The notes under the pieces: generated by a model
What the model was told of the DNA's origin: nothing
What the model saw: only the letters and a program-made list of their open reading frames with translations
Database searches by the model: none
Part shown: piece after piece, positions 1 through 43,448 of the stretch
How the letters are laid out: every line of letters begins with the position of its first letter
Position numbering within the stretch: the first letter of the stretch is position 1
Source: a virus
Direction: 5' to 3' (one strand)
Virus record (IMG/VR): IMGVR_UViG_3300044950_000601
Coordinates: 1 to 43,448 of that record
DNA: 43,448 bases
Translations under genes and position numbers: made by a program

Positions 1-133
1 ATACACGGCATTGCGCATGGCGAGGACTGCCTTTTCCGCATACGCACCGACGCTTGCTGTGGGCGCGGATGGCATATCAACACGGGCGAAGATGTACCCA
101 TGCTCATTCAACCCTACCTCGCTTGGGACATTG
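1..133. repeat. Terminal direct repeat, left copy (circular junction)
   Basis: These bases recur at 43316-43448 with a single difference: G at position 7 versus A at 43322. The repeat shows the molecule is circular or terminally redundant, with a unit length of about 43,315 bp. The mismatch lies in the third position of an alanine codon (GCC versus GCT on the minus strand) of the lipoprotein gene crossing the junction. It is therefore silent, which suits a natural variant in the population better than a random end error. Confidence 0.95.
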
Positions 134-264
134 AACCCGGCCCCGCGTATGGCTTCAATCGCGGCAGCTTTCTGTTCTTCCGTGAATGGTACGACGGGCT
201 TTTCCGTGTGCTCGATACAGCCGGGCAAAACCGCCAGCGCCAGAATGAAGAGAAGATGCTTCAT
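1..264 (-). CDS. Lipoprotein next to integrase, 5' part (continues at 43448)
   Basis: Read on the minus strand from the ATG at 262-264 and joined through the terminal repeat to 43175, this is one 134-aa gene. The N-terminus MKHLLFILALAVLPGC is a short basic start, a hydrophobic stretch and a lipobox (LPG-C, proline at -2 is unusual), so the mature protein would be lipid-anchored at Cys16. The remainder is soluble-looking and has no motif I recognise. A GAGG sits 8 nt before the ATG. The stop overlaps the integrase ATG (TAATG), so the two are translationally coupled. In some temperate phages, such as TP-J34 (Ltp), lipoproteins in the lysogeny module block superinfection. By position this is a candidate for that role, but the function is inferred. 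Confidence 0.85.
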   Translation of the reverse strand, partial: MKHLLFILALAVLPGCIEHTEKPVVPFTEEQKAAAIEAIRGAGFNVPSEVGLNEHGYIFARVDMPSAPTASVGAYAEKAVLAMRNAVY

Positions 265-402
265 TATCGTGCCCTCATTTTGTTGTTGACGAAGTTTGAC
301 AAAAGGTTTACAGTACTTGTTGGGTGTGTGGCCGTTGCAAGACGCCTTGGATTCACACAGTGTACGCAATGCAGGGGAATGCATATGCAGGAAGAGCAGA
401 AT

Positions 403-849
403 CTAGGGCAACCGCCTATAGTTCTCGACGGCGGCAACATGGACAGCGAAGTAGTCATTGAAATCCTTAATGAATTTACGAAGCTCATTCAGCTTATCGA
501 CATCGCTATAGAGCGGCGAAACACAGATATCATGCGCGATCATTAGTTTATCACCCAACACCAGCCACGGATCCTTCACCGGCTCCAGTGGTGACACCAG
601 CCTCGGGCTATCCTGGGGCTGTTTTACATAGCCCCGTTCAGTCAGATACTTGAGCAGGGCTATTGTTTTGTCTGGCCCCAGTTTGCCGTGTGATGCGAAC
701 CCACGCAGCGAACCCGCCAAAGCACGCAGCGAAGTCGCCTCTATATCTCCACCAAGCGCGAGCGCTATCTCTTCATATTGCACCCTGTCTGCGACGGCCC
801 GAGCGAGTGCGTTTTGTGCTGCTTCTTTCCTCTTGTTGTGTGTGTCCAT
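403..849 (-). CDS. Hypothetical 148-aa protein, first gene of the leftward lysogeny operon
   Basis: The protein starts MDTHNKRKEAAQNALARAV and has a charged, probably helical N-terminal half and a C-terminal half rich in Asp, Phe and Tyr. I see no clear helix-turn-helix, catalytic motif, signal peptide or membrane segment. It is read leftward, away from the early operon, and followed by the lipoprotein and integrase genes on the same strand. That is where a temperate phage usually keeps its repressor or another prophage-expressed gene, so a regulatory role is possible but not shown. A 138-nt gap separates its TAG from the lipoprotein start; I see no gene in that gap. The six 13-bp repeats lie directly upstream of its ATG. 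Confidence 0.75.
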   Translation of the reverse strand: MDTHNKRKEAAQNALARAVADRVQYEEIALALGGDIEATSLRALAGSLRGFASHGKLGPDKTIALLKYLTERGYVKQPQDSPRLVSPLEPVKDPWLVLGDKLMIAHDICVSPLYSDVDKLNELRKFIKDFNDYFAVHVAAVENYRRLP

Positions 850-880
850 TTCCCTATCCCTTTCATGGTTGCCTGCTCCT

Positions 881-958
881 ATAGGCCAACCTCATAGGCC
901 AACCTCATAGGCCAACCTCATAGGCCAACCTCATAGGCCAACCTCATAGGCCAACCTA
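881..958. repeat. Six tandem 13-bp repeats (iteron-like)
   Basis: The unit ATAGGCCAACCTC occurs six times head to tail: 881-893, 894-906, 907-919, 920-932, 933-945 and 946-958. The last copy ends in A instead of C. Each unit contains AGG-CCAA-CCT, whose outer triplets are palindromic. The array lies between the leftward gene (start at 849) and the divergent early promoter. It could be a multi-site operator for a regulator or an iteron cluster for replication initiation. The unit is about one helical turn plus 2-3 bp, so successive copies rotate around the helix. Confidence 0.95.
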
Positions 959-981
959 CTCTATAAATACACATAAGTCAA
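953..981 (-). promoter_or_regulatory. Possible leftward promoter for the lysogeny operon
   Basis: On the minus strand TTGACT (976-981) is followed after 17 nt by TAGGTT (953-958), which lies in the promoter-proximal 13-bp repeat. The -35 match is good and the -10 is poor; TATAGA lies nearby but at the wrong spacing. If real, the repeat array would form the first transcribed bases, well placed to control the operon. Confidence 0.3.
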
Positions 982-1030
982 CGAAAAAATGCGCGCCGTT
1001 ACCCTCTGTAAACTTCCCGTAAATTTTTAG

Positions 1031-1059
1031 TTGACAAGAGGTGACATTCGTGCTATTTT
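1031..1059 (+). promoter_or_regulatory. Early rightward sigma70-type promoter
   Basis: TTGACA at 1031-1036, a 17-nt spacer and TATTTT at 1054-1059 make a near-consensus promoter. It lies 33 nt before the first early gene (GTG at 1092) and reads away from the leftward lysogeny operon. Confidence 0.8.
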
Positions 1060-1065
1060 AGTACA

Positions 1066-1077
1066 CGTTAGGTAACG
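1066..1077. promoter_or_regulatory. Operator-like palindrome at the early transcription start
   Basis: CGTTA-GG-TAACG is a 5+5 bp inverted repeat just downstream of the -10 hexamer, where a bound repressor would block initiation. A related half-site, CGTTACC, occurs at 997-1003 upstream of the -35 and forms a 7-bp inverted pair with GGTAACG at 1071-1077. Two sites flanking the promoter could support looping. The binding protein is unknown. Confidence 0.5.
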
Positions 1078-1091
1078 CGGAGGTAAATAGA

Positions 1092-1265
1092 GTGCAACCT
1101 AAACCGATGAAGATAGACGAACTTGCGGCGCATTTCAGCGTAAACAAGCGAACCGTCCGAAAGTGGGTGGCAGCTGGAATGCCTGTCTTGCACCCGTCCC
1201 CGAAGATCGTCCGGTTCGACGCTGAAGCCGTCATGGAATGGATGAAGCAGGGTGCAGCGGTATGA
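1092..1265 (+). CDS. Small HTH DNA-binding protein (excisionase/AlpA-like), 57 aa
   Basis: The gene starts at GTG 1092, with GGAGG at 1079-1083 and 8-nt spacing. The protein is nearly all one winged-helix-like HTH_17 domain: IDELAAHFSVNKRTVRKWV gives the helix-turn-helix and a short wing follows (KIVRFDAEAVMEWM). This is the pattern of excisionases and AlpA-type regulators. As the first gene behind the early promoter it is well placed to be the excisionase or a Cro-like regulator. Its stop overlaps the next start (ATGA). Confidence 0.8.
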   Translation: MQPKPMKIDELAAHFSVNKRTVRKWVAAGMPVLHPSPKIVRFDAEAVMEWMKQGAAV

Positions 1266-1630
1266 ACGCCGCCACCCTTTCCACGGTCGAGGCCGCCACG
1301 CTGCTGGGCAAGACCCGGCACTGCATCCGGCTTTGGTGCGAGACCGGGCAGATCGCCTGCACCAAAGATCCGGTGTCCGGCTGCTACCGCATTCCCGAAG
1401 ACGCCGTGCTCAAGCTGTCCGCCAGAACCAAGAGCGTGGCCCAGCGCAAGTGTCACACCCTGGCCGAGGCCGCTGCCATCCTCGGCATTTCGCGGGGTGA
1501 GGTGCAGCGCTTGTGCGACTGCCGACACGTGGCATTCCTCAAGCTGCCCACGGGCCGGATCCTGATCGAGGCCACGGAGATCGACCGGCTGATCGAACGC
1601 TATCGGCAACCGGCTGGAGGCACGGCGTGA
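1262..1630 (+). CDS. Protein with two MerR/excisionase-type HTH motifs, 122 aa
   Basis: The start at 1262 overlaps the previous stop by 4 nt; an in-frame upstream codon at 1238 lies inside the preceding gene and is less likely. Residues about 4-45 (STVEAATLLGKTRHCIRLW...) and 63-110 (HTLAEAAAILGISRGEVQRL...) each look like an HTH_17 module, and both end in a wing followed by a helix. A tandem pair suggests binding to two adjacent half-sites, as for a transcription factor or recombination directionality factor. The next gene starts inside its stop (TGATG). Confidence 0.8.
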   Translation: MNAATLSTVEAATLLGKTRHCIRLWCETGQIACTKDPVSGCYRIPEDAVLKLSARTKSVAQRKCHTLAEAAAILGISRGEVQRLCDCRHVAFLKLPTGRILIEATEIDRLIERYRQPAGGTA

Positions 1631-1794
1631 TGCGGATCTCGATCTTCTTCCGTGACGGTGGCTGGTGGTATCGCACCCCCACGACGCTGTGCTGTGGCCC
1701 GTTCGCGGACCCGGCGGAATGCACGCGGGACGCGCTGAAGATGGATGTGCCGCCGGATGAGTTTTTCCTGCGAGAGCACACCGTGGCGCGGTAA
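1630..1794 (+). CDS. Hypothetical 54-aa protein
   Basis: The ATG at 1630 overlaps the preceding TGA by one base, so it is probably translated by coupling. The small protein is rich in aromatic residues (FFRDGGWWYRT) and ends with an acidic segment. I recognise no family. It is the last gene before the structured gap. Confidence 0.6.
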   Translation: MRISIFFRDGGWWYRTPTTLCCGPFADPAECTRDALKMDVPPDEFFLREHTVAR

Positions 1795-2161
1795 CAAGTC
1801 CGTGGTGTGATAGTCAGGCGCTGAAGACCGGGCGCAACGTGGTATCGCTTGCCGGTGAGCGCATCACCGGCTGCAATTGAATCGTCCCCTATCCCGCTGG
1901 CCTGTCGCTGGCGGCGAATCTACCCGGCTGAGCGTTGTGCCACTACGAGCGCGCAGCCGGGCTTTACACCAATTCCCGCTTGTGCGGTTTTGGATTGTTC
2001 CGTGATGGGAACAACGCTGCCAACAAAAGCCCGCCGGAGGCTGTCCGGCTATGAGTGAGCCAGGAGCACACGACGATGTGACACCTACGAGCCAGTTGCT
2101 GCCCGCCGGGAGTGCATTTCCGGCGGGCAATTAAACCCACAACCAGAAAGGAAAGCGAACA
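1795..2161 (+). other. Gene-poor 367-bp region with three strong hairpins
   Basis: No convincing gene is present. Three inverted repeats stand out: GCCGGTGA/TCACCGGC at 1851-1858 and 1864-1871 (perfect 8-bp stem, 5-nt loop); CCCGGCTG/CAGCCGGG at 1923-1930 and 1954-1961; and TGCCCGCCGG/CCGGCGGGCA at 2100-2109 and 2120-2129 (perfect 10-bp stem, no T-tract). A 27-codon frame at 2051-2134 has no good ribosome site. Gaps this long are rare in this genome, so it may hold a leader RNA, antitermination site or small RNA. The last hairpin sits about 30 nt before the next ATG. Confidence 0.5.
2100..2129 (+). terminator. Strong hairpin before the recombination genes (terminator-like or leader structure)
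   Basis: A perfect 10-bp GC-rich stem with a 10-nt loop is followed by AATTAAA and not a T-run. It is therefore not a textbook intrinsic terminator. It may attenuate or process transcripts entering the 2162 gene, or stabilise the mRNA 5' end. Confidence 0.35.
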
Positions 2162-2470
2162 ATGCCAACACGAAACTACTACCGGGGCGCTTACGGCGAC
2201 ACCCAGCCGGTCACCGTCCACCCGTCGAAGGCCCTGGACCAGGAAGGCAAACTGAAGCCGGACCACTTCGCCACCGAGGCGGCTGCGTGGGGCAGCATCC
2301 TGGCGCACTGCGAGGACAGCGTAAACCATGCGGAACGGCGCAGCATCCACATCAACAAAGCCATGCAGGCGGCAGTGGATTACCTCGTGAATCGGCGCGT
2401 GGCACGGCGCAGGGTGGACCAGGCTTTCCGCGAGTGGAAGCAGCGGCACCCGATGAGCAATGCCGTATAA
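2162..2470 (+). CDS. Hypothetical 102-aa early protein
   Basis: The ATG is preceded by AAAGGAAAG. The protein begins MPTRNYYRGAYGDTQPVTV and becomes helical and basic at its C-terminus (VNRRVARRRVDQAFREW), which could contact nucleic acid. No family is recognised. It opens the recombination-gene run. Confidence 0.7.
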   Translation: MPTRNYYRGAYGDTQPVTVHPSKALDQEGKLKPDHFATEAAAWGSILAHCEDSVNHAERRSIHINKAMQAAVDYLVNRRVARRRVDQAFREWKQRHPMSNAV

Positions 2471-2514
2471 CGGAAACCAAAAACCAGAAACGACAACCAG
2501 AAGGAACGAAACGA

Positions 2515-2898
2515 ATGTCAAAGAATAACGAAGAACAGACGAAAGACGCCATGGAAGTCACGCACAGCCGACAGGTGTTGCAGGTTCGATTGACCGACGA
2601 CGAATTGATGGAGCAGGCACAGAAGATGGCCGAAGCGATGGAGGCAGCCGAACGCGCAGAGGGTGATCGCAAGGCGACGGCAACGCACTACAAGGCCATC
2701 GAGGAAGAGGCGCAGGGGTCGGCACGTGCGGCGCGGACGCTGCTTCGCAACGGCTACGACTACCGGGATGTGGATGTCACGATCACGAAGAACTGGGAAA
2801 CCAAAACCGTCACGATCACGCGGGACGACACCGGCGAAATTGTTTCCCATCGCGAGATGCGGGACAGTGAATTGCAGATCCCGATCCCTGCCGCCTAA
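2515..2898 (+). CDS. Hypothetical 127-aa coiled-coil protein
   Basis: I chose the ATG at 2515 because AAGGAA lies just upstream; the same frame stays open further upstream but there it overlaps the 2162 gene. Residues about 20-75 are rich in Glu, Ala, Met and Lys in a heptad-like pattern and should form a coiled coil. The C-terminal 50 residues look beta-rich (VDVTITKNWETKTVTITR). It sits directly before the RecF/SMC-like ATPase and may be a partner of the recombination genes, which is only a guess from position. Confidence 0.7.
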   Translation: MSKNNEEQTKDAMEVTHSRQVLQVRLTDDELMEQAQKMAEAMEAAERAEGDRKATATHYKAIEEEAQGSARAARTLLRNGYDYRDVDVTITKNWETKTVTITRDDTGEIVSHREMRDSELQIPIPAA

Positions 2899-2969
2899 AC
2901 GGAAACCGCCAGCAGAGTGTGAGCTCTACCGGCGGAACAACAAACAGTAACCACGAAAAGGATACACCA

Positions 2970-4289
2970 ATGCCTGAAGAAACGCAACCGGGGCTTCGCA
3001 TCGCCTCGGTCCAGATCGAGAACGTGAAATCGGTGAAAGCCTTTCACATGGAACCAACGCCCCTGGGGCTGACCATCGTAGGGGGAAAGAACGGGCAGGG
3101 GAAAACCTCAGTACTGGACGCAATCGCGTGGGTACTGGGTGGCGCAAAAAAAGCACCTTCGAAGGCCCAACGCAACGGGGCGATGTCGGACCCGTCTATC
3201 TCGCTGACCCTGAGCAATGGCATTCGGGTGGAGCGCAAGGGAAAGAACAGCACCCTCACCGTCATCGACCCCGACGGCAAGCGCAGCGGTCAGGCCCTGC
3301 TTGATGCCTTCGTATCGGAGTTCGCCCTGGACCTGCCGAAGTTCATGGACGCATCGAACAAAGAGAAGGCGTCGATCCTTCTGCGCATCCTCGGGGTCAG
3401 CGACCAACTCACGGCCTTCGACCAGGTGGAGGCCCGGCTTTATGCGGAGCGGCATAGCATCGGACAGATCGCCACGGCAAAGGCAAAGCACGCAGAAGAG
3501 CTTCCCGAGTTCCCCGACGTACCCGACGCGCCGCTGAGCATTTCGGAACTGATCATGCAGCAGCAGGCCACGCTCGCCCGCAACGGTGAAAACCAGCGCA
3601 AGCGCGAAGCCCTTGAACACTTCACGATGAAAATGGACGCGACCGCCAGGCGGGTGGAGCTTGCCAAGCAGGAACTTGCCACGGCCCAGGAAGAGTGGGC
3701 CAAGGCCATGCGCGAGCATGAGACTGCCAGCAAATCCGCCACGGACCTGAACGACGAAAGCACGGCGGAACTGGAACAGCAGATCGCCACGTTCGAAATG
3801 CTGAACGCGCAGATCGCAGCCAACGCGCAGAAGCAGGCGGCCCAAGATGAGGCGACCCAGTACCAGGCGCAATACGCCACGGCGGACCTTGAGATCGCCA
3901 AGCTGCGCAATGAGCGCATGGCCCTGCTGAACGACTCGCCTCTGCCCCTTCCTGGGCTTACCGTTGAAGATGGTGAACTCATTTACAACAGCCAGAAGTG
4001 GGACTGCATGAGTTCGTCGGAGCAGCTTCGGGTGGCAGTGGCCATCGTGCGCAAACTGAAGCCGGAATGCTGCTTTGTGCTGATGGACAAGTTAGAGCAG
4101 ATGGACCTCGACACCCTGGCCGAGTTCGGGGCGTGGCTGACCACGGAGGGCTTGCAGGTTATCGCCACCCGCGTGAGCACGGGGGATGAATGCTCGATCA
4201 TCATCGAGGACGGCCTTCCCGCGGGCAAGTCGTACGCGGATGTCATTACCGGAATTGAACTGCGGCCCAACGTCGCTATGGAATGGTAG
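2970..4289 (+). CDS. RecF/SMC-like AAA ATPase, 439 aa
   Basis: The ATG at 2970 follows AAAAGGAT. A Walker A motif lies at residues 38-46 (GGKNGQGKT) after an N-terminal beta strand typical of RecF/Rad50. Residues about 190-320 are a short coiled coil without a zinc hook. The second ATPase half carries the signature SSEQLRVAVA near 349 and the Walker B stretch CCFVLMDK at 367-374. The usual acidic residue after the Walker B Asp is Lys here, with Glu at 376. Phage proteins of this kind usually lie in recombination or replication modules, and its neighbour is a Sak4-like ATPase. It probably acts in DNA-end handling or recombination. Confidence 0.85.
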   Translation: MPEETQPGLRIASVQIENVKSVKAFHMEPTPLGLTIVGGKNGQGKTSVLDAIAWVLGGAKKAPSKAQRNGAMSDPSISLTLSNGIRVERKGKNSTLTVIDPDGKRSGQALLDAFVSEFALDLPKFMDASNKEKASILLRILGVSDQLTAFDQVEARLYAERHSIGQIATAKAKHAEELPEFPDVPDAPLSISELIMQQQATLARNGENQRKREALEHFTMKMDATARRVELAKQELATAQEEWAKAMREHETASKSATDLNDESTAELEQQIATFEMLNAQIAANAQKQAAQDEATQYQAQYATADLEIAKLRNERMALLNDSPLPLPGLTVEDGELIYNSQKWDCMSSSEQLRVAVAIVRKLKPECCFVLMDKLEQMDLDTLAEFGAWLTTEGLQVIATRVSTGDECSIIIEDGLPAGKSYADVITGIELRPNVAMEW

Positions 4290-4302
4290 GAGAAGAAGCA
4301 CT

Positions 4303-5334
4303 ATGCAGATCATCAAAGGAAAACAACCGAAGCCGGTGAAGTGCCTGATCTACGGCCCCGAGGGCGTCGGAAAGTCGAGCCTGGCGAAGGACTTCCCCAA
4401 GCCCCTGTTCATCGACGTTGAAGGCGGCACCTCGCGGCTCGACGTGGCACGCACCCCGAGGCCCACGAGTTTCGCCCACTTCAAGCAGATGATCGGGGAC
4501 ATCGTTCGTGACCCGATGGACTATCAGACCCTCGTGATCGACACGGCGGATTGGCTGGAGAAGCTGGCCATCAAGCAAGTTTGCGCGCAGAACGGTTTCT
4601 CGGGCATGGGTGGAAACAACGACTACGGCAAGAGCTATAACGAGCTCGCGGGCATGTGGTCGGACCTGCTGACACAACTGGAGGCGGACCTGATCGAAAC
4701 AGGGAAGATGCACGTGGTCTTCCTGGCGCATTCGACCACAAAGAAGTTCGAACTTCCCGAGGAAGAAGGCCAGTTCGACCGCTATCAGTTGGACCTTGAA
4801 AAGAAGGTGGCGCCGCTGCTCAAAGCGTGGTGTGACCTCATGATCTTCGTGAATTACCGGACCATCGTGGTGGTTGACGAAAAGATGAAGACGGCCAAGG
4901 GCCAGGGCGGCACGCGGCGAATGATGTTCGCGGAGCACACGGCGGCCTTCGACGCCAAGAACCGGGACGGCCTTCCTCGGGAGATGGACCTCGGCTTTGC
5001 CCCGATTGCCCACTGCTTCACCGGTCTATCTGCGAAAGTCCCAAACGCACCTATGGCGGCGGCCATCCCTGCCGCTGCCCCTATTGCCGCGATGGAGCCG
5101 ATGAAGCCCACGGAAGCAGGCCCCGTCCTTCAGCCTCAGCACGTGGCATTGCAGCAGCTACTCGCGGGGGCTGGGGTGACGTATGAGCAGCTTAACGCGG
5201 TGCTCGCGTCCCGTGGCAAGTACCCCGAGAACACGCCCCTGGGCAACATCGATCCAGTATTCATCGATGGTTATATCAATCCGCACTGGACGAAAGTTTT
5301 GGAAATGATCAACAGCGCGGCAGCCGCAGCGTAG
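4303..5334 (+). CDS. Sak4-like RecA-fold ATPase (AAA_24), 343 aa
   Basis: The start follows AGGAGAAGAAGCACT. Walker A is GPEGVGKSS (18-26), with a Walker B-like LVIDTADW at about 77-84. It continues through FLAHSTTKKF, AWCDLMIFVNYRT and an Arg/Gly-rich segment, the layout of phage nucleotide-binding AAA_24 proteins related to Sak4. These promote single-strand annealing or RecA-like strand exchange. The C-terminus is Ala/Pro-rich, followed by a small helical domain. The gene directly precedes an SSB-like gene, matching the known Sak4-SSB partnership. Confidence 0.85.
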   Translation: MQIIKGKQPKPVKCLIYGPEGVGKSSLAKDFPKPLFIDVEGGTSRLDVARTPRPTSFAHFKQMIGDIVRDPMDYQTLVIDTADWLEKLAIKQVCAQNGFSGMGGNNDYGKSYNELAGMWSDLLTQLEADLIETGKMHVVFLAHSTTKKFELPEEEGQFDRYQLDLEKKVAPLLKAWCDLMIFVNYRTIVVVDEKMKTAKGQGGTRRMMFAEHTAAFDAKNRDGLPREMDLGFAPIAHCFTGLSAKVPNAPMAAAIPAAAPIAAMEPMKPTEAGPVLQPQHVALQQLLAGAGVTYEQLNAVLASRGKYPENTPLGNIDPVFIDGYINPHWTKVLEMINSAAAAA

Positions 5335-5349
5335 AAAGACCTTCGAACG

Positions 5350-5814
5350 ATGAGCACTGAAATGGGAACAGCAATTGGGTGGGATGAAGAACGGATCGAA
5401 AACCCGAATGAGGGCGGCGATTTCGTCACACTGCCACCAGGCAAATACAACTTCACCGTTGACAAGTTCGAGCGGGGTAGGTTCGAAGGCTCGGCAAAAA
5501 TGTGCGCGTGCCCCAAGGCCGTCCTCACCCTGGGTATCGAAGGCGGGGAACTGGGCACGGTTTCGCACAAGCATAACCTCTACCTCAACAAGAAGTGTGA
5601 GGGGATGCTCTGTCAGTTCTTCGTGTCGGTGGGACTGCGCAAGCACGGCGATCCCCTGGTGCTGGCCTGGAACCAGTTGGTGGGACGTGCGGGCACTCTC
5701 GAATTGGGCAACCGCACGCACAACGAGAAGGTTTACAACGACGTGAAGAAGTTTCTCGATCCCCCTGAACAGTCCGAAGCCCCGGCCCAGGAAACGGAAG
5801 AAATTCCGTTCTGA
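5350..5814 (+). CDS. DUF669-like single-strand DNA-binding protein, 154 aa
   Basis: The core (PPGKYNFTVDKFERGRFEGS...) resembles DUF669 phage proteins found between recombinase and helicase genes. The acidic C-terminus ends EETEEIPF-like, with EEIPF as the last five residues, which mimics the DDIPF tip of bacterial SSB. In SSB that tip recruits RecO, PriA, exonuclease I and other partners. It therefore probably coats ssDNA and recruits host or phage enzymes. The stop overlaps the next start (TGATG). Confidence 0.75.
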   Translation: MSTEMGTAIGWDEERIENPNEGGDFVTLPPGKYNFTVDKFERGRFEGSAKMCACPKAVLTLGIEGGELGTVSHKHNLYLNKKCEGMLCQFFVSVGLRKHGDPLVLAWNQLVGRAGTLELGNRTHNEKVYNDVKKFLDPPEQSEAPAQETEEIPF

Positions 5815-6032
5815 TGCCTTTCGACTGGATCCAATCCGTGACGGCAGACCAACTGCCGGACGCCCCTTTCCGAGTCAATCACTACACAACGGTGGTTGAC
5901 TCGGGTAAGTGGCTGGCGAAGATCCAGGAAGAAGCACGGGATGGACTGGACCACCCACGGGCAAAGCGCGGCGCACTGCAACGAGAGATCGAACGGATCC
6001 AAGACCTGACAGAAGGAAAGAACGCATGGTGA
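5814..6032 (+). CDS. Hypothetical 72-aa protein coupled to the helicase
   Basis: The ATG shares a base with the preceding stop, and its own stop lies inside the next gene. The sequence (MPFDWIQSVTADQLPDAPF...) has a helical, charged C-terminal half. No family is recognised. Its place between SSB-like and helicase genes suggests a replication accessory role. Confidence 0.65.
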   Translation: MPFDWIQSVTADQLPDAPFRVNHYTTVVDSGKWLAKIQEEARDGLDHPRAKRGALQREIERIQDLTEGKNAW

Positions 6033-7639
6033 CATTTTCAGTTAGACCTTACCAGACGGAGGCCAAGACCGCCGTGCTGGATGAATGGAGGGGAGGCCGA
6101 CAGCGCACGCTTTTGGTTCTTCCCACGGGCACGGGCAAGACTATTGTGTTTTGCCAGTTGATAGAAGAACTGGTGCGGGCCGGGAAGCGCGTGCTTATCA
6201 TGGCGCACCGTGGTGAACTGCTGGACCAGGCCGCCGACAAGCTGAGCAAGAGCACGGGCCTGGGCTGCGCGGTAGAGAAAGCCGACAGCACTTGCCTGGG
6301 TGAGTTCTACCGTGTGGTTGTGGGCTCGGTCCAGACCCTCATGCGGGAAAAGCGGCTGGCACAATTCCCGCCGAACTACTTCGACGCCATCATCGTGGAC
6401 GAAGCACACCATTGCCTGAGCGACAGTTATCAACGGGTGCTTGCTCACTTCGCGGAGGCTGATGTGCTCGGGGTGACCGCCACTCCAGACAGAGGCGACA
6501 TGAAGAACCTGGGCCAATACTTTGACTCGCTGGCCTACGAGTACTCATTACCCCGCGCCATCCGTGACGGGTATCTGTGCCCCATCAAGGCGATGACCAT
6601 CCCGCTGAAGATCGACCTTCGCGGGGTGGCTCAGCAGTCTGGCGACTTCGCGGCGGCTGGCCTGGGCTCGGCGCTGGACCCGTACCTGGAACAGATCGCC
6701 GATCAGATGGCGACCCACTGTGCCGGGCGGAAGACGGTGGTGTTCCTACCCCTGATCGCGACCTCACAGAAATTCTGCGACCTGCTGAAGGCGCGGGGCT
6801 TCCGGGCGGCTGAGGTCAACGGTGAGAGCCAGAACCGGGCGGCCATCCTCAAAGCGTTCGACGCATGGGAAGACGGGGTGCTGTGCAATTCCATGCTGCT
6901 CACGGAAGGCTGGGATTGCCCAAGCGTTGACTGCGTGGTTCCCCTTCGTCCGACCAAGATCCGCAGCCTCTTCTGCCAGATGATCGGACGCGGCACCCGG
7001 CTGTTCCCAGGCAAGACCGAACTGCTTTTGCTGGACTTCCTATGGAACACGGACCGGCTGGACCTGTGCCGTCCGGCGTGCCTCATTGCGGGATCTGAAG
7101 ACGTGGCCAAGCAGATGACGGAAACGATCAACGAGGCCGGTGCAGCGGTTGACTTGATCGAAGCCGAGGAGAAGGCCGAAGGCGACTGCGTGGCGCAACG
7201 CGAGGAAGCGCTTGCGAAGAAGCTGGCCGAAATGCGGAACCGCAAGCAGAAACTTGTGGACCCGCTTCAGTACGAAATGAGCATCGCGGCGGAAGACCTT
7301 TCCGGCTACGTGCCCAGCTTTGGGTGGGAAATGGCGCCGGTGTCGGAGCCACAAAAGGAGGCATTGGAAAAGGCCGGGCTATTTCCTGACGCGGTGGAGT
7401 GCGCTGGGAAAGCGGCACTGCTGCTGGATCGGCTCAGCAAGCGGCGGGCGGAAGGCTACACAACCCCGAGACAGATCCGCTTCTTGGAGGGGAAGAAGTT
7501 CAAGAACGTGGGAGAGTGGGAGTTCGACTACGCCAGCAAGATGATCACCCGCATTCAGGCAAACGGGTGGATCGTGCCGAAAGGCATGAACCCCGAAACG
7601 CACACCCCGGCACCGGCGCAGAGGGAGCTTGCGATATGA
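6026..7639 (+). CDS. SF2 DEAD/DEAH-box helicase, 537 aa
   Basis: The start is the ATG at 6026, which overlaps the previous stop; the frame is open further upstream but only within the preceding gene. Helicase motifs are clear: PTGTGKT (33-39), DEAH (125-128), TATP (151-154), TEGWDCPSVD and QMIGRGTR. This is the layout of phage UvsW/RecG-like or type III restriction-like SF2 helicases. A charged helical linker and a C-terminal domain (about 440-520) follow. It may remodel forks or drive branch migration before RusA resolution. A second SF2 helicase with the same core lies at 15477. Confidence 0.9.
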   Translation: MVTFSVRPYQTEAKTAVLDEWRGGRQRTLLVLPTGTGKTIVFCQLIEELVRAGKRVLIMAHRGELLDQAADKLSKSTGLGCAVEKADSTCLGEFYRVVVGSVQTLMREKRLAQFPPNYFDAIIVDEAHHCLSDSYQRVLAHFAEADVLGVTATPDRGDMKNLGQYFDSLAYEYSLPRAIRDGYLCPIKAMTIPLKIDLRGVAQQSGDFAAAGLGSALDPYLEQIADQMATHCAGRKTVVFLPLIATSQKFCDLLKARGFRAAEVNGESQNRAAILKAFDAWEDGVLCNSMLLTEGWDCPSVDCVVPLRPTKIRSLFCQMIGRGTRLFPGKTELLLLDFLWNTDRLDLCRPACLIAGSEDVAKQMTETINEAGAAVDLIEAEEKAEGDCVAQREEALAKKLAEMRNRKQKLVDPLQYEMSIAAEDLSGYVPSFGWEMAPVSEPQKEALEKAGLFPDAVECAGKAALLLDRLSKRRAEGYTTPRQIRFLEGKKFKNVGEWEFDYASKMITRIQANGWIVPKGMNPETHTPAPAQRELAI

Positions 7640-7857
7640 AGATCACAACCATAGAGCACCTCGTGGAGCGCATCGCCCACGCGAACAAGGTTCACGGCCT
7701 ATTCGCTTCGAAGCAGCACGCCATTGACGCAGCCAGGACCGAGCTCATGGAAGCCGAGATCGCGGCAAAGTACCACACGATCAGAGACTTCCGCGCCGAA
7801 CTGCTGGACACCGCTGTGGTCTGCATCCGCGCCGCTGAGCAAATGGGGGTGGAATGA
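7636..7857 (+). CDS. Hypothetical 73-aa protein, possibly MazG-like remnant
   Basis: The gene starts within the helicase stop (ATGA) and ends within the replicase start. It is all-helical. Its C-terminal stretch FRAELLDTAVVCIRAAEQM resembles the last helix of small phage MazG-like pyrophosphohydrolases, but the metal-binding EExxE motif is missing. It could be a reduced nucleotide-pool enzyme or an unrelated helical protein. Confidence 0.6.
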   Translation: MKITTIEHLVERIAHANKVHGLFASKQHAIDAARTELMEAEIAAKYHTIRDFRAELLDTAVVCIRAAEQMGVE

Positions 7858-10340
7858 CTGACCTGCACGAAATACTCACGGCCATCGACCCAGCGCAAAC
7901 GGACTACACCGAGTGGGTAAACGTCGGCATGGCCATTAAGCACGAAGGCGGCACGGTCACGGACTGGGAGGAATGGTCCGCACGTGACAGCCAGCGATAC
8001 CACCAAGGCGAGTGCGCGAAGAAGTGGGCTGGGTTCATCGGCTCGGGCGCACCGGTAACGCTCGGCACGCTGGTGGAACTGGCCAAACGGCACGGCTGGC
8101 GACCACAGCACAACACCGGACCGAATGAGGCAATGGGCTGGGACGACGTGATCACCAAGCCGTCGGAGGCGCTTCAGTTCATCGATACGACGTGGCTGGA
8201 ACCGGTGGAACTGGACGCGCCGACCGCTGCCGACTGGAGCCCGGCCAAGGAACTGAGCAGCTATATTTCGGCCCTCTTCGAGGCCCAGGAATACGTGGGC
8301 TATGTCACGGACTCATGGATCAATGAGGACGGTAAGCATCTGCCGAAGAAAGGCAGCTTCACCAGGACGGCGGGCGAGTTGCTTCAGGACCTGGCCAAGT
8401 ACGGCGATGACCTCAGCTATACCGTGGGAAGCTGTGAACCTGAGTGCGGGGCGTGGATCCGGTTCAACCCGCTGGACGGCAAAGGGGTGCGGGACGACAA
8501 TGTAACCGCATTCCGCTATGCGCTGGTGGAGTCGGACACCCTGGCCGTTGACAAGCAAGCCGCCATTTATGCCGAGCTTGAATTACCCATTGCGGCGCTG
8601 GTTCATTCGGGTGGCAAGTCGCTGCACGCCATCGTGCGAATTAACGCCACATCCAAGGAGGAATACCGGGAGCGGGTGAACTTCCTGCACAAGGTCTGCC
8701 AGAAGAACGGCCTGGAGATCGACACGCAGAACAAGAACCCGAGCCGCCTGTCTCGGATGCCGGGTGTTCTACGGAATGGCCACAAGCAGTATCTGGTGGC
8801 TGTCAACCAGGGCAAGGACTCGTGGGAAGCGTGGAAGGAGTTCGTGGAGGAAGCGAACGACAACCTGCCGGACTTCGAGGCGCTGGACAGCATATTCGAC
8901 AACCTGCCGGACCTGGCCGCGCCCCTGATCGATGGTGTACTGCGCCAGGGCCACAAGGGGCTGCTGACCGGACCGTCGAAGGCGGGAAAGTCTTACATGC
9001 TGCTGCAACTCACCCTCGCCATTGCCGAGGGCCGTGAATGGCTGGGCTGGCCGTGTGCCCAAGGCCGGGTGCTCTATGTAAACCTGGAGCTTGACCGGGC
9101 CTCATGCCTGCACCGTATTAAAGACCTCTACGACAAGCTGGGGTGGGCACCTTCGAACGTGGCGAACATCGACCTCTGGAACCTGCGGGGCAAGGCGGTA
9201 CCGATGGACACCTTGGCACCGAAGCTGATACGCCGGGCACACAAGCGAGGATACAAGGCGATCATCATTGACCCCATTTACAAGGTCATAACCGGGGACG
9301 AAAACGCGGCTGACAAGATGGCGTTCTTCTGCAACCAGTTCGACCGGGTATGCGCTGAGCTTGGTGCAGCCGTCATTTACTGCCATCACCACAGCAAAGG
9401 CGCACAGGGCCAGAAGTCGGCGCGGGATCGTTCTTCTGGCTCGGGGGTATTCGCGCGAGACCCTGACGCCATTCTCGACATCATTGAACTGAACGTAACT
9501 GACACCATGCGGAAGGCCGTCACGGACCGGAAGATCGCCGACGAAGTGGCCAACTTCCTGGACGAATACCGGCCCCAGTGGCGCGATGACCTGTCCCAGG
9601 ATGACGCCGTGATCTCCGACAAGGTGCTCGCCTATGGCCGGGACAAGTTAGGGCCAGCGCTAGAGCAGCACCTTACACCCCTTCGGAAGACGCTGGAGCA
9701 GATGACCGGCTGGCGAATGGAAGGCACCTTGCGCGAGTTCGCACCCATGGCCCCGCGCTGCTTCTGGTTCCGGCACCCGTTCCACACCATGGACCAAGCG
9801 GACACCCTTGGGGATGCCAAGGCGGAAGGTGAGGAACCGCAGTGGAAGGCCCAGGCCGACGCCGACAAGGAAGCACGCAAGGCACGCCGGGAGCAGGACA
9901 TCAAGCGGCTGTCGGAGGCGTTCATGGGGCCGCACTTCGAACACGGCTTCGCGGAACTGGCCAACCTCGCGAGCACCATGAACCTGGATGAAAAGCGGGT
10001 GAAGGCATTACTGCCAGCCGCCAACCTGATCCAGTGTGTGGACGGCAAGATCCGGCCCAAAGAAGAAGGCGAAGAGTTCAACGAAGCCAACCCAAAGACG
10101 AAGGAAAAGAAGCCGTCCAAGGCGGAAGATGACTGGTCTGAGAAGCTCGCCAGGACGCGAAGGGCCATCATGAAAGCAGCCGCGCAGGCACCGGACGGCA
10201 TTGCCAGGATCGGCACGGTGACCGAAATTCTGGCGCTTCCTGGGAAGAACCCGATCAACACTGTGCGCAATTGGGTCAAGCAATGCGACGAATACCGACG
10301 CAATGAAGACGGCACCATAACGCCCGTGGAGGGTGAATAA
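7854..10340 (+). CDS. PrimPol-helicase replication protein, 828 aa
   Basis: Three regions are visible. Residues 1-85 resemble a PriCT-2 domain (YTEWVNVGMAIKH, GWRP). Residues about 190-320 look like an archaeo-eukaryotic primase core, with motif I E226-S-D228, motif II S256-L-H258 in GGKSLHAIVRI, and motif III near D290. Residues 355-560 are a RepA-type hexameric helicase (AAA_25): Walker A GPSKAGKSY (373-381), Walker B IIIDP (470-474) and CHHHSKG (510-516). The C-terminal 200 residues are charged, with possible DNA-binding helices. Such fusions prime and unwind at a phage origin. Catalytic assignments are by eye. Confidence 0.85.
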   Translation: MTDLHEILTAIDPAQTDYTEWVNVGMAIKHEGGTVTDWEEWSARDSQRYHQGECAKKWAGFIGSGAPVTLGTLVELAKRHGWRPQHNTGPNEAMGWDDVITKPSEALQFIDTTWLEPVELDAPTAADWSPAKELSSYISALFEAQEYVGYVTDSWINEDGKHLPKKGSFTRTAGELLQDLAKYGDDLSYTVGSCEPECGAWIRFNPLDGKGVRDDNVTAFRYALVESDTLAVDKQAAIYAELELPIAALVHSGGKSLHAIVRINATSKEEYRERVNFLHKVCQKNGLEIDTQNKNPSRLSRMPGVLRNGHKQYLVAVNQGKDSWEAWKEFVEEANDNLPDFEALDSIFDNLPDLAAPLIDGVLRQGHKGLLTGPSKAGKSYMLLQLTLAIAEGREWLGWPCAQGRVLYVNLELDRASCLHRIKDLYDKLGWAPSNVANIDLWNLRGKAVPMDTLAPKLIRRAHKRGYKAIIIDPIYKVITGDENAADKMAFFCNQFDRVCAELGAAVIYCHHHSKGAQGQKSARDRSSGSGVFARDPDAILDIIELNVTDTMRKAVTDRKIADEVANFLDEYRPQWRDDLSQDDAVISDKVLAYGRDKLGPALEQHLTPLRKTLEQMTGWRMEGTLREFAPMAPRCFWFRHPFHTMDQADTLGDAKAEGEEPQWKAQADADKEARKARREQDIKRLSEAFMGPHFEHGFAELANLASTMNLDEKRVKALLPAANLIQCVDGKIRPKEEGEEFNEANPKTKEKKPSKAEDDWSEKLARTRRAIMKAAAQAPDGIARIGTVTEILALPGKNPINTVRNWVKQCDEYRRNEDGTITPVEGE

Positions 10341-10720
10341 TGCAGTTCTTCCTACCCATGGAACCACCCACGACGACGGCGCAGATGCACAAAGTAACCG
10401 TCCGAAATGGCAAGCCGGTGTTCTACGACCCCCCAGCGGTGAAGGAAATGAAGGCCAAACTTGCCGCACACTTGTGCGCACATAAGCCGGAAGAACCCAT
10501 GCTCGGGCCGCTGCGCCTGGTGTGCCACTGGGTATGGCAGAGCAAAACCGAGTCATACAAACCGACGAAACCCGACACCGACAATATACAGAAGGCACTC
10601 AAGGACGTTATGGGTTTGTGTCGGTTTTGGTTGGACGATGCGCAGGTATGCGACGAGCGCTGTATCAAGTCTTACGGCCTGGTGCCGGGTATCTTCATCA
10701 AGATCGAGGAACTGTCATGA
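10340..10720 (+). CDS. rusA: RusA-family Holliday junction resolvase, 126 aa
   Basis: The protein carries the RusA pattern KPDTDNIQKALKDVM followed by WLDDAQVC. The three acidic residues and the Lys match the metal-binding catalytic set of RusA. Length fits the family (about 120 aa). It would cut four-way junctions made during recombination-linked replication. It overlaps the end of the replicase gene. The GATC cluster begins at its stop codon. Confidence 0.92.
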   Translation: MQFFLPMEPPTTTAQMHKVTVRNGKPVFYDPPAVKEMKAKLAAHLCAHKPEEPMLGPLRLVCHWVWQSKTESYKPTKPDTDNIQKALKDVMGLCRFWLDDAQVCDERCIKSYGLVPGIFIKIEELS

Positions 10721-11034
10721 GGGGATCAACAAACAAACTGATCCCTGTTTTTCAGTTGTCAGTTGATCCCCTCTGGGGGGGATCAGGATCAGTTCACGCT
10801 TCCCCCCCACACCCCCATATACATATGTACATGCTGTTGATCCCGATCCCCACCCTGCAAGCACTATCGCGTGATCTGTGTGCGGATGGTAAGTGGGGGT
10901 CGTACCTCCCCCACACTTCCCACCACCGGGTCCCCCTCGCAAGCGAGTACCCAGGGCTTCCGTCCGCCACCCTGATCCGCACTGCAAGTGCAAACCGCAA
11001 AACCGAAACCAACGAAGGAAAGACGAAAGCATGA
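10717..11034 (+). CDS. Doubtful 105-aa frame across the GATC cluster
   Basis: The frame begins with an ATGA overlap on rusA and ends with an ATGA overlap on the ParB-Dam gene, which is the genome's usual coupling pattern. Its composition is odd (runs of Pro, His and Ser such as HASPPHPHIHMYM), no domain is visible, and the DNA is dominated by repeats. I think it is more likely noncoding, but the overlaps at both ends keep it open. Confidence 0.25.
   Translation: MRGSTNKLIPVFQLSVDPLWGGSGSVHASPPHPHIHMYMLLIPIPTLQALSRDLCADGKWGSYLPHTSHHRVPLASEYPGLPSATLIRTASANRKTETNEGKTKA
10720..10980. promoter_or_regulatory. GATC-dense repeat region, candidate origin or Dam-controlled switch
   Basis: Nine GATC sites lie at 10724, 10740, 10765, 10781, 10787, 10839, 10845, 10873 and 10974, eight of them within 153 bp. 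The motif GTTGATCCC recurs: 10762-10772 and 10836-10844 forward, and as AGGGGATCAAC at 10720-10730, a perfect 11-bp inverted partner of 10762-10772. G-runs and C-runs flank an AT-rich stretch (10816-10832) that contains the palindrome TACATATGTA. The region lies between replication genes and a gene with a Dam-type domain. E. coli oriC is the classic GATC-rich parallel. Confidence 0.6.
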
Positions 11035-12098
11035 ACGTCACAGCAACCAAGTTCGAAATACACCCGGTGGCCAACATCTTCCCGGCAATGTCCGATCAGG
11101 CGTTCCGTGAACTGGTGGCCGACATCGAGGCCAACGGACAGCGTGAACCGATCTGGCTGGACACCGAAGGCCGAGTGATCGACGGGCGGCATCGGGTGAG
11201 GGCTTGCGACTTGCTGGAGCGGGAAGTGCTCACGGAAACCTACGAGGGCGACGATCCCCTGGGCTTCGCGGTATCGCACAACCTGCATCGGAACCACTAC
11301 AGCGAATCGCAGCGGGCCATGGTAGCCGCCAAGCTGGCGAACATGGGAGAGGGAAGACCATCGCAAGAAACTGCCTCAATTGAAGCAGTTTCCCAGTCAC
11401 GGGCGGCTGAGCAGTTGAACGTCTCACGCAGCAACGTCCAGCGCGCCACCAAGGTGATCGCCGAAGCTGAGCCCGAAATTACCCAAGCAGTGGAGCAAGG
11501 CCGTCTCGCGGTTTCTGCCGCTGTCACTGCCACAGAATTTCCGCCCGAGGTGCAGCGCGAAATTGCAGCAGCCCCGGAGCCAGCGAAGGCCATCAAGGCA
11601 CACGTGGCCAACAATAGCGGCAACAACGAGTGGTACACCCCCGCTAAGTTCATCGAGGCAGCACGCGAGGCCATGGGGAGCATTGACACCGATCCCGCTT
11701 CGTGTGAGTTCGCCAACCGCACGGTAAAGGCCGACACGTTTTACACCTTCGAAAATGACGGACTGGCGCACGCTTGGGCAGGTAATGTCTGGCTCAACCC
11801 GCCTTATTGCCAGCCGCTGATCACGCAATTCTGTGAAGCAGTCACGGCAAAGTACTCGGATGGCGAGATCTCGCAGGCCATTGTGTTGGTGAACAACGCA
11901 ACCGAAACGGCCTTCTTCCAGCGCATGACAGAAGAGGCAACCGCCATATGCTTACCGAAGGGCCGAATTCGTTACATCAACCAGGCTGGCGAGTTGGCCC
12001 TTACCCCACTTCAGGGGCAAGCGTTTCTCTACTTCGGGGAAGAGTGGATGCGCTTCAAGGAAGTATTCAGCCAGTTCGGCAAGGTTGTTTTCTGCTAA
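11031..12098 (+). CDS. ParB-like / Dam-type adenine methyltransferase fusion, 355 aa
   Basis: The ATG at 11031 follows GAAGGAAAGACGAAAGC. Residues 1-110 form a ParB/sulfiredoxin-like domain with the box VIDGRHRVRA (49-58). Residues about 122-145 look like a helix-turn-helix (SRAAEQLNVSRSNVQRA). Residues 195-355 match phage N6-adenine methyltransferase (Dam, PF05869): NNEWYTP (198-204) and the catalytic-type VWLNPPY (253-259). This family is expected to methylate GATC. The fusion could bring methylation to specific sites, and the adjacent GATC cluster is the obvious candidate. It might also protect phage DNA from restriction. Confidence 0.85.
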   Translation: MNVTATKFEIHPVANIFPAMSDQAFRELVADIEANGQREPIWLDTEGRVIDGRHRVRACDLLEREVLTETYEGDDPLGFAVSHNLHRNHYSESQRAMVAAKLANMGEGRPSQETASIEAVSQSRAAEQLNVSRSNVQRATKVIAEAEPEITQAVEQGRLAVSAAVTATEFPPEVQREIAAAPEPAKAIKAHVANNSGNNEWYTPAKFIEAAREAMGSIDTDPASCEFANRTVKADTFYTFENDGLAHAWAGNVWLNPPYCQPLITQFCEAVTAKYSDGEISQAIVLVNNATETAFFQRMTEEATAICLPKGRIRYINQAGELALTPLQGQAFLYFGEEWMRFKEVFSQFGKVVFC

Positions 12099-12122
12099 CC
12101 CCAACGCATGGAGAAGCTGAGC

Positions 12123-12443
12123 ATGCAAGCACCCACCAAAACCCGGCGGAAGAACTGCCAGCATTGCGGAAACGGCTTCAAGGCGGTGTCGAACCTACAG
12201 AAGTACTGCGGGAAGGAATGCGCTTACGGATCAGAACTGAGGAAGATGCGCAACAGAAGCGCTGAGGAACAGCGGAAGAACCTCGCATCGCTGAAGCACG
12301 TCACAGCAGCCAAGCCCAAGCCATTGCGCCGAGCCTCTTCCCTGGCGGAGACACCGGACATACCAGCGCAGGGCATTGACCGAGGCGAGCAACTGACCGG
12401 GGCTTGCTCTGCGACGGTACAGGCGGACGGACCATGCCGGTAG
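12123..12443 (+). CDS. Small zinc-finger protein, 106 aa
   Basis: I prefer the ATG at 12123 over 12108 because GGAGAAG lies just before it. The N-terminus carries CQHC...YCGKEC, a four-Cys finger seen in many phage proteins near HNH genes. A basic helical region (ELRKMRNRSAEEQRKN) follows, then a low-complexity tail. It probably binds nucleic acid. It overlaps the HNH gene by 10 nt. Confidence 0.7.
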   Translation: MQAPTKTRRKNCQHCGNGFKAVSNLQKYCGKECAYGSELRKMRNRSAEEQRKNLASLKHVTAAKPKPLRRASSLAETPDIPAQGIDRGEQLTGACSATVQADGPCR

Positions 12444-12799
12444 CATCACCAAAGCCCTGCGCCAAACGTGGATGCCCGAGCCTGGTGCAACGTGGCGCAC
12501 GCTTCTGCCAGGACCACACACGGGTGCCCAGGCGGACACCACGCCCAGAAGGCGCCATAGTCTACGGCGGCAGATGGCAGGCAGAATCCCGAGCCTTCCT
12601 ACAGCTACCCGGCAACGCATGGTGCAGGGAATGCGGTGCTATGGCCCGAGAGGTGGACCACATCGAACCGCACAAGAACGACGAGGCTTTGTTCTGGGAC
12701 CAAGCCAACTGGCAACCACTGTGCAAGCCATGTCACAGCAGTAAGACCGCTCGCGAGGACGGTGGCTTTGGCAATCAGAAACGCGAGAAAAAGGAATGA
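12434..12799 (+). CDS. HNH endonuclease, 121 aa
   Basis: An N-terminal Cys/His region (CAKRGCPSLVQRGARFCQDH) precedes a classic HNH core: WCRECG, then VDHIEPHK, then NWQPLCKPCHSSKTARE. CxxC pairs flank the His and Asn residues. HNH proteins beside terminase genes are required for packaging cleavage in several HK97-like phages (for example HK97 gp74). The next gene but one is the small terminase, so a packaging role is likely. Confidence 0.9.
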   Translation: MPVASPKPCAKRGCPSLVQRGARFCQDHTRVPRRTPRPEGAIVYGGRWQAESRAFLQLPGNAWCRECGAMAREVDHIEPHKNDEALFWDQANWQPLCKPCHSSKTAREDGGFGNQKREKKE

Positions 12800-12966
12800 A
12801 AAGAAAATGCGCAAAACTGCTCAAAGCCCCGGAGGGGGGAGGGGGGTTGAAATCCTTCGACCCGAGGCACAGCCGAGCATGCCGTCCGTCTGGCGCTTGT
12901 GGGATGGGGATTCTGACTAGGAAAATTCTGCCTACCTGTGGGGTGGGCGCAACTTGGAGGTTTTAG
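12796..12966 (+). CDS. Doubtful 56-aa frame before the small terminase
   Basis: It starts with ATGA on the HNH stop and ends just before the terS ribosome site. A second frame (12807-12920, 37 aa) overlaps it. Neither shows a domain. The DNA contains a long G-run at about 12832-12847 that makes any reading frame glycine-rich. I keep it only because the stop-start overlap follows the local pattern. Confidence 0.2.
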   Translation: MKRKCAKLLKAPEGGGGLKSFDPRHSRACRPSGACGMGILTRKILPTCGVGATWRF

Positions 12967-12968
12967 GT

Positions 12969-13268
12969 ATGAAGGTTCCGGCGGCCCCGAGCGGGTTGAG
13001 TGCTGAGGCAAAAAAGCTTTGGGTGAAGATCTTGATGGAAATGGGGGGCTGGGAGGAGTCGCAGTTGTGGATTGTGCGGACGGGGCTGGAGCAGTGGGAC
13101 CTGATGCAGCAGGCGCGGGCAAGGGTGAAGAAGGATGGCCAGATGGTGGCGGACAGGTTTGGCCAGATGAAGCTGCACCCGCTGTTGTCGGTGATTCGGG
13201 ACAATGCGGCGGGGGTTCGGCAGACCTACAAGCTGCTGGGATTGGATTTCATGGAGGCTGACGAGTAG
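12969..13268 (+). CDS. terS: Terminase small subunit, P27 family, 99 aa
   Basis: The ATG at 12969 has GGAGG at 12956-12960. The sequence LSAEAKKLWVKILMEMGGWEES...LHPLLSVIRDNAAGVRQTYKLLGLDF is typical of P27-type small terminases, including the conserved HPLL...R segment and the C-terminal LGLDF. The family is usually 110-150 aa, so the N-terminus is short. It binds the packaging site and recruits the large subunit. The stop overlaps the large-subunit GTG. Confidence 0.88.
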   Translation: MKVPAAPSGLSAEAKKLWVKILMEMGGWEESQLWIVRTGLEQWDLMQQARARVKKDGQMVADRFGQMKLHPLLSVIRDNAAGVRQTYKLLGLDFMEADE

Positions 13269-15382
13269 TGCCTCGCGTTCGCAAGAACCCTCGACGAGGG
13301 CGCCGGGTGTCGGGCGGGATAACGCTGTACCAGCGGGCGTATCTGCTGACGGGCATGAGCTACGACTTCCTGGTGGGGGACCGGGACGTAGTGGGGCGTC
13401 CGTTTGCCGATGGTGACGCGGTTCGGGTGGCCTGGGCCTCGCATTCGGCCCTGGTTGAGGGGGATTGTGCCTATGGTGCGGCGCCCTGGGCCCGGTTTGT
13501 GTGCGAAAGCAAGGCAAAAACGTGGGGTTTGCGGTGCAAATATGCCCTGAAAAAGACGTATTTGGGGGGATTTTTCGAGCATGAATGGGTGTGTGAGTAC
13601 GTCAAAAGCGCGGTTGAGCATGTGGATTGGGCCGAAATTCGGGCCTCGGTGAAGTTCGATTGGCGCTGGATCCGCACCTGGAACGACGTGGAAGCGGTGA
13701 AAAGAGGGTGCTATTTCGACGAAAACGCGGGGTTTTATGCCGTTGGTTTCTTCCGATTGCTGCGCCATTGCGTTGGCGAGTGGGCCGGGAAGCCCTTCGA
13801 GCCGCTGAACTGGCAGAAGTTCGATCTCTTGATGCCGTTGTTTGGGTGGATGCGGAAGTCGGGCACCAGGCGCTTCAGGAAGGCGCATGTGGAGATCCCG
13901 AAGAAGAACGGGAAGAGCATGATCTGCTCGGGGCTGAGTCTGAAGCTGGCCATCGCGGATCGGGAGGCGAGCGCGGAGGTGTACAACGCGGCAGGCGAGA
14001 AAGAGCAGGCCGAGATCGTCTTTGGTGAGGCTGAGAAGATGGCCAAGGCGAGTCCGTTCCTGGAGGGGCGTATCAAGTGGACCCCGAGCCGGAAGCGCGG
14101 GGAGCATTTACCCAGCGGGAGCACGTACCGGGCGCTGTCGAAAGAGCACAAGAACAAAGACGGCTACAAAACATCGGGGTTGGTGATCGACGAGCTTCAC
14201 ATGCAGCAGGATCGGAAACTTTGGGACGTGCTGATCTACGGTGGCCGGACGCGGCGCCAACCCATGTTCATTTCCATCACCACGGCAGGCGAGTACGACC
14301 CCCACGGGATTGGCTGGGAGCAGCACACGTACGCCAGGCGGCTGCTGAGTGGCGACGGTGGCATTGGGCGAGACCCGTACTTCTTTGCCTATATCCGCAG
14401 CGTGCCGGAAGAGTTGAAAGAGCGATGGATGGAGCCTGACCTGTGGTATCGGGCGAACCCCAACCTCGGGGTAACGATTGATTTTGAGCAGTTCGAAGCG
14501 GAGGCCCAGGAAGCCTTGAACATGCCGAGCAAGGTAAGCAGCTTCCAGCGGTACAGCCTGAATATCTGGGTGCGGACGAGGGAGGCTGCGTTCAAGATTG
14601 AGAAGTGGAATTCGAGGGCGGTGCAGGGTGATGGGTTGGAGCGGGTGAGGATGGTGGAGGAACTGGCCCAGGGGCGGAGGTGCTTTGGCGGGCTGGACCT
14701 TGCGGCGGTGAACGATTTGAGTGCGGCGGCGCTGTGGTTCCCACCCAACAACTATGAGGTGAGTCTGGAGTCTGGAGGGGAGAGTCTGGAGGAAGGGGAA
14801 GAGGAAGCCGACCTGCTTAAGGCTTACTCGATTGACGATTGCCATTTGCTGCTGACTTGGTTCTGGTTGCCGGTGGAGAACATCGGGGATCTGGAGAAGC
14901 AGCACAACGCGCCCTACAGCCAGTGGGCGGATGAGGGTTGGCTGAACCTGACGCCGGGTGAGGTGGCGGACTACAAGACGATCCGGCGCGACCTGGTGGA
15001 GATTCACCGGCGCTTCGAGCCGGAGCGGTGGAACTATGACAAGTGGAGCGCGGCGCAGTTGGTGAGCGACTTGATCGAGTATGACGATCTGCCGATGGTT
15101 GAGTTTGGCCAGGGCTTTGGGTGGATGAATGCGCCGACGAAGGAGTTCGAAAGGCTGATGATCCAGGAGCGGATCATCCATGCGGCGCATCCGACGATGG
15201 ACTGGATGGTGGGCAATTGCCAGATGGTTGCCGATGGCGAGGGCAAGGTGAAGCTGGTGAAGCAGGGGAAGAAGATTGCCTACAAGATTGACGGGCCGAT
15301 TGCCGCCGTGGAGGCGCTGGACGGGGCTGTGCGGTGCGCGGCTGGGGTGGTTCTTACAGGAAGTTCGGTTTATGTAGGTTGA
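13268..15382 (+). CDS. terL: Terminase large subunit, 704 aa
   Basis: The GTG start shares a base with the terS stop. Residues 1-110 are an extension rich in basic and aromatic residues. Beyond it the Terminase_1 pattern is clear: CYFDENAG...FFRLLRHCVGEWAGKPF, Walker A PKKNGKS (211-217), Walker B SGLVIDELH (303-311), motif III SITTAGE and the nuclease Asp in GGLDLAAVNDLSA (near 477). At about 498-512 the protein has an acidic insert (SLESGGESLEEGEEE) encoded by heptamer repeats. It is the packaging motor and nuclease. Confidence 0.92.
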   Translation: MPRVRKNPRRGRRVSGGITLYQRAYLLTGMSYDFLVGDRDVVGRPFADGDAVRVAWASHSALVEGDCAYGAAPWARFVCESKAKTWGLRCKYALKKTYLGGFFEHEWVCEYVKSAVEHVDWAEIRASVKFDWRWIRTWNDVEAVKRGCYFDENAGFYAVGFFRLLRHCVGEWAGKPFEPLNWQKFDLLMPLFGWMRKSGTRRFRKAHVEIPKKNGKSMICSGLSLKLAIADREASAEVYNAAGEKEQAEIVFGEAEKMAKASPFLEGRIKWTPSRKRGEHLPSGSTYRALSKEHKNKDGYKTSGLVIDELHMQQDRKLWDVLIYGGRTRRQPMFISITTAGEYDPHGIGWEQHTYARRLLSGDGGIGRDPYFFAYIRSVPEELKERWMEPDLWYRANPNLGVTIDFEQFEAEAQEALNMPSKVSSFQRYSLNIWVRTREAAFKIEKWNSRAVQGDGLERVRMVEELAQGRRCFGGLDLAAVNDLSAAALWFPPNNYEVSLESGGESLEEGEEEADLLKAYSIDDCHLLLTWFWLPVENIGDLEKQHNAPYSQWADEGWLNLTPGEVADYKTIRRDLVEIHRRFEPERWNYDKWSAAQLVSDLIEYDDLPMVEFGQGFGWMNAPTKEFERLMIQERIIHAAHPTMDWMVGNCQMVADGEGKVKLVKQGKKIAYKIDGPIAAVEALDGAVRCAAGVVLTGSSVYVG
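14762..14796 (+). repeat. AGTCTGG heptamer array inside terL
   Basis: The units AGTCTGG, AGTCTGG, AGGGGAG, AGTCTGG and AGGAAGG run in tandem within the coding sequence. The same heptamer is intergenic at 23974, 24900 and 25378. It encodes an acidic loop between the ATPase and later nuclease segments. Confidence 0.85.
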
Positions 15383-15476
15383 CCACGGAGGCACGGAGAG
15401 GGAGGAGAAGAGAAGAGAAGAGAAGAGGATTCACCACGAAGAGCACGAAGGTGCACGAAGGAAAGGAAAGAAGGAA
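15383..15476 (+). repeat. Low-complexity junction with GAGAA and CACGAAG repeats
   Basis: Between terL and the second helicase lie GGAGGCACGGAG, four to five GAGAA units and three CACGAAG units spaced by two or three bases. The stretch ends in AAGGAAAGAAGGAA, which serves as ribosome site for the ATG at 15477. No gene is present. Confidence 0.8.
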
Positions 15477-17405
15477 ATGAAAGCAGAGCAGTATGATAGC
15501 CGGTTTGGTCCGGCGGGTTCGTTGAAGTTGTGGCCCTATCAAGCACGGGATGTTATTGCGATCCGGTCCGCATTCTGGTCGCACTCCTGGGTGCTTTACT
15601 CCCTTTCGACTGGAGCGGGCAAGACGGTGATGTTTTGTCACCTTCTGCGGGAATGGATGTTTGCCGATCTGCGGGTCTGTGTTGTGGTGAACAGCAGGCA
15701 CCTGGTTGACCAGACCAGCGCGGCGCTGGGTGATGTGCCTCACGGCATCATTCGCGGAGGTGTTAAGCCTGAGCCAGAATACTCTGTGCAGGTGGCGACC
15801 GTGCAGGCACTCGCGGCGCGGCCAGCCGAGAACCGCTTTGATGTGTATATCGTCGATGAAGCGCACCATGCGGCGGCGGCTAGCTATCAGAAAGTATTGA
15901 GCGGAGCCAAGCACGTGCTTGGGTTGACCGCAACACCCTTCCGAAAAGATGGGATTGGGATTGGTTCGGCAGGTTTCACGACCCTGATTCAAGGGCCTGG
16001 AATTGCCGAATTGACCCCCGAGTACCTGAGCGAGGCTGAATTGTATGGCCCATCCAACGACACCCCAAAAGTAGACCTAAAGGGCATCAAGAAGGACAAT
16101 GGTGATTTTGTTGCTGGCGAAGAACTTGCGGGGCGTGTCAACCAGAAGACCATCACGGGGAGCGCGGTGGACCATTACATCAAGCGGGCGAACGGAAGCC
16201 GGGCGCTGGTTTACTGCGTGACCCGCAAGCACGCGCGCGACGTTGCCAGGGCCTTTGGTCGGGCGGGCATTGCCACGGCGTACCTTGATGGCACGATGGG
16301 GGACACGCAACGGCGTGACGTGTTGAATGCGCTGCGTGATGGCCGGATGAAGGTGGTTGTTTCCTGTGAGCTTATCGGTGAGGGGCTGGACGTTCCATCC
16401 GTCGGCTGCGTGATCCTGCTTCGGCCCACTCAGTCACTCCGGGTATTGATGCAGCAGGTGGGCCGTGGTTTGCGCAAGACAGCACTGCCCGGTAGCAAGA
16501 TCGTAGTACTCGATCATGTCGGCAACTTCGAGCGCAACGGCTGGTATCCCATGGACGCACTGAGCTACAGCCTTGAGGGCAAGGCGAGGAATATGCGCGA
16601 GGGCGAGCGGCGCGGGGTGCGGCAATGCTCGGCCTGCGGTCGGATCGCCGGGGACGGCAGATCTGGCTGTGAGGCTTGTGGGCGGGCGATGCTGGAACCA
16701 GTGGAGGTTAATGGGGAGTTGGTGCGACTTGGGCCGGTGAACCTGGTTTGGTGGTCTGGAAATTATCGGACATCGAAAGTAATAAATGGAAAATCAATAA
16801 TTGTAACTCTTGGTAGAGATCGCGTGAAGGCGCAAGCGGGGATTGATGCGGCAAATGCCCGCTGGGAAGCGGAAGGCGGATGGCCTGATACCGAGGAAGA
16901 TTTTAGAAAATGGTTAGAAGTTGGCCCGAAACGCGAAATGAATCCATTGCGTCTTTCGGTACCTAAAACAAGAAAATGCTCGACCCACAAGAACATCTGC
17001 GGCAAAGATTTAACAATTTACCTTGGTTCCGATCCTATAAAGGCTCAGGCGCGTGTGGACGCGGCCAACGCGCGATGGGAGGCGGCGGGGCGCGTGTGGC
17101 CGGACACGGAAGAAGAGATCAGGGAATGGCTTGGCGTGGGCCCCAAAACAGGAAAGGCACCACTGAACCTAAGCATCACCGCACGAGGATGGTGTAATTC
17201 ATCCAAAAATATAGGAGGGAAAAACATAAATGTTTTGATCGGGTCCGATCCAATAAAGGCGCAAGCGGCGATTGATGCTGCGAACGCGCGATGGGAAGCA
17301 GCGGGCCGCGTGTGGCCGACGACAGAGAACGAATTTAGATCATGGCTTGGTGTGGGACCCAAGCGTAAGTCATTCAAGGACACGAGCAAAAGCGGGAAGG
17401 ACTGA
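15477..17405 (+). CDS. SF2 helicase with zinc ribbon and three AP2-like repeats, 642 aa
   Basis: The helicase core has STGAGKT (44-50), DEAH (127-130), TATP (151-154), a GEGLDVPSV segment near 301 and QQVGRGLR near 326, paralogous to the helicase at 6026. A zinc ribbon follows (C384, C387, C398, C401). Three C-terminal modules of about 60 aa then share KAQA..DAANARWEA at residues 451, 522 and 593, a constant 71-aa step. Each has the strand-strand-helix look of AP2/integrase-type DNA-binding domains. AT-rich and GC-rich segments alternate within the repeats, suggesting recent duplication or transfer. The gene interrupts the terminase-portal order. Confidence 0.85.
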   Translation: MKAEQYDSRFGPAGSLKLWPYQARDVIAIRSAFWSHSWVLYSLSTGAGKTVMFCHLLREWMFADLRVCVVVNSRHLVDQTSAALGDVPHGIIRGGVKPEPEYSVQVATVQALAARPAENRFDVYIVDEAHHAAAASYQKVLSGAKHVLGLTATPFRKDGIGIGSAGFTTLIQGPGIAELTPEYLSEAELYGPSNDTPKVDLKGIKKDNGDFVAGEELAGRVNQKTITGSAVDHYIKRANGSRALVYCVTRKHARDVARAFGRAGIATAYLDGTMGDTQRRDVLNALRDGRMKVVVSCELIGEGLDVPSVGCVILLRPTQSLRVLMQQVGRGLRKTALPGSKIVVLDHVGNFERNGWYPMDALSYSLEGKARNMREGERRGVRQCSACGRIAGDGRSGCEACGRAMLEPVEVNGELVRLGPVNLVWWSGNYRTSKVINGKSIIVTLGRDRVKAQAGIDAANARWEAEGGWPDTEEDFRKWLEVGPKREMNPLRLSVPKTRKCSTHKNICGKDLTIYLGSDPIKAQARVDAANARWEAAGRVWPDTEEEIREWLGVGPKTGKAPLNLSITARGWCNSSKNIGGKNINVLIGSDPIKAQAAIDAANARWEAAGRVWPTTENEFRSWLGVGPKRKSFKDTSKSGKD

Positions 17406-17408
17406 AAC

Positions 17409-17618
17409 ATGGCTGAATATCTGCGACCGAAACCCGGTGGGGCTTTGTGTCCTGATTGCGGTGAGCTCACGGCGGCGTATCGGGTTTTGCCGGTGCAGGA
17501 CGGGTGCCGGGTTCGGTATCACCGGTGTATCTGCTGCGGGTATTTGTTCAAGAGCGTGGAGAAGGCAATGGACAATGGACAATTGACAATGGACAACGAG
17601 GAAAGGAAAACGGGATGA
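17409..17618 (+). CDS. Small zinc-ribbon protein with repeat-derived tail, 69 aa
   Basis: LCPDCGEL...CICCGYLF is a two-CxxC zinc ribbon with about 28 residues between the pairs. The last 15-20 residues (AMDNGQLTMDNEE) are translated from the AATGGAC heptamer array, so the original protein probably ended earlier. It starts 3 nt after the helicase stop and may be its partner. Confidence 0.7.
   Translation: MAEYLRPKPGGALCPDCGELTAAYRVLPVQDGCRVRYHRCICCGYLFKSVEKAMDNGQLTMDNEERKTG
17567..17601 (+). repeat. AATGGAC heptamer array
   Basis: AATGGAC, AATGGAC, AATTGAC, AATGGAC and a degenerate AACGAGG run in tandem. The array ends in GAGGAAAGG, the ribosome site of the next gene (ATG 17615). It carries an ATG in successive frames because 7 is not a multiple of 3. 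Confidence 0.85.
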
Positions 17619-17758
17619 GCATCATTGATGAAATGCGAGAGAAGGCGAGCGATCTCCAGGGTGTCGGGGAGTACTGGCTGGCGGAGCATCTGGAGGCGTG
17701 GGCTGATCGACTGGCGGCATCCGTCGCGCTGGTCCCAATCGCGGAGACCGAGGTATGA
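17615..17758 (+). CDS. Hypothetical 47-aa helical protein
   Basis: The start overlaps the preceding stop (ATGA), with AGGAAAGG upstream. MSIIDEMREKASDLQG...LAEHLEAWADRL is amphipathic helix. No family is recognised. It ends in an ATGA overlap with the next gene. Confidence 0.55.
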   Translation: MSIIDEMREKASDLQGVGEYWLAEHLEAWADRLAASVALVPIAETEV

Positions 17759-17964
17759 GTGACACGACGGGGTGGACGAAATTAAGCAACGTCTGTTACG
17801 AGAAGGTTATTGGTGACCGACCATTTCTTTGTGTGGAATGGTACGGAGTTTGGTGGCTCAGGATATGCACTGGAAGCGTTGAACTTGCCACCCGCCCGAC
17901 CCTGCGCGAGTGCCAGCTACTCGCGCACGCAACCGCCCGGCTATGGGCTGGAGAAAAGGAATGA
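17755..17964 (+). CDS. Hypothetical 69-aa protein
   Basis: Coupled to the previous gene by ATGA. The centre is aromatic-rich (CVEWYGVWWLRICTGS), followed by a helical segment. No signal peptide or domain is recognised. Confidence 0.55.
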   Translation: MSDTTGWTKLSNVCYEKVIGDRPFLCVEWYGVWWLRICTGSVELATRPTLRECQLLAHATARLWAGEKE

Positions 17965-18036
17965 ATGGCGCTTGGGCAGAAGACGAAACATTCGGCTGGT
18001 CCGCGACTTTCTGACCGCGTGCTTGGAGGATACGAA

Positions 18037-18645
18037 ATGAAACTCACCCACGCCCTCGGCGCGACCGTCATCGTCGCCGTCGTCGCTATGGCCCAGACCA
18101 TGGGCAGCACCGACAAAATCAGCCGCGTCCGCGAGGGGATACAGCACGTACCCGCACCGGACGGCAACGTCATCCCGTACCAGAATTACGCCGCGTATGC
18201 ATGGCACGAGCCGCCCGCGACACCGGACCGGCCGGACGGCACGATAGACGCCACGGGCACGCGGGTGCTGCGCTGGCCCATCCTCGCCTATTACCCGTCA
18301 AGCCCTAACCCTATCGTGGTCTGGTATCACGACGGCGCGTTCCGTGCCAGCAATGGCAACCGCTGGGGCGGGCCTTCGCGGTGGGCCTACGTGCGGATGG
18401 ATGAAGAAGTCTGGAACGCCACCAAACGCCAGTGGGAGATACCGGGACTCGGCTACGTGCCGCCCGAACCGACAGCGCCGCCAACGGGCAAGGCGGGCGT
18501 ACATATGGACGCGGTGCAAGGCCAGTGGATGGTGGACGACCTCAAGCGGTCATTTACCACGACGCAGATACAGGACATGATGGACGCCTCACCATACGAT
18601 GAACCAGACACGGGAGCGCCGGAAGCAGGCGCGGGAGAAGAATGA
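18037..18645 (+). CDS. Secreted protein of unknown function, 202 aa
   Basis: I chose the ATG at 18037 because GGAGGA lies 6 nt upstream and the protein then begins MKLTHALGATVIVAVVAMAQ, a good Sec signal peptide. The frame is also open from 17965. The mature part is Pro/Trp/Tyr-rich in the middle (VVWYHDGAFRASNGNRWGG) and acidic at the end. No family is recognised. A secreted product in a block of small genes between terminase and portal suggests a moron. Confidence 0.65.
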   Translation: MKLTHALGATVIVAVVAMAQTMGSTDKISRVREGIQHVPAPDGNVIPYQNYAAYAWHEPPATPDRPDGTIDATGTRVLRWPILAYYPSSPNPIVVWYHDGAFRASNGNRWGGPSRWAYVRMDEEVWNATKRQWEIPGLGYVPPEPTAPPTGKAGVHMDAVQGQWMVDDLKRSFTTTQIQDMMDASPYDEPDTGAPEAGAGEE

Positions 18646-18953
18646 TGACGATGTGGAAATATAGCGAGCATGGCGGGGTAAACGTGGCAGTCAAACGAGG
18701 CGAAGAAATTGAGCACTTGGGTGATGCGCTCAGGCTACACAACGCAGACATAGCCGCGATGGAAGCCAAACTAAAGGAAGCCATGGGAGAATCGATATGG
18801 GAGGCAGACACTCGCCGTAAAGACAATGCTACATACGAGGCGCGGATCGCAGATTTGCAGCGCAGGCTGGATGCCATATTGGAATTGGCACCAGACGGCG
18901 ATCTCGATTATCGCGAGATCCGCGCTATCGCGGAGGGCCGGGACAATGGGTGA
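18642..18953 (+). CDS. Hypothetical 103-aa coiled-coil protein
   Basis: The start overlaps the previous stop. Residues about 20-80 (EEIEHLGDALRLHNADIAAMEAKL...) form a likely coiled coil and the end is acidic. No membrane segment is seen. Confidence 0.6.
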   Translation: MMTMWKYSEHGGVNVAVKRGEEIEHLGDALRLHNADIAAMEAKLKEAMGESIWEADTRRKDNATYEARIADLQRRLDAILELAPDGDLDYREIRAIAEGRDNG

Positions 18954-19212
18954 CCGACCGCGATACCGAAACGGGATTCTGGTGTACGCAGCCAAAGACA
19001 TCCACGACGATGTGCGTGATGGTATGGATCCCGATTGCCTGTTTGTCGGGCTGGAAAAGTTTGAGGCGCTGAGTGCAGATCGCGACGAGTGGGAAAAGCG
19101 CTGCAAGCGTCTGGTTGGTGTGTTGTCTGTTTACGGACTCAGCCCGCAAGCCGTGGCGATGATCGCGGAGGGCAGCATGGAAGCCGAGAACGACTGGAGG
19201 CGGACGCTGTGA
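18946..19212 (+). CDS. Hypothetical 88-aa protein
   Basis: The ATG at 18946 overlaps the previous gene by 8 nt. The protein has a basic start (MGDRPRYRNGILVY) and helical, acidic later parts. No family is recognised. It is part of the coupled small-gene chain. Confidence 0.55.
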   Translation: MGDRPRYRNGILVYAAKDIHDDVRDGMDPDCLFVGLEKFEALSADRDEWEKRCKRLVGVLSVYGLSPQAVAMIAEGSMEAENDWRRTL

Positions 19213-19331
19213 ATTTGCGCGCACTTTGGATCCAGTTCTGGCACGAATTGAGACAGCAGAACCGGCACGCGACCGGCAAGCGGAGGAAGGCACGGAGCGC
19301 GGGGAATGTGAAGCATCGGAATTTTCGGTGA
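19209..19331 (+). CDS. Possible 40-aa basic peptide
   Basis: A GTG start overlaps the preceding TGA. The peptide is very basic (Arg, Lys and His in the second half) and begins NLRALWIQFWHELRQQN. Its stop is the first triplet of the GAAGGTT repeat. It could bind nucleic acid or be a chance frame. Confidence 0.35.
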   Translation: MNLRALWIQFWHELRQQNRHATGKRRKARSAGNVKHRNFR

Positions 19332-19349
19332 AGGTTGAAGGTTGAAGAG
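19329..19349 (+). repeat. TGAAGGT heptamer array
   Basis: TGAAGGT, TGAAGGT and TGAAGAG run in tandem. The first TGA is the stop codon of the preceding frame. Confidence 0.75.
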
Positions 19350-19489
19350 AACACGGGCCGCTGACGCGACCCTGGACAGGCAGGAATGCCTATCCTCCGT
19401 TGATGAATGTCCGTTTTGATATGGTGTAGGATGAAAAATTGGATGGCACGCAAAAGCGCGAAGGCGCCAAGGAAGGAAAAGAGAACAGC

Positions 19490-19735
19490 ATGTGTGAGAA
19501 TTTCAAGTTTAACGCTGTCATCAATGTCGCTTGCTCAAAGTGCGGCAAAGACGAAGTTATTCCAATTGTATTTTCATTCGAGAAAGAAGATAGATTGCCC
19601 AAGGGATGGGTATTAATGAAACTACAGGCCAGGCTAGAAAACAACACGTATTATGATGAAAGATTGCATTACTTCTGCGAGCCTTGTGCGCGCGAGGTTT
19701 TGCCAGGGTACTTCGATCACTTTGACGGTGATTAG
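19490..19735 (+). CDS. Zinc-ribbon protein, 81 aa
   Basis: The ATG at 19490 follows AAGGAAGGAAAAGAGAACAGC. Two Cys pairs, CSKC near residue 15 and CEPC near 66, form a split zinc ribbon. The gene is more AT-rich than its neighbours. It is followed at once by a strong terminator, so it ends the 15.4-19.7 kb block. Confidence 0.7.
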   Translation: MCENFKFNAVINVACSKCGKDEVIPIVFSFEKEDRLPKGWVLMKLQARLENNTYYDERLHYFCEPCAREVLPGYFDHFDGD

Positions 19736-19761
19736 TTGCTAAGTGAAAGGTTAGACCTTTT

Positions 19762-19802
19762 GCCCCTGTTGCTATGGTGTAGCAACGGGGGCCTATTTTT
19801 TT
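19762..19802 (+). terminator. Strong intrinsic terminator
   Basis: A 13-bp stem (19762-19774 with 19780-19792, one G-U pair) with loop TGGTG is followed by seven T residues at 19796-19802. It separates the helicase and small-gene block from the head genes, so the portal transcript must read through or start anew; I see no convincing promoter in the 80 bp after it. Confidence 0.93.
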
Positions 19803-19881
19803 GTGTGGATATGTGGCAAGGTGTTTGCAAAGGGAAGTAATTTCCTGGAGTGAATACTTTGTCTGTACAAGTGAAAACCTG

Positions 19882-22005
19882 ATGGGCGTCTTGTCGAGTG
19901 CGGCACGTGCTTGTCGTTCCGCTGCTTCGGTTCTGGAGCGGCGGTCTTCGGTGCATCCGGCGCGGCTGGACGATCCTCGGAAGATGTTCTATGGGGTGTC
20001 GGGTGAGGATGCCACGGGGCTTGAGCTTGGCGAAGGGGAGGTGTTGGGGTGGCCCGCACTGATTCAGGCGCTTCGGATGATCTCGTGGGGCATTGGCTTG
20101 ATGCCGTGCCACATTTACGAGCGGACCGGGGACGGCAAGGGCAAACTTAAGGCGGCGGAAGAACATCCGCTTCACTGGGTGCTTCACGACGAGCCCCACG
20201 TGGAATATACGCCGTTTGAATTCAACTCGGCTATGGCGTTTCGGGCCGCGTTCCAAGGGGATGCCTACGCGCAGATCATGTCGAAGAATGGTTTCGTGAC
20301 TTCGCTCTTCCCGATGGATACGCACCGGATGACGGCGAAAAGGCTGAATGGCGCGCTCTATTTCGAGTACCAGGAGAACGGCGCGAAGAAGCTTTTCCCC
20401 GCTGATCAGATCCTCCACATCAAAGGCTTCAACGACGGCGGGATCCTCGGCTTTGCCCTGAACCAGCTATCGCGGACGACGCTCGCTAAGGGTGTGGCCA
20501 TGGATCGATTCGGCGCGCGGGTCTTCAAGAACGGTATGACGGGCGGTGCGGTGATCGAAGCCGAACAGCCGTTCAAGTTTCCCAACGACGACGAGAAGAA
20601 ACGGTTTTACGACAAGATCCAGGAGTCCATGAGCGGCCAGGACAACTGGCACCGGGTGATCGGACTGCCCTACGGCATGAAGATGAAGAACCTCGGGGTG
20701 AGTCCGAAAGACGCTCAGCTTATCGAGGGGCTGACCTTTCAGGTGCAGGACATTTCGCGGCTTACGGGCGTTCCTCCTTCCCTTCTCATGGAACTGAGCC
20801 GCAGCACCTTCACGAATACGGAGCAACAGATGCTCCAGTTCATTCAGCTTTGTCTTGGTCCGTGGATCGTGAACATCGAGCAGCGCTACAAAAAGAGCCT
20901 GCTGCTCAGCATGGACGAGCGGAAAAAATACGTGATCAAGTTTTTGGTCGACGCGCTTCTCAGAACCGATCTCAAAACTCAGAACGACGCACTTCGTGTG
21001 GCAGTCGGCCAACCCTGGATGTCGGTCAATGAGGCGCGCGACCTGAAAGAACTCCAGCCCCTTGAGGGCGAGCAGTATAACGAGGTGGCGCTGCCGCTGA
21101 ATATGGCATCGCCTGGTGGGGATCCTGGGCTGACGCCGGAGGCACCAGCACCTGCAACGCAGACCCCTGCGCAAGACGGGGATGCGGACACAGGGCAGAG
21201 GAAGACGCGGGACGCGAAGGCTACGGTGGAGCAGCGGGCTTCGAAGCTGAGCGCGGTGAAGGCGCGGGTGGGGCTTCGGGATGTGTTTCGGCCTTTGCTT
21301 GAGGATGCCTATGGGCGCCAGATGCGGGCGGAAATTCGCGAGGTGACGAAGCTGGTGGACAAGCACCTGGGGACGGAGGGCCGCGCTACGCGGGACGCTT
21401 CGAGCCTGGGGGCGTCGCTTGAGAAGTACTACAACAACAACCCGGCCTATGCGGCGGCCCTGGAGAAGATCCTGGGTCCGGTGATGCGGTCCTATGCGAA
21501 TGCGGTGAAGCGTGCGGTGGAAGGCGAACTGGGTGGGCCGGTGCCGGACCTCGGGGACTTCATCGACAACTACACGAAGGGCTTCACGGCACGCCAGGCG
21601 GAGAGCCACCTGGGGCAGTTGCTTGCCCTGGTGCGCGATTCGGAAGACCCCTACGCCTCAGTCAATGAACGGCTGAAAGAATGGGGCATCGGGCGCAGTG
21701 GCGGCGCGGGTAAGACGGCGGCTGAGAAGCTGGCGGGGCGCGAGGCGATCCAGTGGGGTGATGCGGTGGCGCGTGAGTCGATGCGCCGTGCCGGTGTGAC
21801 CCAGTTGGTCTGGATTGCGAACGGAACGGCCTGCCCGATCTGCCAGGAGCTTGACGGCTCGGTGGTGGGGATTGAAGACGGCTTCGTGGAAGCAAGCGAC
21901 GAGATCGATCCGGCGGATGACGAGGTGAGCCCGCTGAAGGTTTACAGCAAAGTGCTTCACCCACCTTTGCACAACGGCTGCGAATGCATGCTGGCGGCGG
22001 GCTGA
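19882..22005 (+). CDS. Portal protein fused to MuF-like head morphogenesis domain, 707 aa
   Basis: The start is uncertain: the ATG at 19882 has a weak ribosome site, and the frame is open back to 19801. Residues 1-420 match HK97-type portals (WPALIQALRMISWGIGLMPCHIY, HVEYTPFEFNSAMAFRAAFQGDAYAQI, DISRLTGVPPSLL, LGPWIVNIEQ). After a Pro/Ala/Thr linker, the last 230 residues resemble phage Mu gpF and end with CPICQELDGSVVG and HPPLHNGCEC. In most phages these are separate genes. Here portal and minor head protein are one chain, so 12 copies would enter each head. Confidence 0.88.
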   Translation: MGVLSSAARACRSAASVLERRSSVHPARLDDPRKMFYGVSGEDATGLELGEGEVLGWPALIQALRMISWGIGLMPCHIYERTGDGKGKLKAAEEHPLHWVLHDEPHVEYTPFEFNSAMAFRAAFQGDAYAQIMSKNGFVTSLFPMDTHRMTAKRLNGALYFEYQENGAKKLFPADQILHIKGFNDGGILGFALNQLSRTTLAKGVAMDRFGARVFKNGMTGGAVIEAEQPFKFPNDDEKKRFYDKIQESMSGQDNWHRVIGLPYGMKMKNLGVSPKDAQLIEGLTFQVQDISRLTGVPPSLLMELSRSTFTNTEQQMLQFIQLCLGPWIVNIEQRYKKSLLLSMDERKKYVIKFLVDALLRTDLKTQNDALRVAVGQPWMSVNEARDLKELQPLEGEQYNEVALPLNMASPGGDPGLTPEAPAPATQTPAQDGDADTGQRKTRDAKATVEQRASKLSAVKARVGLRDVFRPLLEDAYGRQMRAEIREVTKLVDKHLGTEGRATRDASSLGASLEKYYNNNPAYAAALEKILGPVMRSYANAVKRAVEGELGGPVPDLGDFIDNYTKGFTARQAESHLGQLLALVRDSEDPYASVNERLKEWGIGRSGGAGKTAAEKLAGREAIQWGDAVARESMRRAGVTQLVWIANGTACPICQELDGSVVGIEDGFVEASDEIDPADDEVSPLKVYSKVLHPPLHNGCECMLAAG

Positions 22006-22007
22006 GG

Positions 22008-22049
22008 GAATTATGAATTACGAATTGCGAATGACGAATGACATGGAGG
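22008..22049 (+). repeat. GAATTAT-type heptamer array carrying the protease ribosome site
   Basis: Six 7-nt units run GAATTAT, GAATTAC, GAATTGC, GAATGAC, GAATGAC, ATGGAGG. The final unit supplies GGAGG for the GTG start at 22057. Confidence 0.9.
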
Positions 22050-22056
22050 GTTCGCG

Positions 22057-22758
22057 GTGAAAGGGCTTATTGAGAGACGTGCGGTGCCTTTCGAGGTGCG
22101 GGCGAGCGAGGACGGAAAGCCGAAGTTGCGCGGGCTGGCGGTGGTCTTCAATTCGGAGACGGTGATTGGTGGCGAATTTCGCGAGGTGGTTCGTCCTGGT
22201 GCGCTGACGAAGACGATTGCAGAGCGTGACATCAAGATGCTTTGGAACCATGACACGAACTTTCCCATGGGTTCCACGCGGGCCGGAACGCTTTCGCTAT
22301 ACGAGAGTGCGCGGGGGCTGGAGGTGGACAACGATCCGCCGAGCCTCGGCATGAATGCCGGGTTCCTTGAGAGCATCGAACGGGGCGACGTGAGCCAGAT
22401 GAGCTTTGGCTTCGAGGTGATCAAGGAGAACGTGGTGCGCGCGGAAGGCGAGATGCTTTTGCGCGAGATCCTTGAGGTGAAATTGTGGGAGGTGAGCCCG
22501 GTGACGTTCCCCGCTTATACCGACACCGAGATCGGTACACGGGCGGCGGAAGTACGGGCGGGCTGGGTTAAAGAAGGCATTTTGCCGGATTCGCTTGTGC
22601 GGTCCGGAGACGATAACGCCGAAGGCGACACCACTCCGGAGCCGGACCCCAGTGCGGTCCACTCTGTCGAGCCGGGCGGGGAGGCGACGATGGACAGAAA
22701 CAACGCGAGGGCAATGCGGGCGCTACTGCTGGCAACCCTGGAGAAAGAACTATGCTGA
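22057..22758 (+). CDS. Prohead protease, HK97/U35 family, 233 aa
   Basis: GTG start with GGAGG 7 nt upstream. The catalytic His is in MLWNHDT (H65), the Ser in QMSFGF (S116) and a Glu near 140 in ILEVKLWEVSPVTFPAY, giving the S78/U35-type triad. It would cleave capsid precursor N-termini during maturation. The C-terminal 70 residues are a variable acidic tail. The capsid ATG lies 7 nt before its stop, so the two are coupled. Confidence 0.92.
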   Translation: MKGLIERRAVPFEVRASEDGKPKLRGLAVVFNSETVIGGEFREVVRPGALTKTIAERDIKMLWNHDTNFPMGSTRAGTLSLYESARGLEVDNDPPSLGMNAGFLESIERGDVSQMSFGFEVIKENVVRAEGEMLLREILEVKLWEVSPVTFPAYTDTEIGTRAAEVRAGWVKEGILPDSLVRSGDDNAEGDTTPEPDPSAVHSVEPGGEATMDRNNARAMRALLLATLEKELC

Positions 22759-23975
22759 ACGCATTACGTCAGAAACGGGCTAAGGCCCTGAGCGATGCAC
22801 AGGCGATTGACGCCCGTGCGCATGGTGAGAACCGGGACATCAACGCGGAAGAGCGCGGGCAGTTTGAAGCGTTCATGGCGGATTACACCGCTTTGGGCGA
22901 TCAGATCCAGCGCAAAGAAATGTTGGAGCGTGAGACGCTGCGCCTGGCCGAGTTGACCAATGAGCAGGTAGACCTTAACAGCGGCGTCGAACATCGCTCT
23001 GTTACCCCTGAATCTGAACTTCGCGCCCGTCAGTACAAGGCGTATGAGGGCTGGTTGCGCAGCGGCCAGATGGGTCCGGAATTCCGCGCGCTTCAGGTGG
23101 ATCAGGATGTGACCGGCGGTTACCTCCAGACCCCTCAGCAGATGGTGACCCAGTTGCTCAAGGCTGTTGATAACCAGGTCTTCATGCGGCAGCTTGGCAC
23201 CGTCTATCGCGTGCCGAACGCCGAGAGCCTGGGTGTTCCCAGCCTTGACGCTGACCCGGCTGACCCGACCCGCACCACGGAAATTCTTTCCGGCGATGAA
23301 GACAGCACCATGGCCCTGGGCAAGCGCAAGCTGACCCCGACGCCCTATGCCATTCGCCTGAAGTCTTCCCAGACCCTGCTTCGGAAGGTGCCCTCGGCTG
23401 GCGCCCTTATCGAAGAGCGCCTGGCCTACAAGATGGCTGTGGTTGACGAGAACGCTTTCATGAACGGCGACGGCGGCGATTCGCCCCTGGGCGTGTTCAC
23501 TGCAAGCGCGAATGGTGTGCCCACCAGCCGCGACTACAACACCGACATGACCACCACGGCCCCGACCTTCGACGGGCTGTTGGGCATGAAGTACACCCTG
23601 AACGAAGCCTATTGGGGCAACGCTGGAACCCGGTGGATCTTCCACCCCGACTGCATGCTGAAGATCGCGAAGATCAAGGACGGTGAAGGCCGCTACCTGC
23701 TGCGCGAGAACGTGGCCTCGGGCGAGGGTGACACCATCTTCGGCATCCCCGTGGCGCTGAGTCGCTACGCCCCGAACACCTTCACCGCGGGCCTGTATTT
23801 CGGGATCCTCGGTGACCTGAGTTACTACTGGATCGCCGATGCGCTTGACCTTCGGATCCAGCGGGTGAACGAGCTCTACGCCGCGACCGACCAGGTTGGT
23901 TTCTTCGCGCGCGCGGAAGATGACGGCATGCCGGTGCTTGCCGAGGCGTTTGTTCGCGGGAAACTGGCTTCATAG
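22752..23975 (+). CDS. Major capsid protein, HK97 fold, 407 aa
   Basis: GGAGAAAG precedes the ATG. Residues 1-105 are a charged helical delta-domain (scaffold), cleaved off in HK97-like phages by the protease encoded upstream. From about 110 the mature capsid begins (DQDVTGGYLQTPQQM), with typical elements GALIEERLAYKMAVVDENAFMNGDG, NAGTRWIFHPDCML and IFGIPVALS. The stop codon TAG forms the first bases of the following AGTCTGG array. Confidence 0.93.
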   Translation: MLNALRQKRAKALSDAQAIDARAHGENRDINAEERGQFEAFMADYTALGDQIQRKEMLERETLRLAELTNEQVDLNSGVEHRSVTPESELRARQYKAYEGWLRSGQMGPEFRALQVDQDVTGGYLQTPQQMVTQLLKAVDNQVFMRQLGTVYRVPNAESLGVPSLDADPADPTRTTEILSGDEDSTMALGKRKLTPTPYAIRLKSSQTLLRKVPSAGALIEERLAYKMAVVDENAFMNGDGGDSPLGVFTASANGVPTSRDYNTDMTTTAPTFDGLLGMKYTLNEAYWGNAGTRWIFHPDCMLKIAKIKDGEGRYLLRENVASGEGDTIFGIPVALSRYAPNTFTAGLYFGILGDLSYYWIADALDLRIQRVNELYAATDQVGFFARAEDDGMPVLAEAFVRGKLAS

Positions 23976-24001
23976 TCTGGAGTCTGTAGTCCGGAGTCTG
24001 T
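23974..24001 (+). repeat. AGTCTGG heptamer array after the capsid gene
   Basis: AGTCTGG, AGTCTGT, AGTCCGG and AGTCTGT in tandem. The first unit overlaps the capsid stop codon. Confidence 0.9.
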
Positions 24002-24020
24002 AGGAAACAAAAACAATCAA

Positions 24021-24053
24021 CGCCTGGGCACGGCTAAAGGCACGGCCCAGGCG
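24021..24053 (+). other. Leader hairpin before a structural gene
   Basis: CGCCTGGGC (24021-24029) pairs perfectly with GCCCAGGCG (24045-24053). The ribosome site GAAAGGA follows directly, with the ATG at 24070. The hairpin may protect the transcript end or control translation of an abundant virion protein. Confidence 0.6.
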
Positions 24054-24069
24054 CGAAAGGAATAACGAC

Positions 24070-24507
24070 ATGAGCTTTTTGAAGAACAACGTTTTGTCGG
24101 TAGGCGAAGCGGCGGGCGCTGCGAATACCACGGCACTCACCAGTGAGATCGTTGACATGAGCGGTTTCGACACCGTGACGTTCATCGCCTTGACCGGCGA
24201 CGTGACGAGCGGGTGCGTGCTGGGCCTGAACATCGAGCACGGCGACGTGGCTGCTGGCAGCGACATGGCCGACACCACGATCAACGCAGCCTTCACGGCT
24301 GGCGCGAGTGATGCGGACAGCAAGATCCTGGCCGTGGAACTGCACAAGCCGACCAAGCGCTATGCCCGCGCGGTGCTGACCCGCACCACGCAGAATGCTG
24401 TGGTGGGCGGGATCATCGCGATCCAGTCCGAGCCGAGCAAGGCGCCAGTGACCCAGGACGCGACCGTGATCGATCACGAGATCGGTATCAGTTCGCCGTC
24501 CGCTTAA
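24070..24507 (+). CDS. Putative head decoration or structural protein, 145 aa
   Basis: It lies directly after the major capsid gene, behind its own leader hairpin and ribosome site and followed by another hairpin, as expected for a highly made virion protein. It is Ala/Thr/Gly-rich and beta-prone (VDMSGFDTVTFIALTGDV). A capsid decoration protein is my best guess. Confidence 0.65.
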   Translation: MSFLKNNVLSVGEAAGAANTTALTSEIVDMSGFDTVTFIALTGDVTSGCVLGLNIEHGDVAAGSDMADTTINAAFTAGASDADSKILAVELHKPTKRYARAVLTRTTQNAVVGGIIAIQSEPSKAPVTQDATVIDHEIGISSPSA

Positions 24508-24557
24508 TGATCTCTTTCCTTCTGCTGGGCCTGTCGCCTTGTAGGGTTGCCATGGTT

Positions 24558-24583
24558 GGGGGTGGTGCGCGAGTGCCACCCCC
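24558..24583 (+). terminator. GC-rich hairpin after the decoration gene
   Basis: GGGGGTGG (24558-24565) pairs with CCACCCCC (24576-24583) around a 10-nt loop. No T-run follows. It may partly terminate or protect the abundant capsid mRNA upstream. Confidence 0.5.
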
Positions 24584-24598
24584 ACTCCTGGGCGGAAA

Positions 24599-24626
24599 GA
24601 ATTATGAATTATGAATTATGAATTAT
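24599..24626 (+). repeat. GAATTAT heptamer array, four perfect copies
   Basis: Four identical GAATTAT units run into AAAGGGG, the ribosome site for 24641. Each ATGA within the array is a stop-start overlap, and successive copies fall in different frames. Confidence 0.95.
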
Positions 24627-24640
24627 GAAAGGGGATGGTG

Positions 24641-24901
24641 ATGCGTGTGAAGGTTCACCTGCTGAAGCGGGTTGCGGGGCCGGATGGGAATTTTCCGTCC
24701 GGTCGGACGATTGAGGTTTCTGAGGCGCAGGCGAAAGACCTGGTGGCTGATGGTGCTGCGGAACGGATTGACGCGATGGTGCCGTATGTGAGTCTGGAGT
24801 CTGGAGTCCGGAGTCCGGAGGAAGAGAAGGCACCAAAGAGCAAGCGGGAGACGGCGGTTGATAAGGGTTCTTCGAAGCGGGAAAAGGCGGACGAAAAGTA
24901 G
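24641..24901 (+). CDS. Small head/neck-region protein with repeat-derived segment, 86 aa
   Basis: The ATG at 24641 is favoured over 24635 because AGGGG then has 6-nt spacing. Residues 1-47 (MRVKVHLLKRVAGPDGNF...AAERID) resemble small phage proteins of about 50-80 aa found near capsid genes. From about residue 51 the sequence is read from AGTCTGG heptamers (VSLESGVRSPEEEK) and then becomes Lys/Glu-rich. The tail is probably a late addition. Confidence 0.65.
   Translation: MRVKVHLLKRVAGPDGNFPSGRTIEVSEAQAKDLVADGAAERIDAMVPYVSLESGVRSPEEEKAPKSKRETAVDKGSSKREKADEK
24791..24818 (+). repeat. AGTCTGG heptamer array within a gene
   Basis: AGTCTGG twice, then AGTCCGG twice, translated in frame inside the 24641 gene. 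Confidence 0.9.
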
Positions 24902-24927
24902 TCTGGAGTCTGGAGTCTGGAGTCTTT
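24900..24927 (+). repeat. AGTCTGG heptamer array after the 24641 gene
   Basis: Three AGTCTGG units and AGTCTTT; the gene's TAG stop overlaps the first unit. A small hairpin (GCGCG/CGCGG) and GGGAG follow before the next ATG. Confidence 0.9.
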
Positions 24928-24965
24928 AGGAAACAAGACGCGCGTTGCGCGGGAGAATATAGAAC

Positions 24966-25376
24966 ATGAGCTACAACAGGAAAGTTTACGAGAAGCAGGG
25001 CGCGGACGAGTTGCACGTTTCGGACGAGGGCCGGATCCGGCTGGATGGCGCTGCGGTGATTGAGGCGGAAACGGCGGCGGTAACGCTGAGCACGAACGCC
25101 GGAACGCTGAGCAAGCGCATGGGCCTGATCACGACTGAGGCATTGACCACGGCGGCTGGCGCGGCGGTGACCTTGACGATCACCAATACCCTCTGCGCTG
25201 CTGCGGACATCCTCCGCGTATGGCGCCAGGGCGGTACGAGCGACGAAGGCACGGAGATCTTCTATGGCATCCCCGCTGCCGGCAGCTTCACGATCCTGCT
25301 GGAGAACCGTCACGCGAGTGCGGCGTTTGATGGCACGTTCATCTTCGGCTTCGAGATCATCAAGCAAGCAGCTTAA
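24966..25376 (+). CDS. Putative structural protein, 136 aa
   Basis: Preceded by a GCGCG-TTG-CGCGG hairpin and GGGAG. The sequence is beta-rich, with Ala/Thr repeats (TEALTTAAGAAVTLTITNTL) and a compact C-terminal half (FTILLENRHASAAFDGTFIFGF). It resembles the proteins at 25439 and 28303 in style. A role on head or tail surface is likely from position only. Confidence 0.65.
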   Translation: MSYNRKVYEKQGADELHVSDEGRIRLDGAAVIEAETAAVTLSTNAGTLSKRMGLITTEALTTAAGAAVTLTITNTLCAAADILRVWRQGGTSDEGTEIFYGIPAAGSFTILLENRHASAAFDGTFIFGFEIIKQAA

Positions 25377-25377
25377 G

Positions 25378-25405
25378 AGTCTGGAGTCCGTAGTCCGGAG
25401 TCTGG
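25378..25405 (+). repeat. AGTCTGG heptamer array
   Basis: AGTCTGG, AGTCCGT, AGTCCGG and AGTCTGG lie two bases after the TAA of the preceding gene. Confidence 0.9.
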
Positions 25406-25438
25406 AGGAAGAACGCGCTTTGCGCGGGAGTTTTGGCG

Positions 25439-25807
25439 ATGCATGTTCAACGATTTGTTGTGCCGGTTACGGTGGATGCGAGTGGCGATGCCACGGCGTA
25501 CAGCCCTGTGGTTACGGGGCGGGTGCTCCAGATTCATTATGTGAAGACGGACTACGCGAATGGCGTGGACTTCACGATCACGAGCGAGGCTACGGGCCAG
25601 CAGCTTTGGGTACAGGTGAACCAGGACTCGGCCGCTATCAAGGCACCGAGGCAGCCTACCTATGACGGGGTTGGGGTGGCGAGCCTGTATGCGGCTGGTG
25701 GTGAGCCGGTTGAGGATCACATTTATCTGGCGAATGACCGGGTGAAGATCGTTGTCGCTGCTGGTGGTGTTTCGAAGACGGGCACGTTCCACGTTGTGAT
25801 TGGGTAA
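25439..25807 (+). CDS. Putative structural protein, 122 aa
   Basis: The ATG at 25439 follows a CGCGC-TTT-GCGCG hairpin and GGGAG. It is a beta-rich protein (MHVQRFVVPVTVDASGDATAYSP...) with a regular strand pattern. No family is recognised. Confidence 0.65.
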   Translation: MHVQRFVVPVTVDASGDATAYSPVVTGRVLQIHYVKTDYANGVDFTITSEATGQQLWVQVNQDSAAIKAPRQPTYDGVGVASLYAAGGEPVEDHIYLANDRVKIVVAAGGVSKTGTFHVVIG

Positions 25808-25810
25808 CGC

Positions 25811-26620
25811 ATGAACCTCTATGCGACATTGACTGCTTTGAAGAGCGCGCTGAATGTGACGAGCACGGCGCGGGACTCGCTTTATCTGGAGCATCTGGCG
25901 GCGGCGAGTCGTCGGATTGAGCAGCATTGTGGCCGGGTGTTCTATGTGTCGAGCGCGGTGCGGTATTTCAATGCGCCGTCCGGTGACCTGGCCTGGCTGG
26001 ACGACTTCTGTAGTTTGTCGGCGCTTGCGATGGACAGCGATCTGGATGGAACCTTCGACGGTGAGACTTGGGTGGAGGGGACGGACTGGGTTTCGTTCCC
26101 CTACAACTCGTTCCCGAAGTTCGGCGTGGAGATGCACGTCAATGGTGACTACGGCTTCGTGGAGCAGCGGCGGTACATAAAGGCTACCGGTATCTTCGGG
26201 TATGGCGACGGGCTGAGCGCAAGCCCCTGGGACGCGAAGACGATCACGGGGACGGTGGCCAGCGTGGACGGCACGACACTGACGCTCAGCGCGGATGGGG
26301 TGGTCCAGGCGGGCCACACGATCCAGATCGGGACGGAGCAGATTTATGTGGAGAGCCTGGGCACGCTGAATGCCGTGGTGCTGCGCGGTGTGAATGGGAC
26401 CACTGCGGCGATTCATGCGGCGGCTGCGGTGAGCCTGGCGAAGTACCCGGTGGCGGTGGTGCGGGCTTGCGTGACGCTGGCGATCTCGGGGCTGAGTCGC
26501 GAGGGCAAGGCCGGGATGAAGACGGAGCGGATCGGGGACTACAGCTACACGCTTTCGGATGAAGGCGACGAAATGAAGTTTCTTGAGCGTGCGCTCATGG
26601 GCCTTGGAAAACTGGTATGA
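25811..26620 (+). CDS. Head-tail connector protein (gp6-like), 269 aa
   Basis: The N-terminal half (YATLTALKSALNVTSTARDSLYLEHLAAASRRIEQHCGRVF) is the helical gp6-like adaptor start. Residues about 150-210 are an inserted beta domain (TITGTVASVDGTTLTLSADG), with a helical end (VVRACVTLAISGL). Position before the joining protein supports the call: it would form a ring on the portal. Confidence 0.75.
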   Translation: MNLYATLTALKSALNVTSTARDSLYLEHLAAASRRIEQHCGRVFYVSSAVRYFNAPSGDLAWLDDFCSLSALAMDSDLDGTFDGETWVEGTDWVSFPYNSFPKFGVEMHVNGDYGFVEQRRYIKATGIFGYGDGLSASPWDAKTITGTVASVDGTTLTLSADGVVQAGHTIQIGTEQIYVESLGTLNAVVLRGVNGTTAAIHAAAAVSLAKYPVAVVRACVTLAISGLSREGKAGMKTERIGDYSYTLSDEGDEMKFLERALMGLGKLV

Positions 26621-26946
26621 GCTTCGACAGCCTGAAAAATACCACGATGGACGTATGGCGCGAGGGTTCGCCTTCGAAGAACGCTATCGGTGAGAGCGAG
26701 GGAACCTGGGGCGCCATCGAGGAGGCCGTGTCGGTGCGCTGGCAACCTACGGGCGGCGAGGAACGGACGGACGAGAGCAAGGCGGCGCTTCGGCTGGGTA
26801 AGGTTTGGTTTGACCTGGGGCTTGACCTTCGGGCTTCGGACCGCGTGGAGATCGACGGGGACTACTGGGAAGTGGTCACCGTGGATCCCGACGTTTCCGG
26901 GGCTGGCCACCATGGCGCGGCGGAACTTCGACAGGTGACGCTATGA
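26617..26946 (+). CDS. Head-tail joining/closure protein, 109 aa
   Basis: ATGA overlap with the connector. The pattern ASDRVEIDGDYWEVVTVDPDVSGAGHHGAAELRQV matches phage head-tail joining proteins (Phage_H_T_join, gp16/SPP1-like head closure). It would seal the DNA-filled head and dock the tail. Confidence 0.78.
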   Translation: MSFDSLKNTTMDVWREGSPSKNAIGESEGTWGAIEEAVSVRWQPTGGEERTDESKAALRLGKVWFDLGLDLRASDRVEIDGDYWEVVTVDPDVSGAGHHGAAELRQVTL

Positions 26947-27284
26947 AGGTGGGCATCCGCGCGAAGATCAACCTGGGCGGTAAAGACTGGGTGGCGCACG
27001 TGACCGGGCTGACCGGCGACCAGATCCAGCAGATGGGTCAGGACATCGCGGCGGAAGCGGAGCGCAATGTGGGCGCGATGAGCTTCATCGAGAGCACGGG
27101 CGAACTGAAGTCGAACATAGACTATCAGAAGACGGGCGCACTCAGTTGCCAGGTGTCGGCGGCGGCGGACCATTCGAGCTATATCGAGTGGGGCACGAAG
27201 TACATTGATCAGAAGATGCCTTTTATCTGGCCTGCTTATCGCAAGGTGAAGAAGGCTCTTCTGAGCGGGAAACCGTGGGTATGA
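26943..27284 (+). CDS. HK97 gp10-like neck/tail-completion protein, 113 aa
   Basis: ATGA overlap upstream. The C-terminal part YIEWGTKYI...MPFIWPAYRKVKKAL is the hallmark of HK97-gp10-like proteins. It joins tail to head. Confidence 0.85.
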   Translation: MKVGIRAKINLGGKDWVAHVTGLTGDQIQQMGQDIAAEAERNVGAMSFIESTGELKSNIDYQKTGALSCQVSAAADHSSYIEWGTKYIDQKMPFIWPAYRKVKKALLSGKPWV

Positions 27285-27688
27285 TTGACGCGGACGCGAT
27301 CCTGTATGCCTTCCTCACGGAGAGTGGGAACGCGCTATATAACCTGGTGGAGACGCGGATCGAGTATGGCCAGACGCCTGAGGGCTTTGACGATACGGCC
27401 ACGCAGTTGGTCTTCCTGCTGGATGATGGCGACCCGTACACGCGGGGGCAGATGGAGGATTGCACGTACCTCTTCCACTGCTACGGCGGTGCGGGGAAGT
27501 GGCGGGCGGCGAAGGCGGTCTATGAGGCACTTCGGGATCGCCTCCACAACGTGAACATGGAGACGGTGGGGGTGCTGGGTGTGATTATGGCGATGCATGC
27601 GGATGGCACCGGGGAGCCTATGACGCACCCCGGCACAAAACACAAGCTGGTAGTGGGCCGCTTTCGCGGCAAATTCAAGGAGATCTAA
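27281..27688 (+). CDS. Tail terminator-like protein (DUF3168-like), 135 aa
   Basis: The ATG at 27281 overlaps the previous stop. Start IDADAILYAFLTESGNALYNLVETRIEYG and a central YLFHCYGG...AAKAVYEALRDRLHN fit tail completion/terminator proteins located just before the tail tube gene. It would cap the tail tube. Confidence 0.7.
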   Translation: MIDADAILYAFLTESGNALYNLVETRIEYGQTPEGFDDTATQLVFLLDDGDPYTRGQMEDCTYLFHCYGGAGKWRAAKAVYEALRDRLHNVNMETVGVLGVIMAMHADGTGEPMTHPGTKHKLVVGRFRGKFKEI

Positions 27689-27691
27689 GAC

Positions 27692-28231
27692 ATGGGAACA
27701 GTTGCGAATCTTATTATTCCGAAGCCGGAAATTTACCTCGGGCCTGTTGCCCAGGCGATGCCGACGATTACCGGGACGCTCGGCGGAACGGTGAGCACTA
27801 CGGGCTTCACGAGCGTGGGCTTCCTCAGTGAGGGATCCAAGGCGTCTCTCGAGTTCATGGCGGAGCGGCGGAAGTTTCGCCCGATGAATAAGCTGACGCC
27901 GATTGGCGCGGCGAACATCACCAAGGGCGCAACGATCACGCTTACCCTGGCGGAGAGCGATGTGGCCGCGTGGGAAGTGGCCATGGCCTCAGCTGCTGAA
28001 ACGGGCGGGGTGGTGACGGACAACGACGACGGCACGATCAATTTCTATCAGATGCTGATCATTACGGCGGCCAAGGTGTGGCAGTTCCGCATGGTTGCGG
28101 CGGATGAGAACGCCAAGAGCGAACTGGACGACACGCAGGAAGAGCAGATCGAGGTGGTCTTCGAGGCTTATGAATATGAGTCTGGGAGCGATGGCGAACG
28201 CGTTTGGAAGTGCCACACGCGGACGGCGTGA
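27692..28231 (+). CDS. Major tail (tube) protein candidate, 179 aa
   Basis: It sits between the tail terminator and the chaperones, the standard place for the tube protein. PEIYLGPVAQAMPTITGTLGG and the strand pattern to AYEYESGSDGERVWKCHT suit a tube fold. No sheath gene follows, so the phage is a siphovirus. Confidence 0.72.
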   Translation: MGTVANLIIPKPEIYLGPVAQAMPTITGTLGGTVSTTGFTSVGFLSEGSKASLEFMAERRKFRPMNKLTPIGAANITKGATITLTLAESDVAAWEVAMASAAETGGVVTDNDDGTINFYQMLIITAAKVWQFRMVAADENAKSELDDTQEEQIEVVFEAYEYESGSDGERVWKCHTRTA

Positions 28232-28232
28232 T

Positions 28233-28267
28233 GAATTATGAATTGTGAATTATGAATTACGAATGAA
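28233..28267 (+). repeat. GAATTAT heptamer array
   Basis: GAATTAT, GAATTGT, GAATTAT, GAATTAC and GAATGAA follow directly after the tail-tube stop. A short GCCC-TGC-GGGC hairpin and AGGAG come next. Confidence 0.9.
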
Positions 28268-28302
28268 GACGCCCTGCGGGCGGGAATAGGAGAATATGAG
28301 CA

Positions 28303-28773
28303 ATGAGTATTTCTAGTCCGGTTATCAAGATTGGGATCACTGCTTCGGAGTTGATCGCGGATGACACGCTGAGCACGACCGCGCGGACGGTGCAGCACAC
28401 GCTGTTCGATGAGACGATCACTCCGAGTCCGGCGACTGTGTTCTCGGGTGCGGTTTACGCGCTGATCGCTGGTGCGAAGACCCTGGACCTTCGCGCGCTG
28501 CGGACGGTGGCGGGTGGCTCGGGCGACGGCAACGGTCTGAAGGTACAGGGGTTCTATTTCAAGAACCTGGGCGCGAACCCGATGACCATCGTGGCCGGTG
28601 CTTCGAATGGGTATCTGATTTTCGGCACGAGCGGGAGTGTGATCGTTCCTGCGGGTGGCGCGCTTTGCCTTTCCCTGGCGGACGCGAGCGCAGATGTTGA
28701 CGCGACCCACAAGACGATTGACGTGAGCGGCACACTGGTGCAGACGTTTGAAGCGGCTGTGATCCTCGGATGA
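28303..28773 (+). CDS. Putative tail or virion structural protein, 156 aa
   Basis: AGGAG lies 9 nt before the ATG. The protein is beta-rich and Ala/Gly/Thr-rich (VYALIAGAKTLDLRALRTVAGG). Its placement between tail tube and tail chaperone suggests a tail-associated decoration or second tube protein. No family is recognised. Confidence 0.65.
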   Translation: MSISSPVIKIGITASELIADDTLSTTARTVQHTLFDETITPSPATVFSGAVYALIAGAKTLDLRALRTVAGGSGDGNGLKVQGFYFKNLGANPMTIVAGASNGYLIFGTSGSVIVPAGGALCLSLADASADVDATHKTIDVSGTLVQTFEAAVILG

Positions 28774-28799
28774 TGGCTGAAGGATGAAGGCTGAAGAAG
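28772..28799 (+). repeat. GAAGGNT heptamer array
   Basis: Units GATGGCT, GAAGGAT, GAAGGCT and GAAGAAG overlap the preceding TGA and run into GGAAAG, the ribosome site for 28808. Confidence 0.85.
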
Positions 28800-28807
28800 G
28801 AAAGAGC

Positions 28808-29245
28808 ATGGACGAGGATGGCAATACGGTGACGCCCAGGACGGACGATCAGATTCTGTCTGGCGTGGTGCCGGGACACGGGGCCATGGTTCTGGGTGGT
28901 CGGTCGTATCCGGTGCGCGAGGCGAGCAATGCGCGGGCGCGTGATATACGGCTGGCGATTGCGCAGTTTGGCGCGGATGCGGCCAAGTGGCGCGAGGATG
29001 ACCCCAGGACGCTGGACCGGATGGAGACGATGCTGGATCAGTCGATCCGGCGCTTCTCCCCCGAGATTGAAGCGGACTGGGAACACATTGCCGAGAACGC
29101 CACGGACACGGAACGCTTGACGGCGATGGCGATCATCCGCGAGGTGGTGATGCTCCCTTTTACGACGCTGGCGGGGATGGTGCCGGTGGCCCCTCCAGCG
29201 GGCAACCGGAAAACAAAACGGGCTGGTCGGAAGTCTACGACCTGA
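28808..29245 (+). CDS. Tail assembly chaperone (lambda gpG-like), 145 aa
   Basis: The ATG at 28808 has AAGGAAAG upstream; 28784 is in frame but lies in the repeat. An acidic start, GRSYPVREASNARARDIRLAIAQFG and helical later parts fit a gpG-type chaperone, as does the place between tail tube and tape measure. In frame 0 it ends with a basic tail (KTKRAGRKS). Confidence 0.78.
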   Translation: MDEDGNTVTPRTDDQILSGVVPGHGAMVLGGRSYPVREASNARARDIRLAIAQFGADAAKWREDDPRTLDRMETMLDQSIRRFSPEIEADWEHIAENATDTERLTAMAIIREVVMLPFTTLAGMVPVAPPAGNRKTKRAGRKSTT

Positions 29246-29430
29246 TTCAGCATGAGTATGGCGCGAGCCTGCTGGAACTGGATCGGGAATGGACGCCGGG
29301 TATCACTCAGTTGATGCTGCGGCGGATGTCGGAACGGTACAAGAAGCAGCACAAGAAGTCGAAGAAGAAGCCGGGCACGATAGAACTAAGCGAAGACCGG
29401 ATCGAGGGTTCGATCTGGGAGAAGGGTTAG
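28808..29430 (+). CDS. Frameshifted tail chaperone (gpGT-like), 207 aa
   Basis: A -1 shift at 29155-29161 joins the first 118 codons to the frame ending TAG 29428-29430. The extension of 89 residues (YDAGGDGAGG...SIWEKG) includes GWSEVYDLIQHEYG and a lysine-rich stretch. It has no start codon and ribosome site of its own for its full length, yet fills the gap before the tape measure. Lambda-like siphoviruses make a gpG/gpGT pair in this way. Confidence 0.72.
29155..29161 (+). other. Slippery heptamer C-CCT-TTT for -1 frameshift
   Basis: In frame 0 the bases read C CCT TTT, the X-XXY-YYZ form. After a -1 slip the tRNAs re-pair with CCC and TTT, the first by wobble and the second perfectly. 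GC-rich sequence downstream could supply a stimulating structure. Confidence 0.68.
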
Positions 29431-29433
29431 CCG

Positions 29434-31188
29434 ATGGCATTCAAGGCCGGTGAAATAGTTTTCCAGATTACCGCTGAAACCAAGGCGCTGAACAAGGCCA
29501 TGGGCGACGTGAGTGCGAATGTGCAGAAGAACTTCGGCAACATCGCGAAAACGGTGGGCAACACCATGATGGGCGTTGGCGCGGCGGTGACGGGGGCTGT
29601 TGCTGGAATCGGCTATAAGGCACTGAGCGCGGCGGAGGAAGTGAGCAAAGCCTCAACGAAGATAGTGGCGGCGCTGGGCCTTCCAAAGGAAGAGGCGGAA
29701 CGGTTTCGCCAGATGATCAGGGAAGTGTACGGCGACAACTTCGGCGAGAGCCTGACGGACGTGGGCGTGGCTATTCAGGAGATCGCTGTGGGTCTGGCGA
29801 AAGTCGGCGTTATGTCTAATGAGGAGATCGTGAAGGCCACAGAAAACGCTTACATGCTGCGGGACGCTTACCAGGTGGACATCGGCGAAAGCGTAGGCGC
29901 GGTCACTGGCCTGATGCAGAACTTTGGACTAACGAGCCAACAGGCTTTTGATTTTTTGACCCTGGGGATGCAGCGGGGCATGAACACCTCGGGGGACTTC
30001 CTGGAATCCATTGGCGAATACTCCACCCAGTTTGCCGAGGGTGGGGCGACTGCTGCGCAGTTCTTCAGCATGATGGAGACCGGCATGCAAAGTGGCATGC
30101 TCGGCACGGACAAGGCGGCGGATGCGTTCAAGGAATTCCGCGTGCGGCTGCTGGACGGATCTAAGGCCACGGCAGGCGCGATGGCCATGATCGGGCTGGA
30201 CATTGGCCAGATCACAGCGCAGATCAACGCGGGAACCTTGACCACCGCAGACGCCTGGGATCTGGTGATCGAAAAGCTACGGGGGACGAAGGATCAGGCG
30301 GTCCAGCTTCAGGCAGGCGTGGGTCTGATCGGGTCGCAGTTCGAGGATCTGGGGGCCAAGACCGTGCTGGCGATGACCATGGGCATGACTTCCATGGACG
30401 AAATGAAGGAATCCACAGCAAACCTTTCCGAGCAATATAAGACGCTCGGAAACGACTTGGAGGGCGTGAAGCGGAAGATGGTTCTGGCTTCGGAAGCCAT
30501 GGGCCATGCGATTGCCCCGGCGCTCGGCAGAATATTGGATGCGGTGGCTCCGGTGATTGAGAAGTTTGCCGCATGGGTTGAGAAGAATCCAGAACTTGCA
30601 GCAACGCTTGGTGTGGTGGCTGGTGCGCTGGGTGCGCTGATACTTGCTGCTGGCATTGTGATCAAAATTGCGGCGGCGGTGGCGGAGTCTTGGATTCTTG
30701 TGAAGGCTGCGTTTGCGATTGTGGCAACTGCGGCCTCGGGCCTGGCGGCTGCGATTGGTTTGCCGGTGTGGGCGGTGGTGGCGATTGTGGCGGCGGCGAC
30801 GGCGGCGATCTACTACTACTGGGATGAACTAAAATATGGTCTTGGCGTTGTGTGGCGCGCCATTTCATCGGCATGGATGACTATATGGGGTCCGATCATT
30901 GATGGGATTATGTGGCTGCAAAACATCGGGCTGAGTGTGCTTGAAAAGGCACAGGGCCTGATTGGCTGGGGCGGCGGTGGTGGCGGCGGTCCACAGTACG
31001 CGATGGCGGGGCCTGGTGGTGGTGGTCCGCAGTACGCGATGGCTGGCCCAGGTGGAGGCGGGGGCGGTGGCGGCTTCGGTGGCGGTATCAGTCTGACTTT
31101 CAATGTTTCGGGCATTACGGATCCGGGCGCTTTCTCTCGGATGGCGGCTGAACAGCTTCAGCTTGAACTCAGATCGCGTGGTCTCTAA
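29434..31188 (+). CDS. Tape measure protein, 584 aa
   Basis: N-terminal helical repeats with Gly/Ala, a TMP core (RQMIREVYGDNFGESLTDVGVAIQEIA, GMQSGMLGTDKAADAFKEFRV) typical of PF10145, and two hydrophobic segments near 395-430 and 440-475. The C-terminus has two copies of GPQYAMAGPGGGG in a glycine-rich run. At roughly 1.5 angstrom per residue the tail would be about 85-90 nm, an estimate by analogy with lambda. Its stop shares a base with the next ATG. Confidence 0.92.
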   Translation: MAFKAGEIVFQITAETKALNKAMGDVSANVQKNFGNIAKTVGNTMMGVGAAVTGAVAGIGYKALSAAEEVSKASTKIVAALGLPKEEAERFRQMIREVYGDNFGESLTDVGVAIQEIAVGLAKVGVMSNEEIVKATENAYMLRDAYQVDIGESVGAVTGLMQNFGLTSQQAFDFLTLGMQRGMNTSGDFLESIGEYSTQFAEGGATAAQFFSMMETGMQSGMLGTDKAADAFKEFRVRLLDGSKATAGAMAMIGLDIGQITAQINAGTLTTADAWDLVIEKLRGTKDQAVQLQAGVGLIGSQFEDLGAKTVLAMTMGMTSMDEMKESTANLSEQYKTLGNDLEGVKRKMVLASEAMGHAIAPALGRILDAVAPVIEKFAAWVEKNPELAATLGVVAGALGALILAAGIVIKIAAAVAESWILVKAAFAIVATAASGLAAAIGLPVWAVVAIVAAATAAIYYYWDELKYGLGVVWRAISSAWMTIWGPIIDGIMWLQNIGLSVLEKAQGLIGWGGGGGGGPQYAMAGPGGGGPQYAMAGPGGGGGGGGFGGGISLTFNVSGITDPGAFSRMAAEQLQLELRSRGL

Positions 31189-31646
31189 TGGCTCATAGCA
31201 TGACGATAGACGGGATCGACCTGGGCGGGGCGAACTATGGCTTTGTGGTGGAGGCGAATGATTTCGTTACGCCGCCTGACGCTCGGGTGAACCGGGACCG
31301 GCTTGCTATGGCGGACGGGGACGCGGCGCAGGGTTCGACGTTTGACGGGCGGACGGGTGTGGTGTCGGGGGTGGTTGTGGCGACGAGCTACGAGAACCTA
31401 CTGGCACAGAAAGAGAATATCCAGCGGGTTACCTGGCTCACGCAGTCGGGCAGCAAGGTGTTGACGTTCGACGCGCACGCGGGAAAGCAGTGGCGCGGGC
31501 GGGTGCTTAAAGTTGCCTATTCGAATGAGACCCCGGTGACGGTGGATCTGGTGCTGACCCTTTACGCCCCGCAGCCCTGGGCCGAAGCGAGCACAGCGAC
31601 GACGGTGACGGCGGCGAGCATTCCCACGAATCCTTCCACCATTTAG
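31188..31646 (+). CDS. Distal tail (Dit)-like protein, N-terminal domain, 152 aa
   Basis: Starts in a TAATG overlap with the tape measure. MTIDGIDLGGANYGFVVEAND... and GRTGVVSGVVVATSYENLLAQKENIQR...VLTFDAHAGKQWRGRVL fit the N-terminal domain of siphovirus Dit proteins. It ends at a short Thr/Ser-rich tail where a Dit would continue into its C-terminal domain. Confidence 0.68.
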   Translation: MAHSMTIDGIDLGGANYGFVVEANDFVTPPDARVNRDRLAMADGDAAQGSTFDGRTGVVSGVVVATSYENLLAQKENIQRVTWLTQSGSKVLTFDAHAGKQWRGRVLKVAYSNETPVTVDLVLTLYAPQPWAEASTATTVTAASIPTNPSTI

Positions 31647-31656
31647 AAAGAGAAAG

Positions 31657-31980
31657 ATGACACCAGGCGGAACACAGCTTACAGACTGGGTGCTGACGAT
31701 CAAGAATGGCGCGACCGGGGCGGCGTCGGTACAGGTGTCGAACGCTTACACGGGGGAGAGCGTGGTGTGGGCGAATGCGCTGGCGGTGAATGCGTGGCTC
31801 AGGCTGAGCAGTGAGACGCAGCGGTGCGAGGTATCGACGGACAGCGGGGCGACCTGGACGCGACGAAATGAGAATGTGACCGGGTTGATTCCGCAGATTC
31901 AAGGTGGGGTGAGCAATGTGATCACGATCACGGGTTTGGTTGGGGCGACGGCGGATTATTCTTACACGGCGAAAGGTTAG
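31657..31980 (+). CDS. Dit C-terminal-like tail protein, 107 aa
   Basis: PGGTQLTDWVLTIKNGATGAASVQVSNAYTGESVVW resembles the second, galectin-like domain of Dit proteins. It begins 11 nt after the 31188 gene and so looks like a Dit split into two polypeptides. AAAGAGAAAG serves as ribosome site. Confidence 0.6.
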   Translation: MTPGGTQLTDWVLTIKNGATGAASVQVSNAYTGESVVWANALAVNAWLRLSSETQRCEVSTDSGATWTRRNENVTGLIPQIQGGVSNVITITGLVGATADYSYTAKG

Positions 31981-31983
31981 CTG

Positions 31984-32706
31984 ATGGCCCAGCGAGCAAT
32001 ACATAAGGTTGCGGATCGGTGGTTCGCGCAGCTTAATACGACGGTGAACTCGGCTGTTACAAGCTGGGTTTTGAAGGCTTCGGGCGCTACCGGGTTGCCG
32101 GTGCCGAGTGCGCTTCAGGATGTGGTGGTGCATTGTGGGACGGAGAAGGCGCTTGTCACTGCGATTGCTGTGGACACACCCTCGGCAGGGCTGGACACCC
32201 TGACGGTGACACGGGGCTATGGCGGGAGCACGGCGGCAAGCCACTCGGCGGATGCTTATGTGGGCCACTACTACTACCGGGAACATCACAACGACCTGGC
32301 GGAGCGGCTGGCGCAGTTGGAGTATTTCCTGTGGGGCCAGTTCGGCAAGACGAACGGGCGACTTCAGAGCGGGCTTTATGTGCAGGCTGAGGGTTCGCCA
32401 AGCCTCACGGTGGAGATCACGGCGGGGGGAGGCTTCGCTGTGGGTCAGCCTGTGGCGCTTAGGACCACGGCGACGAAGACATTTATCGCACCCGTGACGA
32501 ACCCGCGCATTGACGTGATCCAGATTGACCAGGAGGGGAACATCGAGGTGAAGGCGGGGACAGAGGCGGGATCACCGGCTGCGCCAAGTGTGGACGCGGA
32601 CGCGCTGAAGTTGTGTGAGATCTATTGTCGGGTGGGGATGACCTCAATCAAGGACACGGACGACGCGAGCAACGGCTACATCACGAATACGGATAATTGG
32701 CTGTGA
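31984..32706 (+). CDS. Tail/baseplate protein, 240 aa
   Basis: An N-terminal beta domain (VADRWFAQLNTTVNSAV...DTLTVTRGYGGSTAASHSAD), a helical LAERLAQLEYFLWGQF and a C-terminal beta domain (GGGFAVGQPVALR...IDVIQIDQEGNIEVKAG) are seen. The last resembles domains of baseplate and upper tail-fibre proteins. Position after Dit supports a tail-tip role. Confidence 0.68.
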   Translation: MAQRAIHKVADRWFAQLNTTVNSAVTSWVLKASGATGLPVPSALQDVVVHCGTEKALVTAIAVDTPSAGLDTLTVTRGYGGSTAASHSADAYVGHYYYREHHNDLAERLAQLEYFLWGQFGKTNGRLQSGLYVQAEGSPSLTVEITAGGGFAVGQPVALRTTATKTFIAPVTNPRIDVIQIDQEGNIEVKAGTEAGSPAAPSVDADALKLCEIYCRVGMTSIKDTDDASNGYITNTDNWL

Positions 32707-32707
32707 T

Positions 32708-32742
32708 GAAGGGTGAAGGGTGAAGGGTGAAGGGTGAAGGGT
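32708..32742 (+). repeat. GAAGGGT heptamer array, five perfect copies
   Basis: Five identical GAAGGGT units follow two bases after the TGA of the baseplate gene. Each junction contains TGA, and three copies place it in all three frames. Confidence 0.95.
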
Positions 32743-32769
32743 GAAAAACTTGAGCAACGAGGTTTTTGA

Positions 32770-34521
32770 ATGAGTGCTTTGATCGGTGATTTTGAGATTG
32801 GGACGCAGCCGCTTTGGCCTGCGGCTTCGGTCACGATTGCCGATGTGTTTGATCTGCCAGCCTGGGAACGGCCTACGGGGGACACGGGCTACACGGCACC
32901 GGAGGGCACGGAGACGTTCACGGGTACGCCGGGCTTTGGCGGGACGGGCGGCACGGAACCGAGCACGGGCACGCCGGGCTTTGATGGCGAGCCGACGACG
33001 GCCAGCTTCTGGAGCATTGGCGATGAGAGCGACCCGAACGACGGCGGCGCGATCACGGTGGTGGGCATTGATGGGACTGTAACGCTGATCCCGATTTATG
33101 CGCACCGGGTTCGGTTCTGGCGGGTGGAGGTGTACGACGAGGACGGGGTGCGGGTGGCGTATGTGCCGCACATCATAAGCGGCAAGCTGCAAAGGAAATT
33201 GGACCAGGCGAGCACGCTGGAGTTCAAGGTGGCTTTCGGTTCGGAGGGCGCTTCGGACTTGACGCGGCCTAACTACATCGTGCTGCGGGACCGGTGGGGC
33301 TTCGTGGTGGACACGTTCCAGATTCAGCGGCGGCGCCCTATTGGCCAGGGTGACGCGAGCTACATCGAGATCGTGGCCCAGGGCAAGATCGCGCAGCTTC
33401 GTGATGAGGTGGTGCTTGAGTACAACGCGGCGACGGCGGGGATTACCGTGGGTGATCACGTGGCGGCGTTGTTGGCACTCCAGGCGCAGGCGGCGTTGAT
33501 CGAACTCGGCACGATTGAACCGGAGATCGCGGACATCGAGTTGCCCTTCTATGTGGCGGATTCGAACATCCATGCGGCGCTGCTCCAGCTTCAGACGGCG
33601 ATTCCCAAGGACTTTCGCGGGCGGTTTTACCTGGACGCGAAGGGGAAATTCCAGTGGCGATTGATACCGGGCGACACGGGCGAGCAGGTGATCACGCGGG
33701 GCCGGAACGTGCAGAACGTACAGGCCGAGACGGATTACAGCCTGCTGGTGAATCGCGTTTACATGTATGGCGATGGCTTGGACGTGCGGGACCGGCTGAA
33801 GTTGACGGACGCGGGGGAGGCGGAAGAGTACCTGGAAGACGCGGCGAGCGTGACGGCGTGGGGGTTGAGTCCTGCGATTAAGGTGGACCGGCGCATCCGG
33901 CACCCTGAGACACTGCTCAGGGTGGCGACACGGATCCTTGAGGAATTCGCCACGCCCCAGGTGAAGATCGATGTTGACCTGCTGGACCTGGCGAAGGCGG
34001 ACGGCATTGCGGGGTGGCGGGACATCGAGATCGGCGGGAAGTATCGGGTGGTGGATACGACGCTCGGGGTTGACACGACGGTTGAGATCGTGGGCATCGA
34101 GGTGGACTTCTCGCGGCCTGTGGCCATCCGGGTGGAGCTTGCGAACCAGACGAAGACGCTCGGGGACTTGATCGGCGATCTGGTGGACTCGCTACAGCAG
34201 CCGCTTGATGTGGATGGCGACCGCTACCCGACGATGGGCAGGAACTACAGCGAGCGTGAGGCACGGGTGGCGCGGGCTGGTGACGTGCGCTGGAATGACG
34301 GGACCGATAAAGGGCAGATGCATGACGGAGCCGACTGGCAGGACATCGGCGCGGGGGATGAGTTGCACTTCCAAGCGACCACCAAGGCCGGGCTTACTGC
34401 GGCCAGCGGTGTGGACGTGCGGAGCTTTGGCCGTGTGGAGGGCAGTGGATCGGACAACGGCATGGTGTGTGTACCCAATCCGGCGAAGTCTGGGTGGGAC
34501 GCTTTGAACTTCTGGGAATAG
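32770..34521 (+). CDS. Tail-associated (Tal/Gp37-like) minor structural protein, 583 aa
   Basis: Residues about 35-80 carry two copies of a Gly/Thr/Pro repeat (TGTPGFGG, TGTPGFDG). The core (VRFWRVEVYDEDGVRVAYVPHIISGKLQRKLDQASTLEFKV, YIVLRDRWGFVVDTFQIQRRR...AQGKIAQLRDEVV) matches phage Tal/ReqiPepy6 Gp37-like proteins that form the tail-tip hub. The last 80 residues look like a fibre adaptor. Confidence 0.78.
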   Translation: MSALIGDFEIGTQPLWPAASVTIADVFDLPAWERPTGDTGYTAPEGTETFTGTPGFGGTGGTEPSTGTPGFDGEPTTASFWSIGDESDPNDGGAITVVGIDGTVTLIPIYAHRVRFWRVEVYDEDGVRVAYVPHIISGKLQRKLDQASTLEFKVAFGSEGASDLTRPNYIVLRDRWGFVVDTFQIQRRRPIGQGDASYIEIVAQGKIAQLRDEVVLEYNAATAGITVGDHVAALLALQAQAALIELGTIEPEIADIELPFYVADSNIHAALLQLQTAIPKDFRGRFYLDAKGKFQWRLIPGDTGEQVITRGRNVQNVQAETDYSLLVNRVYMYGDGLDVRDRLKLTDAGEAEEYLEDAASVTAWGLSPAIKVDRRIRHPETLLRVATRILEEFATPQVKIDVDLLDLAKADGIAGWRDIEIGGKYRVVDTTLGVDTTVEIVGIEVDFSRPVAIRVELANQTKTLGDLIGDLVDSLQQPLDVDGDRYPTMGRNYSEREARVARAGDVRWNDGTDKGQMHDGADWQDIGAGDELHFQATTKAGLTAASGVDVRSFGRVEGSGSDNGMVCVPNPAKSGWDALNFWE

Positions 34522-34523
34522 CG

Positions 34524-35543
34524 ATGGCTTGGACGGTGCCGACATATGCGGGGACCTACATGGGCGGAACGCCGAGCAATGCGCGCACTGCCATGTTTGA
34601 ACTTTGCCGTGCCGTGAACGAACGGCAGGCGGCGCTTGCGCTGACAAAGACGGAATTTTTCAAGGCGGACGGGACGGAGGCAGCCGACATTACCCTGGCG
34701 GACATTTTGAATATCCGCGCGGCAGGCGTCGAATCGAATGCAGAGAAGAACTTGAAGCGGGTGCGCGGCGCGATTATTGCCATGCTCGCTGGTGCGAGCT
34801 TTGACCCGGTGTTTACAACAACGTCCCTCGGCAATACTGCATTGACGAAGGCGGCAGTGGAGACGGCCATAGGCACGGACTTGGACGCGAACCCGATACG
34901 ACCGCAGGAGGCGCGATATTGGCAAGCCATGCAAGACGCGCTCGACTTGATGATTTATGCGCGGCGCTATCGCGGTGAGTTGGTCAATCCTGCATGGGTC
35001 GGTATTTCCGCAGCGCGAATGACATGGGATGTTTATTCCGCTTCGGGATCACCGCCGCGCCAGACGGCATGGACAACGATGCTGGCCGACTCCCCTACGT
35101 CCGTCGATACTGGACTCAGCAGCAATAATTTCGTGCAGGCGACTTTGACCAGCGGCAGCAACGCGCAGGCGCGCGACCATGTGAGCAACGTCGGGCTGGC
35201 GGCTCCCACCTCGGGCTATTTTGACGACGTGGCGAGTTGCTATGCGGGCGCTTCTGTGTCTGCGCTGGGGACCATCGAGGATGGGACTATCACGACCATT
35301 GATGTTGACCTCGATGGGGACACACACACTATCTCGCTCGGGGCGATACCTGGGCAGGTAAATTATTTGCCGATATCAACCACACAAATACCGCTTGCGG
35401 CTGCGCGGGATGACATAACTTTGGCATTTATCGGGTTGCCTGGGACGGTGCCTTTTTCGGCGGACGATGCCAACCTGGGGGTGATGTGCAATCTCGCGTG
35501 GTGTCACTTTGATTTGACTTCTATTTTATCTGACCAAGCATAG
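34524..35543 (+). CDS. Tail-tip or fibre-associated protein, 339 aa
   Basis: The ATG at 34524 is 2 nt after the Tal stop. Residues about 1-130 are helical (NARTAMFELCRAVNERQAALALTKTEF), and the rest is beta-rich and Ser/Thr-rich. No family is recognised. It is the last tail gene without a signal peptide. Confidence 0.65.
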   Translation: MAWTVPTYAGTYMGGTPSNARTAMFELCRAVNERQAALALTKTEFFKADGTEAADITLADILNIRAAGVESNAEKNLKRVRGAIIAMLAGASFDPVFTTTSLGNTALTKAAVETAIGTDLDANPIRPQEARYWQAMQDALDLMIYARRYRGELVNPAWVGISAARMTWDVYSASGSPPRQTAWTTMLADSPTSVDTGLSSNNFVQATLTSGSNAQARDHVSNVGLAAPTSGYFDDVASCYAGASVSALGTIEDGTITTIDVDLDGDTHTISLGAIPGQVNYLPISTTQIPLAAARDDITLAFIGLPGTVPFSADDANLGVMCNLAWCHFDLTSILSDQA

Positions 35544-35554
35544 GAACACCCAAC

Positions 35555-37345
35555 ATGAAAAACAGATCTACCCCTTCCCGGCTGGGCCTTACGCTTGCGC
35601 TGCTGCTGGGTGTGACCCTGATCGCGGCGGCTGCGCAGCGGTACACGAGCATCCAGATCGGGCCGAACCCGAGCACGACGAATCTGGAACTGGTGAGCGG
35701 CGGCGATATTGTCTTCAAGGAGAAGGCGGACCACTCTTCCACGCCGGGCGCGGGGTTCGGCTACCTGTGGACGAAGAACACCACGCCTTCTACCCTCATG
35801 TTCACCAACGACGCGGGGAGCGATACGACCCTGGGCGCGGGTGGTGGGGGCGGTGGGCACACTATCGAGGACGAAGGCACGCCGCTGACCACGCGGACGA
35901 AATTGAACTTCGTCGGCTCGGGCGTGACGGTGACGGATGACTCGGGCGACGATGCGAGCGTGGTGACGATATCGAGCGGCGGGGATGCCTTGACAGCGAA
36001 CCCGCTGAGCCAGTTCGCGGCTACCACATCGAGCCAGTTGCTTGGCGTGCTGAGCGATGAGACCGGGACGGGCGCTGCGGTGTTTGGCACGTCGCCAACG
36101 CTGACCACGCCTGCGCTTGGGACACCTTCGGCGCTGGTGCTCACGAATGCGACGGGGCTCCCCGCGACGAGCGTGGGCAATGGCCTGACCGATGCCCAGG
36201 TGAGCGACACGCTTACGGCTTCGCTGTTCGTGGGCAGTGGCAGCACGACCAGCGCTATTGATGCGGCTACGGCTGAGTTCGCGGGGAACATTCCCGTGGC
36301 CAGGCTGAACAGCGGCACCAGTGCGAGCGGGAGCACGTTCTGGCGCGGTGATGGGACGTGGGCGACACCCACGGGCACGGGGGATGTGGTCGGACCTGGG
36401 GCGGCTACGGACAACGGGATCGCAAGATACGACACCACCACGGGCAAGCTGTTGCAGAATTCGGCGGTGACGATTGCGGACACCACGGGGAACATGGCCG
36501 GGGTGGGCACGCTGAACACTCACACGATACCAGGTGGCACCGGAACGCTTGCGCTCACGTCGCAGATCACCGGCACGAACAGCGGGACGAATACGGGCGA
36601 TGTGACGCTGGCCGGAACACCGGATTACATCACCATAGCCGGGCAGGTTATCACGCGGGGCGCGGTGGACCTGACCACGGACGTGACGGGCGAATTGCCG
36701 GACGCGAATGTCAGCAACACGCTCACGGCGAGCAAGGTGATCGGAAGTGGCAGCACGACGGACGCGGTAGACCTCGCAACGGCTGAGGTGGCGGGGAGTC
36801 TGCCGGATGGGAATGTGTCGGACACGCTCACGGCTTCGCTATTCGTTGGCTCGGGCAGCAGCACGACGGCGGTGGACCTTGCGACGGCGGAAGTCGCTGG
36901 CGATCTGCCGCTGGCGAACATCGCGCAGATCGCGCAACGGACGCTGGCAGGGCGGGCGCTGGGTGCGGGCACGGGTGACATTACCGCGCTGACCATGCTG
37001 CAAATTCAGACGCTATTGAACACCCCGATTGATGTGACCTCGGCAACGAACGCGACACCGTGGAACGGGAACAACGGAAAGATATTTTCCGACACGCTGA
37101 CGGAGAACACGACCGTTTCCGCGAGCAGCGGGACGCCGTTTAATGGTCAGGTGGTGACGTTCCTGTTTACGCAGCACGCGAGCAGCGCGAAGACGCTGGC
37201 TTGGAATTCACAGTTCGCTGCGGGGTCTACGTTCACGAACACGATCCCGGTTATGACCACGACGCTTTCCGGTCGGAGTCGCTATATCTATGTTTACGAT
37301 GGAACATTAACCAAGTACACGCTTCTGGCGCATGGGAATCACTAA
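35555..37345 (+). CDS. Repeat-rich tail-fibre-like protein with signal peptide, 596 aa
   Basis: It begins MKNRSTPSRLGLTLALLLG with an AAAAQ-like cleavage area near 27, a good Sec signal. The rest is beta-solenoid-like fibre repeats: VSDTLTASLFVGSGST... recurs at DNA 36210-36300, 36709-36796 and 36816-36901. Motifs such as GTSPTLTTPALGTPSALVLTNATGLP occur in many uncultured-phage fibres. The C-terminal 100 residues could be a knob. A signal peptide on a fibre is unusual. Confidence 0.75.
   Translation: MKNRSTPSRLGLTLALLLGVTLIAAAAQRYTSIQIGPNPSTTNLELVSGGDIVFKEKADHSSTPGAGFGYLWTKNTTPSTLMFTNDAGSDTTLGAGGGGGGHTIEDEGTPLTTRTKLNFVGSGVTVTDDSGDDASVVTISSGGDALTANPLSQFAATTSSQLLGVLSDETGTGAAVFGTSPTLTTPALGTPSALVLTNATGLPATSVGNGLTDAQVSDTLTASLFVGSGSTTSAIDAATAEFAGNIPVARLNSGTSASGSTFWRGDGTWATPTGTGDVVGPGAATDNGIARYDTTTGKLLQNSAVTIADTTGNMAGVGTLNTHTIPGGTGTLALTSQITGTNSGTNTGDVTLAGTPDYITIAGQVITRGAVDLTTDVTGELPDANVSNTLTASKVIGSGSTTDAVDLATAEVAGSLPDGNVSDTLTASLFVGSGSSTTAVDLATAEVAGDLPLANIAQIAQRTLAGRALGAGTGDITALTMLQIQTLLNTPIDVTSATNATPWNGNNGKIFSDTLTENTTVSASSGTPFNGQVVTFLFTQHASSAKTLAWNSQFAAGSTFTNTIPVMTTTLSGRSRYIYVYDGTLTKYTLLAHGNH
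36210..36901 (+). repeat. Degenerate in-gene fibre repeats
   Basis: Three near-copies (about 36210-36300, 36709-36796 and 36816-36901) encode VS(D/N)TLTAS..VGSGS(T/S)T..(V/I)D.ATAE.AG. The last two are adjacent and about 107 bp apart. They probably arose by duplication and can recombine to change fibre length. Confidence 0.75.
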
Positions 37346-37346
37346 C

Positions 37347-37928
37347 ATGAAATACCTGATTTTATTCGCAACACTGACCCAGGCCGCACTCAGCTACGGG
37401 GACACCTTGCAGCAACGGGTTGACGCATTGGACGGGGCACCGAACGTGCTTGAGGCGTGGATCGAGGTCGCCCCGGTGAGCATCGGCAGGGCGGGCACGG
37501 TCTACGCGGGGCGCGTGGCCTGGGTGGAGAGCACCGGAGCCACGGCCACCCAGAAGGGCATCGAGGTGATCGTGGTCAACCTGGGCGTGGTCGGGCAGGA
37601 GGCCGCGTATTGGCTGAATGCTATTCCCGAGCCGCTGAAACCTGCCACGCCGGATGCCTACATCACGGGGCGGACGGTGCCGTTCACGAAGGCCCAGGTG
37701 GAGAGCTTCTGTAATACGCAGTGGAAGGCGACGAGCGGCAACGCGGCGGCACGTGACGTGATTGAATTCTCGGTTGAGAACGTGACAGCGAACACCGTGC
37801 GCGTGTCGGGACTGTTTCACGATGTGGCCACGAACAACCGGCTGCAACTCACCTACCTGATTAGCCTGGTGGACGCGAATGGCTCTGCTTCTGGAGCCAA
37901 CGTCAAGTTTGAGAAGGTGGTGGAATGA
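37347..37928 (+). CDS. Secreted protein of the fibre cluster, 193 aa
   Basis: I prefer the ATG at 37347, one base after the fibre stop, because the protein then begins MKYLILFATLTQAALSYGDT, a typical signal peptide. The mature part has two beta-rich halves (VEVIVVNLG-like strands, then FSVENVTANTVRVSGLFHDV). No family is recognised. It ends in an ATGA overlap. Confidence 0.68.
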   Translation: MKYLILFATLTQAALSYGDTLQQRVDALDGAPNVLEAWIEVAPVSIGRAGTVYAGRVAWVESTGATATQKGIEVIVVNLGVVGQEAAYWLNAIPEPLKPATPDAYITGRTVPFTKAQVESFCNTQWKATSGNAAARDVIEFSVENVTANTVRVSGLFHDVATNNRLQLTYLISLVDANGSASGANVKFEKVVE

Positions 37929-39589
37929 TGTTCCGCAGACTGATAGCCTGCTGTCTGATACTGATCGCGCCGCTGTCGTGGGCTGATTGGGCTGACGAAA
38001 GAGACGGCAGCTTAGGATACGATACCGTCACAACGCTCGCCTCGGCTATCGATGAGGCTGTGACGTTTGTCGTCGTGTATATGTCCGATCTGTCTGCTGA
38101 TTTTTGGGCCGCAATGGACACCGCCTCGGACACCGACGGCAAGACTATCCGCGTGAGCACCGCAGACGGCACGACGCAGCTCGCCTGTGTGCCCATCGGC
38201 GTCAACACCGGCACGGACACCGGGTGTCTCATATTCCTCGGGACCGGCATGTCGGCGTCGGTGGACGTGGACTACCGGATCTATGTTGGCAACGCCTCGC
38301 TGTCTATGCCCACGGCGAGCGGCGGCATGGGCGAGCAAGCGGTATTCGCGAGTTATGCTGGGGTGTATTTCCCCGGCGTGGCAACGCGGGACTGGACATC
38401 AGGCGGGCGGACGCTGACTGCGGTGAACAGCCCCGGCACGGCGGCGTCCGGTTATGAAGGCATCGTGGCGGCGACGTATGTTACCGCGTCATCGCAGTAT
38501 CACAGTTACAGCGGGACGCAGGCGGTGACTGACTGGCCGTTGACACTGGAGGCGCTAGGCTACGCTGACAATTTGACGGCAGATCATTGTTTGGTCGCGC
38601 TATCGGATTCCGCAACTGCATTCAGTTACGTAGAAAATTACTTATCGGGGACCAGTGCCGATAAGCCGCGTATGTTGGTGCAGGGGCCATCCGGTTCCTT
38701 GTCTGCGGCGGCGCCGACAACAGCAACGTATTCAGCGACCACATGGCACTATACAGTAGCTACGCGAGACGATGATACCGGCACATCAAAGATATATTTG
38801 GACGCAGGCACGGCCGGCACAAACGCAACCACAGTGGCCGCGACGCCTACGTTTGACAGACTCGGCATCGGCGCGCGCGTAGGGTCGACAGTCATACATG
38901 AAATGGGTGGCCGCGTCGCCGTCGCGTTGCTGTCATCCAGCGTTCGCAGCGCGGATTACATCGCGACTATGCAGGACAACTGGGCCGGGACGATGTACTC
39001 GGCGGGCGCGTGGACGGCGCTGGACTCGGATGTAGTCGCAGGATCCACTGGCTGGGTGCTGTTCCAGACGATAGGCCAGTCAACGAGCGCAGCCGCCGAC
39101 TGGACGAATACCGCCGACGCGCTGGTGGACGATGCCAACACGGCGGAATGCACGCTCGACGATACGGGCGTATTCGAGTCGGAGTATCTGAACTTCACCA
39201 ACCCGGCATACGGCACGACGATACCGACCGGCGCGCCGTCGTACACCGTGGAATTTCGCATCAAGAAAAAGAGCGACACCAGCAGCGCGCGCGAGATTCA
39301 GGACTTGACCGTGCAGTTCATTGATGACACCGGGACGCGCGTGGGGGACAACGAAGCCGACACGATAACCGACTGGCCCAGTGCGCTGGGCACGGTGGAC
39401 TACATCGTCTCGGGCCTCACGCCGGACGGCACGGAGTTCACGTCGGCGGCTGGCATGGCGCTGCGGGCCACGGGCGTAAACACGAACGGTGCCACGCTCA
39501 CCGAAGTGGCGACCGCGTGGATCCGCGTCTCGTGGACTGGCACGGACGCCGCCTACAACACGCGCGGATTTTTCGCACTCACTGAGTGA
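37925..39589 (+). CDS. Secreted DUF2341/lectin-like protein, 554 aa
   Basis: A signal peptide (MMFRRLIACCLILIAPLSWA) is followed by a DUF2341-like domain (DGKTIRVSTADGTTQLACV, VDYRIYVGNAS), then a ConA/LamG-like jelly roll (residues about 150-350: YHSYSGTQAVTDWPLTLEALGYAD, TWHYTVATRDDD, KIYLDAG). A beta-rich C-terminal region ends at GFFALTE. Such domains bind carbohydrate. It may recognise the host surface or be displayed by infected cells. Confidence 0.72.
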   Translation: MMFRRLIACCLILIAPLSWADWADERDGSLGYDTVTTLASAIDEAVTFVVVYMSDLSADFWAAMDTASDTDGKTIRVSTADGTTQLACVPIGVNTGTDTGCLIFLGTGMSASVDVDYRIYVGNASLSMPTASGGMGEQAVFASYAGVYFPGVATRDWTSGGRTLTAVNSPGTAASGYEGIVAATYVTASSQYHSYSGTQAVTDWPLTLEALGYADNLTADHCLVALSDSATAFSYVENYLSGTSADKPRMLVQGPSGSLSAAAPTTATYSATTWHYTVATRDDDTGTSKIYLDAGTAGTNATTVAATPTFDRLGIGARVGSTVIHEMGGRVAVALLSSSVRSADYIATMQDNWAGTMYSAGAWTALDSDVVAGSTGWVLFQTIGQSTSAAADWTNTADALVDDANTAECTLDDTGVFESEYLNFTNPAYGTTIPTGAPSYTVEFRIKKKSDTSSAREIQDLTVQFIDDTGTRVGDNEADTITDWPSALGTVDYIVSGLTPDGTEFTSAAGMALRATGVNTNGATLTEVATAWIRVSWTGTDAAYNTRGFFALTE

Positions 39590-39605
39590 CTAGAACGGAT
39601 TATTG

Positions 39606-39887
39606 ATGGCTGAGACTGGTGACATCGTGGCCGCCGCGACCGGCGTGGGGGCGTTCTTCGGCGCGCTCTTCGGGGCGTGGAAGATATTCAAACCGGCCAC
39701 CCAGCCGGAGAAAGGCGCAGGCATGGAGACGCGCGTGGCACGACTGGAAGAACGGGCAGACGAACAGGACCGACGCGAGGTGGAGCGGGTGCAGTGGCGC
39801 GGGGAGATATTCGCGCGGCTGCTGGCGCTGGATAAAAACACAAGCGCGATACTGGCGATACTGGACGAACGGAGGGAACATAGATGA
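39606..39887 (+). CDS. Small membrane protein, possible holin, 93 aa
   Basis: One membrane segment (about 8-26: VAAATGVGAFFGALFGAWKIF) is followed by a coiled coil (VARLEERADEQDRREVERV). It directly precedes the endolysin gene and overlaps it (ATGA). The layout fits a class III-type holin or a lysis regulator. Confidence 0.65.
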   Translation: MAETGDIVAAATGVGAFFGALFGAWKIFKPATQPEKGAGMETRVARLEERADEQDRREVERVQWRGEIFARLLALDKNTSAILAILDERREHR

Positions 39888-40417
39888 ACGACGCATGTTT
39901 TCTAGCCGCATTCGATAACCTCATGGCGCTGGAAGGCGGCAAGGTTACCGACCACGCCGGGCCGACGAACTACGGCATCACCCTGCGCAACCTGCAAGAC
40001 TCTGGCGACATGGACTTCGACCTGAACCACAACGGCGCGCTGGACCGTGAAGACCTCTGGACATTCAGCCGGGACGACGCGCGCGTCTACGTCTACCGGC
40101 ACTGGTGGGCGTCGGTCGGTCTGGACAAGATCGGATCGCCCATCGTGGCTAGTAAGGTTCTCGACATCACGTATAACTGCGGCGTGCCCAGGGGCGTGCG
40201 GATGCTGCAAGCGGCGTGCAACCGCTTCGGCAGCGCGCTGGACATTGACGGCAAGCTCGGGCCGGTGACCATCGAGGCTGTCAACCGCATCAACGGCGCG
40301 TCGCTGGTGTCGGCACTACGCGATGAACAGGCCGCGTGGTATCAGTACCTCATTCGCAGCAACCCGGCGCGGTTCAAGAAATACGAGCGTGGCTGGATGC
40401 GGCGGGCGCAGACGTGA
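39884..40417 (+). CDS. Endolysin, GH108 N-acetylmuramidase type, 177 aa
   Basis: LMALEGGKVTDHAGPTNYGITLRNL holds the catalytic Glu (E17) in the EGG motif of glycosyl hydrolase 108. The C-terminal part (NCGVPRGVRMLQAACNRFG...DGKLGPVTIEAVN) is a PG_binding_3-type domain. Residues 46-57 (DLNHNGALDRED) look like an EF-hand or dockerin calcium loop. No signal peptide is present, so release depends on the holin. Confidence 0.9.
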   Translation: MNDACFLAAFDNLMALEGGKVTDHAGPTNYGITLRNLQDSGDMDFDLNHNGALDREDLWTFSRDDARVYVYRHWWASVGLDKIGSPIVASKVLDITYNCGVPRGVRMLQAACNRFGSALDIDGKLGPVTIEAVNRINGASLVSALRDEQAAWYQYLIRSNPARFKKYERGWMRRAQT

Positions 40418-40506
40418 GCCAGCGGCCCGGCTTACTGGAGATCGGAATTATTCTGGCCGTCATTCTGGCGGCGCTAACGCTCGCACTGCGGGCAGTAGGA
40501 GACTGA
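40414..40506 (+). CDS. 30-aa single-membrane-span lysis peptide
   Basis: GTG start overlapping the endolysin stop (GTGA). The short peptide reads MSQRPGLLE, then a 19-residue hydrophobic span (IGIILAVILAALTLALRAV) and GD. Its place between endolysin and the next membrane gene, with AGGAGACTGAT leading into that gene, suggests an antiholin or pinholin-like role. Confidence 0.55.
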   Translation: MSQRPGLLEIGIILAVILAALTLALRAVGD

Positions 40507-40507
40507 T

Positions 40508-41017
40508 ATGGGTGCTAATAGATTTCTGAAGCGGGTGACGTTACGCAAGGCCGCATCGACCGGGGTGACCTTCCTCGGGCTGTTCGTCGCGGGCATGGCG
40601 ACGGTGGACATACCGACCGACCCATCGGCGCTGGACAAGGCGCTCCCGGCCATCGGTATCGCTGTGGCGGGCGCTGCGTGGCGGGCGTATCGGAACATGC
40701 GGAAGAACAGCGACAAGGCGGGGAACCCGCTGGCCGGGCCGAACGTGCCGAGCGGGTACGCGCTCGCGGTGGCTGGCCTCGCTGCCACGCTGGCGGGCTG
40801 TGTGACGACGACGGCGCCGGACGGGACTACGACCACGGGACTGGACCCGGTGGCGCTGGAGACTGCGTGGGCCACGTGGGAACGGTACGAAGCCCGGCGC
40901 GTGGAACTGGAGCGGCAGAAGCGTGAGGCCGACGCGGAGGAACGCGCCCGGCTGGAGGCTGAGTTACGCAGACTGGAACCGGAGATCGTGCGGCTGGCGG
41001 AGCGGCTGGGGCTGTAG
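40508..41017 (+). CDS. Membrane protein with internal lipobox (holin/spanin-like chimera), 169 aa
   Basis: GGAGACTGAT precedes the ATG. Hydrophobic spans lie near residues 18-34 and 47-60, and a third (82-97, YALAVAGLAATLAGC) ends in a lipobox-like LAGC at C98. The last 60 residues are a charged coiled coil (ERYEARRVELERQKREAD). The tail looks like an outer-membrane spanin and the front like a holin. An internal GTG at 40745 could start a free lipoprotein but lacks a clear ribosome site. Confidence 0.62.
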   Translation: MGANRFLKRVTLRKAASTGVTFLGLFVAGMATVDIPTDPSALDKALPAIGIAVAGAAWRAYRNMRKNSDKAGNPLAGPNVPSGYALAVAGLAATLAGCVTTTAPDGTTTTGLDPVALETAWATWERYEARRVELERQKREADAEERARLEAELRRLEPEIVRLAERLGL

Positions 41018-41018
41018 G

Positions 41019-41060
41019 CAAATACTAATTTGGTATGAATTAGTATGAAATTAGTATTTG
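41019..41060. repeat. AT-rich 13-bp perfect inverted repeat
   Basis: CAAATACTAATTT (41019-41031) is the exact reverse complement of AAATTAGTATTTG (41048-41060). The 16-nt spacer holds another ATTAGTAT copy. It lies in an AT-rich island between lysis genes and the 41104 promoter. It could be an operator or an integrase arm-type site. Confidence 0.85.
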
Positions 41061-41061
41061 A

Positions 41062-41090
41062 CCCGGCTGGGCAACTGGCCGGGAATTTTT
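41062..41090 (+). terminator. Intrinsic terminator of the late operon
   Basis: CCCGGC (41062-41067) pairs with GCCGGG (41078-41083), followed by AATTTTTATTT. It ends the lysis transcript just before the strong promoter. Confidence 0.8.
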
Positions 41091-41103
41091 ATTTACAAGG
41101 GGC

Positions 41104-41132
41104 TTGACAATACGCATTACGTAATGTATAAT
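41104..41132 (+). promoter_or_regulatory. Perfect consensus sigma70 promoter with palindromic operator
   Basis: TTGACA (41104-41109), exactly 17 nt, TATAAT (41127-41132). The spacer contains CATTACGTAATG (41115-41126), a perfect 12-bp palindrome ideally placed for a dimeric repressor. An unregulated promoter this strong would be costly, so control is expected. Confidence 0.92.
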
Positions 41133-41176
41133 GATGACAGTTAAGGCAACCGCGCGGGAGCGCAGAGGAGAACGGG

Positions 41177-41515
41177 ATGACCAAGCAGGAACTGATAAGC
41201 GAAAACGAAAAGCACATGACGAATGAATCCCTTGCCGCGATTACCTCAGCGCCCGAGGCTGCATGGGAGACGATTGTCGCCGCTGCTGCCGCTATTGACG
41301 CTGAAGACATCGGAATCGACTGCGAAGCAGCCACCACCCACGAAACGATGGAAGACTTCGACAACAGCCGGATGAACCACTGGTCGGAACGCGGTAAGCG
41401 CGTTGCCGGTTCGGGCTTCGTGGTTTACGAAAACATCCAGATCACCAAAGGTCAGCGCCGCCAGCGCCTCGCGGTTATCGACTGCGGCGACTTCCGCCTC
41501 TGTCTCACCGCGTAA
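41177..41515 (+). CDS. Hypothetical 112-aa protein behind a strong promoter
   Basis: AGGAG lies before the ATG. The N-terminal half is acidic and Ala-rich (ITSAPEAAWETIVAAAAAIDAEDIGIDCEAAT). The C-terminal half has a basic, beta-like stretch (GFVVYENIQITKGQRRQRLAVIDCGDFRL). No family is recognised. It is separately transcribed from the late genes and lies next to attP, as lysogenic conversion genes often do. Confidence 0.68.
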   Translation: MTKQELISENEKHMTNESLAAITSAPEAAWETIVAAAAAIDAEDIGIDCEAATTHETMEDFDNSRMNHWSERGKRVAGSGFVVYENIQITKGQRRQRLAVIDCGDFRLCLTA

Positions 41516-41522
41516 TTAACCC

Positions 41523-41547
41523 GCCGGGCGGCTGACCACCGCCCGGC
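41523..41547 (+). other. Intercistronic hairpin
   Basis: GCCGGGCGG pairs with CCGCCCGGC around a 7-nt loop, between the 41177 and 41565 genes. It resembles the hairpin at 2100-2129. It may lower expression of the second gene or stabilise the first mRNA. Confidence 0.65.
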
Positions 41548-41564
41548 AAAACTGGAGAATGAGC

Positions 41565-41897
41565 ATGGCCACCAAGCACCGAGGCAAAGCAGCGCAGGCC
41601 GCTTACGCGAAGAAGCAAGGCGAGAAAATGCAGCGCGCCCGCGAGAACTACAACCCAGAGGCGGCAAAACGCGAGGCCGAAGCTGACCACGACTACGTAC
41701 TGGCGCAGGCGCGGCTCGGACGCCCGACCCTGACCGGCGAGACGCTGACCGTCCAGCAGGTACGACTCACCGCCGCGCAGATCGCCACCGCGCGAAGGCT
41801 GGGCGCGGGGAACCTCAGCGCGGGCGTGCGGCTGGCGCTGGATGAGTTGGGCGGAATTAAGGCGGTTGAGGCGGAAACCAGGCGGAAAAAGCGGTAA
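41565..41897 (+). CDS. Ribbon-helix-helix-like regulator candidate, 110 aa
   Basis: The ATG at 41565 is chosen because GGAG then has 7-nt spacing; 41559 would be too close. After a basic helical first half, residues about 63-98 read LTVQQVRLTAAQIATARRLGA-type strand, helix and then GNLSAGVRLALDEL, which recalls Arc/MetJ-like ribbon-helix-helix proteins. Such a dimer could bind the CATTACGTAATG palindrome of its own promoter. Confidence 0.6.
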   Translation: MATKHRGKAAQAAYAKKQGEKMQRARENYNPEAAKREAEADHDYVLAQARLGRPTLTGETLTVQQVRLTAAQIATARRLGAGNLSAGVRLALDELGGIKAVEAETRRKKR

Positions 41898-41911
41898 ATT
41901 TACCACAGACG

Positions 41912-41953
41912 AATAAGGCCATTCCGGCAGCAGATCGCGGGAATGGCCTTATT
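41912..41953. terminator. Bidirectional-type terminator
   Basis: AATAAGGCCATTCC (41912-41925) and GGAATGGCCTTATT (41940-41953) form a perfect 14-bp stem with a 14-nt loop. AT-rich flanks (TTATT on both strands) let it act for the 41177-41897 operon and for leftward transcription from int. Confidence 0.8.
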
Positions 41954-41967
41954 TATTGGGGTTTTGA

Positions 41968-42017
41968 TGGTGGGCGATACAGGGCTCGAACCTGTGACCC
42001 CCTGTGTGTAAGACAGG
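41968..42017 (-). other. attP: 3' end of tRNA-Val(UAC)
   Basis: Read on the minus strand, 42017-42001 is an anticodon arm with a 5-bp stem and loop CTTACAC (anticodon TAC at 42010-42008). A variable loop, T-arm (ACAGG-TTCGAGC-CCTGT) and ATCGCCCACCA end follow to 41968. The 5' half of a tRNA is missing. It lies 24 bp beyond the int stop, so integration would use a host tRNA-Val gene and restore its 3' end. Confidence 0.92.
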
Positions 42018-42041
42018 AATGGAACGCTGCAAATAAACGGG

Positions 42042-43175
42042 TTACGTTTCAGTTGGGCGAAAGTTGGGCGGAAAGAGATCGAAGTATGCGCGTCCGTCGG
42101 CTTCGGTGGCCAGCGTCCGATAGGTGGAATACAGCAGCGCTGGGCTGTGGTGACCCAGTTCGTGGGCGGTCAGGGTGGCATTCCGATGGGCGGCGAGGTG
42201 GTACGAGGCGAACGAGTGCCGCATGGCGTTCCTGGGCCAGGCGAAGCCATTCAGTGCCTTGGTGATCTCGGCTGTCCGCTTGCGGTGGTTGGTCTGGCGT
42301 AGCACACTCGTTGCCGGGTAGGACTGGAGCCACGCGGCGAGGTTGGCCGGGATGCTGAGGTATCTTTGCTGCCCGGTCTTGGCCTGAGCGGGGCCGATGT
42401 GGAGGCAATCAGGTTGCCAGCAGTCGGCGGTCCAGCGGTCGAGCTCTGCGGTCCTGGCCCCGGTGAAGAAGCCCACGGCGAAGTACGGGAGCAGGGCGGG
42501 ATCGGACTGGGCCACGGCTCCGAGGAACAGCCGCACGGACGCCACGGGCAGGCACACGGGGGCTTCTCTGCGCACGGAGGCCGCGGGGATGGGGTCAACC
42601 GGGTTGGTGGCACACATGCCCTCACGCATGGCCCAGGCGAAGAACGCTGCCAGGGTGCGGCGGTATCCGTTCCACGAGTTCCCCCTATACCCACAGCAGA
42701 CGAGCCACGCCTTGATCTGGTCGGTGGTGACCTCGTGGCAGTGCAGGGTCTGTTCTTCCCCGGAGTCGCGGAGGAACTTGCCCACGTGGTCCCGGTATCC
42801 TTCGGCGGTGCGCTCCCTGCGGTCAAGGGCGGTCTTCTCGGCTTGGATGTCTATCAGGGCGTCACGCACGAGCACGGGCCGGACGGGCCTTTCCTGGGCC
42901 TGCACGAGGGCGCGGGCGGCATCGGTGAGGGTCTTCCCCGGTGGCAGCAGGTTGAGTGCCTCGCGGGCGTCGGCAAGCTGGAGCACGGTGAGGGGGACGG
43001 TGCGGCGTTCGCGGTCAAGTTGGCGCCGGTCTATCTCGCCCTGGGCCTGGGCTTCGGTTGGGTAGATCTTGCGGAAGCGCTTGCCGTCGGTCCACAGCGT
43101 GCAGAGCCACGTGCCGTGGGGTGTCGGCGTGATGTGGCCCCCGTTGTAGGCGCGCGGCTTGGGCTTGCGGGCCAT
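42042..43175 (-). CDS. int: Tyrosine integrase, 377 aa
   Basis: The N-terminal 100 residues hold an arm-binding-like domain (GGHITPTPHGTWLCTLWTDGKRFRKIYPT). A SAM-like core-binding domain follows to about 200. Catalytic residues seen: R241 (TGARTAEL), K266 (AKTGQQRY), R319-H320 (AMRHSFASY, with Asn where a first His is often found), H342 (LGHHS) and Tyr352 (YSTYR). Start ATG overlaps the lipoprotein stop (TAATG). It directs integration at the adjacent tRNA-Val attP. Confidence 0.95.
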   Translation of the reverse strand: MARKPKPRAYNGGHITPTPHGTWLCTLWTDGKRFRKIYPTEAQAQGEIDRRQLDRERRTVPLTVLQLADAREALNLLPPGKTLTDAARALVQAQERPVRPVLVRDALIDIQAEKTALDRRERTAEGYRDHVGKFLRDSGEEQTLHCHEVTTDQIKAWLVCCGYRGNSWNGYRRTLAAFFAWAMREGMCATNPVDPIPAASVRREAPVCLPVASVRLFLGAVAQSDPALLPYFAVGFFTGARTAELDRWTADCWQPDCLHIGPAQAKTGQQRYLSIPANLAAWLQSYPATSVLRQTNHRKRTAEITKALNGFAWPRNAMRHSFASYHLAAHRNATLTAHELGHHSPALLYSTYRTLATEADGRAYFDLFPPNFRPTET

Positions 43176-43448
43176 TAGAACCCGCCAGGCTTCCAGGATG
43201 TTCCTTCATAGGACGAAAATCGAGCAGTGCCCACAACCAGAGCCAAGTCAGGCCCAGGGGATGGGCCGAAGATGGTCAGCTTATATGGCCAATTCTTATC
43301 GGCACCGGGCAGCACATACACAGCATTGCGCATGGCGAGGACTGCCTTTTCCGCATACGCACCGACGCTTGCTGTGGGCGCGGATGGCATATCAACACGG
43401 GCGAAGATGTACCCATGCTCATTCAACCCTACCTCGCTTGGGACATTG
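43175..43448 (-). CDS. Lipoprotein next to integrase, 3' part
   Basis: This is the C-terminal part of the junction-spanning gene that begins at 264. It reads on from 43448, contains GLNEHGYIFARVDMPSAPTA and AEKAVLAMRNAVYVLPGADK, and ends ...SYEGTSWKPGGF with its TAA at 43175-43177. The whole protein is 134 aa. Taken alone from its internal Met at 43426 it would be read wrongly as an 83-aa protein without a lipobox. Confidence 0.88.
   Translation of the reverse strand, partial: NVPSEVGLNEHGYIFARVDMPSAPTASVGAYAEKAVLAMRNAVYVLPGADKNWPYKLTIFGPSPGPDLALVVGTARFSSYEGTSWKPGGF
43316..43448. repeat. Terminal direct repeat, right copy
   Basis: Matches 1-133 except A at 43322 for G at 7. Joining the two ends closes the genome and restores the lipoprotein reading frame. 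Confidence 0.95.

Follow-up and report, generated by a model that had tools for sequence, protein, structure and literature searches.

A tandem inverted-repeat element with clustered GATC sites precedes a ParB–Dam fusion gene in a temperate tailed phage

Results

We analysed the whole virus record IMGVR_UViG_3300044950_000601 (43,448 bp, 60% GC; hereafter the window). The record is complete and carries a 133-bp terminal overlap (1-133 versus 43316-43448, 99%). The presence of integrase, capsid, portal, tape-measure and endolysin genes identifies the phage as temperate and tailed; a tRNA search found none. The replication block encodes a Sak4-like protein, a helicase, a primase, RusA and a ParB–Dam fusion, and is followed by genes for an HNH endonuclease and the small and large terminase subunits (Table 1). 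The RusA gene, whose stop codon overlaps an ATGA, is the 5′ neighbour of the 310-bp gap that separates it from the fusion gene.

Several other features of the genome can be recorded here. A second helicase gene (15477-17405) follows the large terminase; it belongs to phrog_16, as does the helicase at 5909-7639 (mutual identity ~29%), and has internal repeats at 16818-17362 that are spaced by ~216 bp and roughly 70-78% alike. Heptanucleotide tandem repeats of the types GTCTGGA, GAATTAT and GAAGGGT, several with repeated GGAG/GAAGG Shine-Dalgarno-like cores, occur mostly among the structural genes (at 14755, 23967, 24591, 24784, 24893, 25371, 28225 and 32707). Perfect inverted repeats of at least 12 bp at 41019-41062 and 41912-41955, in gaps near the integrase gene, are candidate attachment-site or terminator structures.

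Table 1. Features of the locus and of the rest of the window
Feature	Position	Strand	Details
Six 13-bp tandem repeats ATAGGCCAACCTC	881-958		adjoins AT-rich stretch (41% GC)
RusA-like Holliday junction resolvase gene	10340-10720	+	PF05866, E=1.9e-22; phrog_140
Open frame of the gap, 105 codons	10717-11034	+	ATGA overlaps with RusA and fusion genes; weak coding signal
Dyad/hairpin 1	10719-10773		12-bp perfect arms GAGGGGATCAAC (10719-10730) / GTTGATCCCCTC (10762-10773); inner AACTGA/TCAGTT pairing
YTGATCCC copies	10722, 10738, 10763, 10779, 10837	-, +, +, -, +	
Dyad/hairpin 2	10774-10809		TGGGGGGGA / TCCCCCCCA, with TCAGGATCAG in loop
Imperfect 18-bp palindrome CATATACATATGTACATG	10816-10833		one of six of such quality in genome
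Possible closed RNA domain	10880-10982	+	outer pair GTGCGGAT / ATCCGCAC, inner hairpins; alone z=-1.8, weak
ParB–Dam fusion gene	11031-12098	+	PF05869; ParB part by PDB profile and fold
HNH endonuclease gene	12434-12799	+	PF01844
Small terminase gene, Terminase_4 family	12954-13268	+	PF05119
Large terminase gene	13268-15382	+	PF03354, PF20441, phrog_9
Integrase gene	42042-43175		

The gene downstream of the gap had been predicted to join a ParB-like domain to a Dam-type methyltransferase, and profile and fold matches bear this out. The 355-aa product has an N-terminal ParB part (CTPase fold plus helix-turn-helix, HTH) and a C-terminal Dam-type adenine methyltransferase. Profile comparison with PDB matches residues 1-180 to Spo0J, Noc, ParB and KorB (best E value of 1.2e-9, for Noc/Spo0J/ParB chains), and the predicted structure of this half, including the DNA-binding HTH region, matches 1vz0 (E=1.6e-6); the ParB/Srx CTPase fold with a DGRxRxRA-type box is present. 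The structure model has a mean pLDDT of 82 and a pTM of 0.49, which leaves the arrangement of the domains uncertain. No ParA-type match was found among the main genes scanned, and none of the palindromes of the genome could be assigned as parS.

The C-terminal half matches PF05869 at residues 198-324 (E=2.3e-14), and its catalytic NPPY (N256 P257 P258 Y259) is invariant in 23 homologues. It aligns with phage T1 Dam with a profile probability of 97.8%, and scores 42.8 bits against TIGR01712, under the cut-off of 97.05. By analogy with M.Phi93DAM, a phage enzyme described as having NPPY as its sole conserved motif and which methylates GATC according to SMRT sequencing and DpnI/DpnII digestion (PMC4190342), GATC specificity of the fusion is plausible. 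A single specificity is, however, not to be assumed for all PF05869 relatives, as some contigs that carry a relative of the domain have no or almost no GATC in 13-19 kb. In low-GC virus contigs with a Dam-domain relative we counted 0 sites in L041 (1-13334), 0 in L042 (1-19021), 3 in L038 and 5 in L043; such strong avoidance would be odd if their enzyme protects GATC.

The original prediction drew attention to the density of GATC in the gap, and its counts are correct: nine sites (starting at 10724, 10740, 10765, 10781, 10787, 10839, 10845, 10873 and 10974) lie within 254 bp (10724-10977), eight of them within exactly 153 bp. A tenth, at 10702, is within RusA. The background of one site per 256 bp assumed at that time does not describe this genome, which has one per 154 bp (283 sites versus 179 in dinucleotide shuffles); GATC is among its over-represented palindromes (observed/Markov-expected 1.22). 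Counting by windows confirmed that the cluster is dense, but another 250-bp window, starting at ~30151 in the tape-measure coding sequence, also has nine sites. When the 283 sites were placed at random, eight in 153 bp were reached in 23 of 2000 trials (1.2%), nine in 180 bp in 8 of 2000 (0.4%) and nine in 260 bp in 94 of 2000 (4.7%). Given these frequencies, the richness of the genome in GATC and the second nine-site window, the clustering alone is only modestly significant. In addition, inverted repeats count GATC twice, because the site is self-complementary: 10724 mirrors 10765, and 10781 and 10787 mirror 10839 and 10845. The sites are thus mutually dependent, and the weight of the cluster had been overstated.

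These numbers raise the question of whether the cluster is simply a local excess, without function, in a GATC-rich genome, as the 1.2% of random placements and the window in the tape-measure gene could suggest. Chance, however, leaves unexplained the repeat motif and the fold described below, and we regard it as quite unlikely. The true anomaly is not the density of GATC but the concentration of YTGATCCC, which forms a strong tandem hairpin/dyad. Five of the six copies of YTGATCCC in the genome fall within 125 bp (10722-10844), and GTTGATCCC occurs three times here (10722 on the minus strand, 10762 and 10836 on the plus strand) and is absent from the rest of the genome. The perfect inverted pair originally given as 11 bp is present and has in fact arms of 12 bp (GAGGGGATCAAC / GTTGATCCCCTC); the dyad that it forms begins right at the stop codon of RusA. 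In the rest of the genome just two places, both near 41-42 kb, have a pair of perfect 12-bp arms within 60 bp. The palindrome that had been noticed in an AT-rich stretch is there as well, but the AT-rich part is just the 18 bp of CATATACATATGTACATG, in a gap of 56% GC. We considered this palindrome as a ParB site and dropped it, as five others of equal quality occur in the genome.

The region of the two tandem hairpins (10716-10812), folded as RNA of the plus strand, is far more stable than its shuffles (z=-6.1), and the whole gap gives z=-4.5; the flanking coding stretches give z=+0.3 and +0.5. Together with the motif concentration and the dyads, the fold supports the presence of a non-random repeat element directly upstream of the fusion gene. 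The hairpins are followed on the 3′ side by an A-rich unstructured stretch suited to ribosome loading. It is conceivable that the element works only in the mRNA, through its hairpins, as a structured leader or a processing element, with GATC as a by-product, and both the folding scores and the A-rich stretch would fit such a role. However, the opposite strand of 10716-10812 folds about equally well (z=-5.7), so that an RNA structure is indistinguishable from a DNA dyad; Rfam gave no match at gathering level, and no covariation is possible for an RNA element here. We consider a purely RNA-borne function rather improbable. A match to Rfam ar15 was rejected as weak (E=0.11, 19.7 bits versus 40). 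No sigma-70 promoter or terminator was matched in the gap.

The gap may, alternatively, be a small translationally coupled gene of 105 codons, in which case the GATC cluster would be incidental. Its frame has ATGA overlaps at both ends and AGGA 5′ of the start, stays open by chance in 4.8% of shuffles (0.048), and has the best codon score among the six frames. On the other hand, this score is weak at z=1.7; most small genes of the phage reach 2.5 to 8.4 (RusA, 5.5; TerS, 5.9), although a genuine gene, HNH, has just 1.3. Third-position GC is flat (0.57/0.52/0.59), the frame has no family match or homologue (a gap-ORF search of virus contigs matched this virus only), and the stretch holds strong inverted repeats. 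A coding gap is therefore unlikely in our estimate, yet it deserves to be kept in mind.

Conservation of the cluster in relatives carrying the fusion had been named in advance as a test that could refute the prediction. Relatives of the fusion were found in 39 further virus contigs and in four genome contigs, the four being distant. In the 28 with a usable upstream region, 39 GATC sites were seen upstream of the gene versus 36.6 expected, which is background, and the maximum in 153 bp was three. This result speaks against a general mechanism; all 28 lack the RusA-gap-fusion gene order, and no close relative with that order was available. Searches of virus contigs with the fusion, primase and RusA proteins, each of which has relatives, returned this order from none but an identical contig, and a terminase search returned only this virus. 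When virus contigs were scanned with a 10-bp dyad-arm pattern, the only matches apart from this virus were two unrelated ones due to chance. In four contigs with a relative (L006-L009) a small frame that, read by eye, resembles a Cro-type protein precedes the fusion. The leader element is real and, in the available data, unique to this phage.

The cluster had also been proposed as a methylation-controlled replication origin, of the SeqA/oriC or iteron type. The repeats do adjoin replication genes (helicase, primase and RusA). However, the minimum of the cumulative GC skew is at the start of the record, away from the cluster; around the site the skew is positive, falling to about zero at the site itself, with no negative-to-positive switch near 10.7 kb. 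No DnaA box was found in the whole record, the gap at 56% GC is not AT-rich, and the six 13-bp iterons with an AT-rich stretch at 881-1100 are more plausible as an origin or control region. On these grounds an origin in the gap is highly improbable. The ATAGGCCAACCTC repeats sit between divergent reading frames (region ~850-1110), and the array at 881-958 is likely an operator array or a replication origin.

We also compared the cluster with the pac site of phage P1, which has seven TGATCA/G in 161 bp (PMC10028697). In a site of this kind, a spacer lies between TGATC hexamers, and cutting by the terminase is licensed by Dam methylation. Eight of the nine sites in the gap read TGATC[C/T] (10722-10977), seven of them at 10722-10877, and the layout is five sites, a ~50 bp spacer and three sites, spanning ~155 bp; a Dam-type enzyme is encoded by the phage itself, and the terminase operon lies 2 kb downstream. 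The terminases, however, are of the Terminase_4 and TerL_ATPase/TerL_nuclease families, not PacA/PacB. An HNH gene beside a Terminase_4-type small subunit and a large terminase of this class usually means cos packaging, and the HNH-TerS-TerL arrangement accordingly points to cos, with the HNH-TerS gap (12800-12953) as its expected location. Two other contigs of the same virus (G001 and G002) break in that gap, at 12878-12886; the breaks may mark a physical end (cos), and strain variation could also explain them. Attractive as the parallel with P1 is, a packaging site in the cluster is very unlikely. G001 and G002 come from other metagenomes and also break near-identically at 40820-40969, and the first 16 bases of G002 have no match to the record.

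Discussion

The reading that we favour, with a probability of roughly 40%, takes the cluster as a cis-regulatory leader of the ParB–Dam gene, specific to this phage and acting as operator and/or attenuator. The leader would be a tandem inverted repeat with half-sites YTGATCC(C), and the GATC excess would be largely a by-product of these half-sites. An HTH protein might bind the dyads and repress or tune the gene; the simplest candidate would be the fusion itself, in the manner of KorB, a transcriptional repressor. Alternatively, the hairpins may act in the mRNA to control the fusion gene. More speculatively, methylation of GATC in the half-sites could alter binding, and so close a feedback loop.

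The regulatory reading is favoured by the five of six YTGATCCC copies, the 12-bp perfect dyad and the fold (z=-6.1), by the location of the element between the RusA stop and the fusion start, by the alignment of the N-terminal half of the fusion, DNA-binding domain included, with Spo0J, Noc and KorB, and by the relatedness of the C-terminal half to T1 Dam, with the precedent of M.Phi93DAM. It is weakened by the gap matching neither a sigma-70 promoter nor a terminator, by the lack of upstream GATC enrichment in the 28 relatives, and by the chance that the gap is coding, given its 105-codon frame with an ATGA overlap on either side. No virus but this one was found to carry the element, so conservation lends the proposed function no support. 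A further point against it is that the dyads here are spaced, whereas canonical ParB sites form contiguous palindromes. Of what was first proposed, the fusion with its DNA-binding half, its Dam-type family and the upstream repeat element are supported; the origin and a general mechanism are not.

A more ambitious version would make a single protein both reader and writer: the ParB-HTH half would load at the YTGATCCC dyads of its own leader and the Dam half would methylate the GATC within them, so that the methylation state, reset at each replication, would time either the expression of the protein itself or the change-over to packaging. We regard this as a long shot; if true, a single phage gene would serve as an epigenetic timer. 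ParB-fold/methyltransferase fusions are common in phages, and the leader, whose unusual repeats include the presumed methylation target, offers one concrete candidate for a site on which such a protein acts. Should the fusion prove to bind the leader as well as methylate it, this would be a compact case of a phage using methylation for timing; otherwise the leader would be a local control element or a small gene.

Several known systems resemble parts of this locus. The dense GATC recalls E. coli oriC and SeqA; here, in contrast, there are no DnaA boxes, no AT-rich unwinding region and no SeqA among the matched families. In P1 pac, TGATC hexamers are likewise clustered within ~160 bp, and P1 too encodes a Dam, but the hexamer here is TGATCC rather than TGATCA/G, the terminase is of another class, and the cluster is 2 kb from the small terminase gene. 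KorB, Noc and Spo0J share with the N-terminal half of the fusion the CTPase fold and the HTH DNA-binding domain, whereas their C-terminal dimerisation domain is replaced in the fusion by the methyltransferase; no ParA was identified among the main genes scanned, and no parS could be assigned. T1 Dam and M.Phi93DAM have the same Dam-type domain with NPPY, but both are stand-alone enzymes, to which the fusion is a distant relative.

On plasmids, the N-terminal ParB module of the fusion occurs in proteins annotated as ParB-domain proteins and in one annotated as an MT-A70 family methyltransferase (NZ_CP140896.1, 12583-13053); the latter annotation suggests that the module is swapped between methyltransferase types. 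The fusion belongs to a known class of ParB–methyltransferase proteins. In the parts of the literature available to us, phages as well as mobile elements are described to carry fusions of the ParB CTPase fold to methyltransferases (PMC12704722; Bce_0392 in PMC5512222), and none such with PF05869 Dam and a known cognate GATC cluster is mentioned there. As far as these sources go, the known phage proteins likewise join a ParB-type NTPase domain to a DNA methyltransferase; their partners are PF01555, PF13489, MT-A70 or SAM-dependent methyltransferases, whereas the partner here is a PF05869 Dam.
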